Of a DNA stretch of 64,000 nucleotides, positions 1 through 64,000 are shown one piece after another. Every line of letters begins with the position of its first letter. The stretch's first letter is position 1. The stretch is taken from the NCBI GenBank assembly GCA_014695295.1, contig JACJNY010000061.1, positions 1-64,000 on the forward strand. Reading direction: 5' to 3'. The stretch is from Microcoleus sp. FACHB-61 (lineage in GTDB: Bacteria > Cyanobacteriota > Cyanobacteriia > Cyanobacteriales > Microcoleaceae). Position numbers and translations under genes: made by a program. The notes beneath the pieces are model-generated. The model did no database searches. It worked only from the letters and a program-made list of their open reading frames with translations, and was not told the DNA's origin.

Positions 1-140
1 TTCTGGGGTCATATCTACTCGGTTTATCGTATTGTCTCTGATTTCTATTCTCTCATCAATTTGCTGGTAATTTTCCTCAGCATTTATACTTACTGCAAAA
101 CTGGGATGCTCCCCTGCCTCTATTGTTTTTTTTTGATGCT
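1..140 (-). other. open reading frame continuing past an A9 tract at the 3' end of the methyltransferase gene
   Basis: On the reverse strand, shifting frame at the nine-A run (complement of about 126-134) gives a stop-free frame from there to the window edge, reading ...TIEAGEHPSFAVSINAEENYQQ and then an acidic, charged stretch. It is either the real continuation of the methyltransferase gene, broken by a one-base homopolymer error or slippage, or chance. About 45 codons without a stop is weak evidence alone, but the composition is protein-like. Confidence 0.4.
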
Positions 141-793
141 TTAACAAACATTTGACCTCCCAAAAACAGCCACAAAAAAGGCAATTTTAAGTAAAATTTT
201 AAAAGCCAGGGCGATGCTGGTCTGCCTTTGGTCGAAAATGGCAAAAATCTCGGTATAATGAGGTCGATTTCAAAGCCGACGGTTTGTAACAGTTCTTGCA
301 GCGATAAGTGGGTAATCGGTAATTGATGATCGATAAAATCGTAATATTCTTTGAAAGAATATTTGTAATTTGGTTGGACAACTAAGAGAGAACCCCCGGG
401 TTTAAGCGCCTCAAAGCAAAATGATATAATTTGGATTAGTTCTTCTTTATTGCGGAGATGTTCAAAAAAGTTAGAGATAAATATTCTGTCAAATTCTTCG
501 CTAAAAGCAGGTTTATCGCCCAGATTCAAGACATCAATATTAAGCACCTTCACATCAGGATTTGCAAATAACTTTGAATCTGGATTGAGGTCAATCAAAC
601 ATTTTTTTTCAGCTCTAATTTGATTTATAAACTCGCAGTAACCGCCGCCAATATCTAAAATTGCTGAGTCGGGAGGAACATAATTTTGTAAAAAATCGTC
701 AATTAAAACTTTCCAGAGTGCGACCTTCGCTTGCATTTGTCGCGAATCAAAGCGGTTGGCATACAATTTTTTGAGATATGTGTCAGTTTTCAT
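77..793 (-). CDS. SAM-dependent class I methyltransferase
   Basis: Seen: a 238-residue reading frame starting at the ATG complementary to 791-793. An upstream ATG at 883 would overlap rfbC and is less likely. The glycine-rich SAM-binding motif I (LDIGGGY, about residues 46-52) is followed by an acidic strand end (IDLNPDS) and a post-motif region SNFFEHL, then LKPGG, all typical of Methyltransf_11/25 proteins. Role (inference): methylation of a glycan or lipid-linked sugar intermediate, because it is divergent from rfbC across about 50 nt and lies in a polysaccharide region. Odd: the last 15 or so residues follow a run of nine A and look unlike a natural C-terminus; in another frame the sequence stays open to the window edge (see findings). 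The exact substrate cannot be inferred. Confidence 0.85.
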   Translation of the reverse strand: MKTDTYLKKLYANRFDSRQMQAKVALWKVLIDDFLQNYVPPDSAILDIGGGYCEFINQIRAEKKCLIDLNPDSKLFANPDVKVLNIDVLNLGDKPAFSEEFDRIFISNFFEHLRNKEELIQIISFCFEALKPGGSLLVVQPNYKYSFKEYYDFIDHQLPITHLSLQELLQTVGFEIDLIIPRFLPFSTKGRPASPWLLKFYLKLPFLWLFLGGQMFVKASKKNNRGRGASQFCSKYKC

Positions 794-842
794 AGTAAAA
801 TAGCCTAGACTGAGTATGAGCTTATCACTTTCACAGCCAACT

Positions 843-1388
843 ATGAATGTTATATCTACTGAAATACCGGAAGTTCTGATCATTGAGCCAAAAATTTTCG
901 GAGACGATCGCGGTTTCTTTTTTGAGAGTTTTAATCACAAAGCTTTTGTCGAAAAAACAGGCGTGACGGCAGAATTTGTTCAAGACAATCATTCCAAATC
1001 CTCTAAAAATGTGCTGCGCGGTTTGCACTACCAAATGCAGCAGCCTCAAGGCAAATTGCTGCGGGTAGTGGCTGGCGAAATCTTTGATGTAGCGGTGGAT
1101 ATTAGAAAAAGTTCGCCGACTTTTGGGCAGTGGGTTGGCTGTTTGGTGAGTGCAGAAAATAAACGGCAATTTTGGGTTCCGGCGGGATTTGCTCACGGTT
1201 TTTTAGTGGTTTCCCAGACGGCTGAAGTTTTGTACAAAACTACAGATTATTACGCACCGGCACACGAGCGGTGTATCCTGTGGAATGACCCGGATTTGGC
1301 GATCGACTGGCCGCTAGATGGTGCGCAACCAATCTTATCAGCTAAAGACCAAGCCGGACAAACATTGAAAACAGCTCAAGTGTTTTGA
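843..1388 (+). CDS. rfbC: dTDP-4-dehydrorhamnose 3,5-epimerase
   Basis: RmlC-family epimerase acting in dTDP-L-rhamnose synthesis (cytosol). Seen: the cupin core with DDRGFFFESF near the N-terminus, the GLHYQ motif holding the catalytic histidine, DVAVDIR, the FWVPAGFAHGF strand and the YKTTDYY tyrosine motif; length about 181 residues is normal. The ATG at 843 is preferred over 816 because family members begin with a short MNVI-type N-terminus. The stop overlaps the upstream edge of rfbD, so the two are translationally linked. rfbA and rfbB are not in this window. The divergent methyltransferase shares the short promoter region. Confidence 0.95.
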   Translation: MNVISTEIPEVLIIEPKIFGDDRGFFFESFNHKAFVEKTGVTAEFVQDNHSKSSKNVLRGLHYQMQQPQGKLLRVVAGEIFDVAVDIRKSSPTFGQWVGCLVSAENKRQFWVPAGFAHGFLVVSQTAEVLYKTTDYYAPAHERCILWNDPDLAIDWPLDGAQPILSAKDQAGQTLKTAQVF

Positions 1389-1390
1389 TT

Positions 1391-2263
1391 ATGAAAATTT
1401 TACTCGCAGGCGGCAGCGGACAGCTAGCTCAAGAATTGCAGCAGATTTTATTATCTTCGGGAGAGGTAATTGCCGTCGATCGCACTCGCCTCGACTTATC
1501 CCAACCCGAAAGCATACGTCAAGCAATGGCTGAAATTCAACCGGATTTAGTCGTCAATGCGGGTGCTTACACGGCGGTAGACAAAGCGGAAAGCGAACCG
1601 GAAGTAGCAAACGCAGTCAACGGCATTGCACCCGGAATTCTCGCAGAAGAATGCGAAAAAATGGGTGCAAGTTTGATTCACTTTTCTACTGATTATGTAT
1701 TTGACGGCAGCCACGGTTCTGCTTATCTGGAAACAGATTGTACAAACCCGCTGGGAAGTTACGGGAAGTCAAAATTAGCAGGCGAGGAAGCAATTCGGAA
1801 AGCGGGAAACCGACATATTATTATTAGAACCGCGTGGGTTTACGGCAACGGTGGCAAAGGTAATTTTGTCAAAACCATGCTGAGGTTGGGAAAGGAAAGG
1901 GAAGAAATTCGAGTAGTAGCAGATCAGATCGGAAGTCCTACTTGGACGGGCGATTTAAGTGCGGCGACTTCGCAAATTATTCCTCTCCTTGGGCAAGAAA
2001 GTTTTGGGACTTACCACTACACTAACAGCGGTGTTTGTAGTTGGTACGATTTTGCGATCGCCATTTTTGAGGAAGCAGCCAAACTCGGCTTTCCCCTAAA
2101 AATTCAGCGCGTAATTCCCATCACCACCTCGGAATATCCGACACCCGCAAAACGTCCCGCTTTTTCTGTACTCTCTACGGTAAAAATATCAGCACTTCTA
2201 GGCACGTATCCTCCCCACTGGCGGCAAGGACTCAGACAAATGCTGGCCAGAGAAGTGAAATAA
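1391..2263 (+). CDS. rfbD: dTDP-4-dehydrorhamnose reductase
   Basis: NAD(P)H-dependent last step of dTDP-L-rhamnose synthesis. Seen: N-terminal Rossmann motif GGSGQLAQEL, the STDYVFDG segment with the catalytic Ser/Thr, the YGKSK form of YxxxK, then GNFVKTM and QIGSPTW motifs of the RmlD family; 290 residues, normal length. ATG at 1391 sits 2 nt after the rfbC stop; a TTG at 1385 would overlap rfbC and is less likely. It is part of the rfbC-rfbD operon, which feeds rhamnose into surface polysaccharide assembly. Confidence 0.95.
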   Translation: MKILLAGGSGQLAQELQQILLSSGEVIAVDRTRLDLSQPESIRQAMAEIQPDLVVNAGAYTAVDKAESEPEVANAVNGIAPGILAEECEKMGASLIHFSTDYVFDGSHGSAYLETDCTNPLGSYGKSKLAGEEAIRKAGNRHIIIRTAWVYGNGGKGNFVKTMLRLGKEREEIRVVADQIGSPTWTGDLSAATSQIIPLLGQESFGTYHYTNSGVCSWYDFAIAIFEEAAKLGFPLKIQRVIPITTSEYPTPAKRPAFSVLSTVKISALLGTYPPHWRQGLRQMLAREVK

Positions 2264-2288
2264 AAAATTGAGGAAAACTCAATACGCG

Positions 2289-2352
2289 AGGGCGGGTTTT
2301 GTTCATGAGTTACCTGTTATACGCAAAGTTTCTCGCCTAAACCCGCCTTTAC
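2289..2352. repeat. GGCGGGTTT...AAACCCGCC interspersed repeat, copy 1
   Basis: Terminal inverted arms (GGCGGGTTTT near 2293 and AAACCCGCC near 2340) bracket about 40 nt of loop. The same architecture recurs near 35426, 44461 and 53995. It lies in the rfbD-downstream gap, and the next gene's longest frame reads into it, which argues for that gene starting later at 2370. Confidence 0.7.
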
Positions 2353-2369
2353 AAATTAAAAATCTCCCC

Positions 2370-4160
2370 ATGTCTGAATCCATGAAAATCAAGCAAAAAT
2401 ATATTTTAATTGCCGCATCAGTTCTCGGCATTCTAATACCAGCTTCATATATTTTGTACTTGATATCCCAAGCGGGAGACTTGTCTAATTTTGATTATTG
2501 GTGGATGACATGGAATTTTTATTCTGTAGACGGTTTCTCTACAAATCCTTTTAATTGGCTCTTTCGGGCGAACGAGCATTTTGTCTTGATTCCGGCAATT
2601 ATTTATGGCTTGAATATACTTATCACCCAAGGTTCAAATATTGGTTTATGTTTAGTTGCCTGGTTTTTGGCTTGGATTCAGTGCCACGTATTAATTGCTC
2701 TGCTTCCCTTAAATTTAAGGCGTTTTCCGCTGCAATTTATTTCGCTGCTCCTTTGCATTTCTATTTTTAATTTTACTCCGGCGGCGGCTCACAATTGGAT
2801 GCGGGGATTCAGCGGCGTTCACTGGATAATTGCTAATTTATTTGTGATTTGTTCGATATTTTGTTTGCAATCCTATGCGACAGTTTTGTTAAATAAGAGG
2901 GAGGCGGAGCCTCTGGATATTCATTCCCAGGCAGAGCCTGGTAATGTAGAATTGAAACAAAATAAGTGGGTAATTGGCAGCATTATTTTTGGGGTTTTAG
3001 GCTGTATTAGTTACAGCACTCCTTTAGCTTTGTGGCCGATATTGTGTGCTGCTGCTGTTGTGCTGCGGTTTCCTCGCCGAATAACTTATTTGTATTTCAT
3101 TGCTTCGATTGCAGTGATTGGGATTTATTTTTTAACTTATAAAACTCCATCTCATCACCCTTCTTTAACTAAAATTAACCCGCTCAAAACTCTCGAATAT
3201 ATTCCCACTTATCTCGGCGGAATTTTTAGCGAAAATATTATTGTTGCTTCAATTATTGGTATAATTGGTTTGATTGCAGCGACGGGTTTTGTGGGTTATT
3301 GGCTATTTGTAAAAAAGGTCGATCGCCCGGATTGGCTGCCTTGGCTATCAATCCAACTTTACACGCTGCAAACGGCGTTAATGGCCGCTGTCAGTCGATC
3401 GGGATTTGGCGTCGAACAGGCTACTGCTTCCCGCTACGCCACACTCCCAGCTTTGTTTTGGATGAGCACAATTGTGCTGACAGTATTGTGGGTGCGCGAG
3501 TTGCAGCCAACACCAAGAATTCAAGGGCGTTGGCTGACACCGCTGTTTGCAGTCGCCACAGTTGCGATTATTTTAATGTACGGGGTGGGAGGCGAAACTG
3601 CAATTGCGATCGCCCGCAGAGCAACCTATCAACCGTTGGTAGCATTATCACTGCAATTAGGCATCACCGACGTAACGCTAATAAAAGACCGCGTAGGCAA
3701 CAAACCCGCCGCTTTTATAGGCTTAATTGATGCCTTAAAAACTAACAACTTAGTGCCATTTAACCGAGACATCAAAAAACACAATTTTTGTGCAGCATTA
3801 GACACAAAAATCGCTCCTAAGTTACTGTCAGCACCCAAAGACGGAGTACCGGGATATTTTGATACAGTAACTAAACTCGCACCCGCCGCCTCCAGAGTAA
3901 TTGGCTGGGTAGGAGACCCCGAAAACAATGTAAAATGTATTGCCATTCTCAACCAAGAAAATGTTGTTCGAGGTTTCGCCATGTCAGGATTTCCGCGCCC
4001 TGATTTAGTTAAATTGTTTGGCCCTTCCTACGAATTCGCAGCTTGGAGAGGATACATTAAAACATCACCAACAGACAAATTATTGACAGCTTATGCCTCA
4101 TTTAAAAACCGCGAAGGTTGGGTAGCTTTGCGAAATTCCCAAGTTATCGATAAAAACTAA
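2370..4160 (+). CDS. multi-pass membrane protein of unknown function (polysaccharide region)
   Basis: Not recognised to family. Seen: start ATG at 2370 (MSESMK), with the upstream extension lying in a repeat. About ten hydrophobic helices fill residues 10-430, and a soluble C-terminal part covers about the last 150 residues. The layout (many helices, then an extracytoplasmic domain) resembles GT-C-type glycosyltransferases or polymerase-like proteins, which fits the neighbours rfbCD and GT2, but no catalytic motif is visible. Odd: near codons 175-195 a GC-rich double palindrome (2898-2944) typical of an interspersed repeat is translated in frame as EAEPLDIHSQAEPG. Function is inference from context only. 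Confidence 0.75.
   Translation: MSESMKIKQKYILIAASVLGILIPASYILYLISQAGDLSNFDYWWMTWNFYSVDGFSTNPFNWLFRANEHFVLIPAIIYGLNILITQGSNIGLCLVAWFLAWIQCHVLIALLPLNLRRFPLQFISLLLCISIFNFTPAAAHNWMRGFSGVHWIIANLFVICSIFCLQSYATVLLNKREAEPLDIHSQAEPGNVELKQNKWVIGSIIFGVLGCISYSTPLALWPILCAAAVVLRFPRRITYLYFIASIAVIGIYFLTYKTPSHHPSLTKINPLKTLEYIPTYLGGIFSENIIVASIIGIIGLIAATGFVGYWLFVKKVDRPDWLPWLSIQLYTLQTALMAAVSRSGFGVEQATASRYATLPALFWMSTIVLTVLWVRELQPTPRIQGRWLTPLFAVATVAIILMYGVGGETAIAIARRATYQPLVALSLQLGITDVTLIKDRVGNKPAAFIGLIDALKTNNLVPFNRDIKKHNFCAALDTKIAPKLLSAPKDGVPGYFDTVTKLAPAASRVIGWVGDPENNVKCIAILNQENVVRGFAMSGFPRPDLVKLFGPSYEFAAWRGYIKTSPTDKLLTAYASFKNREGWVALRNSQVIDKN
2898..2944. repeat. double-palindrome interspersed repeat inside a coding region
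   Basis: Two adjacent palindromic cores, AGGCGGAGCCTCT and CCAGGCAGAGCCTGG, are separated by about 13 nt. This resembles an interspersed repeat I recall as common between genes of filamentous cyanobacteria. Here it is in frame and encodes a hydrophilic loop between membrane helices. Confidence 0.65.
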
Positions 4161-4243
4161 AAAACCTCTCTTTCTCCTCCTCTGCGCCCTCTGCGTTTAA
4201 TAAAAAAATCTCATTTACCACACAAATGAAATAGAATATCCCT

Positions 4244-5218
4244 ATGCCAAAACATCTCAGCTTCGTAATCCCCGTTCACAACGAAGAAGCCACCCTAAAA
4301 TTACTGTTTGAAAAAATCCAACTTGTCATGTTCCAAACAGGAATTGACAGTTACGAAGTCATTTTCATAGATGACGGTAGCCGCGATTATTCCTGGCAAG
4401 AAATTACAGATTTAGCCAGCCAACATCCCAAACTAATTAAAGCGATTAAAATGCGCCGCAACTTTGGCAAATCCGCCGCGCTTTCAGCAGGATTTCGCAA
4501 TGCAGCAGGGATAATTATCTTTACTCTAGATGCTGACCTTCAGGATGACCCCGCTGAAATTCCCAAGTTTTTACATCATTTAGAATCGGGATTTGATTTA
4601 GTTTCCGGTTGGCGAAAACAGCGGAACGACCCGCTTTCTAAAACTTTACCTTCCAAGCTGTTTAATGCTGTTGCGTGTTTGCTGACTGGGGTGCAAATGC
4701 ACGATATGAATTGCGGTTTTAAAGCTTACCGTAGGGAAGTTTTGCAGTCGATTAAATTGTACGGGGAATTGCACCGCTACATTCCGGCTTTAGCAAACAA
4801 TTTAGGGTTTAAAATTGGCGAAGTAGTTGTGGAACATCATCCGCGAAAGCACGGAAAATCGAATTACGGCTGGGAACGCTATGCGCGGGGTTTTATTGAT
4901 TTGTTGACGGTGTTAGCCACCACGCAGTATTTGCACAAACCGGGTCATTTGTTTGGGGGGTTGGGCTTGTGTTTTGGCTTGGTTGGGACTGTTTCGCTGA
5001 GTTATTTGATAATTATTTGGTTTCTGAATTTGGCGGGGATGAATTTTGGGCCGATCGGGAATCGACCTTTGTTATTTTTTGGGATTTTGTGTACAATTCT
5101 GTCGGTGCAGTTGATTTCTCTGGGGATTTTAGCTGAGTTGATGGCGCGGAATGTGGATGCTGATTATGTGGACAAGCAAATTAGCGAAATTATTGATGAT
5201 TCGGGTTTTGATATTTGA
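4244..5218 (+). CDS. family 2 glycosyltransferase, DPM1/GtrB-like
   Basis: Transfers a sugar from a nucleotide donor to a polyprenyl phosphate or similar lipid at the cytoplasmic membrane (family knowledge). Seen: GT-A fold start FVIPVHNEE, DDGSRD, the RNFGKSAAL motif, the DADLQDDP metal-binding DxD and GFKAYRRE; two C-terminal membrane helices (about residues 230-300) as in the GtrB/DPM3-like group. 324 residues is typical. It follows the 596-residue membrane protein by 83 nt on the same strand and may deliver its lipid-linked sugar donor. A hairpin without a T-run (about 5284-5300) follows downstream. Confidence 0.93.
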   Translation: MPKHLSFVIPVHNEEATLKLLFEKIQLVMFQTGIDSYEVIFIDDGSRDYSWQEITDLASQHPKLIKAIKMRRNFGKSAALSAGFRNAAGIIIFTLDADLQDDPAEIPKFLHHLESGFDLVSGWRKQRNDPLSKTLPSKLFNAVACLLTGVQMHDMNCGFKAYRREVLQSIKLYGELHRYIPALANNLGFKIGEVVVEHHPRKHGKSNYGWERYARGFIDLLTVLATTQYLHKPGHLFGGLGLCFGLVGTVSLSYLIIIWFLNLAGMNFGPIGNRPLLFFGILCTILSVQLISLGILAELMARNVDADYVDKQISEIIDDSGFDI

Positions 5219-5358
5219 CCGCAGATTAAGGCTGATTAACGCAGATAAATCTGTGATTGAAATTGCTTCTAAACAAGCAAAGTCTGCCTCCGCAGACTAA
5301 GATAAAAGGCATATTTGGATTTAACAATTTTTACCAATTACCTATTAGCAATTACCTA

Positions 5359-7191
5359 TTACCTAATTTTATACAGTATCCATTTGCCTTGTTTGTCTGC
5401 GATTTCCCCTTGAATATTTGGGTGCCAGTCAGTACGAGTCAGGATATAATCGGCATGATAGCTTCTGGCTACTTTGACTAAATCCGCACTGCTGCGGCGG
5501 ATGAAAAAGTCATTTCCTCCCCAAATCATTTGCGGGTTTAAGGGAACTCCTAAAACAGCTTCCATGCGATTTTGCCATTCTTTAATGCCTTTTTCAGTAA
5601 AGGGAAAGTTCTTGAAGTTGACGACAATCGCTCTTTCGCAGAAAAACTGGAAGCTGGTAACTGAGGGTGGAACTAATACGAGTACATCGCGGCTGCTAAT
5701 TTGCGAAAAACGCACAGCTAATCTGCTTAAGTCGTCCCTGGGAACGGCATTGATATTAACTCTTGTTTGAAATACATTTAATATAGGTTTGGGCAGAATT
5801 CCTGCTATTCCAAAAACTAAGGTGGCTGTAGTTATTAAGGCTAATGTGTGAATTATAGCCTGTTTGATAGATGTAGCTAGGGATGTTTCTTCTAAAATGA
5901 ATGGGAAGGCGAGAATTGAGAAAAAAACTGGGATGCTCATTATTCGATCGCCCATTATTTCCCATGAATCCGTCAGCGGATATATCAAGCTGTAAATTAC
6001 GGTGCCTGCTGCTAAAATCCATAACAATATATTATATCGTTTGGGAAATACGTAATTTTTTGTTTGCCAAAGTGATAATCCTAAGAAAATGATACCCCGA
6101 AAAGGCAAAGTTAGTACAACTAACAGCAACAAGCTAACAGCTATTTGTTTTTTTATGTAAAGTTTTTCTACCGTCAAAGCAACAGCAATAAATATAATTA
6201 ATTGAGCAAAAGGTACAGTTCTAGCTAACTGTAGTTTGGCGATAAAAGACACCGGAAAAACTTCGACAAATATGTAATTTAGAAACAGTGCAAAAAGTGA
6301 GGTGCCAACAATTACATAAAAATTAACCTTGTCTTCTTTTTGCAATAATTCGGCATTTTTTATGCACAGCAAGCCACCAATTATGAAACATATAAAGTTG
6401 AACCAATTCCCCAAATCCCAATTTGACGGGAGGATGTGGTGGGGGTTGCGCACTTTGGCGTGAATGTAGACAAACTCGGCGTTGTCGATAGTGTGAGTGC
6501 TGGTAGTACCTGTTAATAACATCGGTATGTAAACGATACTTGCCATTGCGGCTAAAAGTGCGATCGCCAAAATCAATGTTTTAAACTTCCGCTGTCTTAC
6601 AGACTCAATAACTAAAACGGGAACCATCATCAATCCCGGCAACAAACCCACTAAGAATTGCAGCAGACAAGCCAGTCCAAAACAGAAATATCCTGTCAGC
6701 CATTTCTGGCGCAAACTAAAGTAAATTCCCCAGATTGCCAAACCCATTGCGAAGGTACTGGGTACTGATTTGGTGGAAAATATCAGGGTGTTACCAACAT
6801 CTGTAAATGAAGCGGCTATACATAAAAACGCCATCGCTGCGGCAGGCAGTTTAGAATTAGTATAGATATTGGTAATTGCGTAGCAAGCTAGGATAAATGA
6901 ACCGAAGGATAGGAATTGATAAATAAAATGCGCTAGGGGAATGCTTGTTCCTAAGTTAGCGAGCAAATAAATGATATAGTAATAGTAGTATCTCGGATTA
7001 AATTTAACCATTTCCTGAACGTAATAATCATTTTTATACATTTCAGGATTTAACATAAATTGAATGGGTGGCACTTCGGGAAAGTTGCCTCCAATGGGGA
7101 AAATATAGCCAGTTGCCATCAGGGAACCGATGATGACAAAAGTAGAGAGAGATAGATTAAAATACCAGTTGGATTTTTGATGTTTCTGCAT
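5359..7191 (-). CDS. large multi-pass membrane protein, unknown function
   Basis: Not confidently recognised. Seen: 610 residues; a TM helix at 14-33, a tyrosine-rich periplasmic loop (NPRYYYYYIIYL), then about ten further helices to roughly residue 470, and a soluble C-terminal domain of about 130 residues. The layout is like polytopic GT-C or sugar-polymer membrane enzymes. It is the last gene of a reverse-strand run; its start is 12 nt from the stop of the 726-residue membrane protein, so the two are almost certainly co-transcribed. Function in surface glycan or exopolysaccharide handling is inference from context. Confidence 0.75.
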   Translation of the reverse strand: MQKHQKSNWYFNLSLSTFVIIGSLMATGYIFPIGGNFPEVPPIQFMLNPEMYKNDYYVQEMVKFNPRYYYYYIIYLLANLGTSIPLAHFIYQFLSFGSFILACYAITNIYTNSKLPAAAMAFLCIAASFTDVGNTLIFSTKSVPSTFAMGLAIWGIYFSLRQKWLTGYFCFGLACLLQFLVGLLPGLMMVPVLVIESVRQRKFKTLILAIALLAAMASIVYIPMLLTGTTSTHTIDNAEFVYIHAKVRNPHHILPSNWDLGNWFNFICFIIGGLLCIKNAELLQKEDKVNFYVIVGTSLFALFLNYIFVEVFPVSFIAKLQLARTVPFAQLIIFIAVALTVEKLYIKKQIAVSLLLLVVLTLPFRGIIFLGLSLWQTKNYVFPKRYNILLWILAAGTVIYSLIYPLTDSWEIMGDRIMSIPVFFSILAFPFILEETSLATSIKQAIIHTLALITTATLVFGIAGILPKPILNVFQTRVNINAVPRDDLSRLAVRFSQISSRDVLVLVPPSVTSFQFFCERAIVVNFKNFPFTEKGIKEWQNRMEAVLGVPLNPQMIWGGNDFFIRRSSADLVKVARSYHADYILTRTDWHPNIQGEIADKQGKWILYKIR

Positions 7192-7203
7192 TGACGGTTC
7201 AAT

Positions 7204-9384
7204 TTACCTACTGACAGCTAAATTATTAATCTCCAGTTGGCATTGGTTTGTTAAATCCTGTTTGCTGCTACTCAATACCTCAAGCAGCAGATAAATGGGA
7301 TTTTTGCCCTCAACTAATAGATTTAAGCCGATCGCACTTTTTTGACTATAAGCCATCTCTGCTGAGTCTACTAATTTACCTTGCTTGTCCCACAAAGTCA
7401 AGCGCAGGGCAATTCCCGGACATTGTTCGTTAGGTAAATTGAGTTGACCGGTAACTTTTACTTTGTCTGAGATAGAGCCTAAATACAGGAAAGATGTATC
7501 GAGTTTCTTGCTGTTTTTAGTTGGATGAGTTACAATATTATATAGGTTATCCGATTCTTGACTGACTGAATAATTAGCACTTGTGTAGATTGATTGATGC
7601 AAACTAATCCAATCTAACTGCGTGCCTGGTCGATCGACTATTTGCCGCTGAATCGCCTCCAGAGTCCTAACTGCCGTTGCTGTATCAGTCGGCCGCACCC
7701 TCCGGTAAACGCTGACAGTCACGCCGTTTTCTAGCTTAAACTGTTCCGGTAGCAATTGGAAATCGCGGGCAATTTCCCAGTTTTGAGTAAAGGCATCGTA
7801 GACCACTTTAACAACATCTTGTTCGTGCGATCGCAAAACTTGTTCGTCAGTCGGTAACACCTGCTGAAAAGGTACAGCAACCACCGCATATTGTGACTGC
7901 AACAACTCCGGTAGCGGGTAAGTATCGCGCGAGTCAATTTGCGGCCTCCCGATTGTATTTAATTTCCACCAGCCCTCCGGCGGGTTTAATTTTCGGTTAG
8001 CTTGTCTGAGTATATTAGCATTGAAATTGTTAGAAGCACCGGCAATATAAATCGGTTCTTCATTCGGTGCTAATTTTCGCAGAAACTCTACTAATTTTAC
8101 AACTTCGTCGTAGTCCGATCGCACTAACGGCGGAAAATTACCCACAAACAGTCTTGACAAATCAACCTTGAGAGGAATTAACCCGACTGCGGCATTTACA
8201 ACCAGGTACAAACCCGCCGCGCCCAGCATGAAATACCGGATTTTTCCCTTGAGTGTCAGCCAAGTTGTCCAGAAAAATGTGGATAGTCCTAAAAGTGCGA
8301 TCGGTGTAATATGAATTGTATAGTGCAAGTAGCCGTAACGCAAGACTAACAGCCATTCAATCAGCGACAAAACCCCAAACAACGAAACAAAAATAGCTGC
8401 CGCCGGAACCAGGATTCGGGTTAGAATTCCCGCAGAAAAACCAATCAGTACCAGCAGCCAAGTTCCTAAACCGTAAAAATCCGCATAACGAGTTAAAATA
8501 TCATTTACAGGCAAACTCCAAGCAACATACAAATTGCGGTAGTCAACCGTCAGAGCACTGCGAGTAAAATCTCCTGCTACCAGCATTAAAATAGTCAAGC
8601 TAGTTGCAGCTATCAAACCCAATTTTACACCGGATTCAAACAAGCATCTGTAGGGAAACGGCACTACCACGTCCTTGTCTTTTGGAGACGACAATGCCGA
8701 TTTTCTACGGTATATTAGTACAATAAACTCGATGAAAGCCTGTAAAGTCGCTGCACCAAAAAATGCGATCGCACTATAAGCAAAATGGCGCCGCAACAGA
8801 ATTGCCGCCGCCAGCAAAAACCCAATTAACGGGATTTTCCACCAAGATTTCAGCTTAACATCCTGCAAATAAACCCAAATTGCCAAGGCTACAAACACAC
8901 AGCCGCCAGTATCCAGATATCCCCGCAGAGTCGGTATCCAACTCATCGGAATTAATAAACTCAGCAGCACAGTTGACCAAAACACCCGGCGGGGATAAAC
9001 TGGAATTAGCTTTGCAGAAATTGCCCCCAGCAATAGGCGAAACGGCAGCACATAAATTAGGCATACGCTGAGAATGTAACTCAGCCGAGACTCGCCAAAT
9101 AAGAGAATAAACGGCACTAATGGCAAAGAGATTAATAGGTTTTTTTCTTTAGATAGCGATTCTATAACTCCGCGCCATGCTTTATCTGGCGAGTCTCGAA
9201 ATAAATTTGCCGTGTTGACTGTAGCGGTATTGTATCCCGCGTAATCCCACCAATAAAAAGTATGTTCGCTAGATACATAGATTGATGTTACTGCAACTGT
9301 TACGACAACAAGTAAAAATAGAAAAAAACCATCAATCAGAAACTTGCGAGGCATTTTAAAAGAAACACCATCAAATAATCCCAT
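7204..9384 (-). CDS. GT-C-like polytopic membrane protein
   Basis: 726 residues. Seen: an N-terminal TM helix (about 15-33), a first periplasmic loop with an acidic patch, about ten more helices to residue 420, and a roughly 300-residue soluble C-terminus with no metal or nucleotide motif I can identify. The plan is that of ArnT/PMT-type (GT39-like) lipid-linked glycosyltransferases, and the family is guessed on that basis. Neighbours: 81 nt after the SGNH hydrolase gene and 12 nt before the 610-residue membrane protein; all three form one likely operon. Confidence 0.75.
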   Translation of the reverse strand: MGLFDGVSFKMPRKFLIDGFFLFLLVVVTVAVTSIYVSSEHTFYWWDYAGYNTATVNTANLFRDSPDKAWRGVIESLSKEKNLLISLPLVPFILLFGESRLSYILSVCLIYVLPFRLLLGAISAKLIPVYPRRVFWSTVLLSLLIPMSWIPTLRGYLDTGGCVFVALAIWVYLQDVKLKSWWKIPLIGFLLAAAILLRRHFAYSAIAFFGAATLQAFIEFIVLIYRRKSALSSPKDKDVVVPFPYRCLFESGVKLGLIAATSLTILMLVAGDFTRSALTVDYRNLYVAWSLPVNDILTRYADFYGLGTWLLVLIGFSAGILTRILVPAAAIFVSLFGVLSLIEWLLVLRYGYLHYTIHITPIALLGLSTFFWTTWLTLKGKIRYFMLGAAGLYLVVNAAVGLIPLKVDLSRLFVGNFPPLVRSDYDEVVKLVEFLRKLAPNEEPIYIAGASNNFNANILRQANRKLNPPEGWWKLNTIGRPQIDSRDTYPLPELLQSQYAVVAVPFQQVLPTDEQVLRSHEQDVVKVVYDAFTQNWEIARDFQLLPEQFKLENGVTVSVYRRVRPTDTATAVRTLEAIQRQIVDRPGTQLDWISLHQSIYTSANYSVSQESDNLYNIVTHPTKNSKKLDTSFLYLGSISDKVKVTGQLNLPNEQCPGIALRLTLWDKQGKLVDSAEMAYSQKSAIGLNLLVEGKNPIYLLLEVLSSSKQDLTNQCQLEINNLAVSR

Positions 9385-9465
9385 CAGTTTAGCAACCCTA
9401 AATAACTTCTAAACTTCCTCTTTATCTCTTGCTTCGCGCCCTTCGCGCCTTCGCGGTTCGTTAAC

Positions 9466-10491
9466 TTACCTTAAAACAGTATCTTGCAAAAAACCTTCCA
9501 ACTTTTCTGCATATTGCCGATTCGCGATCGCACTTGGATGAAGGTCATGAGGTAAATTATTATTGGCAGGTATTTTCAAATCAACCGAAATATCCGCCGT
9601 AGCAATTCCCTGCTGACTTAACTCCTGCAACATCTTAGCAGAACCGGCATTAATTCCCGCAACCACTAACTTAACACTGTTAGCCTCAGCCACACGGTTA
9701 AATTCTTCAATAATTGCCTTAGAAACCTCATGGCTTCTATACAATCCCTCTTCAAATTGATTGTAATTCACCTCCAAAAAATGGCTTAATGCAGAAACCC
9801 GCATCAGCGGGAACTCGCGATATTCAAGTTTTGCCATGCTGTAGGTAAAATTATTTTCTCCATTCAGCCTAGCATCGGGCTGGAATAGAATACCCAGTTT
9901 ATTCCAAGCAGCCATTTGCTTTCTTCTCGCCCTTAATAAAGTATTGCGGCGGTCATGAAATCCCGCATAAGCAATCACCGCTATTTCGGGTTTATTTCCT
10001 TGTTTGAGGGCTTCTTTGAATTGAATCAACGAGTGCAGCGTGCCGTAGCCGTTAACGCCAAAATTAACTATTTCATATTTGGGTAATTTCTCTTGCAGCA
10101 ACCAAGCATAAGTTTCGCTGTCATTCAATGACCAACCGTAGGTAAAAGAACAGCCCAATATCCAAATTTCAGGTTTTTTTGAGGATTGATTGTAAGTATT
10201 GAGTGGATGTGTGATTCTTAAACTATTATTGAGGTGAGTGGCATTAAATGAGTAATTGCCGTTAAGTGTTACCTTGAAATTTCCCGGCAAATGTTTGTAG
10301 CCGAGTTCCGAGTCTTTAGTGAAAAAGTTACCTTTTGGTTCGACGGTCACATCAACATTTTCTATTTGCCAGGGTTTGTATCCCGCAACTCGCAAGACAA
10401 TTTCAGCCGTGGTGGTAGATAAAATAATTGGAAAAATTAGATATGTTATTAATCGGAAAGCAACATTTTTAGCAAAATCTTTTTCGATCAT
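9466..10491 (-). CDS. membrane-anchored SGNH/GDSL-type hydrolase or acyltransferase
   Basis: Seen: one N-terminal TM helix (about residues 9-30), then an SGNH core: block I GCSFTYGWS with the nucleophilic serine, block with NFGVNGYGT (glycine and asparagine oxyanion positions), and block V DLHPS with the catalytic Asp-x-x-His arrangement. Start ATG at 10491 puts the short basic N-terminus before the TM; upstream ATGs at 10497 and 10527 are less likely. Family members remove or add O-acyl groups on glycans (compare AlgJ/AlgX). First gene of the three-gene reverse-strand run with two GT-C-like proteins, so a role in polysaccharide decoration is likely but inferred. Confidence 0.82.
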   Translation of the reverse strand: MIEKDFAKNVAFRLITYLIFPIILSTTTAEIVLRVAGYKPWQIENVDVTVEPKGNFFTKDSELGYKHLPGNFKVTLNGNYSFNATHLNNSLRITHPLNTYNQSSKKPEIWILGCSFTYGWSLNDSETYAWLLQEKLPKYEIVNFGVNGYGTLHSLIQFKEALKQGNKPEIAVIAYAGFHDRRNTLLRARRKQMAAWNKLGILFQPDARLNGENNFTYSMAKLEYREFPLMRVSALSHFLEVNYNQFEEGLYRSHEVSKAIIEEFNRVAEANSVKLVVAGINAGSAKMLQELSQQGIATADISVDLKIPANNNLPHDLHPSAIANRQYAEKLEGFLQDTVLR

Positions 10492-10639
10492 TAACATAAT
10501 ATGAAACGTCAGCAAAAGTATAGTCAACTGCCATGCGAGTATTATCTAGTTCATGGATCTAATTTAATTAGATGGAGTGCCTTCACTGCATCCCCCAACC
10601 TACCCCACTAGATTGTTTGCCAGAATTAAATATTATTCG

Positions 10640-10925
10640 TAAAACCCGTGCCTACAAAATATTGGTTTAAACTCACATCTTGCACCAATATCAATAATCC
10701 TTTTTTGGGCGGGCAGGATGCCCACCCCACAAGAAAACTCATTCTTTGTGGAACAGGCCGGAAAGCCTGTTCTTGAGAATGGTGCAACATCTCAGTTTAA
10801 ACTCACATCTTGCACCAATATCAGCAACGGGCTAGAAGCCCGTTCCACAAAAAATAAACTTGATTGTGGAACGGGCATCTTGCCCGTTCTTAAGAAGAGT
10901 GCAAAATATTGGTTTCAGCTAATTG
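10640..10925. repeat. cluster of GGGCATCTTGCCC-type stem-loop repeats
   Basis: At least three stem-loops: GCAGGATGCCC near 10715, a GGCCGGAAAGCC core near 10756, and paired GGGCTAGAAGCCC / GGGCATCTTGCCC cores near 10828 and 10874. They are interspersed with near-identical phrases (ACTCACATCTTGCACCAATATC-like text at about 10670 and 10801). A related cluster lies at 48190-48325. The short frame across it is not a gene. Confidence 0.75.
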
Positions 10926-10933
10926 AGTAATTC

Positions 10934-11953
10934 CTAATAACCAGGCTCCTCCTCGTACTCAGGAGTCTTAGTCTTCTCAGGGATATTCACCCGAGGAGCC
11001 TGATAAGGCTTCGGCGCCTCATCGTCAGCCCAAGCATCCGCCTCCACATCATCCTCGTACTCGTACTGCACGATCGGCTCCTTCGGGCGAGAACTCTCAG
11101 AGCGAGTGTACTGCGGCTTCTCCTCGTACTCCTCCTCGTAATCGTCCTCCTCGCCGCCCCAATTATCCTCTTCGTAATCCTCGTAATCGTCGATCACCGG
11201 CTCAGGCTGCACCGTCGCGCGCATCGGCTGGCGCACCGGAGGCCGATTCCACTGCAAATCCTCATCCCAAGGAACTTCCTCCACCGCAGGCGCCGCTACC
11301 TTGCTGCGCATTTCCGGTGCAGGTATCCGCACGCCCGGGCCCAATTGATTTCCCGTAGCCACGGGTTTCGGATAATAACCTGCCTCGTCCTCTTCTCGTT
11401 CCCAAGGTGCTTGGCCCAAACCAACGCGCTCCAGCAAACCCACACTAAGCTGCCTGAGCCTTTCCTCCGAACCTTCAAACACAATCAAGCGATTCGGGCC
11501 GCTGCTGACAATTTCCTCAATCCCCAAATCGTAAGTGCTGAGAACTTGGTCGGGGATTTGGGGGATTCCCAGGGAAGCGATAATTATAGAAACTAACTTA
11601 CCGTCTTCAGGGTCGAACCTAAAGCCCCGCACCCTACCTAAAAGTTCGCCGGTTTCGGTAATAACTTCGCTGTTAATCAAAATGCTGTAGACTTCAACAT
11701 CAACATCATCTTCGATCGCGCTCTCATCTTCCACCAACAGCACGTCGCCGATTTCACTGACATTGCTGAGGAACATAAACCTCGGCATTCCAGCGACCGC
11801 AAATATATTATCTCGCAGACCGATCGCCACAACTTCCCGCCGATCAATGTCCACCCATAATTGACTAACCACCCCCAAGCGTTTACCTCTGTCGCGGGTG
11901 ATGACCTGAGTGCCGAGAATGTCGGAGCGTTGGCAAATTTGTTCGGATGTCAT
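10934..11953 (-). CDS. PRC-barrel domain protein with acidic C-terminal tail
   Basis: 339 residues. Seen: two PRC-barrel-type beta domains in tandem (about residues 8-85, with ILGTQVITRDRGKRLGVV and WVDIDRREVVAIGL, and 90-170, with VITETGELLGRVRGFRFD). These are followed by a long low-complexity tail (residues 200-339) dominated by D/E, proline and tyrosine with EDDYEEEYEEK patches. Cyanobacterial proteins of this build are common; PRC barrels mediate protein or RNA contacts. No catalytic motif. The gene lies downstream of smc on the same strand (68 nt), so it may be co-transcribed. Partner unknown. Confidence 0.88.
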   Translation of the reverse strand: MTSEQICQRSDILGTQVITRDRGKRLGVVSQLWVDIDRREVVAIGLRDNIFAVAGMPRFMFLSNVSEIGDVLLVEDESAIEDDVDVEVYSILINSEVITETGELLGRVRGFRFDPEDGKLVSIIIASLGIPQIPDQVLSTYDLGIEEIVSSGPNRLIVFEGSEERLRQLSVGLLERVGLGQAPWEREEDEAGYYPKPVATGNQLGPGVRIPAPEMRSKVAAPAVEEVPWDEDLQWNRPPVRQPMRATVQPEPVIDDYEDYEEDNWGGEEDDYEEEYEEKPQYTRSESSRPKEPIVQYEYEDDVEADAWADDEAPKPYQAPRVNIPEKTKTPEYEEEPGY

Positions 11954-12021
11954 TGTAAGTTTAATCCTGATTTATTAAGTACATATATCACTCAACACGC
12001 TCATTAACAGAGACTCCGGGA

Positions 12022-15000
12022 CTACAACTTCAGTCCTATGACTTGAGTATAAGCTCCCCGCGCTTGAGTAACGCCAATTGTACGCTCAGCCGATTGAATC
12101 ATAGGTCGCCGCAAACTCACAACAATAAACTGGGCTTGTTCAGACTGTCGTTTTATCATTCTAGCTAATCGCTCCACATTTGCCCCATCCAGAAACATAT
12201 CCACTTCATCAAAAGCGTAGAACGTAGACGGGCGGTAGCGTTGCAGCGCAAAAATAAAACTCAGCGCCGTCAGCGACTTTTCGCCTCCAGACATGGAAGC
12301 CAGCCGCTGTACGGGTTTGCCCTTCGGGTGAGCGACCAAATTCAAGCCGCTGCTGAAGGGGTCTTCTTGGTCATCTAGCTGGAGATAGCCATCGCCTTCG
12401 GAAAGTTCCGCAAAGATAGTCTGGAAGTTCTCGTTAACCGCGTCGAAAGCTTCTTTAAAAGCGCGCCGCCTGAGTGTGGTAAAATTTTCGATTCTCAACA
12501 GCAGTTCAGTGCGTTCTCCTTCCAATGTCGTCAATTTTTGACTCAATTCTTGAAGGCGTTCTTGAGTGCGGTTGTACTCTTCCAGGGCTAGCATATTGAC
12601 AGGTTCTAAAGCTTGAATGCGTTTGGCGATCGCCTTTACTTCTTGCTGCAATTCCGTCAAATTGGCTTTCTCGACATTTTCAGGAATCGACGGCACGGGG
12701 TCGGGCATTTCCGCCCGCTGCGTTTCCAATAGAGTGCGGAGTGCTGTCAATTGTTCCCGGCGTTCTTGCTGGGTTTCGTTAAGTTTTTGCAACTGCCATT
12801 GTAACTGCTGTTTGGCTAAATGCTTTTCTCGCAGTTGAGATTCCGCCCGATCGCGCTCTCCCTTTTCCACGCCCAATTTTTCCTCAATTTCCCCCAAAGC
12901 CGCCTTAGCTTCCGCAATTTGCCGATCGAGTTCTAACTGCTGCGAAACAATGCGATCGATCGCCTCCGCCCCCGCGTTTTGCTGAACTTGCCATTCCTGC
13001 AATTTCTCGCTGCCTTCCTTAATTTTGTCTTCCAAACGCCCGAATTGATTTTCCAAGTCTCCTTGGCGCTGCTGGACGTTTCTCAGAGCCACTTCTCGCT
13101 CTTGCAGTTGCGCTTCTAGAGCGCGCAAACTCGATTGCATTTGCTGCCATTCGCTGTGACTGTTCGACTCTTCCAACTGCGCCAAAGTTTGCCGGTACTG
13201 CTGCAATTGAGTTTCCTGTGCGGGCAATTCTCGTTCCAGCAACTGCAATCTCGATCGCGAATTAGTTAATTCCTGTGTGTTTTTCGCAATTTGCGATCGC
13301 ACTTGTTCCTGTTGCGCTTGCAAATTCTTAATTTCTGAATCCAACTGTTCCAAGCGCAACTGATTTTCGCGCAAATTCTGTTTCGCTTCCATCAATTCTT
13401 GGCTGCGAGTTTTAACTGCAACAGAGGCGCGATCGATCGCAATTTTGCACCGTTCCAAAATCCGCTCAATTTCCTCCAACCTTTCTTGCAAAGAGGCGAT
13501 CGTCCGCGCTTCACTAGCAGCCTCACTAGCCTCAACCGTGCCAAAATGCAAGGTAGATCTATTACTAGAACTTCCCCCTGTCATCGCCCCGCTAGTTTCC
13601 AAAATTTCCCCGTCCAAAGTGACAATCCGGTACTGTCCCAAATAGCGGCGGGCGTCGCTGAGGTTGCTAAACACAACCGTACTGCCAAAAACGTAAGCAA
13701 AAATTTCCTGATACCGCGAATCGCACTCAATTAAATTAACAGCCGCATCCACAAACCCAGCCGCGCGCCGCAAATTTTCATTCACCGAATACTTGCCGCC
13801 TCTAATCTTATTCAAAGGCAAAAACGTCATCCTTCCTGCCCGTTTTTGTTTCAACAATTCGATCGCAGCAGCAGCCACGCTGTCATCTTCCACCACCATA
13901 TTTCCCATGCGCCCGCCCGCCGCTATTTCCAGCGCCAATTGATAGCGCGGTTCTACCCTGCCCAGTTGCGCCACCAAGCCGCAAACTCCGCCAATTCCGC
14001 TTTGCGCGACAATTTTTGCAGTAAACGTTCCCGTCGCTTCTTGCAGTGCTTGAAACTGCACTTCTAGTTTGTCTAATTTGCGCTGCCTTTCCCGCTGTTC
14101 TTCCAACAAACGAGTTTGAGTTTCCTGTTGCAGTTGCAATTCTTGTTCGGCTTCGACTAAAATCTGATTCAGCGATTCTACTTGCAAAGATGCAATTCCT
14201 TTTGTTTCCACAAGGCGGGATTGCTGAGTTTTTTTCGCTTCAATTTCCTGTTCCAATACTTGCAGCGATTGGTTTTGCTCTTGAATTTGACTTTGCAGGC
14301 GATCGGCTCTTTCTCCGATAGTAGCTTGTTCTGTACGCTGCGGTTCCAAAGTTTGTTGAATTGTTTCGATTTGACGGTGCAGTTCCGTTTGCTGCTGTAC
14401 CCAAACTTCGGCCGTGGAGGCGATCGCATTTGCAACTTCCCGACTTTCATCTAAACTTTGCTGGGCTGCATCCCGCTGTTCCTGCAAACTTCCTATTTGA
14501 GACTTAACATAAGATATTTCAATCTCAATTTGCTCCCAACTTTGCCGGAATTGGCGAACTTCTTCCTCGGTTTGTGCTATATTAGCAGCCATTTGCCCAG
14601 CAGTTTTTTCCAAATCCTGTTTGCGGTTTTGCAGTTGCCGCCGTTCCGCTTCCTGAGTTGCAATCGTCGCCTGCAAAGCCAACAATTCCGACTCTCCCAA
14701 AGCTTTAACGCGGGCATTCAGCGCATCAAGTTCGGCGGTTGCTTCTTGAATTTGGGTACTAATTGCTTGCAGTTGTTCCGTGAGAGATGCCGAAGTGCGA
14801 TCGCCCGTTTCGATTTGTTCTCGCAGTTTCCATTCTTGCTGCTGCAATTGGCGGAATTTCAGCACTATTTCCCACTGCGACTTTTCTTGAAATTCCGCCC
14901 GCAGCTTTTGATATTTTTCCGCTTTTGTGCGATCCGAAGCCAGTCTATCGCGCTGAGAAATCAGCTCTTTTTCTACAATCCGGCTGCGTTCTTCCACCTC

Positions 15001-15912
15001 CTTAACTTCATCCAACTTCTGCCTAGCTAAAGAGATTTTGCGATCGAACTGAGCCACCCCAGCCAATTCGTCAATGATTTCTCTCCGTTCCTTAGAATTC
15101 ATCGAGATAATGCTGGTAACGTCTCCTTGCAGCACGACGTTATAGCCTTCGGGATAAATTCGCAAGCGGTTGAGTTGTTCGTGAAGTTGAGTCAGCGTGC
15201 AAGGTTGGCCGTTAATGTAATAAGTTGAAGTGTAAGTACCTTGGCGAGTTACCCGAAGTTTGCGCGTCACACTCCACTCATCCGATTTTGGATTTTGGAT
15301 TTTGGATTTTTTATTAGTAGCGAGTAGTTGTCCGTTGTTGTCTTGAGTTGCTGCGATTTCTATCTCTTCTACGTCTTCAACAGATAACTCTTCCGATTCT
15401 GGATTTTGGATTTTGGATTTTCGATTTACAGGAGATGATTGGCCGTTGTTGTCTGGAGTTTCGGCAGTTTCTATCCCTTCGGCTTCTTCAACAGATAGAG
15501 GCGATTCTTGATTGACAGAAGATGATTGTCCGTTGTTGTCTTGAGTTTCGGCAATTTCTATCCCTTCGACTTCCTCTGCTTCAACAGATAACTCATCTGC
15601 TGCATTTTCATCCTCATCTTCATCCCGGGCGAACCATTCCTCCCCCACATCTTCCAGCGCAAAAGTCGCAGTCACGCTAGCTTCGATCGTACCGCGTTTG
15701 TTTTGGGCGCTGTTCACCAAATCCGGCAAACGTTCAGCCCGCATTCCCTTAGAACTCGAAAGTCCCAGACAAAACAGCAAAGCGTCGAGGATGTTGGACT
15801 TCCCAGAACCGTTGGGCCCGGAAACCACAGTAAAACCGGGCAGCACGGGAATGGCCGTCGTACCGCCAAAAGATTTAAAGTTAGTTAGTTCGATCCGTTT
15901 AATGTGAACCAT
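12022..15912 (-). CDS. smc: chromosome segregation protein SMC
   Basis: ATP-dependent chromosome condensation ATPase; works with ScpA (also in this window, 34018-34833). Seen: N-terminal head with Walker A GPNGSGKSN (residues 32-40), long coiled coils (about 300-570 and 770-1110), a hinge around 600-740 (GGVCGLVAQL ... GGRMGNMVVEDD, GGK), then the C-terminal head with signature MSGGEKS and Walker B FYAFDEVDMFLDG. At 1296 residues it is about 100 longer than usual; the excess is an insertion at residues about 97-211 in the N-terminal head, made of three imperfect 31-37-residue units containing DNNGQ and, in two of them, KSKIQNP (see findings). Rest looks intact. Divergent from murA. Confidence 0.97.
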   Translation of the reverse strand: MVHIKRIELTNFKSFGGTTAIPVLPGFTVVSGPNGSGKSNILDALLFCLGLSSSKGMRAERLPDLVNSAQNKRGTIEASVTATFALEDVGEEWFARDEDEDENAADELSVEAEEVEGIEIAETQDNNGQSSSVNQESPLSVEEAEGIETAETPDNNGQSSPVNRKSKIQNPESEELSVEDVEEIEIAATQDNNGQLLATNKKSKIQNPKSDEWSVTRKLRVTRQGTYTSTYYINGQPCTLTQLHEQLNRLRIYPEGYNVVLQGDVTSIISMNSKERREIIDELAGVAQFDRKISLARQKLDEVKEVEERSRIVEKELISQRDRLASDRTKAEKYQKLRAEFQEKSQWEIVLKFRQLQQQEWKLREQIETGDRTSASLTEQLQAISTQIQEATAELDALNARVKALGESELLALQATIATQEAERRQLQNRKQDLEKTAGQMAANIAQTEEEVRQFRQSWEQIEIEISYVKSQIGSLQEQRDAAQQSLDESREVANAIASTAEVWVQQQTELHRQIETIQQTLEPQRTEQATIGERADRLQSQIQEQNQSLQVLEQEIEAKKTQQSRLVETKGIASLQVESLNQILVEAEQELQLQQETQTRLLEEQRERQRKLDKLEVQFQALQEATGTFTAKIVAQSGIGGVCGLVAQLGRVEPRYQLALEIAAGGRMGNMVVEDDSVAAAAIELLKQKRAGRMTFLPLNKIRGGKYSVNENLRRAAGFVDAAVNLIECDSRYQEIFAYVFGSTVVFSNLSDARRYLGQYRIVTLDGEILETSGAMTGGSSSNRSTLHFGTVEASEAASEARTIASLQERLEEIERILERCKIAIDRASVAVKTRSQELMEAKQNLRENQLRLEQLDSEIKNLQAQQEQVRSQIAKNTQELTNSRSRLQLLERELPAQETQLQQYRQTLAQLEESNSHSEWQQMQSSLRALEAQLQEREVALRNVQQRQGDLENQFGRLEDKIKEGSEKLQEWQVQQNAGAEAIDRIVSQQLELDRQIAEAKAALGEIEEKLGVEKGERDRAESQLREKHLAKQQLQWQLQKLNETQQERREQLTALRTLLETQRAEMPDPVPSIPENVEKANLTELQQEVKAIAKRIQALEPVNMLALEEYNRTQERLQELSQKLTTLEGERTELLLRIENFTTLRRRAFKEAFDAVNENFQTIFAELSEGDGYLQLDDQEDPFSSGLNLVAHPKGKPVQRLASMSGGEKSLTALSFIFALQRYRPSTFYAFDEVDMFLDGANVERLARMIKRQSEQAQFIVVSLRRPMIQSAERTIGVTQARGAYTQVIGLKL
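15274..15624 (-). repeat. in-frame repeat insertion in the SMC head
   Basis: Three imperfect units (protein residues about 109-139, 140-176, 177-213). The DNA of two of them contains tandem GATTTTG heptamers identical in type to the intergenic AATCTAAA/AATCCAAA repeats elsewhere in the window, which suggests a repeat that colonised the gene without breaking the frame. Confidence 0.85.
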
Positions 15913-15969
15913 ATGCTAGGAGTAGCTTTGGCTCTAGGTTGTTGTCACAGGGTAGCACAGGCACTGGGG

Positions 15970-16007
15970 CGATCGACAATGTGTGAACTTTCCGGAATTG
16001 TCGATCG
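15970..16007. promoter_or_regulatory. inverted repeat in the smc-murA divergent region
   Basis: Perfect 11-bp arms CGATCGACAAT (15970-15980) and its complement (15997-16007) around 16 nt. It lies 58 nt upstream of smc and about 270 nt upstream of murA, a position suitable for an operator or an mRNA leader hairpin. It includes a CGATCG core, so a repeat origin is possible. No known regulator assigned. The rest of 15913-16277 shows nothing recognisable. Confidence 0.4.
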
Positions 16008-16277
16008 AACCGATATCTTACACCTTTGTCAACAACCGAGTCCGCTTTTACTTAAAAAGCTCGTTGACAAAAATACAACATCTGTGCGCCAAGCGACCGC
16101 TACAAATGAACGTAAATTTTGATACAGATAACTCTATGAAACTCGATCGACATTATTTCTGCGATCAAACCTGAAAGCCTTGCCCCGATTGAATGCCAGC
16201 AAATATAATTCCGGGAATTCCTAATGTTACCCCTAGACATATAAAAACTTTCCGGTAAAATCGAACCAAAATTAATA

Positions 16278-17696
16278 ATGTATAAAGTAACGAAGCGAAT
16301 TATGGAGGGCAAACCCATTACACCAGCTCTGAACTCGTCTAATCTGTCAGCTTCACCTGAAAGCGACGAACAAGTATTACAAATTTGGGGTCGCGAGCCC
16401 CTAAAAGGACACGTCAAAATCAGCGGCGCCAAAAACTCGGCCTTAGTCGTCATGGCAGGAGCCTTGCTCTGCCCAGAGGATTGCCGTCTCCGCAACGTTC
16501 CCGGTCTAGTCGATGTCGCCCGCATGGGGCAAATTCTCTCGGCTGTAGGAGTCAAATTACAGCAGAACGGGGACGTTTTAGACATCAACGCCAGCAACCT
16601 CATAGACGCTCAAGCCCCCTATGAATTAGTCAGCCAACTGCGGGCGAGCTTCTTCATCATCGGGCCGCTCGTAGCGCGTTTGGGATTTGCCAAAGTGCCC
16701 TTGCCCGGTGGGTGTGCCATCGGCGCCCGACCCGTTGAACTCCACGTTCGCGGTCTGCAAGCCCTCGGCGCCGAAGTTCACATCGACCACGGCACGGTTC
16801 ACGCTTACGTCAAAGGGCCGAACCGCCGCCTGAAGGGAGCCAAAATTTATTTGGACTACCCCAGCGTCGGCGCAACTGAAACTTTGATGATGGCGGCGAC
16901 TCTGGCTGAAGGAGAAACCGTGATTGAAAATGCGGCTCAAGAGCCGGAAGTCGCAGATTTGGCGAATTTCTGCCGCGCAATGGGAGCAAAAATTCAAGGC
17001 GCCGGCACTAATACGATCGTCATTTCGGGAGTTCCCAAGCTGCACGCGGTAGACTATTCAATTATTCCCGATCGCATTGAAGCCGGAACATTTTTAGTAG
17101 CAGGAGCCATCACTCACTCGGAAATCAGTTTGTCGCCGGTAATTCCCGACCACCTGACCGCAGTCATTGCCAAATTGAAGACTATTGGGGCGAAAATTAT
17201 TGCAGAATCCCCCGACATTTTGCGGATAGTTCCGGGCAAAACTCACTCGGCCACAGACATCGAAACTCTGCCTTACCCGGGTTTCCCCACAGATATGCAA
17301 GCTCAGTTTATGGCTTTGCTGACCCTGAGCGAAGGAGACAGCTTAATCAAAGAAACTGTGTTTGAGAATCGGTTGCGCCACGTAGCAGAGCTCAACCGCA
17401 TGGGCGCCGACATTCGCCTTAAAGGCAATGTAGCGATTGTGCGCGGAGTGTCGCGGCTGTCGGGTGCACCAGTAGTGGCAACAGATTTGCGGGCTTCGGC
17501 GGCGTTAGTGCTAGCGGGACTTGCAGCCGATGGTGTCACCACCATCAGCAGCTTGCAGCACTTAGACCGCGGCTATGAGCAGTTAGAGGTGAAACTGCAA
17601 AAATTGGGAGCTAAGTTGCGACGGGTCAAAGAGGGTACAGACCCGGCGACTGCTGAGGCTCCTGTCAATCCCGTGCGATCGGGTTTAAACTGTTAA
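16278..17696 (+). CDS. murA: UDP-N-acetylglucosamine 1-carboxyvinyltransferase
   Basis: First committed step of peptidoglycan synthesis: adds enolpyruvate from PEP to UDP-GlcNAc (cytosol). Seen: the SGAKNSAL substrate-binding motif near the N-terminus (about residues 50-57), [10 protein letters not shown], the catalytic-cysteine loop [24 protein letters not shown], and TDMQAQF near the C-terminal half, all characteristic of the EPT/RTPC fold. The catalytic cysteine is present, so fosfomycin-type sensitivity is expected from family knowledge. 472 residues with a variable leader; the ATG at 16302 is a reasonable alternative start. A tandem repeat array follows directly. Confidence 0.95.
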
Positions 17697-17701
17697 TTAG
17701 T

Positions 17702-17775
17702 CAGTTGACCGTTGACTGTTGACTGTTGACGGTTAACTGTTGACGGTTAACTGTTGACGGTTAACTGTTGACTAA
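17702..17775. repeat. tandem GTTGAC/GTTAAC repeat array
   Basis: About five iterations of a 14-15 nt unit built from CTGTTGACGGTTAA between murA and the M48 peptidase gene. A related inverted form lies at 42426-42477. It is close to the downstream start codon (17791), so it forms part of that gene's leader. Confidence 0.85.
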
Positions 17776-17790
17776 GGAATAATAACTACA

Positions 17791-18660
17791 ATGTCGAACA
17801 TACCGCTCATCGGTTTGAAAGCAGACCAGTTTCGCCACCCGCTAGACTTGGAAGCTACCAGCACTCTCAAACAACTGCCCGGCCTGGATTTGATGGTGCG
17901 GCAGTTGCTGGGACAACTGGGCGAGCAGTTTTTCATGCTCGAAAATCTGGCTTCCAGCGTCCAAGTCGGCGAAAATCAATTGCCCCACCTGCATCAATTG
18001 CTGGTGGATGCCTGCAAAACTCTGGATTTAGAAGTGCCGCAGCTTTATGTGCGCCAGCATCCGATGCCGAATGCTTACACCTTTGCGATGCGGGGAAAAC
18101 AGCCTTTTGTGGTGATGCACACTTCTCTGATTGATTTGCTCACAGACGAGGAAGTTAAGGCAGTAATCGCTCACGAGTTGGGGCATTTGAAGTGCGAGCA
18201 CGGAGTTTACTTGACTCTGGCTAATTTAATTGTGTTGGCCGCCGGTCAAATTTCGCCTGTGGGAACCGTGCTGGTGCAGGGTTTGCAGGCGCAAATGTTG
18301 GAATGGTTGCGGTGTGCGGAATTTACGTGCGATCGCGCCGCCTTGCTCGCGACTCAAGACCCAAGAGTGGTAGCATCCGTGTTGATGAAACTGGCCGGAG
18401 GTTCGCCGACTTTAGCTCCGAAACTGAATGTCGATGCGTTTTTGGCGCAGGCGCGGGCCTACGACGACCTCAGCAGCACTCAACTCGGAGATATGCTCAA
18501 ACAAGCTCAGACAGCTCAGTTGTCCCACCCTGTACCAGTATTGCGCGCCAGAGAGATCGATCGCTGGGCAAGTTCAAAAGATTATGAATCTTTGCTTGCA
18601 GGAAATCGATCGGTGTGTTATGATGGTGAAACCCAAAAGGGCGGGTGGCGAAATTGGTAG
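17791..18660 (+). CDS. M48-family zinc metallopeptidase
   Basis: Peptidase_M48 (HtpX/Oma1-like) enzyme. Seen: HELGH zinc motif (IAHELGHLKCEHG, about residues 129-141) and, C-terminal to it, the third ligand region CAEFTCDRAAL with its glutamate; a hydrophobic stretch after HEXXH (TLANLIVLAAGQISP). 289 residues. Odd: its last 22 nt, including the TAG stop, overlap the 5' half of tRNA-Leu (stop within the D loop). The 3' part of this gene is repeated as a broken copy at 19975-20179. Conserved cyanobacterial gene; substrate unknown. Confidence 0.9.
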   Translation: MSNIPLIGLKADQFRHPLDLEATSTLKQLPGLDLMVRQLLGQLGEQFFMLENLASSVQVGENQLPHLHQLLVDACKTLDLEVPQLYVRQHPMPNAYTFAMRGKQPFVVMHTSLIDLLTDEEVKAVIAHELGHLKCEHGVYLTLANLIVLAAGQISPVGTVLVQGLQAQMLEWLRCAEFTCDRAALLATQDPRVVASVLMKLAGGSPTLAPKLNVDAFLAQARAYDDLSSTQLGDMLKQAQTAQLSHPVPVLRAREIDRWASSKDYESLLAGNRSVCYDGETQKGGWRNW

Positions 18661-18720
18661 ACGCATCAGACTCAAAATCTGACACCGAAAGGTATGAGAG
18701 TTCGATTCTCTCCCCGCCCA
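18639..18720 (+). tRNA. tRNA-Leu (anticodon CAA)
   Basis: 82 nt with a long variable arm. Seen: acceptor arms GGGCGGG/CCCGCCC with discriminator A, D stem GCG/CGC with AAATTGGTAGA loop, anticodon stem TCAGA/TCTGA around CTCAAAA (anticodon CAA, decodes UUG), class-II variable arm, and T stem GAGAG/CTCTC with loop TTCGATT. CCA is not encoded. Identical copy at 20197-20278. Confidence 0.95.
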
Positions 18721-18734
18721 CTGCTAAAAAAGCT
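18714..18734. repeat. left direct repeat (att-like) at the tRNA-Leu 3' end
   Basis: 21 bp, starting CCGCCCACTG, that includes the last six bases of the acceptor arm, the discriminator and 14 nt beyond. An exact copy occurs at 24017-24037. Direct repeats of a tRNA 3' end are the hallmark of site-specific integration; no integrase gene is seen between them. Confidence 0.6.
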
Positions 18735-18925
18735 AGTGATGTATTAATAAACAACTGTGGGCTAGGTAGTCCAGTAGCTCCAAGTGCATCTCTCATCACT
18801 TGATCTAGCCCTCTCTGGTGGCTGTGGTTCCTAGCCGAGTATTTTCCCAAATTCAGTTGAAATAACTGATGACCAATTGCACTATTACTTTTATCTGCTT
18901 TTTTATGTAATAAAAACAGAAAAAG

Positions 18926-19168
18926 ATGAGTAATAAGGCAAGCAATATATCTTCTTTGGATTTAGCTATGGTTTCAGGCACAGTTTATATCCAAGATTGT
19001 GTCTGGAATCAGTTAAGTAAACTGTATACTCTTGATTTAGCCACAGGTAAAGCAAGATTCATCGGTGAGCTCATTACAGAAGTGTATGATATTGCCTTTG
19101 GTGATTCACAACTCTATGGCATCGATCGAGAAGGCGGCACAACGCAGCTCGTAAAAATTGACATCTAA
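18926..19168 (+). pseudogene. truncated duplicate of the 1139-residue modular protein gene
   Basis: 80 codons that match the first 80 codons of the gene at 20484 at nearly every position (substitutions such as P to S and G to C), then a TAA where the intact copy has AAA (codon 81). Homology continues only about 20 nt further, to about 19190. The promoter region (18721-18925) is also duplicated (20279-20483). Possibly translated as a short head fragment, but most likely dead. Confidence 0.85.
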
Positions 19169-19342
19169 ACGGGCGATACGATTGTCATTAGACATCTCCG
19201 AAAACAATCAAAGCCTCTGTGTACTTAAGCTTTAGGACGTAAATTTAATCATCCTAAATTAGCTAGTGTGTACGATAAAACAAGACGTTGAGATATTTAT
19301 TGTTGATAATTAAGCCAAAATATTTAGTGAGCTGTGTTAATT

Positions 19343-19500
19343 TTAAGCTGACGCTCTCACCGCTTTTCCTAATGGTAATATTAGCGCTCCAATTCGCAAC
19401 CTTACTATTCCACAAATCGTTAAAATTACTTGCTCATATTTTTGGGGATTTAATCTAAATCTTTCTTGGGGAACTCGAAATATCTTGACCGTTCTAATTC
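19343..19500 (-). pseudogene. transposase C-terminal remnant (DDE_Tnp_4-like)
   Basis: Reverse-strand reading gives RIRTVKIFRV, then ERFRLNP, KYEQVILTICG and RLRIGALIL before a TAA complementary to 19343-19345. This is the ending I recognise from cyanobacterial DDE-superfamily 'transposase family' proteins. Only about 55 residues remain and no terminal inverted repeats are seen. It marks past transposition between the two duplicated segments. Confidence 0.6.
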
Positions 19501-19501
19501 G

Positions 19502-19807
19502 CTGACAAAAATTCGGCGAGCAGAAGCAGATGCGATCGATGTTGCGAGATCCTCTGGAATCGACTGTGACGGTACTCCGATTCCGAAAGCAAAATTAGAC
19601 CTCTACAAGCAAGTGATGGGATTAGAAGCCGGGAGACAGCGCAGTGGCGTGTCAAATACCATGCGATCGCGCATTGTCCGAATCGGTGTCAAAGATCTGC
19701 CTCAAAACGAGCTCGATAAAATGCTCGTTGCTGCTGACTTCGCACCACTGAAAGATGAGAAAGATGTTGCGTTTTATTACGAAAATAACAATGATCTACC
19801 CCTCTAG
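19502..19807 (+). CDS. hypothetical ORF (5' end uncertain, probably truncated)
   Basis: About 102 residues in an open frame (it extends to TTG at 19466, but that part overlaps the transposase remnant). Composition is protein-like: charged N-terminal helix, DGTPIPKAKLDLYKQ, then MRSRIVRIGVKDLPQNELD. No family recognised. It sits between the duplicated segments, so it is probably foreign cargo or debris. The region 19169-19342 and the rest of 19808-19974 show no further gene. Confidence 0.4.
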   Translation: MTKIRRAEADAIDVARSSGIDCDGTPIPKAKLDLYKQVMGLEAGRQRSGVSNTMRSRIVRIGVKDLPQNELDKMLVAADFAPLKDEKDVAFYYENNNDLPL

Positions 19808-19974
19808 ATAGATGAATAGTAATCCCAGGATATGTGAAGCTGGCCACAAATTCTAGCAGATGGTGAGTTTATAAGCACTAACGGAAATACCGTCATCAGC
19901 AACCTCGAGTATGATTTGTTAACAGTTTGGCAAAACAAGTCTAATAGCACATACCACATTAATTGGTTACCAAA

Positions 19975-20179
19975 AACTGAATGTAGATGCGTTTTTGGCG
20001 CAGGCGCGAGCCCCTACGACGACCTCAGCAGCACTCAACTCGGAGATATGCTCAAACAAGCTCAGACAGCTCAGTTGTCCCATCCTGTACCAGTATTGCG
20101 CGCCAGAGAGATCGATCGCTGGGCAAGTTCAAAAGATTATGAATCTTTGCTTGCAGGAAATCGATCTGTGTGTTATTAG
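19975..20179 (+). pseudogene. 3' fragment of the M48 peptidase gene (duplicate)
   Basis: Matches 18424-18620 almost base for base (LNVDAFLAQAR ... NRSVCY), but has a 2-nt insertion near 20012 that shifts frame and a stop TAG at 20177-20179, before the tRNA. Its left edge is fused to a short piece resembling the interior of the 1139-residue gene (about 19945-19974 versus 20928-20955), which identifies the join of a tandem duplication. Confidence 0.85.
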
Positions 20180-20196
20180 GGTGAAATCAAAACAAA

Positions 20197-20278
20197 GGGC
20201 GGGTGGCGAAATTGGTAGACGCATCAGACTCAAAATCTGACACCGAAAGGTATGAGAGTTCGATTCTCTCCCCGCCCA
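20197..20278 (+). tRNA. tRNA-Leu (CAA), second copy
   Basis: 82 nt, the same sequence as the tRNA at 18639-18720, with intact acceptor, D, anticodon, variable and T arms, so both copies should be functional. The flanks are duplicated too (M48 3' end before, about 205 nt leader after), but downstream bases diverge from the first copy inside the 21-bp att-like repeat (GCGAGGAAAG instead of GCTAAAAAAG). Confidence 0.93.
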
Positions 20279-20483
20279 CTGCGAGGAAAGCTAGTGATGT
20301 CTTAATAAAGCGCTCTGTGCTAAATAGCCAAGCAGCTCGAACTGCATCTCTAATCACTTTATCTCGCACTCGCTGGTGGCTCTCGTTGCTAGCCGAGTAT
20401 TTTCCCAAAATTAGTTGAAATAACTGATGACCAACCGCACTGTTACTTTCATCTGCTTTTTTATGTAATAAAAACAGAAAAAG

Positions 20484-23400
20484 ATGAGTAATCAGGCAAG
20501 CAATATACCTTCTTTGGATTTAGCTATGGTTCCAGGGACAGTGTATATCCAAGATGGTGTCTCAAATCAGTTAAGTAAACTGTATACTCTTGATTTAGCC
20601 ACAGGTAAAGCAACATTCATCGGTAAGCTCATTACAGAAATGTATGATATTGCCTTTGTTGATTCACAACTCTATGGCATTGATCGAGAAGGCGGCACAA
20701 CGCAGCTCGTAAAAATTGACATCAAAACGGGCGATGCGATGGTGATTGGGGATACGGGCTTTGCTACAGCCGGCTTGGCTTATAATGCCGAACGTCAAAC
20801 CCTTTATGCCAGCACAGCTAAACAACTGATTGCTCTCGATCTCAAAACAGGAAAAGGTACACCAGTAGCTACCGTAGCTAATAAAGACTACAACTGTGGC
20901 GAAGTTGCCTTTGATAGCAATGGCATAGCATATATCACATTAATTGGTTACCAAAAGAAGAAATTACTTGCTAGATGCAATCTCGATACTAGCGAAGTTA
21001 AAACTATTGGTGATACCGGATTTCCTGGTATTGGCAGTATGGAATTTGTTGGCAATGTCCTGTATGGCGTTACGGGCAGATTTTTTAACTTGGGTAAAGA
21101 CGGTCAATTAATCCGCATTAATACCAAGACAGGTAAGGGCACATTAGTTGCTCAAACCAAGCCTAGGGGTCGTTGGGCAGGAATTGCGGTTTATCAACCA
21201 GCAGCAGAAGGGATCGCAACCATCACTTCAACAGTTAAGACTGAAACTACACAAGCTCCACAAACAACTACTACAACTCGTGAGGAAACTATGCAACTGT
21301 TAACCATTGATACCAAAGAAAACTGTTACGTTATCAATACCGATCAGATGAATAACTTGCAACAAAATGTTGCTAAGTCTCTGACATTAGACAAAGGAAC
21401 TTTTGACATCCAAATTACCAGTGGTAGCTACAGTTATAGTGCTGACAATACCGTCGGTGAGCCTTTTGTTTTTCTCTGGATTTATGGACTTGATGGCAGT
21501 ACCTTTATCAACACAAAGACAGGTGTTGAGACAGGTGGAACTTGGGCAACTTTAAACGGCTATAACGACAAATTGCAGTTAGATATCAAAGAAAAAGCTG
21601 TAGTATGTGCTTTATTCTTTGATATCTATAGTGCTGATAATCAAGGACAAGTCACTGTTTCAATCACTGGCAATCAACAGAATCCCCAAACTTTAACCGT
21701 TGATAGCAAGACAAACTGCTATCCGCTTGATAGCAATTCTCTCTCAAATCTTAAAAAAGCCAATGCTAATTCTATCGAGTTAGCCCCAGGAAACTATCGC
21801 GTCAAGATTCGGGAAAGCAATGCCACTTATGGAGCAGAAGCAAAAAATTTCCAATTAGAACCTTGGGCGTTGCTCTTGATTCAAGGGGGAAAATTTATCT
21901 CCAAGTTGACAGGAAATGAAGTTAGCGAAAGTTGGTGTTCCTTAAATGGCTTCAAAGATGACGTTATTTTTGAAGTCAAAGAAAAAACAACCATCTCCGG
22001 CTTCTTTTTTGATACATACATAGAAGATAACCAAGGGCAAGTTGTTTTAGAAATCAACAACATCAGTGATCGAGAAGTAGACCAAGAAAAGGCACAGTCA
22101 TCAGTAACACCTGGTACGGGCAGCAGCGAAAGCACTGTTAGTGTAGTGGGTGGTGGTAGCGCAACTAGCTCTAGTAGTACAGCAGTTACCTCTGGTGGTG
22201 GTACAACTAGCTCTGGTCGTACACCAGTTACTACTGGTGGTACAACTAGCTCGGGTGGTGTATCAGTTACCACTGGTGGTACAACTAGCTCGGGTGGTGT
22301 ATCAGTTACCACTGGTGGTACAACTAGCTCGGGTGGTATACCAGTTACCACTGGTGGTACAACTAGCTCGGGGACTGAAAATGTCAATATTAGCACTGGA
22401 TTTAACTTCAGTTTTGACCAAGCTCAGATGGAACAAATGTGGCAGGAAATGGCCTCCCAAATCAATACTTCCATCACAGTAACAGGCGACCCGAACGAGA
22501 AAAAAGAAGCTTATTGGGACAACTTGGAAAAATGGCTGCTTAAAGGCTATCAAACTCAAGCTAAAGACTTAGGCATGAGGGTAGCACGGCTGGACTTTAT
22601 GTTTAAGACTCTTACCCAACAAATGGAAGTTAGTTTTAATCAGAATTTCCACAATTGGTCGGGGTACTTCAACAAAACTCTCAACGACTTATTTATTTCC
22701 CGAATCCCCCGCATTGTTAGTGAGCAGGTGAATTTAAGAATCTCTGAACAAACCCAAGAGATTAAAAACTTAGTTGTGCAACAAATGCAAACCGAGCTCA
22801 ATGAGCGTATTGAGTCCGTCGTTAATCTCAAAGTGTCTAATCAGACTCAAGAAGTTAAGAACCTCGTAGTTCAGCAAATGCAAACTGAACTTGAGCAACG
22901 GATTGAGAATGTAGTTAACATCAAAATTGCCAATCAGTCTACAGAGATTAATACCCAGGTAATTAATCAAATATCGACTGATATTGATGAGCGCATTAGT
23001 AACTCCGTTAATGTCCAAATCGCCAATCAATCTCAAGAGATCACTAATCAGGTAATTCAGCAAGTCCAACAAACTATTGATGAGCGTGTTGAGAATGTGG
23101 TGAGCATCAAGATTTCCGATCAAACCCAGAATGTGAAGAATCTGGTGATTCAGCAAATGCAAACTTACATCGATCAACGCATCGATAATGTCGTGAACCT
23201 CAAAGTGTCTAATCTATCTCACGATATTAACACTCAAATTGTTCAGCAAATTCAACACGACATGGATCAGCGGATTAATGCGGTAGTTAATCTCAAAATT
23301 GCTGACCAAAGCCAACACATTAAAAATCTGGTCATTCAGCAGATTGAATCTAACATTGATGAACGCATCAGTACGGTTGTTAATCAATCTAGCACTAGCA

Positions 23401-23903
23401 ACGTGCAGCTAGTGACTAATAATATTGTCAACGATCTTGACAATCGCATTAATGTTAGCTTGGATAACAAGATTCTCAACTTCCGTAATGATGTCTCTAC
23501 ACTCGTCAAAAATGAGCTGAACCAAAACTTCACGCAGAACCTCAAAAATACGATTTTTTCAGAATTGAGACAGCAACAATTCTACCTGGATATGAACTTG
23601 ATCAAATCAGAAGTTGAGAACTTCTACTCTAATCTTGCACAGTTTGAGAATCAGTTCTATTTACGCATTGAACAAGGGGACACTCAACTGTATAACTGGA
23701 CGCTGGAACAACTTATTGCTCTCCAAGGTTGCTTAACAGATCGTCAGGCTTTAGGGGATATCTTTGAATCTTTCGCCAAGAGACTCAAAGACGAATTAGA
23801 GAATGCTGAATGCGTTCGTCCCGATCGTTTTGGTTCTTGGGTAAGAACAGATATGCGGTCACAATTTCAACCTTCGCAATCTCCGGAATTACCACAAGGT
23901 TAA
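20484..23903 (+). CDS. 1139-residue modular repeat protein (propeller-like head, linker, 31-residue repeats)
   Basis: No known family recognised as a whole. Seen in order: residues 1-250, blades with YTLDLATGK, LIALDLKTGK and LIRINTKTGK motifs, like a small beta-propeller; about 265-390 and 393-530, two copies of one roughly 125-residue domain (NCYVIN.. / NCYPLD.., each ending with FFDxYxxDNQGQV); 550-630, a T/S/G linker with four 13-residue repeats (22200-22355) and a partial fifth; 630-745, a mixed region; 748-964, seven tandem 31-residue repeats (22725-23375) with core NLxVQQMQ...RI; 965-1139, a helical tail. No signal peptide visible. It could be a surface, sheath or fibre protein. It lies inside the tRNA-Leu-flanked island and follows a duplicated promoter region. 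Confidence 0.8.
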   Translation: MSNQASNIPSLDLAMVPGTVYIQDGVSNQLSKLYTLDLATGKATFIGKLITEMYDIAFVDSQLYGIDREGGTTQLVKIDIKTGDAMVIGDTGFATAGLAYNAERQTLYASTAKQLIALDLKTGKGTPVATVANKDYNCGEVAFDSNGIAYITLIGYQKKKLLARCNLDTSEVKTIGDTGFPGIGSMEFVGNVLYGVTGRFFNLGKDGQLIRINTKTGKGTLVAQTKPRGRWAGIAVYQPAAEGIATITSTVKTETTQAPQTTTTTREETMQLLTIDTKENCYVINTDQMNNLQQNVAKSLTLDKGTFDIQITSGSYSYSADNTVGEPFVFLWIYGLDGSTFINTKTGVETGGTWATLNGYNDKLQLDIKEKAVVCALFFDIYSADNQGQVTVSITGNQQNPQTLTVDSKTNCYPLDSNSLSNLKKANANSIELAPGNYRVKIRESNATYGAEAKNFQLEPWALLLIQGGKFISKLTGNEVSESWCSLNGFKDDVIFEVKEKTTISGFFFDTYIEDNQGQVVLEINNISDREVDQEKAQSSVTPGTGSSESTVSVVGGGSATSSSSTAVTSGGGTTSSGRTPVTTGGTTSSGGVSVTTGGTTSSGGVSVTTGGTTSSGGIPVTTGGTTSSGTENVNISTGFNFSFDQAQMEQMWQEMASQINTSITVTGDPNEKKEAYWDNLEKWLLKGYQTQAKDLGMRVARLDFMFKTLTQQMEVSFNQNFHNWSGYFNKTLNDLFISRIPRIVSEQVNLRISEQTQEIKNLVVQQMQTELNERIESVVNLKVSNQTQEVKNLVVQQMQTELEQRIENVVNIKIANQSTEINTQVINQISTDIDERISNSVNVQIANQSQEITNQVIQQVQQTIDERVENVVSIKISDQTQNVKNLVIQQMQTYIDQRIDNVVNLKVSNLSHDINTQIVQQIQHDMDQRINAVVNLKIADQSQHIKNLVIQQIESNIDERISTVVNQSSTSNVQLVTNNIVNDLDNRINVSLDNKILNFRNDVSTLVKNELNQNFTQNLKNTIFSELRQQQFYLDMNLIKSEVENFYSNLAQFENQFYLRIEQGDTQLYNWTLEQLIALQGCLTDRQALGDIFESFAKRLKDELENAECVRPDRFGSWVRTDMRSQFQPSQSPELPQG
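22200..22373 (+). repeat. 39-bp tandem repeats encoding a T/S/G linker
   Basis: Four units of 39 bp (13 codons, GTTSSGGVSVTTG-like) plus a partial fifth, with a degenerate version just upstream (22146-22199). Two central units are identical at the DNA level, which suggests recent expansion and possible length variation between strains. Confidence 0.9.
22725..23375 (+). repeat. seven 93-bp tandem repeats encoding 31-residue units
   Basis: Each unit is exactly 93 bp and reads like VVNLKVSNQTQEVKNLVVQQ, then M/I-Q, a short acidic segment and RI(E/D/S)N. Units differ at many synonymous and conservative sites, so the array is old and its length is held constant. Alternating beta-like and amphipathic helical halves suggest a fibrous or trimeric stalk. 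Confidence 0.9.
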
Positions 23904-23928
23904 TCAGTAGGTAGACATATATATTGGG

Positions 23929-23994
23929 TGTCCGAAGAAAGGAACGAAGCAATCCCAAACTGCAAGCGAATTGCTTCGTTCCTCTATTCGGACA
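23929..23994 (+). terminator. long stem-loop after the modular protein gene
   Basis: 25-nt arms (23929-23953 and 23970-23994), 22 of 25 paired, with a 16-nt loop and core GGAACGAAGCAAT. It lies 25 nt after the stop, so it may terminate or stabilise the transcript; it lacks a T-run and could be a mobile palindrome instead. The short frame across it is not a gene. Confidence 0.5.
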
Positions 23995-24016
23995 TGATGG
24001 TATTGATTTATGTTCA

Positions 24017-24037
24017 CCGCCCACTGCTAAAAAAGCT
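24017..24037. repeat. right direct repeat (att-like)
   Basis: Exact 21-bp copy of 18714-18734 (tRNA-Leu acceptor 3' end plus flank), without the rest of a tRNA. Together with the left copy it brackets 5.3 kb. Excision would leave one intact tRNA-Leu and a single repeat. A 9-bp stem-loop (24047-24077) follows. Confidence 0.6.
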
Positions 24038-24094
24038 TAATAAATCTAGGGTTCCAGGTAGGCCACCGGGAACCCTAATTTATAGATATCCACC

Positions 24095-24268
24095 ATGCTC
24101 GACGATTGCATTCAAAATTTGATGGCACAAATGCACATTCCTGGAATGTCGATCGCAGTGGTGCAAGCAGGGGAACCTGTGCTAATCAAAAGCTACGGTT
24201 TCGCCAATATAGAACATTCGATACCTGCGACTGAACGCACGGTTTATGAAATTGCATCAATCGGTTAA
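24095..24268 (+). pseudogene. N-terminal fragment of a serine beta-lactamase-like hydrolase
   Basis: 57 codons: MHIPGMSIAVVQAGEP, then SYGFANIEHSIPA, ERTVYEIASIG and TAA. This is the conserved N-terminal strand region of class C beta-lactamase/esterase (Beta-lactamase Pfam) proteins. It stops exactly where the lysine of the catalytic SxxK motif should be, and no continuation is found in the following 200 nt. It overlaps the upstream extension of the EamA gene. Likely a remnant cut by the same rearrangement that made the island. Confidence 0.75.
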
Positions 24269-24281
24269 AATATCCAATCGC

Positions 24282-25169
24282 ATGGGAAGTTTTATGGGTG
24301 AAATCGCCGCTTTAGGCGCTGCATTTGTCTGGGCTCTATCTTCCACCATCTGGCAGCGAGTGGGACAGCAAATCCCCGCAGTCGTGCTAAATTTGCTCAA
24401 AGGTGCGATCGCCCTTTTCATGCTCCTTGCCACTGTACTAATTTTAGGCAAATCTTTACCAGCACTCAATCCTCATATTTTAGCAATGCTGCTGATCAGC
24501 GGCGGCCTAGGAATTGGCATCGGAGACACCGCTTTCTTTATCGTATTAAAATATTTAGGCGCGAGGCGAGCGCTGCTTTTAGAAACCCTCTCTCCCCCTT
24601 TAACAGCTTTATTTGGCTTAATATTTTTGCAAGAAAACTTATCGCCGATTGCTTGTACTGGCATTCTTTTAACAATCTGCGGCGTAGCGTGGGTAATTGC
24701 AGAACGAACAGCCGAAACAACCTTATCATCAAAACATCTTTGGCAGGGATTAGCCATTAGTTTATTAGGACAAACATCCCATGCCATCGGAGCTATTTTA
24801 TCCCGCGCCGCCTTTTCTCAAATAGATATTGATCCCTTGTGGACAGCCGCCTTGCGCTTGAGCGGTGCCATAGCAGTCATGCTATGCTTTTTGAACCCAA
24901 CAAATCTTGACACTTTCCAACACTTAAAAGCGCCAAAAATATTAGGCCCAATAATTCTGGCAGCTTTTTTAGGAACCTATCTCGGGATTTTCCTGCAACA
25001 GACTTCGCTGAAATATGCACCCGCAGCAATCGCTCAAGCACTCAGTTCTACCAGTCCCCTATTTATCCTGCCTTTAGCGGTGCTCGGAGGCGAAAAAGTG
25101 AGTCTTCGGGCGGTTTTGGGCGTAGTGGCTGCGATCGGCGGAATCGCCCTATTATTGGGTTTGAAATGA
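24282..25169 (+). CDS. EamA/DMT-family transporter
   Basis: Ten-TM drug/metabolite transporter. Seen: two EamA repeats (about residues 5-140 and 155-295), each of five hydrophobic helices, with the usual GxxxA/WALS start (GAAFVWALSSTIW) and the end SPLFILPLAVLGGEKVSLRAVLGV. The start is ATG 24282 or, within the same frame, 24294; the longer frame from 24246 overlaps the hydrolase remnant. Substrate cannot be told from sequence; family members export amino acids, purines or metabolites. Confidence 0.9.
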   Translation: MGSFMGEIAALGAAFVWALSSTIWQRVGQQIPAVVLNLLKGAIALFMLLATVLILGKSLPALNPHILAMLLISGGLGIGIGDTAFFIVLKYLGARRALLLETLSPPLTALFGLIFLQENLSPIACTGILLTICGVAWVIAERTAETTLSSKHLWQGLAISLLGQTSHAIGAILSRAAFSQIDIDPLWTAALRLSGAIAVMLCFLNPTNLDTFQHLKAPKILGPIILAAFLGTYLGIFLQQTSLKYAPAAIAQALSSTSPLFILPLAVLGGEKVSLRAVLGVVAAIGGIALLLGLK

Positions 25170-25294
25170 TTAGATGTCAGGCTTGAGATTTAAGATTTTA
25201 GATTTGATACCAGTTCCCAAAAACAATGAAGCTGTAGGTCTGCTCCCAATTATGATAGTCATCAGTGATTCCCCCATCTAAAATCTCAAATCGT

Positions 25295-26218
25295 ATGACT
25301 GATTATAAAGGCGAGCGACCTCCTAGCAACTTAGCACTTATTCACCAACAAATCACTTGGCTTCAGGAACAACCAGACGGCATCCTATTTCAACAAAATT
25401 CCGGCGACAACTGCATCGCAGTAAAAAAAATTAAATCAGTGCTACTACTGCTTTTAGCAGACAGAGAAACCTTAACTACAAATGTAGCTCAATCAATCCT
25501 AGACCTCAACAACCCACTAAATTTAATCTTTCCCTATTCCAGAGCCGTGCTGCTAGCATTAGTCTGGAAAAGTCTACCCAAAAAAATCTATGTAATCGGA
25601 TTTGGTGGCGGCACCCTCCCCAGATTTTTCCACCACTATTTCGCTAACGCGATAGTCGAATGTACAGATATTGACCAAAAAGTAGTCGAAGTAGCTCAAA
25701 AATTTTTTGGCATTCTATTCGACGACAGACTCAAAGTAGCCATTCAAGACGGGCGCGAATATCTAGCCCAACAAAATTCCACAGTAAAAAACGATATAAT
25801 TATCGTGGATGCTGGTTTTGGCAGCGGCTATATGCCCTATAGATTGGTGACACAAGAATTTTACCAACTGTGCAAAGCTCGCTTGTCAAGCGCAGGTGTT
25901 GTAGTTATTCACCTGTTCCACAAAAAAGAGTTTAATGCGGCGGCGGTAAAAACCCTTCAAACTGTGTTCGCACAAGTTTATATATGCAATTTAGAAACCG
26001 GCAACAGCATTGTCATTGCGACTAATGCTCCCGATTTACCTAAAAATGAAATCTTCTTGAAAACAGAACTTATTCAAGATTTCCACAATTTAGGATTTTC
26101 CTTAATAGAAATGTCGCTTCAGCTAAAAAAAGTAGCCCAATTGCCGGAATGGGTGAAAAATTGGGAAACGCTGCCAATTTTTACAGATGCTGAAATACCC
26201 GCCGGATATTTGGACTGA
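25295..26218 (+). CDS. spermidine synthase-like methyltransferase-fold protein
   Basis: 307 residues. Seen: a central Rossmann SAM/dcSAM motif VIGFGGGTLPRFF (about residues 98-110), DIDQKVVEVAQKFF (acid ligand), RLKVAIQDGREYL and IIVDAGFGSGYMPYRLVTQEFY, as in SpeE-like proteins. The N-terminal beta domain typical of SpeE is shortened and atypical, so this is a SpeE-like paralog rather than a proven polyamine enzyme. ATG 25295 is chosen because upstream codons lie in a repeat-like AATCTC stretch. Monocistronic by context. Confidence 0.8.
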   Translation: MTDYKGERPPSNLALIHQQITWLQEQPDGILFQQNSGDNCIAVKKIKSVLLLLLADRETLTTNVAQSILDLNNPLNLIFPYSRAVLLALVWKSLPKKIYVIGFGGGTLPRFFHHYFANAIVECTDIDQKVVEVAQKFFGILFDDRLKVAIQDGREYLAQQNSTVKNDIIIVDAGFGSGYMPYRLVTQEFYQLCKARLSSAGVVVIHLFHKKEFNAAAVKTLQTVFAQVYICNLETGNSIVIATNAPDLPKNEIFLKTELIQDFHNLGFSLIEMSLQLKKVAQLPEWVKNWETLPIFTDAEIPAGYLD

Positions 26219-26267
26219 TCAATATACACAATTAGGGCTGTTGACGCAATCAGACAAAAGACTCTAA

Positions 26268-26325
26268 TCGTAGGGTGCTTATGGGCGCAGTATCGGGGTG
26301 TAGGGTGCTTATGGGCGCACCATCG
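26268..26325. repeat. two copies of a GTAGGGTGCTTATGGGCGCA repeat
   Basis: Two direct copies about 36 nt apart, the same family as repeats at 32426, 32488, 38627, 54166 and 61862. Confidence 0.7.
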
Positions 26326-26327
26326 CT

Positions 26328-26693
26328 ATGCCTTTAGCAAATCCCAATCACTCAACAGTTGATACTAGGAAACATCGGTCTCAAAAATACTTGACAGTAA
26401 AATTGCGTCGGTCTATTATAGAAGTAGTCCAAACAAGTAAAAACATGAGACTAAAAAGTTGGGAGTCTCCCCGCAGCGAGGGCAGAAACTCCAAAGGCAA
26501 AGGCGGCTCAGCCAGGGCTCGGCAACTCAAAAAGCAACAGCAAACTCTGCGAAAACAGTTAAAAGCTCAACACGATCGACCCAACGATCGACCCAACGAT
26601 CGACCAAACTACCAACCAAACCATAAAGGGAAGGAAACCGATAATTCCTTCCCTTATTTTTTTTTGTATGTTTCTGCTGCTCAATCCCGCTGA
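26328..26693 (+). CDS. hypothetical small basic protein (start uncertain)
   Basis: Not recognised. The strongest coding-like part begins at ATG 26445: a basic, lysine- and glutamine-rich sequence with RARQLKKQQQTLRKQLKAQ, then three tandem RPND units that match the repeated DNA CGATCGACCCAA. An intrinsic terminator falls inside the 3' end of the frame, so any real protein ends near or shortly after it, or the frame is not a gene. Low confidence. Confidence 0.3.
   Translation: MPLANPNHSTVDTRKHRSQKYLTVKLRRSIIEVVQTSKNMRLKSWESPRSEGRNSKGKGGSARARQLKKQQQTLRKQLKAQHDRPNDRPNDRPNYQPNHKGKETDNSFPYFFLYVSAAQSR
26626..26665 (+). terminator. intrinsic terminator
   Basis: 11-bp stem (AAGGGAAGGAA and complement, 26626-26636 / 26645-26655), 8-nt loop, then a nine-T run at 26657-26665. 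Placed between the small upstream frame and the convergent MerR gene. Confidence 0.85.
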
Positions 26694-27109
26694 ATGTTCG
26701 GACAAATGGTGCTAGTAATGCTCGCAGGCGAGGGTTGTTCTTGCCAGCAGTTGAGAATGCCTTGCAACTCCCCCTTCAAAGTTTCTAATGCTGCAATTTG
26801 CATGGAAATTTCCTCTACCTTTGCAGTTAGATGCTGCTTCGCTTCAGAGCAAGGCAACTCTCCCCGATCGCGAACTTGTAAAATATCCTTAATCTCCTGA
26901 AGGCTCAAACCCAGAGTCTGAGATCGTTTAATAAACGCCAACCTATTGAATACCGTTTCGCCAAACAAGCGATAACCAGCGGGCGATCGCTCCACCGCAG
27001 GAGACAGCAAGCCCATCTCCTCATAGTAGCGAACAGTTTTCACCGACAAACCGCTACACGCAGCTACGGAGCCAATTTTGTACAGTTTCTCGGCAACAGA
27101 AATATTCAT
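26681..27109 (-). CDS. MerR-family (heavy-metal type) transcriptional regulator
   Basis: 142 residues. Seen: winged HTH at the N-terminus (KIGSVAACSGLSVKTVRYYEEMGLL), the dimerisation coiled coil (residues 80-115), a cysteine at the start of the dimerisation helix (ELPCSEAK), and two more cysteines near the C-terminus (NCWQ, ICPNI) in the CadR/ZntR/PbrR pattern. It probably senses a divalent metal and bends the -35/-10 spacer of a target promoter. No metal transporter lies next to it here, so its target is either itself or distant. Confidence 0.88.
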   Translation of the reverse strand: MNISVAEKLYKIGSVAACSGLSVKTVRYYEEMGLLSPAVERSPAGYRLFGETVFNRLAFIKRSQTLGLSLQEIKDILQVRDRGELPCSEAKQHLTAKVEEISMQIAALETLKGELQGILNCWQEQPSPASITSTICPNIQRD

Positions 27110-27213
27110 AAACCAAGCATCCCAGATCGAAAGACTTTTCTTGCCCTATCTTTTACTGGATCGGATGCAGCGAGTCGATCGCCACCTCGCCCAGTCGCCA
27201 TTGCCGAGTAATC

Positions 27214-27507
27214 TTAATAAGGAGGATTTTTTTTAGACAGGTTAAGCACGGGCAACTGAGGCCGAGAAGACTGAGGAGGAAGATAGTATTCGGGCGCAGG
27301 TGCGGGTTGTTCGGCTCCAGTGCGGTAAATTTGCCACCAGCGGAGAGCCATCGCCACCCCAGCGGTACCCAGCCCAAAAGCCAATAAAGAGCCACTCGCA
27401 CCGATGCTGCCGATGGCTGCATCGACAACGCCCACTGTCACAACAAAGCTGGTAATTGGCTCTCTACGGTAAGCTGACTTCAAAAGTCGCGTCCACGAAG
27501 CATTCAT
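27214..27507 (-). CDS. small membrane protein, unknown function
   Basis: 97 residues. Seen: an amphipathic basic N-terminus (TRLLKSAYRREP), one or two hydrophobic helices (about residues 18-55, VTVGVVDAAIGSIGASGSLL), and a proline-rich cytosolic tail (PAPAPEYYLPP). Recognised only as a cyanobacterial-type hypothetical. It lies 104 nt upstream of merR on the same strand, so the two may share a transcript. The 354-nt gap 27508-27861 contains no recognisable gene; a short hairpin AAGCCC/GGGCTT lies near 27737. Confidence 0.65.
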   Translation of the reverse strand: MNASWTRLLKSAYRREPITSFVVTVGVVDAAIGSIGASGSLLAFGLGTAGVAMALRWWQIYRTGAEQPAPAPEYYLPPQSSRPQLPVLNLSKKNPPY

Positions 27508-27861
27508 TTGGTTTTACTCTGTTCTATATTTATTTACAATCTCTAAAACTTAGAGTTGGCGGAACGATCGGGATTTCTAGCTCAGAGACTAGCTTGACCT
27601 AAATTAATCTTCTCGCCTGTGGGGAATTGTACGGGAGCGAGGCCAAATTGCCAAGCTTGTCAAATCAAAATTCCACCCGATATACACCTCCAAAAGCCAG
27701 CTCTTACATTGGGGGAACCGATCTCTCTCGACAGAGAAGCCCCTGGGCTTGTTTGTAATTAATATTTTAATCAATTCCCGAATTTGTCGCGATCAGCAGA
27801 AGTGACACCCGCTGCGGTCTTGTCAAGACAAAGTGTGAGGCTGACCGCGCCATTGCTAAAA

Positions 27862-28032
27862 TTAGTTGAGACCTAACCAGGACAGCAACCCCTGCCCTGT
27901 GACATACTCGATAATTAAAGTTAGAGAAAAACCGATCATCGCGGCTCGACCGTTAAGGCGTTCCGCGTAGCTGTTGAAGCCAAACTTTGGCTGTCCCAGT
28001 TTGGGAGTGACGGTGGGTTGTAGTTGTGTCAT
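27862..28032 (-). CDS. high-light-inducible protein (one-helix Hlip)
   Basis: 56 residues. Seen: the chlorophyll-binding core ExxNGRAAMIGF (AERLNGRAAMIGFSL) in a single TM helix, the Lhc-family signature. The ATG at 28032 is preferred over 28065, because the first residues from there give a short soluble N-terminus. Role (family): binds chlorophyll/carotenoid in thylakoids, photoprotection and chlorophyll recycling, induced by high light. Monocistronic; divergent from the DUF3611 gene. Confidence 0.93.
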   Translation of the reverse strand: MTQLQPTVTPKLGQPKFGFNSYAERLNGRAAMIGFSLTLIIEYVTGQGLLSWLGLN

Positions 28033-28199
28033 TGCTTTGGGTACCTTGCGATCGACGCTATTCAAATGTGAAATCCAATGTTAGTTACAATTCTTAAACA
28101 TTGCTACTTCTATTATAAAGAGGGTTAACCGCCGTCAACCGTCCCCGAAGAGAAAAAACTGCTGCCCACTAAAGCCACTTAATTATATCCGCTCAAAAT

Positions 28200-28790
28200 A
28201 TGACTAATCAGTTAGATAACGATAAGCTTCCTGTCGCCGTACAGCGAGTTGCCTTTGCCCTTCGTACAACAGGCTGGGTTTGCTTCTGGGTACAGTTAGT
28301 GCTAGCGGTGGTAGCGGCGATCATTTTGCTCTTTGCCATCCCCTTCGCCATCCCCAGCGCTACCGCCGCTGCGGGTTCAACCAGTGCCGGCACGGGCGGC
28401 GGCGTATTTTTTGCCATTTGCGGGCTGGCCGTACTCGCTTACAGCGTATATCGCTCTTTCCGCTTCACCCGCTTGTCGAGACAACTGCGATCGCCCGCTA
28501 ACGCTGTCCGCCCCAAAAAAGCAGACACCATTAAAGAGGTGCGGCTGTCACTTTGGAGCAACTTGTCAGGAATGATGCTGACGCTGATCGGCGCAGAAGC
28601 CATCAGCGGCACGCTTTTAGCCAAATCTCTAGCTCAGCCGCAAGCCTTGTTCGGTGCAGCAGTCGATGTCAGCCGATTTATTCAGCCCCTAGACATATTT
28701 GTGGTACTAGCCAATACTCACGCCACTGTTGCTCACTTTGTCGGGATTTTCGGGGCTCTTTGGTTGCTCGATCGCATCCACAAGCAATAG
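28200..28790 (+). CDS. DUF3611 family membrane protein (Tic21-like)
   Basis: 196 residues. Seen: four TM helices (about 25-50, 65-85, 115-140, 165-190) with WVQLVLAVV, the conserved RLSLWSNLSGMMLTLIGAEA region and a C-terminal FVGIFGALWLLDR. The family is conserved in cyanobacteria and plastids; Tic21/PIC1 is linked to plastid iron or protein transport, so a role in metal transport is possible but unproven. Divergent from Hlip with a shared 167-nt promoter region. Confidence 0.88.
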   Translation: MTNQLDNDKLPVAVQRVAFALRTTGWVCFWVQLVLAVVAAIILLFAIPFAIPSATAAAGSTSAGTGGGVFFAICGLAVLAYSVYRSFRFTRLSRQLRSPANAVRPKKADTIKEVRLSLWSNLSGMMLTLIGAEAISGTLLAKSLAQPQALFGAAVDVSRFIQPLDIFVVLANTHATVAHFVGIFGALWLLDRIHKQ

Positions 28791-28960
28791 AAAATTGGAA
28801 TCGGGAATCGGGGATCGGGAATCTGGCACCGCGGCTCTCCCACTCTTCCCGACTCTCCCCATTTCCCCCTCTGCCACTCTCCCCCAACCGACATCCGGAA
28901 TCACTGCCAAGCCCTCGAAGAACGTACTCAGATACCTTCTAGGAAGACAAAATAAATATC

Positions 28961-30112
28961 ATGGCACTGAAACCCGAGGCTTATTTTGGGGTGACAGATC
29001 ACGCAACTATTGAAATTTCTCAAGAAAGTTTTCGTTCTGTCCTCAGTCAAATAGAATCTGAACTCCTCTGTAGCGACACCTATAGCCACGCTCTAGCTAG
29101 CTTGCAAACAATGTTGGGCGAAGCAGCATCCGCTGCCGAAATTTTAATTAGAGCAGTTAGCAGAGAAGCTGTCAAACTTGCATTTGACCGGTTTCCCAAA
29201 CAAAACAAAATTGAACCGCAAGTAGTCGAAGAGAGTTTTGTTACTGTAAGTCCCGCCATTGGGACGGTGAGAGAATTTAGAGAATTGGAGCCACCAGTAC
29301 CTGTTCCTGTCTTCTATTGGCGCAGCGCTACTGTGGAAGCGCCCCCCAAAACCGAATCCGACACTGAAAATTCCGATCGAGACAGCAACACTTCTGAAGA
29401 CAGCAAAAAAGCGCCCCAAGACGAAATTAAAGTCGAGTCGGCTGCACCTGCAACTGTCACCGTCCCCGGAAAATCCTTCCCAAGGTTCGGTTTTCCCAAG
29501 AAGCCGAAAAAACTCACCAAGGAAGAAGAAGCAGCAAAAGCAGTTCAACAGCGAGAAGAGTGCCTGCGGGAGTTAGGTATAGAATTGCGCAAGGGACGGC
29601 AAATTCGCTCCCTATCCCTCCAACAACTCCACAGCCAAACTCTCGTGCCGCTGCACCACATCGAATCGATCGAAAATGGGGAAATCGACAAACTGCCCCA
29701 AGATATTTACGTTAGAGGTTTTATTCGCAGGCTTGGCGACGCCTTGGGACTAGACGGCAGCGCTATGGCGAATGCTTTGCCCAAACCCGCTCCGACTCCA
29801 ATTCCCAGTATGTATGTGTCTGTTTCCGATTCCGACTCAGCCGAAGGCTTTCAAATGCGTCCGGTGCATTTGTACATCGGCTACACCGCTTTGATGGCTG
29901 GGGCTGTAGGGGGTTTGGGTTGGCTGTCGCAGCAACCCGTGGTGCCCGGAGCACAGGCAGTACCTAAAACGCAGGGGACACCGCCAGCCTCAGTTGCACC
30001 GGTTCAGAAAAGCCAAGAAAAAGCACCTCAACCGGGTTTGAAGAAGTCTCCCAGTCACGGGGGAATGATTGTAGGGGCTGACATGGCGCCGCCGGAGGTG
30101 ATTTTTGGTTAG
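28961..30112 (+). CDS. RodZ-like helix-turn-helix membrane protein
   Basis: 383 residues. Seen: an N-terminal alpha region (residues 1-75), an acidic/proline-rich linker (about 80-180), a RodZ/XRE-like HTH_25 domain (about 195-265: LGIELRKGRQIRSLSLQQLHSQT, then IENGEIDKLPQDIYVRGFIRR), one TM helix (about 305-320, YTALMAGAVGGLGWL) and a proline/lysine-rich external tail. RodZ links MreB filaments to the membrane; mreBCD is about 10 kb away. The N-terminal extension is unusual for RodZ. Between 28792 and 28960 there are ATCGGGAATC repeats only. Confidence 0.85.
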   Translation: MALKPEAYFGVTDHATIEISQESFRSVLSQIESELLCSDTYSHALASLQTMLGEAASAAEILIRAVSREAVKLAFDRFPKQNKIEPQVVEESFVTVSPAIGTVREFRELEPPVPVPVFYWRSATVEAPPKTESDTENSDRDSNTSEDSKKAPQDEIKVESAAPATVTVPGKSFPRFGFPKKPKKLTKEEEAAKAVQQREECLRELGIELRKGRQIRSLSLQQLHSQTLVPLHHIESIENGEIDKLPQDIYVRGFIRRLGDALGLDGSAMANALPKPAPTPIPSMYVSVSDSDSAEGFQMRPVHLYIGYTALMAGAVGGLGWLSQQPVVPGAQAVPKTQGTPPASVAPVQKSQEKAPQPGLKKSPSHGGMIVGADMAPPEVIFG

Positions 30113-30120
30113 TGTCTGTC

Positions 30121-30315
30121 GGGCGATCGATCGCCCGACAACTCTCTTGGCGCAGGTGAACTCGGAAACCCGGTTTCGGAGTTCACCTGCATACGGATAC
30201 TTGCTTGAAGAGATCGGTCCTGGAGAGCACTCACGGTTTAGATTTTAGTTCAATCCCCCACCTTCATCCATTTGTAGAGTCAATTCTAAAATCTAAAATC
30301 TAAAATCTAAAATCG
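30121..30315. repeat. hairpins and AATCTAAA tandem repeats before speA
   Basis: A GGGCGATCGATCGCCCGA palindrome (30121-30137), a CGGAAACCCGGTTTCGG palindrome (about 30159-30176), then four tandem copies of the 7-nt unit AATCTAA (30283-30314). No gene in 30113-30414. Confidence 0.75.
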
Positions 30316-30414
30316 CCCGGCCGCGTACCCACAGTGAATTTTCAACTGCCTCAGGAAACCCGATATGTGCGATAAACTATCTATTTAACCACTCATTTCG
30401 AGGTTTCCGATAAG

Positions 30415-32424
30415 ATGAGTTCCCCAGCCACCGCTGCTTTCTCCGATCTCGATCCGCTATCTACTCAGTCGCCAACTGTCACGAGTTTGGCGGCACCAGA
30501 CAGTGCTTTGGTAACGGCTGCTCAACTGCCACAAAAATCTTGGACAATAGAAGATAGTGAGAAACTCTACCGCATTCAAGGTTGGGGCGAACCATATTTT
30601 TCGATCAATGCAGCCGGTCACGTTACAGTCTCTCCCAAGGGCGATCGCGGCGGTTCCCTCGACTTGTGTGAACTGGTAGAATCCCTCAAACAACGAAATT
30701 TGGCTTTGCCCCTGCTGATTCGATTTTCTGATATTTTGGAAGACCGTATCGAGCGCTTAAATTCGTGTTTTGCCAGAGCGATCGCCCGGTACAATTACAA
30801 AAATGTCTATCGCGGTGTCTTTCCAGTAAAATGCAACCAGCACCGACAATTAATTGAAGATTTGGTGCGTTTCGGTCAACCCCATCACTTCGGGCTCGAA
30901 GCCGGCTCGAAACCGGAATTAATGATCGCTTTGGCGACTTTAAAAAACCCAGGCGCTTTGTTAATTTGCAACGGTTACAAAGACCGCGAATACATCGAAA
31001 CTGCTATTTTGGCGCAGCGGCTAGGGCAAACTTCCGTAATTGTGCTGGAGCAAATTGAGGAAGTAGAACTCGCAATTGCCGCGAGCATTGCATTAGGAAT
31101 TAAACCGATTTTGGGAGTGCGAGCAAAACTCACTACCAAAGGCGTTGGTCGCTGGGGAGGCTCGACGGGCGATCGGGCAAAATTTGGCTTGACAATTCCT
31201 GAAATTATCCGCGCAGTCGGCGAACTAGAAAAAGCTGGAATGCTCGACTGTTTGCAGTTACTGCACTTCCACATTGGCTCTCAAATTTCCTCAATTAGCG
31301 TCATCAAAGACGCCATTCGAGAAGCCAGCCACATTTATGTAGAATTAGCTAAATTGGGAGCTAATATGAACTACTTGGACGTAGGCGGCGGGCTCGGCGT
31401 TGACTACGACGGCTCTAAAACAAACTTCCACGCTTCCAAAAACTACAATATGCAAAACTACGCTAACGACGTAGTAGCGGGAGTGAAAGATGCGTGCGAC
31501 GAGCGAAAAATCCCGGTACCAATTATCATTAGCGAAAGCGGGCGGGCGATCGCTTCTCACCAATCAGTGTTAGTTTTTGACGTACTCGGTACTAGCGATG
31601 TCCCCAGAGAAGTACCCGAACCAATAGACGAAAACGCACACCAAATTCCGCGCAATCTCTACGAAATTTACCAATCTATCAGTCCCGAAAATTACCAAGA
31701 AGTTTATCACGATGCTATCCAATTCAAAGAAGAAGCAGTCAGTTTATTTAACTTAGGCTATTTGGGAATTGCGGAACGGGCGAAAACCGAACAGTTGTAC
31801 TGGGCTTGCTGCAATAAAATACAGGGGATCGCGCGGCAAAAAGAATATGTATCGGAGGATTTGGAAGACTTAGAAAAGGTGATGGCGTCCATTTATTACA
31901 TCAACTTATCTGTTTTCCAGTCAGTACCGGACAGTTGGGCAATTAACCAATTGTTCCCAATTATGCCAATTAACAGACTCGACGAAGAACCAACTCAGCG
32001 CGGTATTTTAGCCGATCTCACCTGCGACAGCGACGGCAAAATCGATCAATTTATTGATTTGCGAGATGTGAAGTCGGTTTTGGAACTGCATAGTCTCAAA
32101 CCTGGAGAACCTTACTATTTGGCGCTCTTTTTGGGAGGTGCTTATCAAGAAATTATGGGCAACCTTCACAACTTATTCGGCGATGCTAATGCAGTTCACA
32201 TTCAGCTAACACCTTCTGGCTATCATATCGAACACGTTGTGAAAGGAGACACTATGAAAGAAGTCCTCAGCTACGTACAGTATGATTCAGAAAGTTTGGT
32301 AGAAAGCATCCGCCGTCAGACAGAAGCAGCTTTGCAGCAAAATAAAATTACTCTTTCCGAGGCCCAACTTTTGCTGCAAAATTACGAGCGGAGTCTCAGC
32401 AAATATACTTATCTTCAGTCTTAA
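30415..32424 (+). CDS. speA: biosynthetic arginine decarboxylase
   Basis: PLP-dependent enzyme making agmatine and CO2 from arginine, first step of polyamine synthesis (and arginine catabolism in cyanobacteria). Seen: the PLP-lysine motif FPVKCNQ (Lys about residue 139), the substrate- and PLP-phosphate-binding region HFHIGSQI, DVGGGLGVDYDG, and the C-terminal SVFQSVPDSWAINQLFPIMPI typical of SpeA; 669 residues, normal. Start ATG 30415 is preceded by GAGG-like bases. A spermidine-synthase-like gene is 4 kb upstream. Confidence 0.96.
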   Translation: MSSPATAAFSDLDPLSTQSPTVTSLAAPDSALVTAAQLPQKSWTIEDSEKLYRIQGWGEPYFSINAAGHVTVSPKGDRGGSLDLCELVESLKQRNLALPLLIRFSDILEDRIERLNSCFARAIARYNYKNVYRGVFPVKCNQHRQLIEDLVRFGQPHHFGLEAGSKPELMIALATLKNPGALLICNGYKDREYIETAILAQRLGQTSVIVLEQIEEVELAIAASIALGIKPILGVRAKLTTKGVGRWGGSTGDRAKFGLTIPEIIRAVGELEKAGMLDCLQLLHFHIGSQISSISVIKDAIREASHIYVELAKLGANMNYLDVGGGLGVDYDGSKTNFHASKNYNMQNYANDVVAGVKDACDERKIPVPIIISESGRAIASHQSVLVFDVLGTSDVPREVPEPIDENAHQIPRNLYEIYQSISPENYQEVYHDAIQFKEEAVSLFNLGYLGIAERAKTEQLYWACCNKIQGIARQKEYVSEDLEDLEKVMASIYYINLSVFQSVPDSWAINQLFPIMPINRLDEEPTQRGILADLTCDSDGKIDQFIDLRDVKSVLELHSLKPGEPYYLALFLGGAYQEIMGNLHNLFGDANAVHIQLTPSGYHIEHVVKGDTMKEVLSYVQYDSESLVESIRRQTEAALQQNKITLSEAQLLLQNYERSLSKYTYLQS

Positions 32425-32425
32425 A

Positions 32426-32520
32426 ATGTAGGGTGCAACCTAAGCACCTTACTAGAATTGAGGGCTGAGATAATAACCGTAAAAGTAGGGTGCGCACTGC
32501 GCACCTTACCTTGAGTAATT
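32426..32520. repeat. two GTAGGGTGC hairpin repeats
   Basis: GTAGGGTGC...GCACCTTAC arms at about 32427-32451 and 32487-32513; they sit between convergent speA and the nucleotidyltransferase gene and can act as weak bidirectional stem-loops. Confidence 0.75.
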
Positions 32521-32539
32521 AGCAATTAGCAATTACCTA

Positions 32540-33703
32540 TTATGCACCATTACCGAGAATTTCAGATATAGCCCGCCGCTCTTCTCCGTGTTGAATCGGT
32601 AAAACTTGGCGAGCGTCAGTAATCAGCCAATCGAGAGCCGCCGCTTGCAAATCGATCGCAGCCCCGGTTTTATCAACGCAGTAGCGCCCGAACACCAGTT
32701 TGTCAACCAACCGCACCTCGGGGCCCAAACGGGAATACTCAAAAATCACGCTGTTTTCCACAGTCGCGCCACTGCAAAGCCAACAATTTGGGCCGATCAT
32801 TGTCGGCCCGACAATTTTTGCTCCATCCTCAATGATCGTCATCCCCCCAATGTACACAGGTCCAGTAATATCAACCTTATCCCAGTTGACAGCTACATTC
32901 AAACCAGCGTGAATGCCGGGGCGCACTTCAATTCCCGGAATCGAAACATTTTTAACTTGTCCGAGCAGCACGCTCTGAATTGCTCGCCAATAGTCAGGAA
33001 CTTTGCCGATATCCACCCACTCAAAGTCCATGCTAATCCCGTAAAAAGGCGCGCCTGCTTCTACTAGCGCGGGGAATAACTGCGAACCGATATCGTACTC
33101 CTGGCCCGAAGGGATGTATTTGAATATTTCCGGTTCAAAAATATAAATACCAGTGTTAATGTCGGTACTCAGAGCTTCCTCTACTGAAGGTTTTTCTTGG
33201 AAAGCTTTAATTTTGCCAGAATCGTCTGTTACCACCACTCCGTAACTGGGAACCTCCTCGCGGGGAACCGATTTCATAACAATAGTAGCGATCGCCCCTT
33301 TTTCCCGGTGCCACTTCACAGCAGCAGTCAAGTCCAAGTCAATCAAAGCGTCGCCGCAGAGCACCACAAAAGTATCGTCAAAAAACGGCGAGAAGTCCTG
33401 AATTCGCCTCATGCCACCAGCAGAGCCAAGAGCCTCTCCTATCATTTCTCCCTCTTCAATTCGCCCTTCAAAAGAATAGGCAATTTGTACGCCAAACTTT
33501 TGACCGTCGCGGAAGTAGTTTTCAATCACGTCTGCCAGGTGGGAAACGTTGACCATAATCTGGTCAAATCCGTGCTGGCGCAGCAATTCAACCAAAAACT
33601 CCATCACTGGCTTTTGCAGGATGGGAATCATCGGTTTGGGTATTGTCTGAGTAATGGGACGGACGCGAGTGCCTTTACCGGCCGCGAGAATCATCGCTTT
33701 CAT
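32540..33703 (-). CDS. NDP-sugar pyrophosphorylase / mannose-1-phosphate guanylyltransferase-like
   Basis: 387 residues. Seen: the nucleotidyltransferase signature LAAGKGTRVRPIT (residues about 5-17) and PKPMIPI, the metal site GDALIDLD, the sugar-binding FEWVDIG, and a C-terminal left-handed beta-helix (about residues 250-370, with IGPTMIGPNC-type hexapeptides). Produces GDP- or dTDP-type sugars for glycans. The ATG at 33703 (MKAMILAAG) is chosen over 33718. The C-terminal part without a phosphomannomutase domain suggests a stand-alone pyrophosphorylase. Confidence 0.9.
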   Translation of the reverse strand: MKAMILAAGKGTRVRPITQTIPKPMIPILQKPVMEFLVELLRQHGFDQIMVNVSHLADVIENYFRDGQKFGVQIAYSFEGRIEEGEMIGEALGSAGGMRRIQDFSPFFDDTFVVLCGDALIDLDLTAAVKWHREKGAIATIVMKSVPREEVPSYGVVVTDDSGKIKAFQEKPSVEEALSTDINTGIYIFEPEIFKYIPSGQEYDIGSQLFPALVEAGAPFYGISMDFEWVDIGKVPDYWRAIQSVLLGQVKNVSIPGIEVRPGIHAGLNVAVNWDKVDITGPVYIGGMTIIEDGAKIVGPTMIGPNCWLCSGATVENSVIFEYSRLGPEVRLVDKLVFGRYCVDKTGAAIDLQAAALDWLITDARQVLPIQHGEERRAISEILGNGA

Positions 33704-34017
33704 TATTAACTTCCTCAACCCTCTGTTAATTGATATAAACTCAACAATTAGATGCTAGCGGTTGCGATCGAATCGATCTATCGCGGCAAAATCCTGACCT
33801 GTTTATAGGCGACATCGTACCAGGCTATCAATCATTTATTCCGAATTTACCTAGATTTAATAAACCAGGAATCGGGAATCAGCAAGAACTTCGCACTCTC
33901 GCTCTCCGCACTCGGGACTCAGCAGCATAATGCCGACGAACGAGGTTCTGCCTGGAATCTTAACCGACGCAGCGGCACAGTTATTAGTTTCGCCCGAGAG
34001 ACTAATACCCTCCAAGC

Positions 34018-34833
34018 TCAAAGCGCCCGGATTTTGAGGTCTTGATAAAATTCCTCTTGAAGCAACTCTACTTTAGACTGAGCCGATAGCAGCAACAACG
34101 CCCAAAAAATACCCACGCGGTCATGATTTGGCAAGTGAACTTCCCCAGTCGATACCGGGAGTTCTGGGTTGACAGGAGAGTGCAAATCGTTATGATGCCA
34201 GAGTTCCAGCAATTTGTCCAAGTCGAGCCAACCCTCGTCTATTTCCGAGCCCCGCTGAGCCAGAAACCGTTCGAGTTCGCTAGCAGTTTCTACGAGATTT
34301 TCTTGGTGAGCTAGCTCAAAGATAGCCTGGGCCGCTTGCGATCGCATTTTTGAGGTAGGGCGGCGCCGGGGGGTAGCTGTCTGCTCCATTGCTGCTTTCA
34401 TAAGCTGCAACTGCTCAATCAGTTCTGGGAGAGTCACCGGGCGTTTTTGCGGTAGTTGAGCTACACCGCGACGGCGCAATTGCCGCTCCAAATGCTGCGG
34501 CAAGTTTCGCCCTCCTGAGTGCTCTGCGTCTTCGAGTGCCACCTCGTCGGCCGAGTCTGGATTCGCGGGGGATTCTGAGAGGACGATACTTTCTGCTTTG
34601 AGCAACACCAGCATTGAGGCATACAAAAACGCTTGGCCGGAGTGGGACAAATCAGAGAAATCCGTACTCTGATCGGCATCGCAGGCGTTCGTAAGCTTGC
34701 TCAAACATCGATCGAACACTTCAATTACCTTAACGTCCCAAGGATCGATTTCTCCCCGTTCCGCTAGGTCAATTAAAATGGCGATCCCCTCGGAAATCGT
34801 TTCTAAGCCATTTTGGTCTCGGGAAACGGCCAT
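34018..34833 (-). CDS. scpA: segregation and condensation protein A (kleisin)
   Basis: 271 residues. Bridges the SMC heads (smc lies at 12022-15912). Seen: the N-terminal SMC-binding helices (LIDLAERGEIDPWDVKVIEVFDR pattern), FLYASMLVLLKAES, a less conserved acidic middle and a C-terminal winged-helix region (VSTGEVHLPNH, LLSAQSKVELLQEEFYQDLKI). ScpB is not in this window. ATG 34833 is the only good start. The gap 33704-34017 holds ATCGGGAATC-type repeat pieces (about 33869) and no gene. Confidence 0.9.
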   Translation of the reverse strand: MAVSRDQNGLETISEGIAILIDLAERGEIDPWDVKVIEVFDRCLSKLTNACDADQSTDFSDLSHSGQAFLYASMLVLLKAESIVLSESPANPDSADEVALEDAEHSGGRNLPQHLERQLRRRGVAQLPQKRPVTLPELIEQLQLMKAAMEQTATPRRRPTSKMRSQAAQAIFELAHQENLVETASELERFLAQRGSEIDEGWLDLDKLLELWHHNDLHSPVNPELPVSTGEVHLPNHDRVGIFWALLLLSAQSKVELLQEEFYQDLKIRAL

Positions 34834-34835
34834 TC

Positions 34836-34877
34836 GATTTTAGATTTTAGATTCTAGATTTTAGATTTTAGATTTTC
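34836..34877. repeat. AATCTAAA heptamer repeats upstream of scpA
   Basis: Five tandem ATTTTAG-type heptamers, the same family as at 30283 and 25186 and the smc insertion. Confidence 0.85.
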
Positions 34878-34906
34878 CCTCTCCGAAAACGAGAGAGCAT
34901 ATCAAG

Positions 34907-35296
34907 TTAATTGGCGGTTATTTCAGCAGCTTTGGCCTCAATGGCTGCTATTTCTAAACTTATCGGTTCTGCACTTTCTAACAAAGGTTGTTTGGCTTCT
35001 ACTTCTGCTTTATAGCGTTCGAGATTTTGTTCTAATTCCTGAATCCGCTGCTCTTTTTCGCGAACTTGGCGGAGCTGTTGGCGCGACGCGAGGGTTCGCT
35101 GCATTCTCGACCACAGACTGAACAGCCACGCTAGTGTTGCCCCTAACCCGGTTGCTACAATTAGTGCTACGCACAGCGGAGCTTTAACTTGGACGCCTTG
35201 GATAACTTGAATCGCGACTGGCTGTGTATTTTCGATGCTGAAAAATACTAGAGCCAAGCAAATCAGAAAGATGAAGAAGAAATTTAGCGCTCGCAT
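34907..35296 (-). CDS. LapA (DUF1049) domain membrane protein
   Basis: 129 residues. Seen: an N-terminal TM helix (about residues 3-22), a second TM helix (about 38-65, VALIVATGLGATLAWLF), and a coiled-coil C-terminal half (REKEQRIQELEQNLERYKAEVEAKQ-type heptads). This matches the LapA family, which in proteobacteria is linked to LPS assembly; in cyanobacteria the function is unknown. Located upstream of scpA on the same strand (73 nt, with the heptamer repeats between), so co-transcription is possible. Confidence 0.85.
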   Translation of the reverse strand: MRALNFFFIFLICLALVFFSIENTQPVAIQVIQGVQVKAPLCVALIVATGLGATLAWLFSLWSRMQRTLASRQQLRQVREKEQRIQELEQNLERYKAEVEAKQPLLESAEPISLEIAAIEAKAAEITAN

Positions 35297-35420
35297 TTTC
35301 TCTGTTCCTAATTCTCAATTCAGGTTAAGCAAATTCTTGGCCATTTGTCAACTGTTTTTTGGCCGATACTCCCAGTTTTTTTGATAAGATCAAATCTGGT
35401 GAATTAACCATAATATCCGG

Positions 35421-35482
35421 GGATGGGCGGGTTTATTGGAACTGTGAGAGTTGATTGAAGAGATTGGTTAACCCGCCCCTGC
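35421..35482. repeat. GGCGGGTTT...AACCCGCC interspersed repeat, copy 2
   Basis: Arms GGCGGGTTTA (35426) and TTAACCCGCC (about 35468) around a 34-nt spacer. Downstream of the DUF3153 gene stop (35497), on the side of LapA. Confidence 0.7.
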
Positions 35483-35496
35483 AGGACATATCCTCT

Positions 35497-36321
35497 TTAG
35501 GTTTGCCCGATGTTTTGGGGTTTCTTACCAATTCCCAGTGCTGGCAATATTTGATATTTCAAAGCAATGCCCGCCGCCACAAATAAGGCAATAATCAGCG
35601 CCCCAATTCCTACGGGACTGGGAATCCAGAATATCGCCTCCAAATAGTTAACTTCCCCGGGTTTGAGCTTCCAAACTAACTGTTTTCCCTGCTGATAGGT
35701 TTCGGGAACCAGCGCACCGGCGACAGTTTCAATACTTTCGGCGCCCCAAGGCGTGTTCAAGCTAAAGTCTAGCTCCAAAAGTCCCCCCGGACTCAGCAGC
35801 AGACTGCCGTTAGAGGAAAGCAGAGAAAGAGAGCGCAAATCCAATTCCAAACTCAACCGATTTCGCAGCACCAATAACAAATTATTCTGCTTGACACTGA
35901 GGTGAGATTCAAACTTCGGCAAATCGGTTTCTAGCGGACTTGGGACCCGAGATTTTTTGGTTGGTGCGATCGGATTGTAAAATTGGTTGAACTTGTCTTG
36001 CAACTCGGCTCCATTATTGAAAGGAATCCTCACTATCACTTCTGTCTGGGAAAGCCGTTTAGTTTTTCCGTCCAGCAACCTCACCCGGCGTTCTACGCTT
36101 TTTAACCAATCTGCAACAGTTTCGCTGCTGAAGCTCGTTAACCTTTCCCCCAGTTTAATGTGCTGCACGATTTCGCCGCGAGTTTGACTCTCAAAGTTCA
36201 CCCCGACATCGTACTGAACGCATCCAGTCACTAGATTTAAAAGGCAAAAAACCAAAGGTAAAAGAAAGAAAAAGTGCTTTTTCTTCTTCCCAGTTCCATC
36301 CTTGACATTTGGCTCTTTCAT
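35497..36321 (-). CDS. DUF3153-family lipoprotein
   Basis: 274 residues. Seen: a basic N-terminus and hydrophobic h-region followed by a lipobox (LVTGC, about residues 32-36 from the chosen start ATG 36321), giving a lipid-anchored protein; a VGVNFESQTRGEIVQHIKLGERL start typical of DUF3153; a C-terminal TM helix (about residues 238-258). Cyanobacterial family of unknown function, likely in the cytoplasmic or thylakoid membrane with the bulk outside the cytosol. Monocistronic. Confidence 0.82.
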   Translation of the reverse strand: MKEPNVKDGTGKKKKHFFFLLPLVFCLLNLVTGCVQYDVGVNFESQTRGEIVQHIKLGERLTSFSSETVADWLKSVERRVRLLDGKTKRLSQTEVIVRIPFNNGAELQDKFNQFYNPIAPTKKSRVPSPLETDLPKFESHLSVKQNNLLLVLRNRLSLELDLRSLSLLSSNGSLLLSPGGLLELDFSLNTPWGAESIETVAGALVPETYQQGKQLVWKLKPGEVNYLEAIFWIPSPVGIGALIIALFVAAGIALKYQILPALGIGKKPQNIGQT

Positions 36322-36562
36322 TATAAATTTTTCCCTGTTTTTACCTATTTGCATGAATTAGCAAACCGTTGAATGGCCGACACTGTTTCTATGTTTGTTT
36401 TCCACGTCTGGACTTACGAACCGCTTAGCAAAAACCCGGTTTCTGGGCTGCTGAATGGCCATTTCACAGAGGATGTGTGGCCGAAGCCGGTTTTTTTTGA
36501 CGTGATTGCTCACATTTTGCGGGTAGCAGTGTCGGCCTTACCTGGAATTAACCGCACTGAAC

Positions 36563-37867
36563 TTATTGCCTGGAAGCTACACCCAACTGTTGAAACAGCA
36601 TACTCGGCAAATATGCCGCACCGCCTACCCATTCGGCTTCGCTGCTCAAATCTGCCAAATTTTTAAAGGCTTCAAAAATGCTGCCTGCCACCATTGTATT
36701 CTTGACGCGGCCGACAATTTTGCCTTTTTCTACTTTATAGCCTAAGTCCAAATTGACAGAAAATTCGCCAGCTAACTGATTGGACTGACCGGCACCTAAA
36801 ACCTGCTCTACTATTAGACCTTCGTCCATGCTAGCAATCAAGTCTTGAGTGGCCGTATTTCCTGGGGAAATGCAAAAGTTAGTCAAATCAGGGCCTGGGC
36901 GAGACAATCCGCCACGAAAACCGTTGCCGGTTGATTGTACACCGGCGCGAGCGGCCCACCTGCGATCCCAATAAAATCCGGTGACAGTACCTTTGTCTAT
37001 CAAGATTTTGCGGGTGGTGGGTGTACCTTCGTCGTCAAAGGGACAAGCAGAAGGGCCTAAAGTGGGGTCTTCAAAAAAGGTAAAGCGTTTGTCAAATAAG
37101 GTTTCGCCGATTTTGTCGGCTAGGGGAGAGGCTTTTTGAACTACTGTTTGACCTGAAAGGATGGTATCAAACAAGCTGCCGAGGGTGCTAGCGGCGGCTC
37201 CGGGGGTAAATAATACTGGGTAGGAACCGCTGGTGATGGTGGCTGAATGTTCGGCGAGGCGGTATTTTTCGAGGAGTGATTGGAGGATGCTGTTGGTGTC
37301 CAGGGGACGATCGCGCGCAACGTCGTAACTGTATGCTTGCATAAAGTCTTCTCCCTTTACCAAATTTCCCGCGATCGAGCCGCTGACTATTTGGCTGCTT
37401 CTTTCGGCATACAGGTCTTGCGTGGTGGCAATTTTCACGCGGCCGCTGCGGACGTGGAAGCCGACATCTACCATAATATCGGGATTGTAGGCGTGAACTT
37501 GCTCGATCAGGTTTTTGCCGTTTTCGACTAATTCTTGAGTTGTGGGCGGAGTGTAGGTGGTTTCCGGGCCCTTGAGGTGGAAGTTGGAGGCGAGTTCAAA
37601 TTCTGCGGGGTCGCCGATTTCGGCTGTTTGAATCGCTGCATCTACTAAATCGTCTATCCGCGTTAAATCTGTGGAACTAGCAAAACCGATTTTGCCTTGG
37701 TAAATCAGCCGGAGTGCTACGCCTTGCAGTGCTTTGGTTTGCAGGGATTTGAGGCGATTGTTTTCAAATTCGATGGGGGTGTCTTGACTCGACAGGTAGT
37801 ACACCTCGGCGGCATCGGCGCGCTGAGAGGCCAATTTCAATATCTGTTCTACGGTTGAATCGCTCAC
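36563..37867 (-). CDS. PmbA/TldE-like protein (TldD/PmbA family)
   Basis: 434 residues. Seen: the N-terminal Sm-like beta region (IEFENNRLKSLQTKALQGVALRLI), the middle domain with VDVGFHVRSGRV, and the C-terminal GGL-containing region (SRPGPDLTNFCISPGN, GLIVEQVLGAGQSNQLAGEFSVNLDLGYKVEKGKIVG). The HExxxH zinc motif of TldD is absent, so this is the TldE/PmbA-like partner subunit that supports maturation of ribosomal peptides or processing of CcdA-type peptides in other bacteria. Its TldD partner is not in this window. The ORF at 36373-36666 on the + strand is a shadow. Confidence 0.88.
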   Translation of the reverse strand: MSDSTVEQILKLASQRADAAEVYYLSSQDTPIEFENNRLKSLQTKALQGVALRLIYQGKIGFASSTDLTRIDDLVDAAIQTAEIGDPAEFELASNFHLKGPETTYTPPTTQELVENGKNLIEQVHAYNPDIMVDVGFHVRSGRVKIATTQDLYAERSSQIVSGSIAGNLVKGEDFMQAYSYDVARDRPLDTNSILQSLLEKYRLAEHSATITSGSYPVLFTPGAAASTLGSLFDTILSGQTVVQKASPLADKIGETLFDKRFTFFEDPTLGPSACPFDDEGTPTTRKILIDKGTVTGFYWDRRWAARAGVQSTGNGFRGGLSRPGPDLTNFCISPGNTATQDLIASMDEGLIVEQVLGAGQSNQLAGEFSVNLDLGYKVEKGKIVGRVKNTMVAGSIFEAFKNLADLSSEAEWVGGAAYLPSMLFQQLGVASRQ

Positions 37868-38004
37868 AATAATCGCCTTTCTGGTTTGGTCTTTTTTTTA
37901 TTTTAGCAATTATCGCTATTCAACATCTGACTCCTGCCTCATGCTCGATAATTAATCCGTGTATCCGTGTCAAAATCAGTCTTGTTCCTTACTTCTTCCT
38001 TCTC

Positions 38005-38610
38005 CTATAATTGTAATTCACACTGTTTAAAAACATAGTTAACGGCTGCAAACAGTCGCTCTAAGTCCTGAATTGTATAGAAAAATTTATTTTGAGTAAA
38101 CATTTCTAATTTGAGCTTGCCAAACTGCCACATTGCCCCATTAGAAACAATACCAAAGATAGTTTGTTCGGGTTCATTGTTAAGTCGCTGCACGGCGATC
38201 ATTTCTGCCAAACACTGCCCCCATCCTTCATCTAATGCGCTCTCTTTCTTGGCTTCAACTAATATGAAATAGGGCTTGTCAAAAACTACTGTGCCGAGGG
38301 GTGAGCGCTTCGCCAATATATAATCTGGAATTCCGGACAGATTCTCATTATAGACTAAGGTTTGGTGACTCCAGAGGAGAAAATTACTTCGATAATTTTT
38401 CCAAACTTCTTTTAATACAGGATAAATGATATTTTCACAAATGGCGATTTCCGAGTTGTCAAATACTCCGTCATTGAAAATCAATTCTAATTCATTCCGA
38501 AAAACGTCGCTGACTGCAAATTCTGTTTCGACAATAAAATTATCCTGCAGGCAATTAATTTGGAATTCTTTGGCAACCGCGCTGATACTTTTATAATTGC
38601 TAAAAGGCAT
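38005..38610 (-). CDS. PD-(D/E)XK-nuclease-like hypothetical protein
   Basis: 201 residues. Seen: GIPDYIL followed about 20 residues later by FILVEAKKE, i.e. the D...ExK arrangement of PD-(D/E)XK folds (about residues 97-101 and 122-127), then GWGQCLAEMIA and a VSNGAMWQF strand. Similar cyanobacterial proteins occur as stand-alone genes. No TM. A nuclease role is inference from the motif. A GAGGTGCG...CGCACCCTAG repeat hairpin (about 38629-38653) lies just upstream of its start. Confidence 0.6.
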   Translation of the reverse strand: MPFSNYKSISAVAKEFQINCLQDNFIVETEFAVSDVFRNELELIFNDGVFDNSEIAICENIIYPVLKEVWKNYRSNFLLWSHQTLVYNENLSGIPDYILAKRSPLGTVVFDKPYFILVEAKKESALDEGWGQCLAEMIAVQRLNNEPEQTIFGIVSNGAMWQFGKLKLEMFTQNKFFYTIQDLERLFAAVNYVFKQCELQL

Positions 38611-38686
38611 TGCTTAACTTCTCTCAGTAGGGGTGAGGTGCGCCGAGGCGCACCCTAGAGATAGAGTTTGTGCGAATGAAAAATGA

Positions 38687-39214
38687 TTAATAACTAAGAA
38701 ATAATCCGCCTAAAATTAGCCCGATCGCAATTAACGCCACCCAGATAAATCGATTGTCTTTCGTATTAACCTGACTCAAATCTACAGGCTCTGGTACGGC
38801 GGGCTTGGGTTTAGCGTACTTGATATCAGGGTTCGGATTGGCTTGAAAACTGATTGATTGATTTTCATCTAAAGCTGCCAAATCAGGGATTTTCACCATC
38901 CATTCAGGAGGGATACTGAGTTTGGGAGCTTCGAGAATGAACAGCAAGCGCTTTGCTTGCTGGCGGGTTTCTTGGCGGGGATGGCGGGTGAGCTTGCGGC
39001 AAAGCTCGATCGCCTTTTCTGTATTGCCAGAGGCTTCGTAAGCTGTCACTAGCCACATCTGCACCTCACCGCCCAACCGGGAATTTCGATCGACTAAACC
39101 GGTAGCTGTTTCTAAACTCTGCACAGCTTGAGCATACCGGCCACTCTCAAAAGCTACTTGCCCAGCTTGGTACTCAGTTTGAACTATTTCTAACTTTTCT
39201 GAAGTCACGAGCAC
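38687..39214 (-). CDS. TPR-type membrane-anchored protein
   Basis: 175 residues. Seen: helix pairs like a tetratricopeptide repeat (AGQVAFESGRYAQAVQSLETA; AYEASGNTEKAIELCRKL), a low-complexity linker rich in proline, and a C-terminal TM helix (WVALIAIGLILGGLFLSY) with the tail ending in the membrane. Likely a cytosolic protein-protein interaction module tethered to the membrane. Start 42 nt from the ssb stop (ssb upstream on the same strand), so the pair may be co-transcribed. Confidence 0.78.
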   Translation of the reverse strand: MLVTSEKLEIVQTEYQAGQVAFESGRYAQAVQSLETATGLVDRNSRLGGEVQMWLVTAYEASGNTEKAIELCRKLTRHPRQETRQQAKRLLFILEAPKLSIPPEWMVKIPDLAALDENQSISFQANPNPDIKYAKPKPAVPEPVDLSQVNTKDNRFIWVALIAIGLILGGLFLSY

Positions 39215-39255
39215 CCACCCAATTCACAAATATTACTTCCCTAATTACCCAAACG

Positions 39256-39615
39256 CTAGAATTCGCTGTTCTGTTGCGACATACCCGACTCGTTGTCGCG
39301 TTTGGAACCCAGCAAGTCTAAATGGTCTACCTTAATTACCGGCTTCGAGCGATTTGAACCCGTATTGCGGTCTTGCCAGCGATCGAACTTCAAAGAGCCT
39401 GTTACGCCAATTAGAGAGCCTTTGCGAACGTAGTCAGCAGCAATCTGTGCTGTTTTGCCCCAGATTTCCAGATTGAACCAGTCTGGTTGATCGCTGTTCT
39501 TGGTTCTGCGGTTCACTGCCAGCGTCAAATTACACTTAACTGTACCCGACTCAAAATACTTCACGTCCGGGTCGCCGCCGACGCGGCCTACTAAAGTCAC
39601 AACATTAAGACTCAT
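39256..39615 (-). CDS. ssb: single-stranded DNA-binding protein
   Basis: 119 residues. Seen: OB-fold SSB core (LNVVTLVGRVGGDPDVKY, TLAVNRRTK, DWFNLEIWGKTAQIAADYVRKG, GSLKFDRWQD). The C-terminal tail is short and lacks the canonical acidic DDDIPF end (it ends SQQNSEF), a variation seen in some cyanobacterial SSBs that may weaken contacts to replication and repair partners. Divergent from mreB. Confidence 0.93.
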   Translation of the reverse strand: MSLNVVTLVGRVGGDPDVKYFESGTVKCNLTLAVNRRTKNSDQPDWFNLEIWGKTAQIAADYVRKGSLIGVTGSLKFDRWQDRNTGSNRSKPVIKVDHLDLLGSKRDNESGMSQQNSEF

Positions 39616-39892
39616 AAACTTTTTTGGGAATGTGGTCGATCGGTGATGTAGTTAAACAGTCCACACGCGCATTAGCCTCCAAACTGAACTTGGAACAGCG
39701 CTTGTGAGGCTTCATCCTGATTGTACACCCAGTTAGCAGAACATATTGATGGTGGATGATTGACGAGTTTGCGCTCAACCTGAGCTCGACAATGTACATT
39801 TCTGACTAGACTCAGGATGAAAAACGTAATAGAATCCACCTCGGTTACACTTTTGTAACAACATTATTGCACACAATAGTATTTTAGTTTTT

Positions 39893-39909
39893 GGGGGGGG
39901 TACGAATCA
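39893..39909 (+). promoter_or_regulatory. G8 homopolymer as ribosome binding site of mreB
   Basis: Eight G (39893-39900) lie 9 nt upstream of the GTG start at 39910 and are the only Shine-Dalgarno-like sequence; a small hairpin GTTAC...GTAAC (39844-39859) precedes it. A long G-run is prone to slippage, which would change spacing to the start codon. Confidence 0.5.
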
Positions 39910-40953
39910 GTGGGTCTTCTCAATCGATTTTCGTTATCTAGAGATATGGGTATCGACCTCGGTACTGCTAACACGCTCGTTTATGTATCGGGCAAAGGTA
40001 TTGTTCTGCAGGAACCTTCTGTAGTGGCGATCGACCAAGACTTAAAAATACCGCTGGCTGTTGGAGAAGAAGCCAAAAAAATGCTCGGGCGCACGCCAGG
40101 AAACGTCATAGCACTGCGCCCGCTTCGCGACGGGGTAATCGCAGACTTCGATACTGCCGAACTGATGCTCAAGACTTTTATCCGCAGGGTTCATGAAGGC
40201 CGAAGCTTAGTTTCGCCGCGGATCATTATTGGCATCCCCAGCGGTGTCACCGGAGTCGAGAGGCGTGCTGTCATTGAGGCGGCGACTCAGGCCGGTGCTA
40301 GAGAAGTACGGTTAATTGATGAACCCATCGCCGCGGCGATCGGAGCTGGACTGCCTGTTGCTGAGGCGACTGGCAATATGATTATAGATATCGGCGGAGG
40401 TACGACGGAAGTTGCGGTTTTGAGTTTGCAAGGTACGGTGATCAGTGAGTCTGTGCGGGTAGCCGGCGACGAACTCAATGAGGCGATCGTCCAATACATG
40501 AAAAAAGTTCACAATTTAGTCATCGGCGAACGCACTGCTGAAGAAATTAAGATTCAGGTGGGTTCTGCATATCCCACTCCAGAGGATGACGACGTAATGA
40601 TGGAAGTGCGGGGCTTGCACTTACTGTCGGGTCTGCCGCGAACTGTTACGATCAAAGGCCCAGAAATTCGCGAAAGTATGTCGGAACCGCTTTCAGTAAT
40701 TGTGGAAGCTGTCAAGCGTACTTTGGAACGAACCCCCCCGGAATTAGCAGCAGATATTATTGACAGGGGAATTATGTTGGCTGGTGGTGGCGCGCTGATG
40801 AAAGGTTTAGATACTCTGATCAGTCACGAAACCGGAATTGTCACTCACGTGGCAGCCGATCCGCTTTGCTGCGTGGTTTTGGGAACTGGTAGAGTATTGG
40901 AAAACAAACAGTTGGAACGGGTTTTCAGCGGGCAGTCGTCGCGCAATATGTAG
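39910..40953 (+). CDS. mreB: rod shape-determining protein MreB
   Basis: Bacterial actin that guides cell-wall synthesis. Seen: ATP-binding phosphate-1 motif DLGTANTLVYV (residues about 16-26), IGIPSGVTGVERRAV, the phosphate-2 motif DIGGGTTEVAVLS and the adenosine motif GGALMKGLD; 347 residues, normal length. Start is GTG at 39910 with a G-run as RBS. First gene of mreB-mreC-mreD; 87 nt to mreC. Confidence 0.97.
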   Translation: MGLLNRFSLSRDMGIDLGTANTLVYVSGKGIVLQEPSVVAIDQDLKIPLAVGEEAKKMLGRTPGNVIALRPLRDGVIADFDTAELMLKTFIRRVHEGRSLVSPRIIIGIPSGVTGVERRAVIEAATQAGAREVRLIDEPIAAAIGAGLPVAEATGNMIIDIGGGTTEVAVLSLQGTVISESVRVAGDELNEAIVQYMKKVHNLVIGERTAEEIKIQVGSAYPTPEDDDVMMEVRGLHLLSGLPRTVTIKGPEIRESMSEPLSVIVEAVKRTLERTPPELAADIIDRGIMLAGGGALMKGLDTLISHETGIVTHVAADPLCCVVLGTGRVLENKQLERVFSGQSSRNM

Positions 40954-41040
40954 TTAACAAATTTGGGATTTTGGATTTAGAAATAGGGCTGCCATCTCAA
41001 ATCTAAAATCCTGACATAACAATTTTAGATTACTGAAATT

Positions 41041-41847
41041 ATGCTAAAAAATACATTCCGGAAGTGGTGGGATCTGCGAGTGCCAATTGCTCTTCTAGGT
41101 TTAGCTGTAACTGCCGCTTGGGGAGTTCGACAAACACAAGGTGATGCAGTGTTTGAAGTTTACAATTTGGTGACTCGTCCTTTTCAAGCCAACGGCTCTG
41201 CGCAAGAGCAGCTCATCTCGGCGCGCACTCAAGAATTGCAAGCGCAGGTATTAGAATTAGAAACTCAAAATCAGAAGCTAAAAGAGCTTTTAGGTTACGT
41301 TGCGCCTAAGAAACCTCAAGGGATTGTAGCTCCTATTGTCGGCCGCAGCGCCGACCACTGGTGGCAGCAAGTAACCTTGGGGCGCGGCAGTAACGATGGC
41401 ATCAAAACAGATTTTACTGTGATGGGCCCCGGCGGTTTGGTAGGCCGGGTTGTCAGCGTTACTCCTAATACTAGCTTGGTGCTGTTAGTCAGCGACGCTA
41501 CGAGTCAATTGGGTGTGGGAATTACCCGCAGCCGCCACATGGGTTTTATGCGCGGGAAAGGCGGAAATCATGCTGTGATGGAGTTTTTTGATAATGTTCC
41601 CAATGTCAAGCCTGGGGATGTGGTTTCAACTTCTTCTTTCAGTCAGTTGTTCCCTCCTGGTTTGCCGGTGGGAAAAGTGGTTTCGGTGGATATGAATAAA
41701 ACTCCGGCTCCAGAAGCTGTGGTTGAGTTCTCTGCACCGATGAATTCTCTGGAGTGGGCGGTGGTTTACCCGCACTCTAAGCAAGCCGAACCAAAGGATT
41801 CGCCGAGTCAATCTTCTGCAGCATCTGGGGGAGAACAGCAACAATGA
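41041..41847 (+). CDS. mreC: rod shape-determining protein MreC
   Basis: 268 residues. Seen: one N-terminal TM helix (about residues 15-28), a coiled coil (about 58-88, ARTQELQAQVLELETQNQKLKELL) and the beta-rich periplasmic MreC core (APIVGRSADHWWQQVTLGRGSNDGIKTDF, LGVGITRSRHMGFMRGKG). Couples MreB filaments to penicillin-binding proteins. A glutamine/serine-rich tail ends the protein. Its last codons overlap mreD by 4 nt (ATGA). Confidence 0.95.
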   Translation: MLKNTFRKWWDLRVPIALLGLAVTAAWGVRQTQGDAVFEVYNLVTRPFQANGSAQEQLISARTQELQAQVLELETQNQKLKELLGYVAPKKPQGIVAPIVGRSADHWWQQVTLGRGSNDGIKTDFTVMGPGGLVGRVVSVTPNTSLVLLVSDATSQLGVGITRSRHMGFMRGKGGNHAVMEFFDNVPNVKPGDVVSTSSFSQLFPPGLPVGKVVSVDMNKTPAPEAVVEFSAPMNSLEWAVVYPHSKQAEPKDSPSQSSAASGGEQQQ

Positions 41848-42410
41848 AAGCTTTATCTCGGATGTCTTCGCGATCGCGCCAATTTCTCAATTTCGTCGTT
41901 ACATTTGTTTCTGTGCTTCTGTGCATACTGATATTGCCTACTCGGATGCCGGGAATGGAATTGCTGGGAATTGGGCCGAACTGGCTGTTAGTTTGGTTGG
42001 TAGCTTGGAGTATTAAGCGGAAACGTACAGTTTGGGGAGCTGCTAGCATGGGCTTGGTTTTGGGGTTTCTTCAAGATGGGATGACGGCTCCTCATCCCAG
42101 CCACGCTGTGAGTCTAGTTGTTGTAGGAGTCCTAACAGTTGTTTTGCAGAAAACCTGGTCGATTCCAACAGATATTGTGGAGAGAGATCCGATTCCGATC
42201 GCGTTAATTGTGTTTGGGATGGCGGTGGTAGCGGAAACGGTGATGGGGCTGCAATTTTTTGCTATGGGCGATCGGGCTTTACTGGAAATTTGGAGCTATC
42301 ACCAGCGAGTGGCTTTGTGTTCTGCTATTCTTAGCAGTCTTTGGGCTCCGGTGATTTATTTTCCCCTCAATCGCTTGTGGGAAATGACCAGGAATGTAGA
42401 AAAGCCTTAG
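41844..42410 (+). CDS. mreD: rod shape-determining protein MreD
   Basis: 188 residues. Seen: five or six TM helices (about residues 15-35, 42-62, 64-84, 85-105, 115-140, 152-178) with the MreD-like first helix, and a short hydrophilic N-terminus. Start ATG overlaps the mreC stop (ATGA), typical of translational coupling. Completes the mreBCD operon. Confidence 0.92.
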   Translation: MKALSRMSSRSRQFLNFVVTFVSVLLCILILPTRMPGMELLGIGPNWLLVWLVAWSIKRKRTVWGAASMGLVLGFLQDGMTAPHPSHAVSLVVVGVLTVVLQKTWSIPTDIVERDPIPIALIVFGMAVVAETVMGLQFFAMGDRALLEIWSYHQRVALCSAILSSLWAPVIYFPLNRLWEMTRNVEKP

Positions 42411-42425
42411 TCAATCATTAGTCAT

Positions 42426-42477
42426 CAGTAATTAGTCAACAGTTAACAGTCAACACTTAACTGTTAACTAATTACTG
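42426..42477. terminator. 21-bp stem-loop between mreD and the HAD gene
   Basis: Arms 42426-42446 and 42457-42477, 20 of 21 paired (CAGTAATTAGT...), 10-nt loop; no T-run. It sits between convergent genes, where a bidirectional terminator is expected. Built from the same GTTAAC/GTTGAC units as 17702-17775. Confidence 0.6.
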
Positions 42478-42487
42478 TTAGCTGTAT

Positions 42488-43279
42488 TCATTCTACTATT
42501 ACTTTTTGACCGGAACCTAATAAGTGATGAACGGCAATAATCAAGTCGCTGAGAATGAAATTAGGCTCATGCTTTTGCAGTTGATAGCGGCTGCGAATTC
42601 CGCAGGTAACGGCAATTGTAGGTATTCCCAATGCTTTTCCTGCGAGGATGTCAGCTTCTGTATCTCCGATCATCCAAGCCGAACCCAGCGATGACTCAAA
42701 TTCTTCTGCAACTTCAGCCAACAATTCAGTTTTTAAGGCTGTATAGTTGTGATAGGCGGCATCCGGCATCTGAGTTCCGCGAATGCTGGTAAACAGTCGG
42801 GCTAAACCGTAATTTTGCAACAGTTGAACGGCTTGATTTCTCGGCCGCAGCGTGACTAAAATCAGCCGCACGCCGCGGGAGTGCAGAAGTCCGATCGCCC
42901 ATTGCACTCCCGGCTGGATGCGATCTAAGTGCAACAAGTCTGGCTGATTGACAATCCGACTCACGCATCCTAGAAAAACGTGAATTTCTTCTCCCCACAA
43001 GCCGGAACTTTTGGCTATTTCAGCATCGGGTACTCGGTTTTGTTTCATCTGCCAAAACTGCTGTTTGCTGAGGATTTGGAGGTTGAGGTTGATTCCCCGA
43101 TCGAGATAAGCTGCTTGAGTGTCCGCCAAACCCTGTTGATAGGTGGCATAGTAGCGATCGGACACATCCACGATCGGCCCGTCTAAATCGCAAAATACCG
43201 TCATCCAGGGGGACGAGTCAGCCTCTGATGGTAGCTTGTACTGAAGGTTTTCGGAGTTTTGGGCGACAGCAGTTAACAT
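42488..43279 (-). CDS. HAD-family hydrolase
   Basis: 263 residues. Seen: motif I CDLDGPIVD (nucleophile Asp about residue 31, acid/base Asp33), motif II LVTLR (Thr), and motif III/IV WMIGDTEADILAGKALG. The cap is of the helical (Cof-unlike, subclass I) type, as in phosphoglycolate or beta-phosphoglucomutase-like enzymes. Substrate unknown. Monocistronic, facing mreBCD. Confidence 0.9.
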   Translation of the reverse strand: MLTAVAQNSENLQYKLPSEADSSPWMTVFCDLDGPIVDVSDRYYATYQQGLADTQAAYLDRGINLNLQILSKQQFWQMKQNRVPDAEIAKSSGLWGEEIHVFLGCVSRIVNQPDLLHLDRIQPGVQWAIGLLHSRGVRLILVTLRPRNQAVQLLQNYGLARLFTSIRGTQMPDAAYHNYTALKTELLAEVAEEFESSLGSAWMIGDTEADILAGKALGIPTIAVTCGIRSRYQLQKHEPNFILSDLIIAVHHLLGSGQKVIVE

Positions 43280-43525
43280 AAAACGTTAAGTAAATCAAGG
43301 GAGTGATACATTTCTTGACTTTAGCAAAAATATTATAAGTTAGAATACATAATTTTAAATCATATTATTAAAAAAACCTATTAAATTTTTGAGGATTGGG
43401 CTCAATAAGGGCGATCGGGCCTGTGCGTCCATAACTTCAAGGGAAAAAGTGATTTTTGTGGCTGTTAATATGTGCTTTAGCCATTAAAGTTTAGAATTAA
43501 GTTTTTAGTCTTTTGTAATTTACCC

Positions 43526-44437
43526 ATGCTCAAACAAAGCGATTTTGTTAGGAATTCGGACACTAATCGAGTAGAGGTGCTGTCCGAAGCACTGCCTTAC
43601 ATTCAACACTTTGCCGGTCGCACCATTGTGGTCAAATATGGCGGTGCGGCGATGAAAGATAGCAATCTCAAAGACAAGGTGGTTCGGGATATTGTGCTGC
43701 TAGCTTGCGTGGGGATGCGTCCGGTTGTGGTTCACGGTGGCGGCCCGGAAATTAATATTTGGCTGGAAAAATTGGGAATTGAGCCGCAATTTAAAGATGG
43801 TTTGCGGGTGACTGATGCGGCGACAATGGAAGTTGTAGAAATGGTTTTGGTGGGGAAAGTAAATAAGGAAATTGTTTCGTTAATCAACCAAGCTGGCGGC
43901 AAAGCAGTGGGATTGTGCGGCAAGGATGCCAATCTGATTCAAGCTCGTCCAGATGGCCGGGAAGGAATTGGGTTTGTGGGTGAAGTCAGCGGCGTGAAAA
44001 TCCAGATTTTGGAGTCTTTGGTGAACAGCGGTTATATTCCGGTGGTGTCGAGCGTGGCGGCGGATGAAAAAGGTCAATCTTACAATATTAATGCTGACAC
44101 AGTGGCTGGGGAAATTGCGGCTGGTTTGGGAGCGGAAAAGTTAATTTTGATGACTGATACGGCGGGAATTTTGGAGGATTATCACAAGCCAGAGAGTCTG
44201 ATTGCTAAGTTAGATATTCAGGAAGCGAGACAGTTGGTTGAGTCAGGAGTTGTGTCTGGGGGGATGATTCCGAAAGTTAATTGTTGTGTGCGGAGTTTGG
44301 CCCAGGGTGTGAATGGTGCTCACATTATTGACGGTAGAATTCCTCATGCTTTGCTGCAAGAAATATTTACGGATGCGGGGATTGGGTCGATGATTGTTGC
44401 TTCTGAGTTTAGCAGCGCGAACTTAAGACCGAAGTAA
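43526..44437 (+). CDS. argB: acetylglutamate kinase
   Basis: 303 residues. Phosphorylates N-acetyl-L-glutamate in arginine synthesis; in cyanobacteria it is activated by PII. Seen: [12 protein letters not shown] near the N-terminus, [10 protein letters not shown], the C-terminal ATP/regulatory segment [25 protein letters not shown] and SGGMIPKV. Arginine-sensitive, PII-binding forms have an N-terminal helix, and the ~25-residue N-terminal extension ([12 protein letters not shown]...) fits that. The 246-nt upstream gap is AT-rich with no gene. Confidence 0.96.
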
Positions 44438-44458
44438 GCCGTAAATCCTAGCGTGGGG

Positions 44459-44526
44459 AGGGCGGGTGCGTGAAAGGGGTAAACTCGCTGGGAGAGCGCG
44501 TATATCATAACTAAACCTGCCCTACA
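44459..44526. repeat. GGCGGGT...ACCTGCCC interspersed repeat, copy 3 (degenerate)
   Basis: Arms GGCGGGTG (44461) and AACCTGCCC (about 44514) with 40-45 nt between. Confidence 0.55.
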
Positions 44527-44601
44527 AACCTTGAGAAGGTACTTCTGGGAAATTACTTCAACTAATTCTAACCGTTGTTGGATTTCAGATTTTGTTAAAC
44601 T

Positions 44602-44865
44602 ATGATCAAAAACTTTAGACTTTTGGATTCTGTTGCGATTATCAAGCCGATTTCAAATACGCGATTAGCGCTAGTGGAACCAGCATACGCATCTATTTCT
44701 AGTTTGCCAGTTGGACTTGTGGGAACTATTATTGAACTGTATGATACGGGAAATGAATCTCAGTATTTAGTGGAGTTTGCTGATAGTCAAGGGATTGAAT
44801 ATGCTATGGCTATGTTGAAAGCAGATGAAATTTTAGTTCTGCAATATGAACTTGCAGTTGCTTAG
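44602..44865 (+). CDS. DUF4926 small protein
   Basis: 87 residues. Seen: a beta-rich sequence with LPVGLVGTIIELYD and YLVEFADSQGIEYAM(A), the pattern of DUF4926 proteins, which are often found next to toxin-antitoxin genes. Here it is just upstream of the DUF5615/DUF433 pair, separated by GCGATCGC repeats. Function unknown. Confidence 0.7.
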   Translation: MIKNFRLLDSVAIIKPISNTRLALVEPAYASISSLPVGLVGTIIELYDTGNESQYLVEFADSQGIEYAMAMLKADEILVLQYELAVA

Positions 44866-44889
44866 TCAGGTGAGGAGAATAGAAATTAG

Positions 44890-44968
44890 ATAAGGGCGAT
44901 CGCACTTTTGGAAGAAAAGGGCGATCGTCCTTTTGGTTATTTGGGGGAAAAGGGCGATCGCTATCAAT
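44890..44968. repeat. AAGGGCGATCGCACTTTTGG repeat array, right of the TA-like pair
   Basis: Three copies (about 44895, 44922, 44950) of a unit with a HIP1 GCGATCG core. A second array lies at 45633-45725 on the other side of the pair. Confidence 0.8.
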
Positions 44969-44970
44969 TT

Positions 44971-45339
44971 TTACTCTCGAAGGCGAATTCTGTAAACTTC
45001 TACCAGTAGTAATTTACCTCGATAATGCTCCTCACTATCGTGCAATGATAAGTATTCTGTTAGCCTTGCCATCAACTGAGGAATAATTTCAGGGTGATTT
45101 CTCAGTTGAATAGAAATGATTCCTTGATATGAACTTGGCGGATAAGTCACGATATCTGCGAAGTCTCCATTCAGAGAAACAAGTATGGCATTTAATTCCT
45201 GAGCTTTGGCAATGACAATAGTATCTGGAGATTCAATTGGGATGTAATCTCCCAATACAAAAACTTCATGCTCGGTATCACGAAGTATTTGAATAATAGA
45301 CTTAGGCACGCATTGATCGATGAACAATCTTAAACTCAT
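44971..45339 (-). CDS. DUF5615 PIN-like toxin
   Basis: 122 residues. Seen: a PIN-like start RLFIDQCVPKS (acidic Asp), DTIVIAKAQELNAILVSLNGDFAD and a further acidic stretch, as in DUF5615 proteins (PIN-like, putative RNases). The start codon overlaps the DUF433 stop by 1 nt (TAATG on the reverse strand). Likely toxin of a toxin-antitoxin pair (family knowledge plus context). Confidence 0.85.
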   Translation of the reverse strand: MSLRLFIDQCVPKSIIQILRDTEHEVFVLGDYIPIESPDTIVIAKAQELNAILVSLNGDFADIVTYPPSSYQGIISIQLRNHPEIIPQLMARLTEYLSLHDSEEHYRGKLLLVEVYRIRLRE

Positions 45340-45563
45340 TAGGCAACTGTTTCAAAATCCGACAAATCGCGAGCATAATCAAGACAAGCAGCTATCTGTT
45401 CTTTGGTGATATCTGGAAACTCGTCAATGATTTGTTCTACAGTGTTATTTGATGCTAAATATCCTAAAATCAGGCCAACGGGAATTCTAGTCCCTTTGAT
45501 TCTTGGTTTACCTCGCAGTACATCGGGGGTACTAACGATATGTTCTCTCCAGTTTACAGGCAT
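45339..45563 (-). CDS. DUF433 antitoxin-like protein
   Basis: 74 residues. Seen: ISTPDVLRGKPRIKGTRIPVGLILGYL, the N-terminal DUF433 signature, followed by DEFPDITKEQIAACLDYA, a winged-HTH-like C-terminus. DUF433 genes typically precede DUF5615 and act as antitoxin or DNA-binding partner. ATG at 45563 has a purine-rich sequence upstream. AT-rich promoter region at 45564-45630. Confidence 0.85.
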   Translation of the reverse strand: MPVNWREHIVSTPDVLRGKPRIKGTRIPVGLILGYLASNNTVEQIIDEFPDITKEQIAACLDYARDLSDFETVA

Positions 45564-45632
45564 AACTTGTCCTTTCTGAATCTGATAAGTTATATTATCT
45601 AATCTGACAAGTTATATTTTAACTTAAGGAAA

Positions 45633-45725
45633 GGCGATCGCCCTTTGGGATGCGGGATGGGAAAGGCGATCGCACTTTGGGAAAAAAGGGCGATCGCACT
45701 TTTGGAAAAAAGGGCGATCGTACTT
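45633..45725. repeat. GCGATCGC repeat array, left of the TA-like pair
   Basis: Four copies of the AAGGGCGATCGCACTTTTGG-like unit (about 45630, 45663, 45687, 45711), continuing into the 3' edge of the dynamin gene region. Confidence 0.8.
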
Positions 45726-45734
45726 TCTCTAACT

Positions 45735-48089
45735 TTACTTAACTGGCTTCCAACTATTGAGAGATTCCCGAATCGAACTTAATTGACTGAGGTACTCAAT
45801 AAGCTTGGCTTTTTGATACTCAAGACGAGCTAGAATTTCCGGCGCTTCTGCTTCTTTCGTTTCCCGTTCCTTCAAAACGCGATCGAAGTCATTTTGAAAC
45901 CTGTTGATATAATCATTGATTTGCCGTTCTGCACTTCGGAAATCAGCTTCCACCTGTTTTCCAATGACTCGCTCTAACAGTTTTTTATTTCTAGCTGTCT
46001 GCTCATCTATTTTGCGGTCGATCGAATCTAATGTTTGGCGTAAATCAACTTCAAAGAAGGAGCGATTTTCCGTTACAGGAACATCAGCATGATAGACTTC
46101 ATCTGAATTGCAACAGCGACTTTTTCTCCCTGTTTCTTTCTTGCTAGTTCCGACCACTACTGCTAATTGGACATCTTTAATCCGTGCATCAATTCCGGGA
46201 AAATCAAAGCTGGGAAATTGAATCGGGTTGATGTTTAGTTTCACCTGCAAAGCATCGCCCAGATAAGCAGACAGTTCATCTGAGATTTTTTGGATATCTT
46301 TTTGAATTATTTTGGCTAACTCTTTGCGAATATTTGTTCCATCTCGAACAAGCTCATCTTGAGTATCTATCCACCAATTATGAATGTGTGGCGCACAAAA
46401 CTCATTGATAGTTTCAACAATTTTCCCAGCTTCTGCCTTCGTTTTACACCGGATAATGCACGGATCGAACTCTTCACTATCAACAATCTGTTCAGAGGCA
46501 GAGGTACTGAAAGCTTGTGGAATAGACTCACCCAGTATATCCAACAAGGATGCACCTAACTTAAAGACTCTCCCTAGGCTTTGACCAAAGCCAGGGATTA
46601 ATTCTAATACGGCTTCTCCCATGTCTCCTACTCTTTGTCCCCAGCCTATATTATCAGATGTTGCTGGTGGTAGTTGACGACTTTGTTGAGTTTTTTTTGG
46701 CTTTGGAGAGTTGGCGGAACGAGACTTTGCAATTTTATCTATCTCACTGGCTATCTGAGCTTTAGCCTCATTAGCAAATGTGTTAATGCCTTGACTAAAT
46801 CCTTTGATTAGTGTTTGCTTCTGTTCCTCTACAGTTTTCTTTACAGATTCAATGTTCGCCCTCGCATTCTCCGAACGTCTTCTGTAGTCTTCTACTTTTT
46901 CTTTTAGGGCTTCAATTCCCATTTTCCAACCCCTAATCTGTGTATTCTGAGTATCCTCAATTGCCTTAGCAGCTTTATCAAGTTCTGCCACCACCTCACT
47001 CAATAAATTCCAGCCTGAATTTTGCGTAATCCTTTGAATGACTGTTTCTTGAATGCTCGGAATACCGCTATCTTGCAAAGCTCTTGGGGCAATTTCTTCA
47101 GGTAAAGGAATTACTCTCCTACCTTTTTCATCTCTCTCAGCATATTTGGCACTAAAGAAATCCTCAAAATCTTTTATCTCCTTGTCAGTTGCTTTTCCTT
47201 GCTGAATCAGTTTCGCTAAAAGTCCTTGTCGAGAACTAGCAGGGTAAATAACTGGATTGCAAAAGCCAAAGCCAACTAACTCTCGCTCTAAATCTTTAAT
47301 GACATCAGCAATTTCTTTGTCTCTCTCTGTTTTTTGGTCAACTTTATTCAAAATAAAGTAAATTTTTCCCGTGTTCTCAGCTATAAAATCCTTACGATTT
47401 TCAACAACATCCTTAAACAAATCAGCAACTGCATTATCTTTGTAGGAAGCGTAGTTTAAAATAAACAGAATGGCATTGCAGGTTCGCAGTGCTTCTAGTG
47501 CTGTCTGCTTCAGTTCATTTATGTTGAAGTTTGCAGACTCCCACTCATTAGGGCCGGGAGTATCAACTAAGGTAAAGCCTGTGAGAGAAGATAATTGGCT
47601 AATTGCTTCAATCGGATGCTCTATCTCAAAGCGTGTAATGTTATCAGGATTGCCTTGTTCTCTAATTTCACGGGTACGCAGCAAGAATTTTTGCTGAATT
47701 TCGCCTGCGTCACCCTCAACAAGAATGACTGGTTTTCTTTCTCCTTCTCGATACTCTAAAAGTTTAGGAGTTTCGCCTGGTTGAATGTGTCGGACATCTG
47801 TACGGCAGATAGTACAGGCGGCCGTTTCACTCGCCAGCACATCAGCACCGATGATAGAATTCAAGAAGGTGCTTTTGCCAGCTTTCATGGCTGCTATGAC
47901 GGCTACTTGATATTTCTGATCTTGCAAAGCCTTTAAAGCTTTGTTAATTTCATCTTCAATGCTTTGTAGCCCTTGACTTTCATCTCCCTGAATGCGGAGT
48001 CCGTCACGGAATTCTTTGAGATATTTTAAGAGGAAAGTGCCTGTACTGTAAATGCTGGTGTATGCTGCTTGAAATTCTTGAGAAGACAT
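45735..48089 (-). CDS. dynamin-family GTPase
   Basis: 784 residues. Seen: N-terminal helices, then the G domain with G1 AAMKAGKST (residues about 66-73), G2 threonine region, G3 DTPG (176-179) and G4 NKVD (248-251); a long coiled-coil middle (about 370-440) and C-terminal helical region (680-784). A GXXGXG-rich stretch and hydrophobic segment (about 490-530) may be a membrane paddle. Family members remodel membranes or join defence systems. Adjacent (265 nt upstream) is a glycine-zipper mini-protein. The repeat-rich gap between them is noted separately. Confidence 0.88.
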   Translation of the reverse strand: MSSQEFQAAYTSIYSTGTFLLKYLKEFRDGLRIQGDESQGLQSIEDEINKALKALQDQKYQVAVIAAMKAGKSTFLNSIIGADVLASETAACTICRTDVRHIQPGETPKLLEYREGERKPVILVEGDAGEIQQKFLLRTREIREQGNPDNITRFEIEHPIEAISQLSSLTGFTLVDTPGPNEWESANFNINELKQTALEALRTCNAILFILNYASYKDNAVADLFKDVVENRKDFIAENTGKIYFILNKVDQKTERDKEIADVIKDLERELVGFGFCNPVIYPASSRQGLLAKLIQQGKATDKEIKDFEDFFSAKYAERDEKGRRVIPLPEEIAPRALQDSGIPSIQETVIQRITQNSGWNLLSEVVAELDKAAKAIEDTQNTQIRGWKMGIEALKEKVEDYRRRSENARANIESVKKTVEEQKQTLIKGFSQGINTFANEAKAQIASEIDKIAKSRSANSPKPKKTQQSRQLPPATSDNIGWGQRVGDMGEAVLELIPGFGQSLGRVFKLGASLLDILGESIPQAFSTSASEQIVDSEEFDPCIIRCKTKAEAGKIVETINEFCAPHIHNWWIDTQDELVRDGTNIRKELAKIIQKDIQKISDELSAYLGDALQVKLNINPIQFPSFDFPGIDARIKDVQLAVVVGTSKKETGRKSRCCNSDEVYHADVPVTENRSFFEVDLRQTLDSIDRKIDEQTARNKKLLERVIGKQVEADFRSAERQINDYINRFQNDFDRVLKERETKEAEAPEILARLEYQKAKLIEYLSQLSSIRESLNSWKPVK

Positions 48090-48179
48090 AAGTTAATAAT
48101 CTGGATTGAATAAAATATGAGAACAGACACAAAGATAATTGCCTGAGCGTTTCCAGTCGGTTTTAACTGAGCTCTTGCA

Positions 48180-48330
48180 CCATTCTCAATAAGCCTTTTA
48201 CGGACTGGCAGGATGCCCATCCCACAAAAAATTCACTCTTTGTGGAACTGACGGGCAGGATGCCCATCCCACAAGAAATTCACTCTTTGTGGAACGGGCA
48301 TCTTGCCCGTTATTGACAATAGTGCAAACT
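48180..48330. repeat. GGGCATCTTGCCC-type stem-loop repeat cluster
   Basis: GCAGGATGCCCATCCCACAA twice (about 48210 and 48254) and a GGGCATCTTGCCC palindrome (about 48296), the same family as 10640-10925. The cluster begins with TTGCACCATTCTCAATA- and ends with GACAATAGTGCAA-type boundary phrases. Confidence 0.75.
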
Positions 48331-48354
48331 GAAGTCCCTGGCGCGAGTCAATAT

Positions 48355-48570
48355 TTAGTCGTCAGAAAGAGCCTTGCTAATCCCGTAAAATGCCAAACCT
48401 GCTAATGCACCTACGGCTATACCAACGGGGCCAGCAGCAGCACCCATACCAGCACCTCCACCAATAGCACCAACTGCCGTAAAACCAGAAGCAGCTACCA
48501 CACCAGCACCTGCTGCAGCACCCGCAGCAGCGGAACCTGCCGCTTTCGCTATTTCATCACTTTTAGCCAT
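48355..48570 (-). CDS. glycine-zipper mini-protein
   Basis: 71 residues, about half Gly/Ala. Seen: a basic start (MAKSDEIAKAA), then repeated GxxxG/AxxxA spacing (AAGAAAGAGVV, GGGAGMGAAAGPVG) and a second hydrophobic stretch ending in ISKALSDD. Glycine-zipper proteins insert in membranes. Located upstream of the dynamin-like GTPase on the same strand, with a repeat between. A membrane partner or effector is inference. Confidence 0.7.
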   Translation of the reverse strand: MAKSDEIAKAAGSAAAGAAAGAGVVAASGFTAVGAIGGGAGMGAAAGPVGIAVGALAGLAFYGISKALSDD

Positions 48571-48797
48571 TGGAATACCTCAGTGTAAGGAACAAAAACT
48601 AACTGTTTGACTAATGAAAGTTAACTAAACAGGCAAAATTTGAAATATCACGATCGCACTTTCCCGCTTTTCTAAGTATTTGCACTTAGACAATGAGTCG
48701 GTAATTTAATACTAGACTACCTATTGTTAGCAAACAACTAACAAACGCTAGCAATTTCCGTTATGCTATCGTTAGCCACATCTCACCACATCCGACA

Positions 48798-49298
48798 ATG
48801 GCATCAAAAGAAGATTTATTTGCCGAAGCCGCCAAACACTGGGACTTAGAAAGGCTGTACCAAGCTTTTGCAGAAGCTAAACGGCAAATCTCACCCCGAT
48901 CGCGCAGGGGACTAACAGAAACAGAAAAACTCTACCTGCGAGGATTGCTTTCCGGTTGCAGTCCCGCCGAAATCGCCCGCCAACTGTTTCAGAGTTCCAA
49001 AAGTGCAGAGGTTTATTTATGTAAAACTTTATACCAATATGTTAAAAAACTCGCAGATGTACCTAACGAACCTGTAGGAAATTGGCGCAATATTTGCGAT
49101 CGGCTACAGGAAGCCGGATATAAAACTCAGTCTTCTCCTGAATTTAAAATAAATAACTCTGTACCTACAGAAGCATTAGTAAAAATAGTTAATATAGGTT
49201 TTGATTCTAATACAGGAACAATTGATATTAACATCCGGGTTTCAATCCCCTCAACTTCAGAAGCTCCAAAAACAGAAGACTTGGATAAAGACGCTTAG
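48798..49298 (+). CDS. helix-turn-helix protein (vMAP/NB-ARC-type N-terminal-like domain)
   Basis: 166 residues. Seen: an N-terminal basic helix, LTETEKLYLRGLLSGCSPAEIARQL with a LuxR-like HTH pattern (about residues 40-65), YLCKTLYQYVKKL, then NWRNICDRLQEAGYK; the C-terminal half is beta-rich (SVPTEALVKIVNIGFDSNTGTIDINIRVSIP). This first part resembles N-terminal modules of cyanobacterial vMAP/NB-ARC conflict proteins, here stand-alone. Divergent from the glycine-zipper gene and close to the dynamin gene; could regulate them. Remaining 49299-49469 has a HIP1 site and no gene. Confidence 0.55.
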   Translation: MASKEDLFAEAAKHWDLERLYQAFAEAKRQISPRSRRGLTETEKLYLRGLLSGCSPAEIARQLFQSSKSAEVYLCKTLYQYVKKLADVPNEPVGNWRNICDRLQEAGYKTQSSPEFKINNSVPTEALVKIVNIGFDSNTGTIDINIRVSIPSTSEAPKTEDLDKDA

Positions 49299-49469
49299 AT
49301 GGGCGATCGCACTTGGGGACAGAAAGGGATCTCGCCCCTCCACAGAGAGGCAAAAATGTTAATAATCTTATAGCTGATAGTTTGAGAAGGAAGTTTTTGA
49401 TAAAATATCAAAATTAAAACTGCCTCACCCGCTTCGATTTTACCTAAAACACTCAAATTAGTCAAATTT

Positions 49470-51257
49470 ATGTCTCGATTAAGTATCCTATCAAAAAATA
49501 AAGCTCTGGGCTTTGTGCTGGGTTTATTAATTTTTGTCATTTTCATTCCCGGATGTTGGGCTTTAACAACTAATATTGCTCCCACAGCAGCACGGCAAGT
49601 AGATAACAAAGTAGCTGTGCGGGCAGATGTACAAAATACATCAAATTCTCGCTCTTCTTTAGGAGTTGGGCTTAATGGTATTGCTGACTACTCCACACAA
49701 TTACCCTTTTTAGATGCTTTCAAATCTTCTAGACAATGGATAACTCAATGCGTCAGCGGACAACCAAACTGTAACGGTGAATGGGATACAGAGGAGTATA
49801 ATCTTTTAAATCTTGATGAAAATGGGTGGGTGAAATCTCTCCCATCTCCCGAAGATGCTCCTAAATATACTAGGGTAAGTACCCTATTACTTAGGGAAAT
49901 CCCCAATCGCTATCCTTCAGGGCAATATATTGTTAGTTATGAGGGTGAAGGTGCGATCGAATATAGCTTTGATTCCAAAAAAGATGAGGCTGCGTCGAAA
50001 CCCGGGAGGGATATCATTAATGTGGATGCCACACAAGGCGGAGGCATCATGATTATAATTACTGCTACCGATCCCAAGAAAACAGGGAACTATATCCGCA
50101 ATATTAAAGTTGTTCGCTCCCAAGATGAACAGCTTTATCAAAGTGGTGAAATATTTAATCCGCTGTTTATAGACAAGATTAAAAAATTTAGAGTCTTGCG
50201 TTTTATGGACTGGATGGGGACAAATGGTTCAGAACAAAAAGACTGGTCAAACCGACCTAAACCAGAGAGTGCATCCTATTCTTACCGAGGAAATGTTCCC
50301 ATAGAAGTTATGGTGAATTTATCTAACAAAGTCCAAGCAGAGCCCTGGTTTAATATGCCACATCAGGCTACGGATGAATACATGACTAACTTTGCTAAAA
50401 TGGTCAAAGATAGTTTAGATCCAAAGCTGAAAGTTAATGTAGAATATTCTAATGAGGTTTGGAATTGGTCATTCCCACAAGCGACTTATGCTTTGAAACA
50501 AGGTAAAGCGAGGTGGGGAGATAAAGGCGATGCTTTTATGCAATGGCACGGAATGCGTAGTGCTCAAATGTGCGATATCTGGAAAGGCGTTTTTGGGGAT
50601 CAAAAGAATCGAGTTGTCTGCGTGTTAGGAACTCAAAGAGCCTGGAGAGAGTTAGAAACTTATTCTTTAGAGTGCTCCTATTGGGTGGCTGAGGGCAATA
50701 AACCTTGTTATCAACACGGTATTGATGCCCTAGCCATAGCTGGATATTTTAGCGGAAACTTGGGCGGGAAAGAAAATGTCAGCACAGTAGAGTCTTGGTT
50801 GAATGACGCAGATGGCGGGTTTGGCAAAGCTTTTAAGCAATTAAGAGAGGGCGGGTTACTTCCTGGCTTCAAAGATAGTTTGCCCGATGTTGAGAATGAC
50901 TTTAAGTATTTCTTAGATGTGGCTCAAAGAAAAGGTCTCAAGTTATTTGTTTACGAGGGCGGTCAACATATTGTAGGTATTGAAGGAGTTGAGAATAACG
51001 AAAAACTGACAAAGTTTTTTATGGAATTAAATAGGCGTCCAGAAATGTATGATCTCTACACCCAATTACTGAATAGTTGGAAACAAGTTGGAGGTAGTCT
51101 CTTCATGCACTTTGTGGATGTGAGTTCATTTAGTAAGTGGGGAAGTTGGGGGGCTTTGGAGTATGTGGAACAAAAGGGTTCGCCTAAGTATGATGCTTTG
51201 ATGGATTTTATTGATAAGAATCCTTGCTGGTGGGATGGGTGTGCTGTTGAGGGATGA
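49470..51257 (+). CDS. secreted glycoside hydrolase-like protein (clan GH-A type)
   Basis: 595 residues. Seen: an N-terminal hydrophobic signal/anchor (about residues 12-32), a lipobox-like end (IPGCWAL), a beta-sandwich-like region (60-230) and a C-terminal TIM-barrel candidate with SNEVWNW (Asn-Glu, Glu329) and LFVYEGGQH (Glu496) in the positions of acid/base and nucleophile of clan GH-A. Target unknown; exopolysaccharide degradation is possible. No CAZy family is claimed. It is divergent from no close gene; upstream 171 nt are short. Confidence 0.6.
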   Translation: MSRLSILSKNKALGFVLGLLIFVIFIPGCWALTTNIAPTAARQVDNKVAVRADVQNTSNSRSSLGVGLNGIADYSTQLPFLDAFKSSRQWITQCVSGQPNCNGEWDTEEYNLLNLDENGWVKSLPSPEDAPKYTRVSTLLLREIPNRYPSGQYIVSYEGEGAIEYSFDSKKDEAASKPGRDIINVDATQGGGIMIIITATDPKKTGNYIRNIKVVRSQDEQLYQSGEIFNPLFIDKIKKFRVLRFMDWMGTNGSEQKDWSNRPKPESASYSYRGNVPIEVMVNLSNKVQAEPWFNMPHQATDEYMTNFAKMVKDSLDPKLKVNVEYSNEVWNWSFPQATYALKQGKARWGDKGDAFMQWHGMRSAQMCDIWKGVFGDQKNRVVCVLGTQRAWRELETYSLECSYWVAEGNKPCYQHGIDALAIAGYFSGNLGGKENVSTVESWLNDADGGFGKAFKQLREGGLLPGFKDSLPDVENDFKYFLDVAQRKGLKLFVYEGGQHIVGIEGVENNEKLTKFFMELNRRPEMYDLYTQLLNSWKQVGGSLFMHFVDVSSFSKWGSWGALEYVEQKGSPKYDALMDFIDKNPCWWDGCAVEG

Positions 51258-51274
51258 TGAGGAATTGGGTGCAA

Positions 51275-51856
51275 TCAAGAATCGTTCGATCGCACTTCCT
51301 CAAACTCTTCAGCATCCCCCGGCAAACCCGAACCCTCGCTACTCCTCAACCGGGGCGATTCCCCATTACTCGCACCAGCACCGTAAACTCCAGAATACCT
51401 ATCCTCCAAACCCGAATCCCTTAGCGAAAGCGCACTTCTTTGACTCGGCGACAATCTATCTGTTGACCGGCGATTTGTCCCAGAAATCGGTGGCTTCCGA
51501 GTTAAAGTTTTCCAAGCAGCCTTAATCCCAGTCACCACGCTGCGAGTTGTAACCTGCACGTTTTGCGCCTGCTTTTTCGCGCTACCAATACTTCGATCGA
51601 CCTGTTTCACAACCTCCCCGGCACTTTGCACCCCATCGCTGACATCATCCGTCAACTCGCTAATTTCCAGCCCCGTCAACCGAATCGCCTCCAAAGTCGG
51701 CGGAAACTCGCGAGAAAGCGTGTCAGCGAGCTTTTCCACGCTGCGGGCCGCCCGGGCGAGCGCTTGCACCGCAGGTATTAAAGTCACTAAAACAGCAGTC
51801 AGGCTAACTGCCACTAGCAAAATCGAAAGTCCTAGCCAAAATATGGGATCGCTCAC
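51275..51856 (-). CDS. DUF948 membrane protein
   Basis: 193 residues. Seen: an N-terminal TM helix (about 5-27, LGLSILLVAVSLTAVLVTLI), a coiled-coil-like helical region (RSVEKLADTLSREFPPTLEAIRLTGLEISELTDDVSDGVQ), then a low-complexity Ser/Arg/Gly tail. Matches DUF948 (general-stress-like) proteins. It precedes a YtxH protein (38 nt, same strand) and likely forms a small operon with it. Confidence 0.85.
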   Translation of the reverse strand: MSDPIFWLGLSILLVAVSLTAVLVTLIPAVQALARAARSVEKLADTLSREFPPTLEAIRLTGLEISELTDDVSDGVQSAGEVVKQVDRSIGSAKKQAQNVQVTTRSVVTGIKAAWKTLTRKPPISGTNRRSTDRLSPSQRSALSLRDSGLEDRYSGVYGAGASNGESPRLRSSEGSGLPGDAEEFEEVRSNDS

Positions 51857-51893
51857 TGGAATCTAAGATTTGGGGTTGAGGATTTCATGTCAT

Positions 51894-52235
51894 TTAGCGT
51901 ATGGGAGGGCGCGACGGGGGACTCACTTCGGCTTCAGCTTCCGAAAGTGTTTGGCGTTCCCGCTGAGTCGCTTCCAAACCGGCCGCGATCGCCTCTTTGA
52001 GTCTAATCAAAGTTTCGTCCCAATTTCGCATTGCAGTTTCAGAAAGTCGATCGGCCTGCAACTGCACGCTAGTCGATAAATCTTCCGCCAACTCCGGCAA
52101 AGCATCGGCCGATTTTTTCAATATCTGCCGCGTCTCCTTACCCGTTCGCGGTGCCATCAGCAACCCAGTCACGGCCCCGATCGCAGAACCCACAAGCAAA
52201 CCGCCAATAAATAATCCTGAACGTTTAGTTGACAT
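51894..52235 (-). CDS. YtxH domain protein
   Basis: 113 residues. Seen: a short N-terminus then a TM helix with GGLLVGSAIGAVTGLLMAPRTGKETR (the YtxH signature), followed by an amphipathic helix (ADALPELAEDLSTSVQLQADRL). The ATG at 52235 is preferred over 52271. Stress-associated family of unknown function; paired with the DUF948 gene downstream. Confidence 0.88.
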   Translation of the reverse strand: MSTKRSGLFIGGLLVGSAIGAVTGLLMAPRTGKETRQILKKSADALPELAEDLSTSVQLQADRLSETAMRNWDETLIRLKEAIAAGLEATQRERQTLSEAEAEVSPPSRPPIR

Positions 52236-52356
52236 TTTTATAACTTCTCTCCATACACCAATTTTAGGCACGTTTGCCCGATCGCAGCCCTTTGCAAAGG
52301 TAGAAATCTTGTGGAAAATCCTAGGGACTCAGCACGGGCGGCAGTTTTAGGATAGC

Positions 52357-52662
52357 TTACCTCAAAGGTCGAGCGCGCCTCCGCCAAAGCGTCCGGCCCA
52401 AACCCAGCAATCCCAAAAGTTGCTGAACCTGTTGCAGTTGCAATTCCAGTTGTTGATAACGCCGTCGCAGTTGGAGGGCACCTTGCTGCCTTTTAGCCAG
52501 GAAACTTGGCGAGTTGCTGAGGACATTGCTGCTGCGGCGTTCCATTGCTGCGATCCGCATTTCCAAACGTGCGATCGTCCGCCTGATTTTCCACACCTTC
52601 GCAGCTATATAAAAGCAGACCCCAGAAATTAGTAGATTGATAATTACAACAGCCGTCAGCAT
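52357..52662 (-). CDS. small membrane protein with basic tail
   Basis: 101 residues. Seen: an N-terminal TM helix (about 4-22, AVVIINLLISGVCFYIAAKVW), coiled-coil-like heptads (IARLEMRIAAMERRSSN; LQLRRRYQQLELQLQQVQQLL) and an arginine-rich end (RRRARPLR). Unknown family. Upstream of the YtxH-DUF948 pair on the same strand, so perhaps in the same operon. Confidence 0.65.
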   Translation of the reverse strand: MLTAVVIINLLISGVCFYIAAKVWKIRRTIARLEMRIAAMERRSSNVLSNSPSFLAKRQQGALQLRRRYQQLELQLQQVQQLLGLLGLGRTLWRRRARPLR

Positions 52663-52834
52663 TTATTACCTATTTTCAACTACTAACATCTTCCGCTTTT
52701 TGTGGCGGGTTAGAAGCACGCCCTACCCGATATTTTGCAGGGACACAACAATTTTTTGTCCCGATTTTTTGTGTAGGGAAAAAACATTGTTGTGTCCTGA
52801 ACTATGTGTCCCTATCCCTAAGCTGGGCCAATTT

Positions 52835-53488
52835 TTAAGCCTGAGACATAGCAGGCAAACAAACCTTAGTACCGCCCAAGCCGCAATAACCGTTCGGGTT
52901 TTTAGCAAGATACTGCTGGTGATAGCTTTCTGCGTAATAAAACTCAGGAGCATCAATAATCTCAGTGGTAATCTTGCCATAACCGGCCGCCGTCAGAGCC
53001 TGCTGGTAAGCATCGCGCGAAGCTTCGGCAAGCTGCTTTTGGCTGGCTGAATATGTGTAAATTCCCGATCGGTACTGAGTACCAGAATCATTGCCCTGAC
53101 GCATTCCTTGAGTAGGATTGTGACTTTCCCAAAAAACTTTTAGCAGCGTTTCGTAACTAATTACTTTCGGATCGAACACAACCAGAACTACTTCATTGTG
53201 TCCTGTCATCCCGCTGCAAACTTCGTTGTAAGTAGGATTCGGAGTAATCCCGGCCGCGTAGCCAACAGCCGTCGAAAAAACTCCATTTTGTTGCCAAAAT
53301 TTGCGTTCCGCTCCCCAAAAACAGCCCAGGCCAAACAACGCAGTCTCCATGCCGTTTGGAAAGGGAGGTTTGAGCGGATTGCCGTTAACAAAGTGAGTTG
53401 TCGGTACCGACATCGACTCTGCCCGTCCCGGCAATGCCTCTTGGGGAGAGGGCAGGCTCGACTTTTTGCCAAATCCAAATAGCACCAT
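52835..53488 (-). CDS. msrA: peptide-methionine (S)-S-oxide reductase
   Basis: 217 residues. Repairs methionine sulfoxide in proteins. Seen: the catalytic motif [11 protein letters not shown] (nucleophile Cys about residue 54), [48 protein letters not shown] and [16 protein letters not shown], plus C-terminal [13 protein letters not shown] with a likely resolving cysteine. A 40-residue N-terminal extension of low complexity is unusual. Monocistronic. Confidence 0.95.
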
Positions 53489-53799
53489 AAGTTTCTGAGG
53501 GGGATCTCTGATAAACGTCTTTACCTTACTTAATAATATCAGATGTACACTAAAAATAGTGGCCCTCTTGAAGGTAGAAGGCAGAAAGCAGATTTTTTTT
53601 ACGGAGGCTTTCTGGGGATACTGCTCACTGCAAACGCAGTTTTAAATCACCTTAGGCTGTGCTATCTGTCACCAAGCCATACCTAAAATATCACCTATTG
53701 TTGAGGTATAAATCACCCTGATTTTAGGCCAAACTGCCGATAATTAAAGGTATGGTGTTGTAGCAGTTACTCAAGACCAGTTATTGGGAGTGTGTAGAA

Positions 53800-53937
53800 A
53801 TGGCCGCTAAACCTTGCAGTCAACCTTTAAAATCTAATCCGTTTATTACTTACCGCGATCCGATGACAGGCAAGTGGATTGTGGTAAATCAGAATTTGCC
53901 CAAAGCAGCAGAACAACCAGAGGTAGCAGCAGCTTAA
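53800..53937 (+). CDS. 45-residue small protein (cyanobacterial-type)
   Basis: ATG 53800 to TAA 53937. Sequence starts MAAKPCSQPLKSNPFITYRD and continues with PMTGKWIVV, i.e. RDP-x-TG-x-WxVV, which I recognise as resembling a small conserved cyanobacterial family. Preceded by a purine stretch (GAAA) and a relatively long gap (53489-53799, no other gene). Functional role unknown. Confidence 0.65.
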   Translation: MAAKPCSQPLKSNPFITYRDPMTGKWIVVNQNLPKAAEQPEVAAA

Positions 53938-53991
53938 GTTGTATTATTAATTTTACCTAAAAAATCAACTCTAATTTCAGATTGCGTAGAA

Positions 53992-54135
53992 ACGGGTTTT
54001 ACAAACCATCTATGTCGGAAACGAATAATCTGACAAACCCGCCCTCACAAGGCGAACAATCCAAATGTACATTTTTTCGATTCGATCGCAGACAGGGTTG
54101 ATGTAGATTATTCGTTGTGTGGGGGCGGGTTTATC
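53992..54135. repeat. GGCGGGTTT...AAACCCGCC repeat, copy 4, with a second arm
   Basis: A first arm pair (AACGGGTTTTA near 53993 and GACAAACCCGCC near 54032) is followed by GGGGGCGGGTTTA near 54120, so a second outer pairing is possible. Confidence 0.6.
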
Positions 54136-54165
54136 TAGATTGTTGGCAGTCATTAAATAGTCGTA

Positions 54166-54224
54166 AGGTGCTTAGGTTGCACCCTACATAGCCGTAAGGT
54201 GCTTAGGTTGCACCCTACATAAGT
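54166..54224. repeat. tandem GTAAGGTGCTTAGGTTGCAC repeats
   Basis: Two 29-nt direct copies (about 54165-54192 and 54194-54221) ending CACCCTACAT; each is an imperfect hairpin. Same family as 32426-32452. Confidence 0.8.
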
Positions 54225-54296
54225 AGCACCATACTTTTAAACATTCCTCATCTCTTTTTGCAGTTCCAAATACCGATAGAGGCTCCAATATCCCTG

Positions 54297-54549
54297 ATGC
54301 AACTCGATCGGGCTGGTGCTGATGTGACCAGCGCTCTGGGGTGGCCCGATCACTTGATTCCGGTTGGTCAAGCAGCCCATAGGCCCCAACAAGAGCCCCA
54401 TTGAACGGGTTTGGCAATTTATCAAACAACAATTTAAGGGAGAAGTGTTTCTGACACTTGTGCAATTGCGTGAACGACTTAATCTTGTTCTGCAACAAAT
54501 CACACCTGAACTGTGGCAGTTCGCTATCTTCTTACAATTTCATTCTTGA
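54297..54549 (+). pseudogene. IS630-family transposase C-terminal remnant
   Basis: Two frames hold pieces of one DDE protein: MQLDRAGADVTSALGWPDHL, then (after a frameshift near 54390) SPIERVWQFIKQQFKGE and VQLRERLNLVLQQI. The QLDRAG and P-IER-W-F-K motifs are those of the C-terminal catalytic part of IS630/Tc1-type transposases. 5' part and inverted repeats are missing. Confidence 0.8.
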
Positions 54550-54844
54550 ATCTTTATTCTCTGCCGCTTCATATTAAATTGGTATAAGCACTGTACATGA
54601 CGTAAACCTCTCAAGTTGCTAATTTAGTCTGGTTGATTGTTTTGTTAAATCAAGCCAGAAAATATCTAAAATTGATTGTGCTTTGTGAAGCCGTGAACTT
54701 GCAAGGAAGAACCAGCTATCTTGTATAGCCGCCGGAAATCATGGAAGTTGAGCAACAGCGGCAACAAATAACCTGAAGCGGGGTGAAGTTTTATGTAATT
54801 GAGCCAATATATAACTAGAGTTCCTTCGCTGCTTCCCGACTGAA

Positions 54845-55861
54845 ATGGATATTGCACAACTAGATACTTGGTATTCTCCATCTCAACGCCGCACGGCTGT
54901 TTCGCTGTTGATGAAACGAGTAGGCGTAACTCGCACTAGGGCTGAATGCTTTGTAAGGCTTTGGGTTTACTTATCAGTGAAACAGCTTCAGGAAAGCCAG
55001 CCCCGTCTCAAACCACCGCTGGCGAAACTGGAATTGCCCGCAACAGAAGTGCAGTGCACTCACCGGGAAGCCGCCGAACTATTTTACTGCGATTCCGATC
55101 GCGGGAGCGATCGCGCCGCCGGAATGATGTTAGATAAATTAGCAGCCTTGGGATTGATCGCCAAACACTTTGATGGTAACGCTACGGCCATTCAAATTCA
55201 ACCTGTTTCAGAAATTTTAAATGTTGCCGAACCTCAAAAGCCTGTACAACTCGAATTAGATAATTTTAATCCTCGGTGCGACGCGGTTATTGTTGCAAAT
55301 TTATTAGCCACTAATTACAACTGGATGAACCGCAACACTAACACCGTCCCCTACAAAATTGCTAAAATCCTCAGGCTTTTGGCTAGACAATACTCAAAAG
55401 GGATGCGAGTTTTGCGCCGCTCTGATAATCTCAATCCAGTCGGGTTTTACTTACTTTATCCCACCGCTAGCGAATCAGAAGTAAATTTTTTTAACGCTCC
55501 TAGCAAAAGCCTTCATTTAAGTTCTATTTCCGATATCGATCCTTTCGATATGGCGCTACCAGGAGATCAAAATTGCCAGTCAGTATTTGTCCGCAGTTGG
55601 ATGATCGATCCGCAGTATTTGTCAGAATACCGAATTGCTTTTCTTGAAGACACACAGAAAATTTTAGGCGAAATGCAAACAGATTTTCCGAATCTTTGCG
55701 ATTTGTACACGCTGATGATTCACCCCATGTACGAAAAACAGTCCGTAGCTTTGGGCTTTCAGAAGACTAGCAGTGATAGTCAGTTATCTGTTTATTGGAT
55801 GTATTTAGCGTTGGATAGATTTTTGGGGCTCAATATCAAGGAAGCATTAGTTAAACTGTAA
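54845..55861 (+). CDS. conserved hypothetical protein (cyanobacterial type)
   Basis: 338 residues, no family named. Seen: an N-terminal helical domain, possibly winged HTH (RRTAVSLLMKRVGVTRTRAECFVRLWVYLSVKQLQ), a middle with ATEVQCTHREAAELFYCDSDRG, then a C-terminal part that alternates beta and alpha (FVRSWMIDPQYLSEYRIAF; QKILGEMQTDFPNLCDLYTLMIHPMYE) somewhat like a degenerate acetyltransferase fold. Monocistronic; serS is convergent. A DNA-binding/regulatory role is a guess. Confidence 0.7.
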   Translation: MDIAQLDTWYSPSQRRTAVSLLMKRVGVTRTRAECFVRLWVYLSVKQLQESQPRLKPPLAKLELPATEVQCTHREAAELFYCDSDRGSDRAAGMMLDKLAALGLIAKHFDGNATAIQIQPVSEILNVAEPQKPVQLELDNFNPRCDAVIVANLLATNYNWMNRNTNTVPYKIAKILRLLARQYSKGMRVLRRSDNLNPVGFYLLYPTASESEVNFFNAPSKSLHLSSISDIDPFDMALPGDQNCQSVFVRSWMIDPQYLSEYRIAFLEDTQKILGEMQTDFPNLCDLYTLMIHPMYEKQSVALGFQKTSSDSQLSVYWMYLALDRFLGLNIKEALVKL

Positions 55862-55902
55862 GATAACTCGGCGGTTTCAATCGCCGAGTGACGACAAACA
55901 GC

Positions 55903-57183
55903 TTACAAAGTCTCGCGACCCAAATAAGATTGCAGCACTTGCGGCACTTTTACTGTCCCGTCTGGCTGCTGGTAATTCTCCAAAATTGCTGCCATTGTGC
56001 GGCCTATAGCTAAACCGGAACCGTTCAGCGCGTGAATGAATTGAGTGCCTTTTTTACCCGCTTCTTTAAAGCGAATATTTGCCCGCCGCGCCTGAAAATC
56101 TGCGACGTTGGAACAACTGGAAATCTCGCGGTATTTGCCAGCAGATGGCAGCCACACCTCTAAATCGTAGGTTTTGGCTGCCGCGAAACCCAAGTCGCCG
56201 GTACACAGTGCGATCGTCCGATAAGGCAATTTCAGCGCCTGCAAAACTCCTTCAGCATCCTGCACTAACTTTTCGTGTTCTGCCTCGGAGGTACTCGGAT
56301 GCACGAGTTTTACCAATTCAACTTTATTAAATTGGTGCAATCGAATTAATCCCCGCGTATCTTTGCCGTAACTGCCAGCTTCGCGCCGAAAGCAAGGAGT
56401 ATAAGAACAGTGATAAATTGGCAACTGTTCTGCTGTCAAAATTTCACCTCTGTACAAATTGACAACCGGAACCTCAGAAGTAGGAATCAGCCACAAATCA
56501 TCTTGGTCGCACTTGAAACTTTCTTCAGCAAATTTTGGCAATTGACCCGTAGCAGTGAGGGATTCAGTGTTAACTAAAAGTGGGGGAATCACTTCTACAT
56601 AACCTGCTTTTGTGTGGCGGTCGAGCATAAATTGAATTATCGCTCTTTCCAGGGCTGCCCCGGCTCCAATTAAGGTAACAAAGCGGGGCTGAGCGATCTT
56701 TACTGCCCGTTCAAAGTTGATAATTCCTAATTTTTCGCCGATTTCCCAGTGCGGCAAAATATCGGGATTTTGGGGAATGTATTCGTCTCCCCAGCGCCGT
56801 ATTTCGACATTTTCCTCTTCATTTTTGCCGATCGGCGTTGACGGGTTCGGCAAGTTTGGCAGCGGCAGCAATAAAGCTTCTATTTGAGCTTTTAGGTCTT
56901 TTTCCTGTGCTTGCAGTTCGTTTGACTCGGTGCCGACTTCGTTGCCTTCTGCTTGCAAAGTTTGAATTTCGGGAGATTCGAGGGGTAAACCCGATTTTCT
57001 TTTTTGGCCGATGAGTTTGGCAATTTCGTTGCTGCGGGCTTGCAGTTGCGATCGCTTGCCTTCCAACTCCCGCTGCTGTTTGTCTAGTTGCAAAATCGGC
57101 TCGATTTCATAGTTACCTCCGCGCAGGTTGAGGCTTTCTTGCACGGCTTGCGGGTTTTCTCGGATTAATTTGAGGTCTAGCAC
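55903..57183 (-). CDS. serS: seryl-tRNA synthetase
   Basis: 426 residues. Class II synthetase charging tRNA-Ser. Seen: N-terminal coiled-coil arm (about residues 30-100), motif 2 [36 protein letters not shown] (serine-binding), [15 protein letters not shown] and motif 3 [19 protein letters not shown]. All catalytic motifs intact, normal length. A short hairpin (GTCACCCCTGAAGGGTGAC, 57301-57319) lies upstream. Confidence 0.97.
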
Positions 57184-57429
57184 AGATTTATTCTAAATCT
57201 TAGATTTTAGATCGGCTAGGACAAAACGAGATGATATAGAAGCTTTGCCAATCATTGACTCACTCAACCATAAGTTATTTTGATAAAAATAATCGTTGGG
57301 TGTCACCCCTGAAGGGTGACACCCCACAAATGTCTGCTATACTTGCAAATATTAGTAGATGCACCCTGATAATTTTCTACCCCAGCTAGCGATGGCAGGG
57401 GTTTTTTGTTGTGTGGCATGGACTAGAAG

Positions 57430-57525
57430 TCCTGGACGCACGATCAGTCTAAAAAACCCGGTTTCTCGCGATTGTCGTCTCAAATGAGGCAATTACGTTA
57501 AGAAACCGGGTTTTTGCGTCCAGGA
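57430..57525. repeat. composite inverted repeat (MITE-like) with terminator core
   Basis: Nested arms: TCCTGGACGCA (57430-57440) with its complement (57515-57525), and AAAAACCCGGTTTCT (57452-57466) with complement (57501-57515). Reading on the reverse strand, the inner stem is followed by a T-run, so it may terminate the porin transcript. Single half-copies occur near 30163 and 36428. Confidence 0.75.
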
Positions 57526-57557
57526 CTAGGTTAGTAAGTCCTAAAATATCTTTCTGC

Positions 57558-59192
57558 TTAAAAGTTAAAGCCAGTGCGAATCAACCAAACCCATTGAGTG
57601 TCGTTGCGACTGTCATTCTCAGGATTAACAACGACCCAAGCAGCAGGGGTGATAGAAATGTTGTCGTTGACCTGAAAGCGATAGAACGCTTCAATGTGAT
57701 AGGAAGTATCTCGCTCGCGGCGCACATTACTGCTCGTCACGCGGCCTGGCAAACCCACCAAAATCCCGGGTAGGTTGCCTTCACCTCCAACATCTGGGAA
57801 ACTTATCCCGATCGCTGCATACACAATATCGGCGCGATCGTCGCCGTCAACATTTAGCAAAACCACGCCACCTCTACCATCAGAAACGCTGCTAACACCG
57901 GAATTTTCTGCATTGGCGCGAGTATAAACGCCCCAACCGTGAACTTGCAACCGGGGAGCAAGGCGGTAGAATCCTTGTACGCCTACAGAATCGCTGGATG
58001 TAGCAATATTGTCCCCAAACGGTCGCGCAGCCAGAAAACTGCCCGTACCGCCTGTGAGGTCGGCTTTACCGCTTGGCGCAAAGGTACGAGAATAGGCTAC
58101 GCCAATGGCTCCGCGATCGCCCCGGTAGGCAAGCTGAACCAGAGCGTTGTACGAACCGTTGAATAAACCGTTACTTTGCTGCGAGAGATTGGGATTTCCG
58201 CCTACATAGCCCACAGTCAGGGTGAGGTTTTTGACGATCGTCCAGTTGACAGCAGCACCGCCACCTCCCCGGCGGTAGAAGGGATTGTATTGTCCGAACT
58301 TCGAGGGAATTCCCTGACTATCGCTGGCGATCGTTGGAGGAGTCAGCAAATCCGTAATATCGGGATAGCCAACACCTGTGGGGCCGACGGTCAGCGCCAG
58401 ATTAGAGGTCAGCGGGGTGACATACAATAAGTGAGGGACGGTGATGGTGTTATCGACATTGCCATCAAAGTTCAAGGCCGTCATATTTGTACCCGTCTCA
58501 TCGGCAATCCTCCTGCCCAAGTTGCCGAATTCCAAACGGGTTCTGAGCATATCGCGACCGGTGAAGCTGGTTTCCAAATTTAATCGCCCCCGGTTGGCAA
58601 CAATAGTGTTGGTGCGATCGCGCGAGTCCCCAACACTGTTACCCGAGGTATCTGTTACCACCACGATAATTTCCGCATTCAGCTTCGTCGTAGTCGAGAA
58701 CTGATTCGCTTCTAGTTCGGCTGTGCGTGCATCGAGAGTATCGACTCGACCTCGCAACACCGATAATTCAGTTGCAAATTCTGCTTGCAGTTTTTGGACG
58801 ATCGCTAAATCTTCCCGAGTAATCAGGTTGGTTGTTCCTGCGGCAATTAGTTCGCTGACTCGATCGAGACAGCTATTCAATCCTGCTGCAAATTCGTACC
58901 GCGTCAGCGCCCGGTTTCCTCTGTAAGTTCCGTCGGGATAACCGACAATACAGCCGTAGCGTTCTACTAGAGATTGCAGCGCCTGAAACGCCCAGTCAGT
59001 CGGTTTTACATCCGAGAGTTGAGAGACAGAATTCACCTGCGCGAAGGGTTTTTCTGCCAAGGTATTTAACGGTTCAGGAGCAACTAATCTATCAATTGGA
59101 ACCGCAAAACTTGGGGATGATGTTAGTAGAAATACACCAGGCGTTCCCAGTATAAAAGCAGTAATCAGGTGAGGAAAATGCTGGATGTGCAT
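57558..59192 (-). CDS. iron/solute-uptake porin (SLH + OprB type)
   Basis: 544 residues. Seen: a signal peptide (about 1-30), an SLH domain (about 60-115, DVKPTDWAFQALQSLVERYGCIVGYPDGTY), a coiled coil (130-165), and an outer-membrane beta-barrel (OprB/SomA type, 170-544) ending in an aromatic residue (F), the C-terminal barrel signature. The SLH domain attaches to peptidoglycan-linked glycans. Its start is 45 nt from the permease gene (59238), on the same strand, so it probably belongs to the sugar ABC operon. Confidence 0.92.
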   Translation of the reverse strand: MHIQHFPHLITAFILGTPGVFLLTSSPSFAVPIDRLVAPEPLNTLAEKPFAQVNSVSQLSDVKPTDWAFQALQSLVERYGCIVGYPDGTYRGNRALTRYEFAAGLNSCLDRVSELIAAGTTNLITREDLAIVQKLQAEFATELSVLRGRVDTLDARTAELEANQFSTTTKLNAEIIVVVTDTSGNSVGDSRDRTNTIVANRGRLNLETSFTGRDMLRTRLEFGNLGRRIADETGTNMTALNFDGNVDNTITVPHLLYVTPLTSNLALTVGPTGVGYPDITDLLTPPTIASDSQGIPSKFGQYNPFYRRGGGGAAVNWTIVKNLTLTVGYVGGNPNLSQQSNGLFNGSYNALVQLAYRGDRGAIGVAYSRTFAPSGKADLTGGTGSFLAARPFGDNIATSSDSVGVQGFYRLAPRLQVHGWGVYTRANAENSGVSSVSDGRGGVVLLNVDGDDRADIVYAAIGISFPDVGGEGNLPGILVGLPGRVTSSNVRRERDTSYHIEAFYRFQVNDNISITPAAWVVVNPENDSRNDTQWVWLIRTGFNF

Positions 59193-59237
59193 ATGACGAA
59201 GCTCCGCATAAGGAACCGATCGACCGAATTAGCAATA

Positions 59238-60242
59238 TTACGCTGCGCTTGAACCGGTGCGAACTTTGTCAATCGTCACTGCAATAATTATCACCAGACC
59301 TTTCACAACTAACTGCCAGAAGAAAGACACATTCATGAGAGTTAGTCCATTGTTGAGCAGGGCAATAATTAAAGCCCCCAGCAAAGTACCCCAAATAGTG
59401 CCAATTCCACCTGTGAAACTCGTTCCTCCCAAAATTACAGCAGCGATCGCATCTAATTCGTAGCCTTGCCCCAACATCCCCGTCGCACTGTAGAGGCGCG
59501 ACGCGCTCATAATTCCACCTAAACCAGAAAGCAACCCACTGACGCCATAGACAAATAACAGCACCCGACTCACCTTAATACCTGTCAATCGTGCTGCCCG
59601 GATGTTGCCTCCCACGGCGTAAATATGCCTCCCGAGAACAGTCCGCCGCAAGACAAACCAACTCGCTAAAACTGCGAGGAAAGCGATAATAACCAACCAG
59701 GGAATTGGGCCGACATAATTGTTACCTACCCAAGCAAAATTCAGATCTCTATTGATAACGGTAGTGCCGTTCGCGACTAAATAAGCAACTCCCCGCAAAG
59801 CTGTGTAAGAACCGAGGGTGACGATGAACGGAGGCAAACCTAAATAGGCAACTAGCGAACCGTTAAGCAATCCCAAAAAGACTCCGGCTATTAAGGCAGC
59901 CGGTACGGCAAACCAACCCAGACCTGGAACTAAGGAAACCAGCACCCCGACAACTGCCGTCACACCCAAAATTGACCCGACTGAAAGGTCTATTCCGCCA
60001 GTCAAAATCACAAAAGTCATGCCAGTAGCTAGGACAATATTGATCGATGCTTGCCGAATGACATTGATCAAATTTCCTACGGAAAGAAAGTTGGGCGTTA
60101 CCAGAGAAAAAATTACACAGATGGCAACCAAAATCGGCAGGATACCGGCAACTTGGATGAAATTTTTCCAAGCTTGAGCTTTACTTGTTTTCTGCCGATC
60201 GCTCCCTGAACTTCTGCTGGTTTTTGTTTGCGTTTGACTCAT
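59238..60242 (-). CDS. CUT2-type sugar ABC transporter permease
   Basis: 334 residues. Seen: BPD_transp_2 permease with about nine TM helices and the family motif near residues 75-100 ([19 protein letters not shown]), GALAGFVG-like GVFLGLLNG and the conserved [12 protein letters not shown] loop. RbsC/XylH/FrcC type. The start overlaps the ATPase gene stop by 4 nt. Substrate undetermined (ribose, fructose, xylose or inositol type). Confidence 0.93.
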
Positions 60243-61783
60243 GATTTTACTACCTCTTTTGCACCAGTGGCATAAGCCATAATGTTTTCTTGCGTAATCT
60301 TTTCCCCAGTCGATCCGCCTACTTCACCGACGAGGCTTCCTGCTCGCATCACTAAGACGCGATCGCTCATTCCCACAATTTCCGGCAGTTCGCTGGAAAT
60401 CATCAAAATAGCTACACCTTTGGCTGCCAAATCGCTAATAATTCGATAAATTTCGCTTTTTGCGCCAATGTCCACACCGCGCGTCGGTTCATCTAGCAAA
60501 AGTACCTTTGGGTTGATAGCCAACCAACGCGCTAGCAGCAACTTCTGCTGATTTCCCCCAGAAAGATCCATTGCCCTGATGCTCGGACTTGCAAGGCGAA
60601 TCTGCAAATTATTAATAGCATCATTGACAACTTTCAACAGAAAATTTGAGTTGATAATGCCAGCTTTTGCTTCTCGATCGAGGACATTCATGGTGATATT
60701 CTCACCCGAACTTGCCTCCAAAAATAGTCCGAGAGCCTTGCGATCTTCTGGCACGTAAGCAATTCCGGCGGCCATTCCTTCATCGGGTGTCGAGACATTT
60801 AGATGACGACCTTCCAGTTTTACTTCACCACTTACCTTCCGATCTGCACCAAAAATTAGGCGGGCAAGTTCTGTTCTGCCGGCGCCAACTAAACCCGCTA
60901 AACCCAAAATTTCGCCCGCATAAAGTTTAAAACTGGCAGGCTTTACTTTGTGACCGTCGCTTAAATTTGTTACCTCAAGAACTACTGCACCCGGTGTTAT
61001 TTGATGCTTGTTTTCGTACAAATCCTGTAAAGAACGACCCACCATCATTTCCACCAGGCGTTCGGCAGAAATTTCGTGCTTTTCAAGAGAGCCAATATAC
61101 CCGCCATCTCGGATGACGCTCACGCGATCGGCAAGGGCATAAATTTCGGCCATCCTGTGGCTGATATAAATAATAGCGATGCCCTCATTCCGCAAGCGGC
61201 GAACCACTTCAAAAAGCTTATCTGTTTCGCGGTCTGAAAGCGCTGCTGTCGGCTCGTCCATCACTAAAATTCGGCTATTGTGCTTGAGCGCCCTAGCTAT
61301 TTCCACTTGCTGCTGTTCGGCAATTGAAAGTGTCGAAACCAGGTCTCCAGCCTCAAAATTTGCATCGAGGTTTTTCAAGACCTCAGATGCCTTGCGCCGC
61401 ATTTCATCTTGGTCTAAAAATGTACCTCCTTTCTTCAGCTCGCTGCCCATAAAAATGTTTTCAGCAACTGTCAGATTGGGGGCGAGATTGAGTTCTTGAT
61501 AAATAATCGCTATCCCTAAATCTCTGGCTTGACCTGGGTCGGTCATCTTAACAGCTTTGCCGTCTATTCTGATTTCGCCTGCATCGGCTATGTAGGCTCC
61601 CGCCAGAATTTTCATGAGGGTACTTTTACCCGCGCCGTTTTCCCCCATGAGGGCGTGGACTTCGCCCGGGTAAACGGTGATATTTACATCGTGCAAGGCT
61701 ACAAAACCGTTAAAGGTTTTTTTAATACCTTGCATTTCGAGGACGGGCTTAGTTTTTATTGAATCTTGAGTGCTATTTACCAT
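60239..61783 (-). CDS. CUT2-type sugar ABC transporter ATP-binding protein
   Basis: 514 residues, two ABC domains fused. Seen: first domain Walker [16 protein letters not shown], signature [15 protein letters not shown] and Walker [12 protein letters not shown]; second domain with a degenerate Walker A ([13 protein letters not shown]) and [15 protein letters not shown] / [13 protein letters not shown]. This is the RbsA/XylG type. Start ATG 61783 is chosen over 61834, as the preceding residues are unlike the family. Couples ATP hydrolysis to sugar import with the permease and binding protein. Confidence 0.95.
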
Positions 61784-61861
61784 CGCAAATACCGTAATTT
61801 TATGCGAATTACAAGTCGAGGTTTGCTCAATCAATTTGTGGAATTAATGGCAGATATATCT

Positions 61862-61888
61862 GTAGGGTGCGCCGGGCCGCGCACCTTA
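61862..61888. repeat. GTAGGGTGC...GCACCTTAC hairpin repeat
   Basis: A 9-bp-arm palindrome with a GCC/GGC core between the binding-protein and ATPase genes. It could serve as a processing or attenuation hairpin within the operon, lowering downstream expression. Confidence 0.65.
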
Positions 61889-61958
61889 CCCCTAATAGCG
61901 GCAGGACTACTAAAACAAAGTATTTTCGCAAACAACTCGATTTCCCGCGAGTCCTGAT

Positions 61959-62939
61959 TTATTCGCTGGTCCAGCCTTTATGTTGATGGACGTTTTCGCG
62001 ATCGATCAGCGCGACTGGAATCAGAATGTTTGGATTGGCTGGCTTGTTTCCTTTCCGAATGTCGTTCCCGACTTCAACTGCCTTGGCTGCCATGCGAAAT
62101 GGATCTTGAGCTGCTGTAGCCACAAAGAGACTGTTGTTCTGCTTGAGGGCATCTAAAGCTTCAGGTGCACCATCGACTCCAACAATAAAGAACTCGCTTC
62201 TTTGTGCCTGTTTGGCTGCTAATTCTGCACCAATGGCACAGGGGTCATTAATTGCAAAAACAGCATCAATTTTTGGGAAGGAAGTAAGCAAATCGCTCAT
62301 GACTCTCAATCCGCCATCGCGGCTGCCTTCTGCGTTCTGATCTTTGGAAAGAATCTTGAGATCGGGATATTTGGAGAAGACACTCTGGCAACCCTGAACT
62401 CGCTCGACCACTGAAGCGACGGGAGGCCCGTTGATAATTACAACGCTGCCTTTTCCTTTCAAGCGATCGGCTATATATTGACAGCTTACTTCGCCAGCTT
62501 GCACGTTATTTGAAGTAACTGTGGCATCCACGCCTCCCTCGGCGGCGGTATCAACTGCAATTATCGGAATTCCGGCTTGCTTGGCTTTTTCGACAGCGGG
62601 TGCAATGCCTTTGGTGTCCGCAGCATTGAGTACAATCATGCCGACATTAGAGGCAATAAAGTTTTCGATTTGATTAAATTGCTGATTTAAATCGTCGCCG
62701 CTGGAAACGAGAGTTGTCCTCACATTTGCACCGCCGAGTTTCTTGGCTTCGGCCTCAGCTCCCTTGCCAACTTGTACGAAGAATGGATTGCCGAGGTCGC
62801 GGACTGCTACAGCAACTGATGAAAGTTCGGAGTTGCTTGGTTGTGTGCTGTTTTGAGCGTTCTGGGAAGCTGCGGTGCAACTTGCCAGAGTGCTGCTGAG
62901 TAGACTAAAAAGACTGAGTGCGATCGTTACTCGTTTCAC
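61959..62939 (-). CDS. sugar ABC transporter substrate-binding lipoprotein (CUT2 type)
   Basis: 326 residues. Seen: a lipobox at LASC (Cys about residue 21) after a basic/hydrophobic signal peptide; periplasmic binding protein fold with VAVRDLGNPFFVQVGKGAE, IVLNAADTKGIAPAV, GIPIIAVDTAA, GSVVIINGPP and VFAINDPCAIGA, as in RbsB/XylF-type proteins. Start: GTG at 62939, with GGAG 6-8 nt upstream; the ATG at 63005 would add residues unlike a signal peptide. First gene of the operon. Confidence 0.93.
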   Translation of the reverse strand: MKRVTIALSLFSLLSSTLASCTAASQNAQNSTQPSNSELSSVAVAVRDLGNPFFVQVGKGAEAEAKKLGGANVRTTLVSSGDDLNQQFNQIENFIASNVGMIVLNAADTKGIAPAVEKAKQAGIPIIAVDTAAEGGVDATVTSNNVQAGEVSCQYIADRLKGKGSVVIINGPPVASVVERVQGCQSVFSKYPDLKILSKDQNAEGSRDGGLRVMSDLLTSFPKIDAVFAINDPCAIGAELAAKQAQRSEFFIVGVDGAPEALDALKQNNSLFVATAAQDPFRMAAKAVEVGNDIRKGNKPANPNILIPVALIDRENVHQHKGWTSE

Positions 62940-63769
62940 CTCAAACTCCAATGAAGGCTCGTTTGGAGAGAGTCGCTCGTAAATATGACGTTGCCAACCT
63001 AACATTAGCTTTGTTAGGTTTAAGCTCGAATACCTAATGTTTTAGGTGAGCGGCTTTTCTTTGTACATGATTGTACGAGATCGTGTTTATTTTAGGCTCA
63101 TAAAAATTTTTCACTCGGCTCGCCCGACTACTTGTGTTTACCGAAAAGATATGAATATTCAAACTATCTCGTCGATGCCCAAATAATCAACGATATGGAT
63201 TTTTTTTAATGCTTTATGAGCATTAATTTTTTGGCAAGGCGTGACCAATTTTTATGAGAATATTTTCGACAAAATCTTTCAGAAATTGCTTTTAAAACCT
63301 GGCCGAGTCATATTGAATTTAACTCTCTATATAGCTGACGATAACAGTTAAAAACTGGCTCTATATCTATCTGTGGATATACAATACTTTTACCAAAGAC
63401 TAAAAATGCGAGATCCTTGATCGGCACCGATATGCTAATCAGCAGTCGGGTCGGACGCGCCGCGCCAACTTAATAAATCTTAAATTTTGCTTGGGGTAGG
63501 ATATTGTAAAAAATCATTAAGTTTAAAGTCAATTACGGTAGACTATAGTAAACTGCAAACAAAGTCTCGCACTCACCGATGCAGCCGGTTAAAAAGCCCT
63601 AGTAAAAAAGCCGATCGTGGCTCAAAACCAACGGTGAGAGTAGGCGAGTCAAATATTGGCCTGTAAAACCTGCAATTATAGTTATCATGACATGGTTTAA
63701 AAGCGGTCGATAATGGCGCTCGCCCTTTTTGGCCAAGTCACTATACTGCAATAATTGTCTGCGCTGTCA
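62940..63769. other. 830-nt intergenic region upstream of the sugar ABC operon and a glycosyltransferase gene
   Basis: No gene, tRNA or convincing riboswitch seen. The sequence is AT-rich with a stretch near 63475-63520 of weak coding-like text and no frame longer than about 60 codons. It is a divergent region: promoters for both the ABC operon (left) and the glycosyltransferase (right) are expected here. Confidence 0.5.
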
Positions 63770-64000
63770 ATGGGTAAATCTGAGATGCGATCGGCAAATC
63801 ACGTGTTCTGTTTCCTAGAAATATTTGCCAGCGAAGGCGGTATTCAATCCTACGTTAAAGACATTTTCAAAGCTTACCTGTCCATAACCGCAGGGACAAA
63901 CTCGCCGCCACAAGCTGAAGTTTTGCTGTTGCGAGATTCCGAAGACTGTAACAATCCTTACGATTCAAAAAATCTGAAATTTTATTACCTCAAAACCGAG
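63770..64000 (+). CDS. N-terminal part of a family-4-type glycosyltransferase (cut by window edge)
   Basis: 77 codons. Seen: FLEIFASEGGIQSYVKDIF, the beginning of the GT-B N-terminal domain in GT4 enzymes (GG-x-Q-x-Y-V-x-D pattern), then a loop and LKFYYLKTE at the edge. ATG 63770 or 63785. Catalytic domain lies beyond the window. Probably acts on a surface polysaccharide or lipid. Confidence 0.8.
   Translation, partial: MGKSEMRSANHVFCFLEIFASEGGIQSYVKDIFKAYLSITAGTNSPPQAEVLLLRDSEDCNNPYDSKNLKFYYLKTE

Follow-up and report, generated by a model that had tools for sequence, protein, structure and literature searches.

Right-handed coiled-coil stalks of the YadA type are the nearest described counterparts of the stalk considered here. 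A straight helix has a period of 3.63, the expected upper limit is about 3.9, and YadA, locally at 3.8, is the most extreme coiled coil named in the part of the source available (PMC4786415). Coiled-coil-rich filament proteins (Fm7001 and others) are also cyanobacterial helical-repeat proteins; the portion of their source at hand contains neither 'propeller' nor 'von Willebrand', and they are compared here by description (PMC7002697). An FtsZl1/vWA membrane-remodelling system was rejected as a counterpart because, in the available text, the vWA theme is all that it has in common with the present family (PMC2875224). In Nostoc punctiforme, a dioxygenase forms a 10(S)-hydroperoxide, from which a catalase-like protein releases 1-octen-3-ol by cleavage (PMC9579011). 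Some relatives have neighbour genes similar to this 10S-dioxygenase and catalase-like hydroperoxide lyase, and the scaffold family is unmentioned in the part of the source available (PMC9579011).

Separate parts of the protein can be compared with known folds. The head has a fold in common with DUF4394/YncE/kelch-like beta-propellers; unlike these, its propeller is fused to twin domains and a stalk. The closest VIA match of the twin domain is a LecA/PA-IL-like lectin (EclA N-terminal domain, 6ygq, 17% identity), but, unlike in these lectins, the domain occurs in tandem copies fused to a stalk.

The window analysed here is a stretch of 64,000 nucleotides of Microcoleus sp. FACHB-61. We propose, with a probability of about 0.42, that the protein is a cytoplasmic, oligomeric head-and-stalk scaffold at a membrane face.

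Anatomy of the head-and-stalk protein

The gene and its parts are as follows.

20484..23903, + strand: complete open reading frame, head-and-stalk protein, 1139 aa
20520..21203, + strand: beta-propeller head, DUF4394/YncE-like, residues ~13-240 (predicted fold)
21294..21671, + strand: twin domain copy 1, beta-sandwich, residues 271-396 (best VIA match a LecA-like lectin)
21687..22064, + strand: twin domain copy 2, residues 402-527
22104..22418, + strand: T/S/G-rich linker, residues 541-645, with 13-residue repeats (low confidence in the model)
22196-22372: 39-bp TRF array inside the linker
22419..22715, + strand: helical pre-stalk block, conserved, residues 646-744
22716..23366, + strand: seven 31-residue stalk units, residues 745-961, in exact 93-bp register, hydrophobic period 3.87
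23367..23900, + strand: C-terminal helical block, conserved, residues 962-1139

The first-pass annotation had described a propeller-like head, two domains of about 125 residues, a linker of 13-residue repeats, and seven 31-residue units with strict 93-bp spacing, and all of these were recovered: a predicted beta-propeller, two related beta-sandwiches that are 36% identical to each other, the linker repeats, and the units in exact register. Its statement that no named full-length family fits also held, since no Pfam model reached its cut-off in a scan of the window reading frame; nothing in NCBIfam came near cut-off. The folds of propeller and beta-sandwich are assigned by prediction. For DUF4394, a truncated copy of the gene scores 17.7 bits against a cut-off of 29.6, and P0117, alone among seven relatives scanned, exceeds the Pfam cut-offs for DUF4394 (36.9 bits) and DUF6923.

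For the twin domain, PA-IL, which we take to be the Pfam family name for LecA-type lectins, gave no match in 17 single-domain members at E ≤ 1, and at E ≤ 0.1 it is not among the families listed (25 of 26) for a set of 33 members. In a Foldseek run with the twin model, cupin/vicilin-type and other sandwiches stand at the top of Foldseek's own order (best E 2e-4). A PDB sequence search with the window protein returned nothing at E ≤ 1; with a profile it returned V-type ATPase subunit E alone (E 0.009 and 0.028), and with twin profiles only chance-level matches.

The gene was compared with six Microcoleus copies, L175 and L031 being one identical sequence among the Microcoleus copies. Omega is 0.21-0.42 for the propeller and twin domains, 0.20-1.13 for the pre-stalk, repeats and C-terminus, and 0.75-2.82 for the linker, the alignment of which is unreliable. 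The best-conserved block of 20 residues is 1061-1080, at 0.92 in a 21-sequence alignment.

The stalk is strongly periodic. Lag-31 identity in the repeat is 0.49, compared with at most 0.20 in 2000 shuffles, and the hydrophobic period of 3.87 (31/8) has a power of 7.5, compared with at most 2.6 in 1000 shuffles. The period test was extended to the 114 of 120 listed relatives that carry YNWT, the window's own protein included, with the other six dropped; the top period is 3.87-3.88 in 104 of these and 3.75-3.86 in the other ten. Among the same 114 proteins, many of which are close relatives, the number of units ranges from 4 to 14 and is exactly seven in 85; of 720 unit spacings, 700 are 31. A second stalk subtype (L043, L045, L046, L060, L062) has periods scattered from 3.54 to 4.17, without 3.87.

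The monomer model gives the stalk a pLDDT below 50, so we infer its oligomer state and handedness. Like the YadA-type stalks, the window stalk has a period above 3.63, and a sustained 3.87 would surpass the 3.8 of YadA, going by the part of the source available (PMC4786415). Unlike those stalks, it keeps 31/8 = 3.87 over seven units, and neither a signal peptide nor a barrel anchor is seen. Of the features of trimeric autotransporter adhesins, no hydrophobic segment was found, and the C-terminus is modelled as a helix with low confidence. The stalk could alternatively be an alpha/beta fibre. The units have V-x-L-x-I at positions 5-9, where the model helix is broken in three of the seven units, and this alternation could be a beta-layer like that of alpha/beta coiled coils, as far as these are described in the available text (PMC4786415).

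Family forms and membrane anchors

A search for relatives gave 296 at E ≤ 0.001, so the protein is no orphan. Of the 120 that are listed, the named ones are all cyanobacterial except P0118, from a metagenome-assembled genome of Candidatus Obscuribacterales. A literature search found no paper on the family, which is apparently undescribed so far. Its cyanobacterial distribution is patchy: at E ≤ 1e-10, the twin domain is found in 50 of 388 genomes of the order, with scores above 300 bits in 34, and of 386 genomes of the phylum seven have the C-terminal module, the copy in G183 being broken by stops.

The family occurs as vWA-propeller-twin-stalk, as propeller-twin-stalk (the window form) and as twin-stalk. 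The modules may also be encoded separately: L066 has one gene each for vWA, propeller and twin, L064 and L065 have a head gene and a twin gene, and the vWA gene is separate from the twin-stalk gene in L162. The split-module genes of L065, L066 and L067 have the tail TP[VI]R[TS].VRREEE in common. Interchangeability of the N-terminal modules (vWA, propeller, twin) is thus shown. The window copy has no vWA; a vWA search of its genome, run without a positive control, was empty, and no second stalk protein was found there.

The window protein has no signal peptide, as had been noted from the sequence, and no membrane helix. It has no hydrophobic segment, and such a segment is found in just one of the 120 listed relatives, P0102, at the N-terminus. 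The stalk and C-terminus of a protein from L045 (15232-16692), itself TM-anchored, are matched by 41 proteins. An internal TM followed by R/K-rich residues is present in 18 of these, 16 of which also have an N-terminal hydrophobic segment, while 23, many of them fragments, show no internal TM. Basic residues after a TM mark the cytoplasmic side (the positive-inside rule). Because these homologues carry a signal peptide, a TM and basic residues, the stalk is probably in the cytoplasm. Furthermore, L057 (9320-14707) encodes in one frame a signal peptide, a TM, TPR-like repeats (identified by eye), a propeller and the start of a twin domain, where the contig end truncates it. A hydrophobic-basic N-terminus such as MKLFGFNQKKKK was seen by eye in 13 of 16 vWA-form reading frames of the loci; by a numerical rule it is present in 5 of 26 vWA-class database proteins and in 13 of the 120 listed relatives overall. 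The window protein does not have this peptide.

The strongest rival to a scaffold is a role as a membrane receptor, in which a PstS-like/linker ectodomain senses the outside, the stalk relays the signal to cytoplasmic propeller and lectin-like heads, and vWA or downstream enzymes respond. A PstS-like PBP_like_2 domain is listed in 8 of the 41 homologues of the L045 stalk, some of the ectodomains being PstS-like, and genes combining PstS-like, TM and stalk parts adjoin the main gene in L061 and L053. A sister system, in which PstS-like-TM-DUF4912-twin proteins adjoin a 131-aa single-domain protein, points the same way. However, a TM partner was seen in only some loci and none was detected in the window genome, and we consider a receptor unlikely. 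C-terminal co-variation of TM and soluble stalks was examined as proof of partnership and rejected: L044/L045 reach about 69-70% and L042 reaches 60%, whereas in L061 and L053 the TM stalk and the soluble stalk are different subtypes, only about 29-30% identical, and for this reason no such partnership is claimed. Moreover, the TM stalk of L042 resembles four other soluble stalks at 52-56%.

A surface or sheath fibre or adhesin, exported non-classically and binding polysaccharide through its propeller and lectin-like heads, is less probable still, as the window protein has no signal peptide and a cytoplasmic stalk is implied by the homologues that carry a signal peptide and a TM. The same homologues bear on the first-pass suggestion of a fibre or sheath protein, possibly phage-tail-like or intracellular: an intracellular protein agrees with them better than a sheath or phage-tail-like one.

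An insertion at tRNA-Leu

Within the window, a 5.3-kb insertion bounded by two copies of CCGCCCACTGCTAAAAAAGCT 5303 bp apart carries the gene as cargo.

18639..18721, + strand: tRNA-Leu(caa), apparent insertion site
18714..18734, + strand: left copy of the direct repeat CCGCCCACTGCTAAAAAAGCT, which overlaps the tRNA-Leu(caa) 3' end
18926..19192, + strand: degenerate copy of codons 1-89 of the gene (85% identical, with a single stop)
19466..19807, + strand: DUF4090/ssr1528-family gene inside the insertion
19994..20215, + strand: duplicated 3'-terminal part of the HtpX-like gene (residues 217-289, 90% identical)
20197..20279, + strand: second tRNA-Leu(caa), inside the insertion
24017..24037, + strand: right direct repeat, the same 21 bp as the left

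The right repeat is followed by the sequence that comes after the tRNA in the empty-site genome L083. Among 29 Microcoleus loci, seven have the gene at the tRNA-Leu site; in 12, HtpX and tRNA-Leu are followed by EamA within about 450 bases with none of the gene between; and in the remaining ten the DNA ends early or differs downstream. A search with one strict pattern also found the right repeat in L031/L175 (one record). It was not found with this pattern in L172, L173, L174, L040 and L032, and the right boundary is therefore unproven in these five.

Alternatively, the small insertion integrated at the tRNA might carry the gene as accessory or defence-like cargo, with a product such as an anti-phage protein or a post-lysis alarm protein. 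The repeat-bounded insertion and the seven Microcoleus genomes with the gene at this site are consistent with such a role, as are AAA_35 neighbours, found in 8 of 51 groups of family loci compared with 0 of 20 control regions. However, no integrase was recognised by eye among the reading frames of the insertion, a PADLOC scan of six proteins gave no match to a defence system, and elsewhere the gene lies in varied contexts, so that this role is rather improbable, somewhat more so than a surface fibre. A phage-tail-like or contractile-injection fibre is very unlikely: its fibre-like plan and weak SPP1_Dit matches (best E 1.5e-6; at E ≤ 0.1 in the twin region of 20 of the 33 members) stand against the TM anchors of stalk homologues, loci in which no phage structural gene was recognised by eye among the reading frames annotated (not every one was), and just three PHROGs at E ≤ 1 for the window protein, all of unknown function (best E 0.0017).

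Enzyme neighbours and the proposed scaffold

We compared 79 family loci, merged into 51 groups where near-identical, with 20 control regions from six genomes. The enzyme set consisted of a DUF2235/Tle1-like hydrolase, a class-3 lipase, PhoD, a COX-like peroxidase, a catalase-like protein and an endonuclease/phosphatase, within about 10 kb. At least one enzyme of the set is present in 11 of 39 propeller/vWA/stalk groups and in 0 of 20 controls (Fisher p 0.011), a contrast that is inflated because the exemplars came from the tested loci. The other 28 groups have no set enzyme in the DNA examined, where some contigs end short; twin-only groups have none (0 of 12), and in the window none lies near the gene. 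Thioredoxin (5 of 51 groups, 1 of 20 controls) and pentapeptide neighbours (6 of 51, 1 of 20) were also counted.

The neighbouring peroxidase has a homologue in prostaglandin G/H synthase (E 1.5e-66, residues 18-531). The catalase-like neighbour matches Pfam Catalase; against the PDB it gave nothing at 1e-3. In L045 and L162, vWA, twin and stalk genes are followed on the same strand by genes for the hydrolase, dioxygenase and catalase-like protein. A run of DUF2235, COX-like and catalase-like genes is also found in the window genome, on contig C15. Among six COX-like loci away from the family, five, one of them that of the window genome, have this three-gene run, and L208 is without the hydrolase. 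By inference, the neighbours may perform the same reactions as the Nostoc punctiforme pair.

The COX-like gene is present in 56 of 388 genomes, 14 of which have a strong twin match and 42 of which lack one. Within Microcoleus, a COX-like match is found in 7 of 7 genomes with the gene at the tRNA site and in 4 of 22 others (p 2e-4, uncorrected for kinship); outside the genus, the COX-like gene occurs in 7 of 26 genomes with a strong twin match and in 38 of 333 others (p 0.03, likewise uncorrected). In G037, the 3' half alone of the COX-like gene was matched, and G031, which has a short form of the family gene, gave no COX-like match.

In the scaffold that we propose, the 31-residue units of the chains would form a right-handed coiled coil, most listed relatives having seven such units. 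Assembly or docking would take place at the conserved C-terminal block, and the propeller and twin domains, on their flexible linker, might bind partners or glycolipid-like ligands. In other species, TM-anchored stalks or basic N-terminal peptides could tether the assembly. The scaffold may serve the Tle1-like hydrolase, class-3 lipase, COX-like dioxygenase and catalase-like lyase as a membrane-damage or oxylipin-type system, which is a guess from a minority of neighbourhoods; the link of the family to lipid enzymes, itself a guess, holds for under a third of groups. The fullest form of the proposal is doubtful: the family would provide filamentous cyanobacteria with a cytoplasmic scaffold for a lipid-damage/oxylipin machine, concentrating a phospholipase-like hydrolase, a COX-like dioxygenase and a catalase-like lyase at the membrane by means of a length-fixed stalk, whose right-handedness (31 residues in eight turns) would be greater than that of any other known coiled coil.

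The gene belongs to a modular and apparently undescribed cyanobacterial family, whose parts swap as genes and as fusions. Its stalk offers a direct test of how far coiled-coil right-handedness can go, 31/8 being 3.875 where the expected limit is about 3.9 and the extreme case 3.8 in the part of the source available (PMC4786415). The neighbours of the family may also provide a genomic lead to a possible organisation of cyanobacterial cyclooxygenase-like enzymes.

Duplication within and beside the insertion

The 3′ end of the HtpX-like gene, the tRNA-Leu and the start of the head-and-stalk gene are duplicated at 18430-20745 of the window. Within this stretch, at about 19935-19975, a head-gene-like scrap was read by eye as fused to HtpX-like 3′ sequence, and this junction is likely a breakpoint of the duplication. 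Two further features of the window lie nearby:

17704-17773, tandem array of the heptamer GTTGACT/GTTAACT, between the MurA and HtpX-like genes
19466-19807, DUF4090/ssr1528-family gene within the insertion, named by NCBIfam as an NsiR4-regulated family

Related genes and their neighbours

The head-and-stalk gene of genome G013 (L174, G013:C1:136000-151000) is in two pieces, residues 1-151, which contain a stop, and residues 150-1139, with about 2.5 kb between them. Beside the genes with an added N-terminal vWA domain, an AAA_35 ATPase gene and a pentapeptide-repeat gene recur upstream as a divergent pair (L046, L047, L052, L055 and L064). A sister system was seen at L164, L165 and L167-L171, in which a single-domain protein of 127-131 aa adjoins a large protein with the same domain at its end; the large protein of L164 and L165 carries PBP_like_2 and DUF4912 repeats (Pfam).

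COX-like gene runs

The genes for DUF2235, the cyclooxygenase-like (COX-like) peroxidase and the catalase-like protein form a three-gene run elsewhere in the window genome (L207 7864-12022, on G000:C15). In G026, G030, G032, G033, G035 and G038, the COX-like gene lies in an open frame of 905-951 aa, long enough to accommodate a fused COX-like and catalase-like protein.
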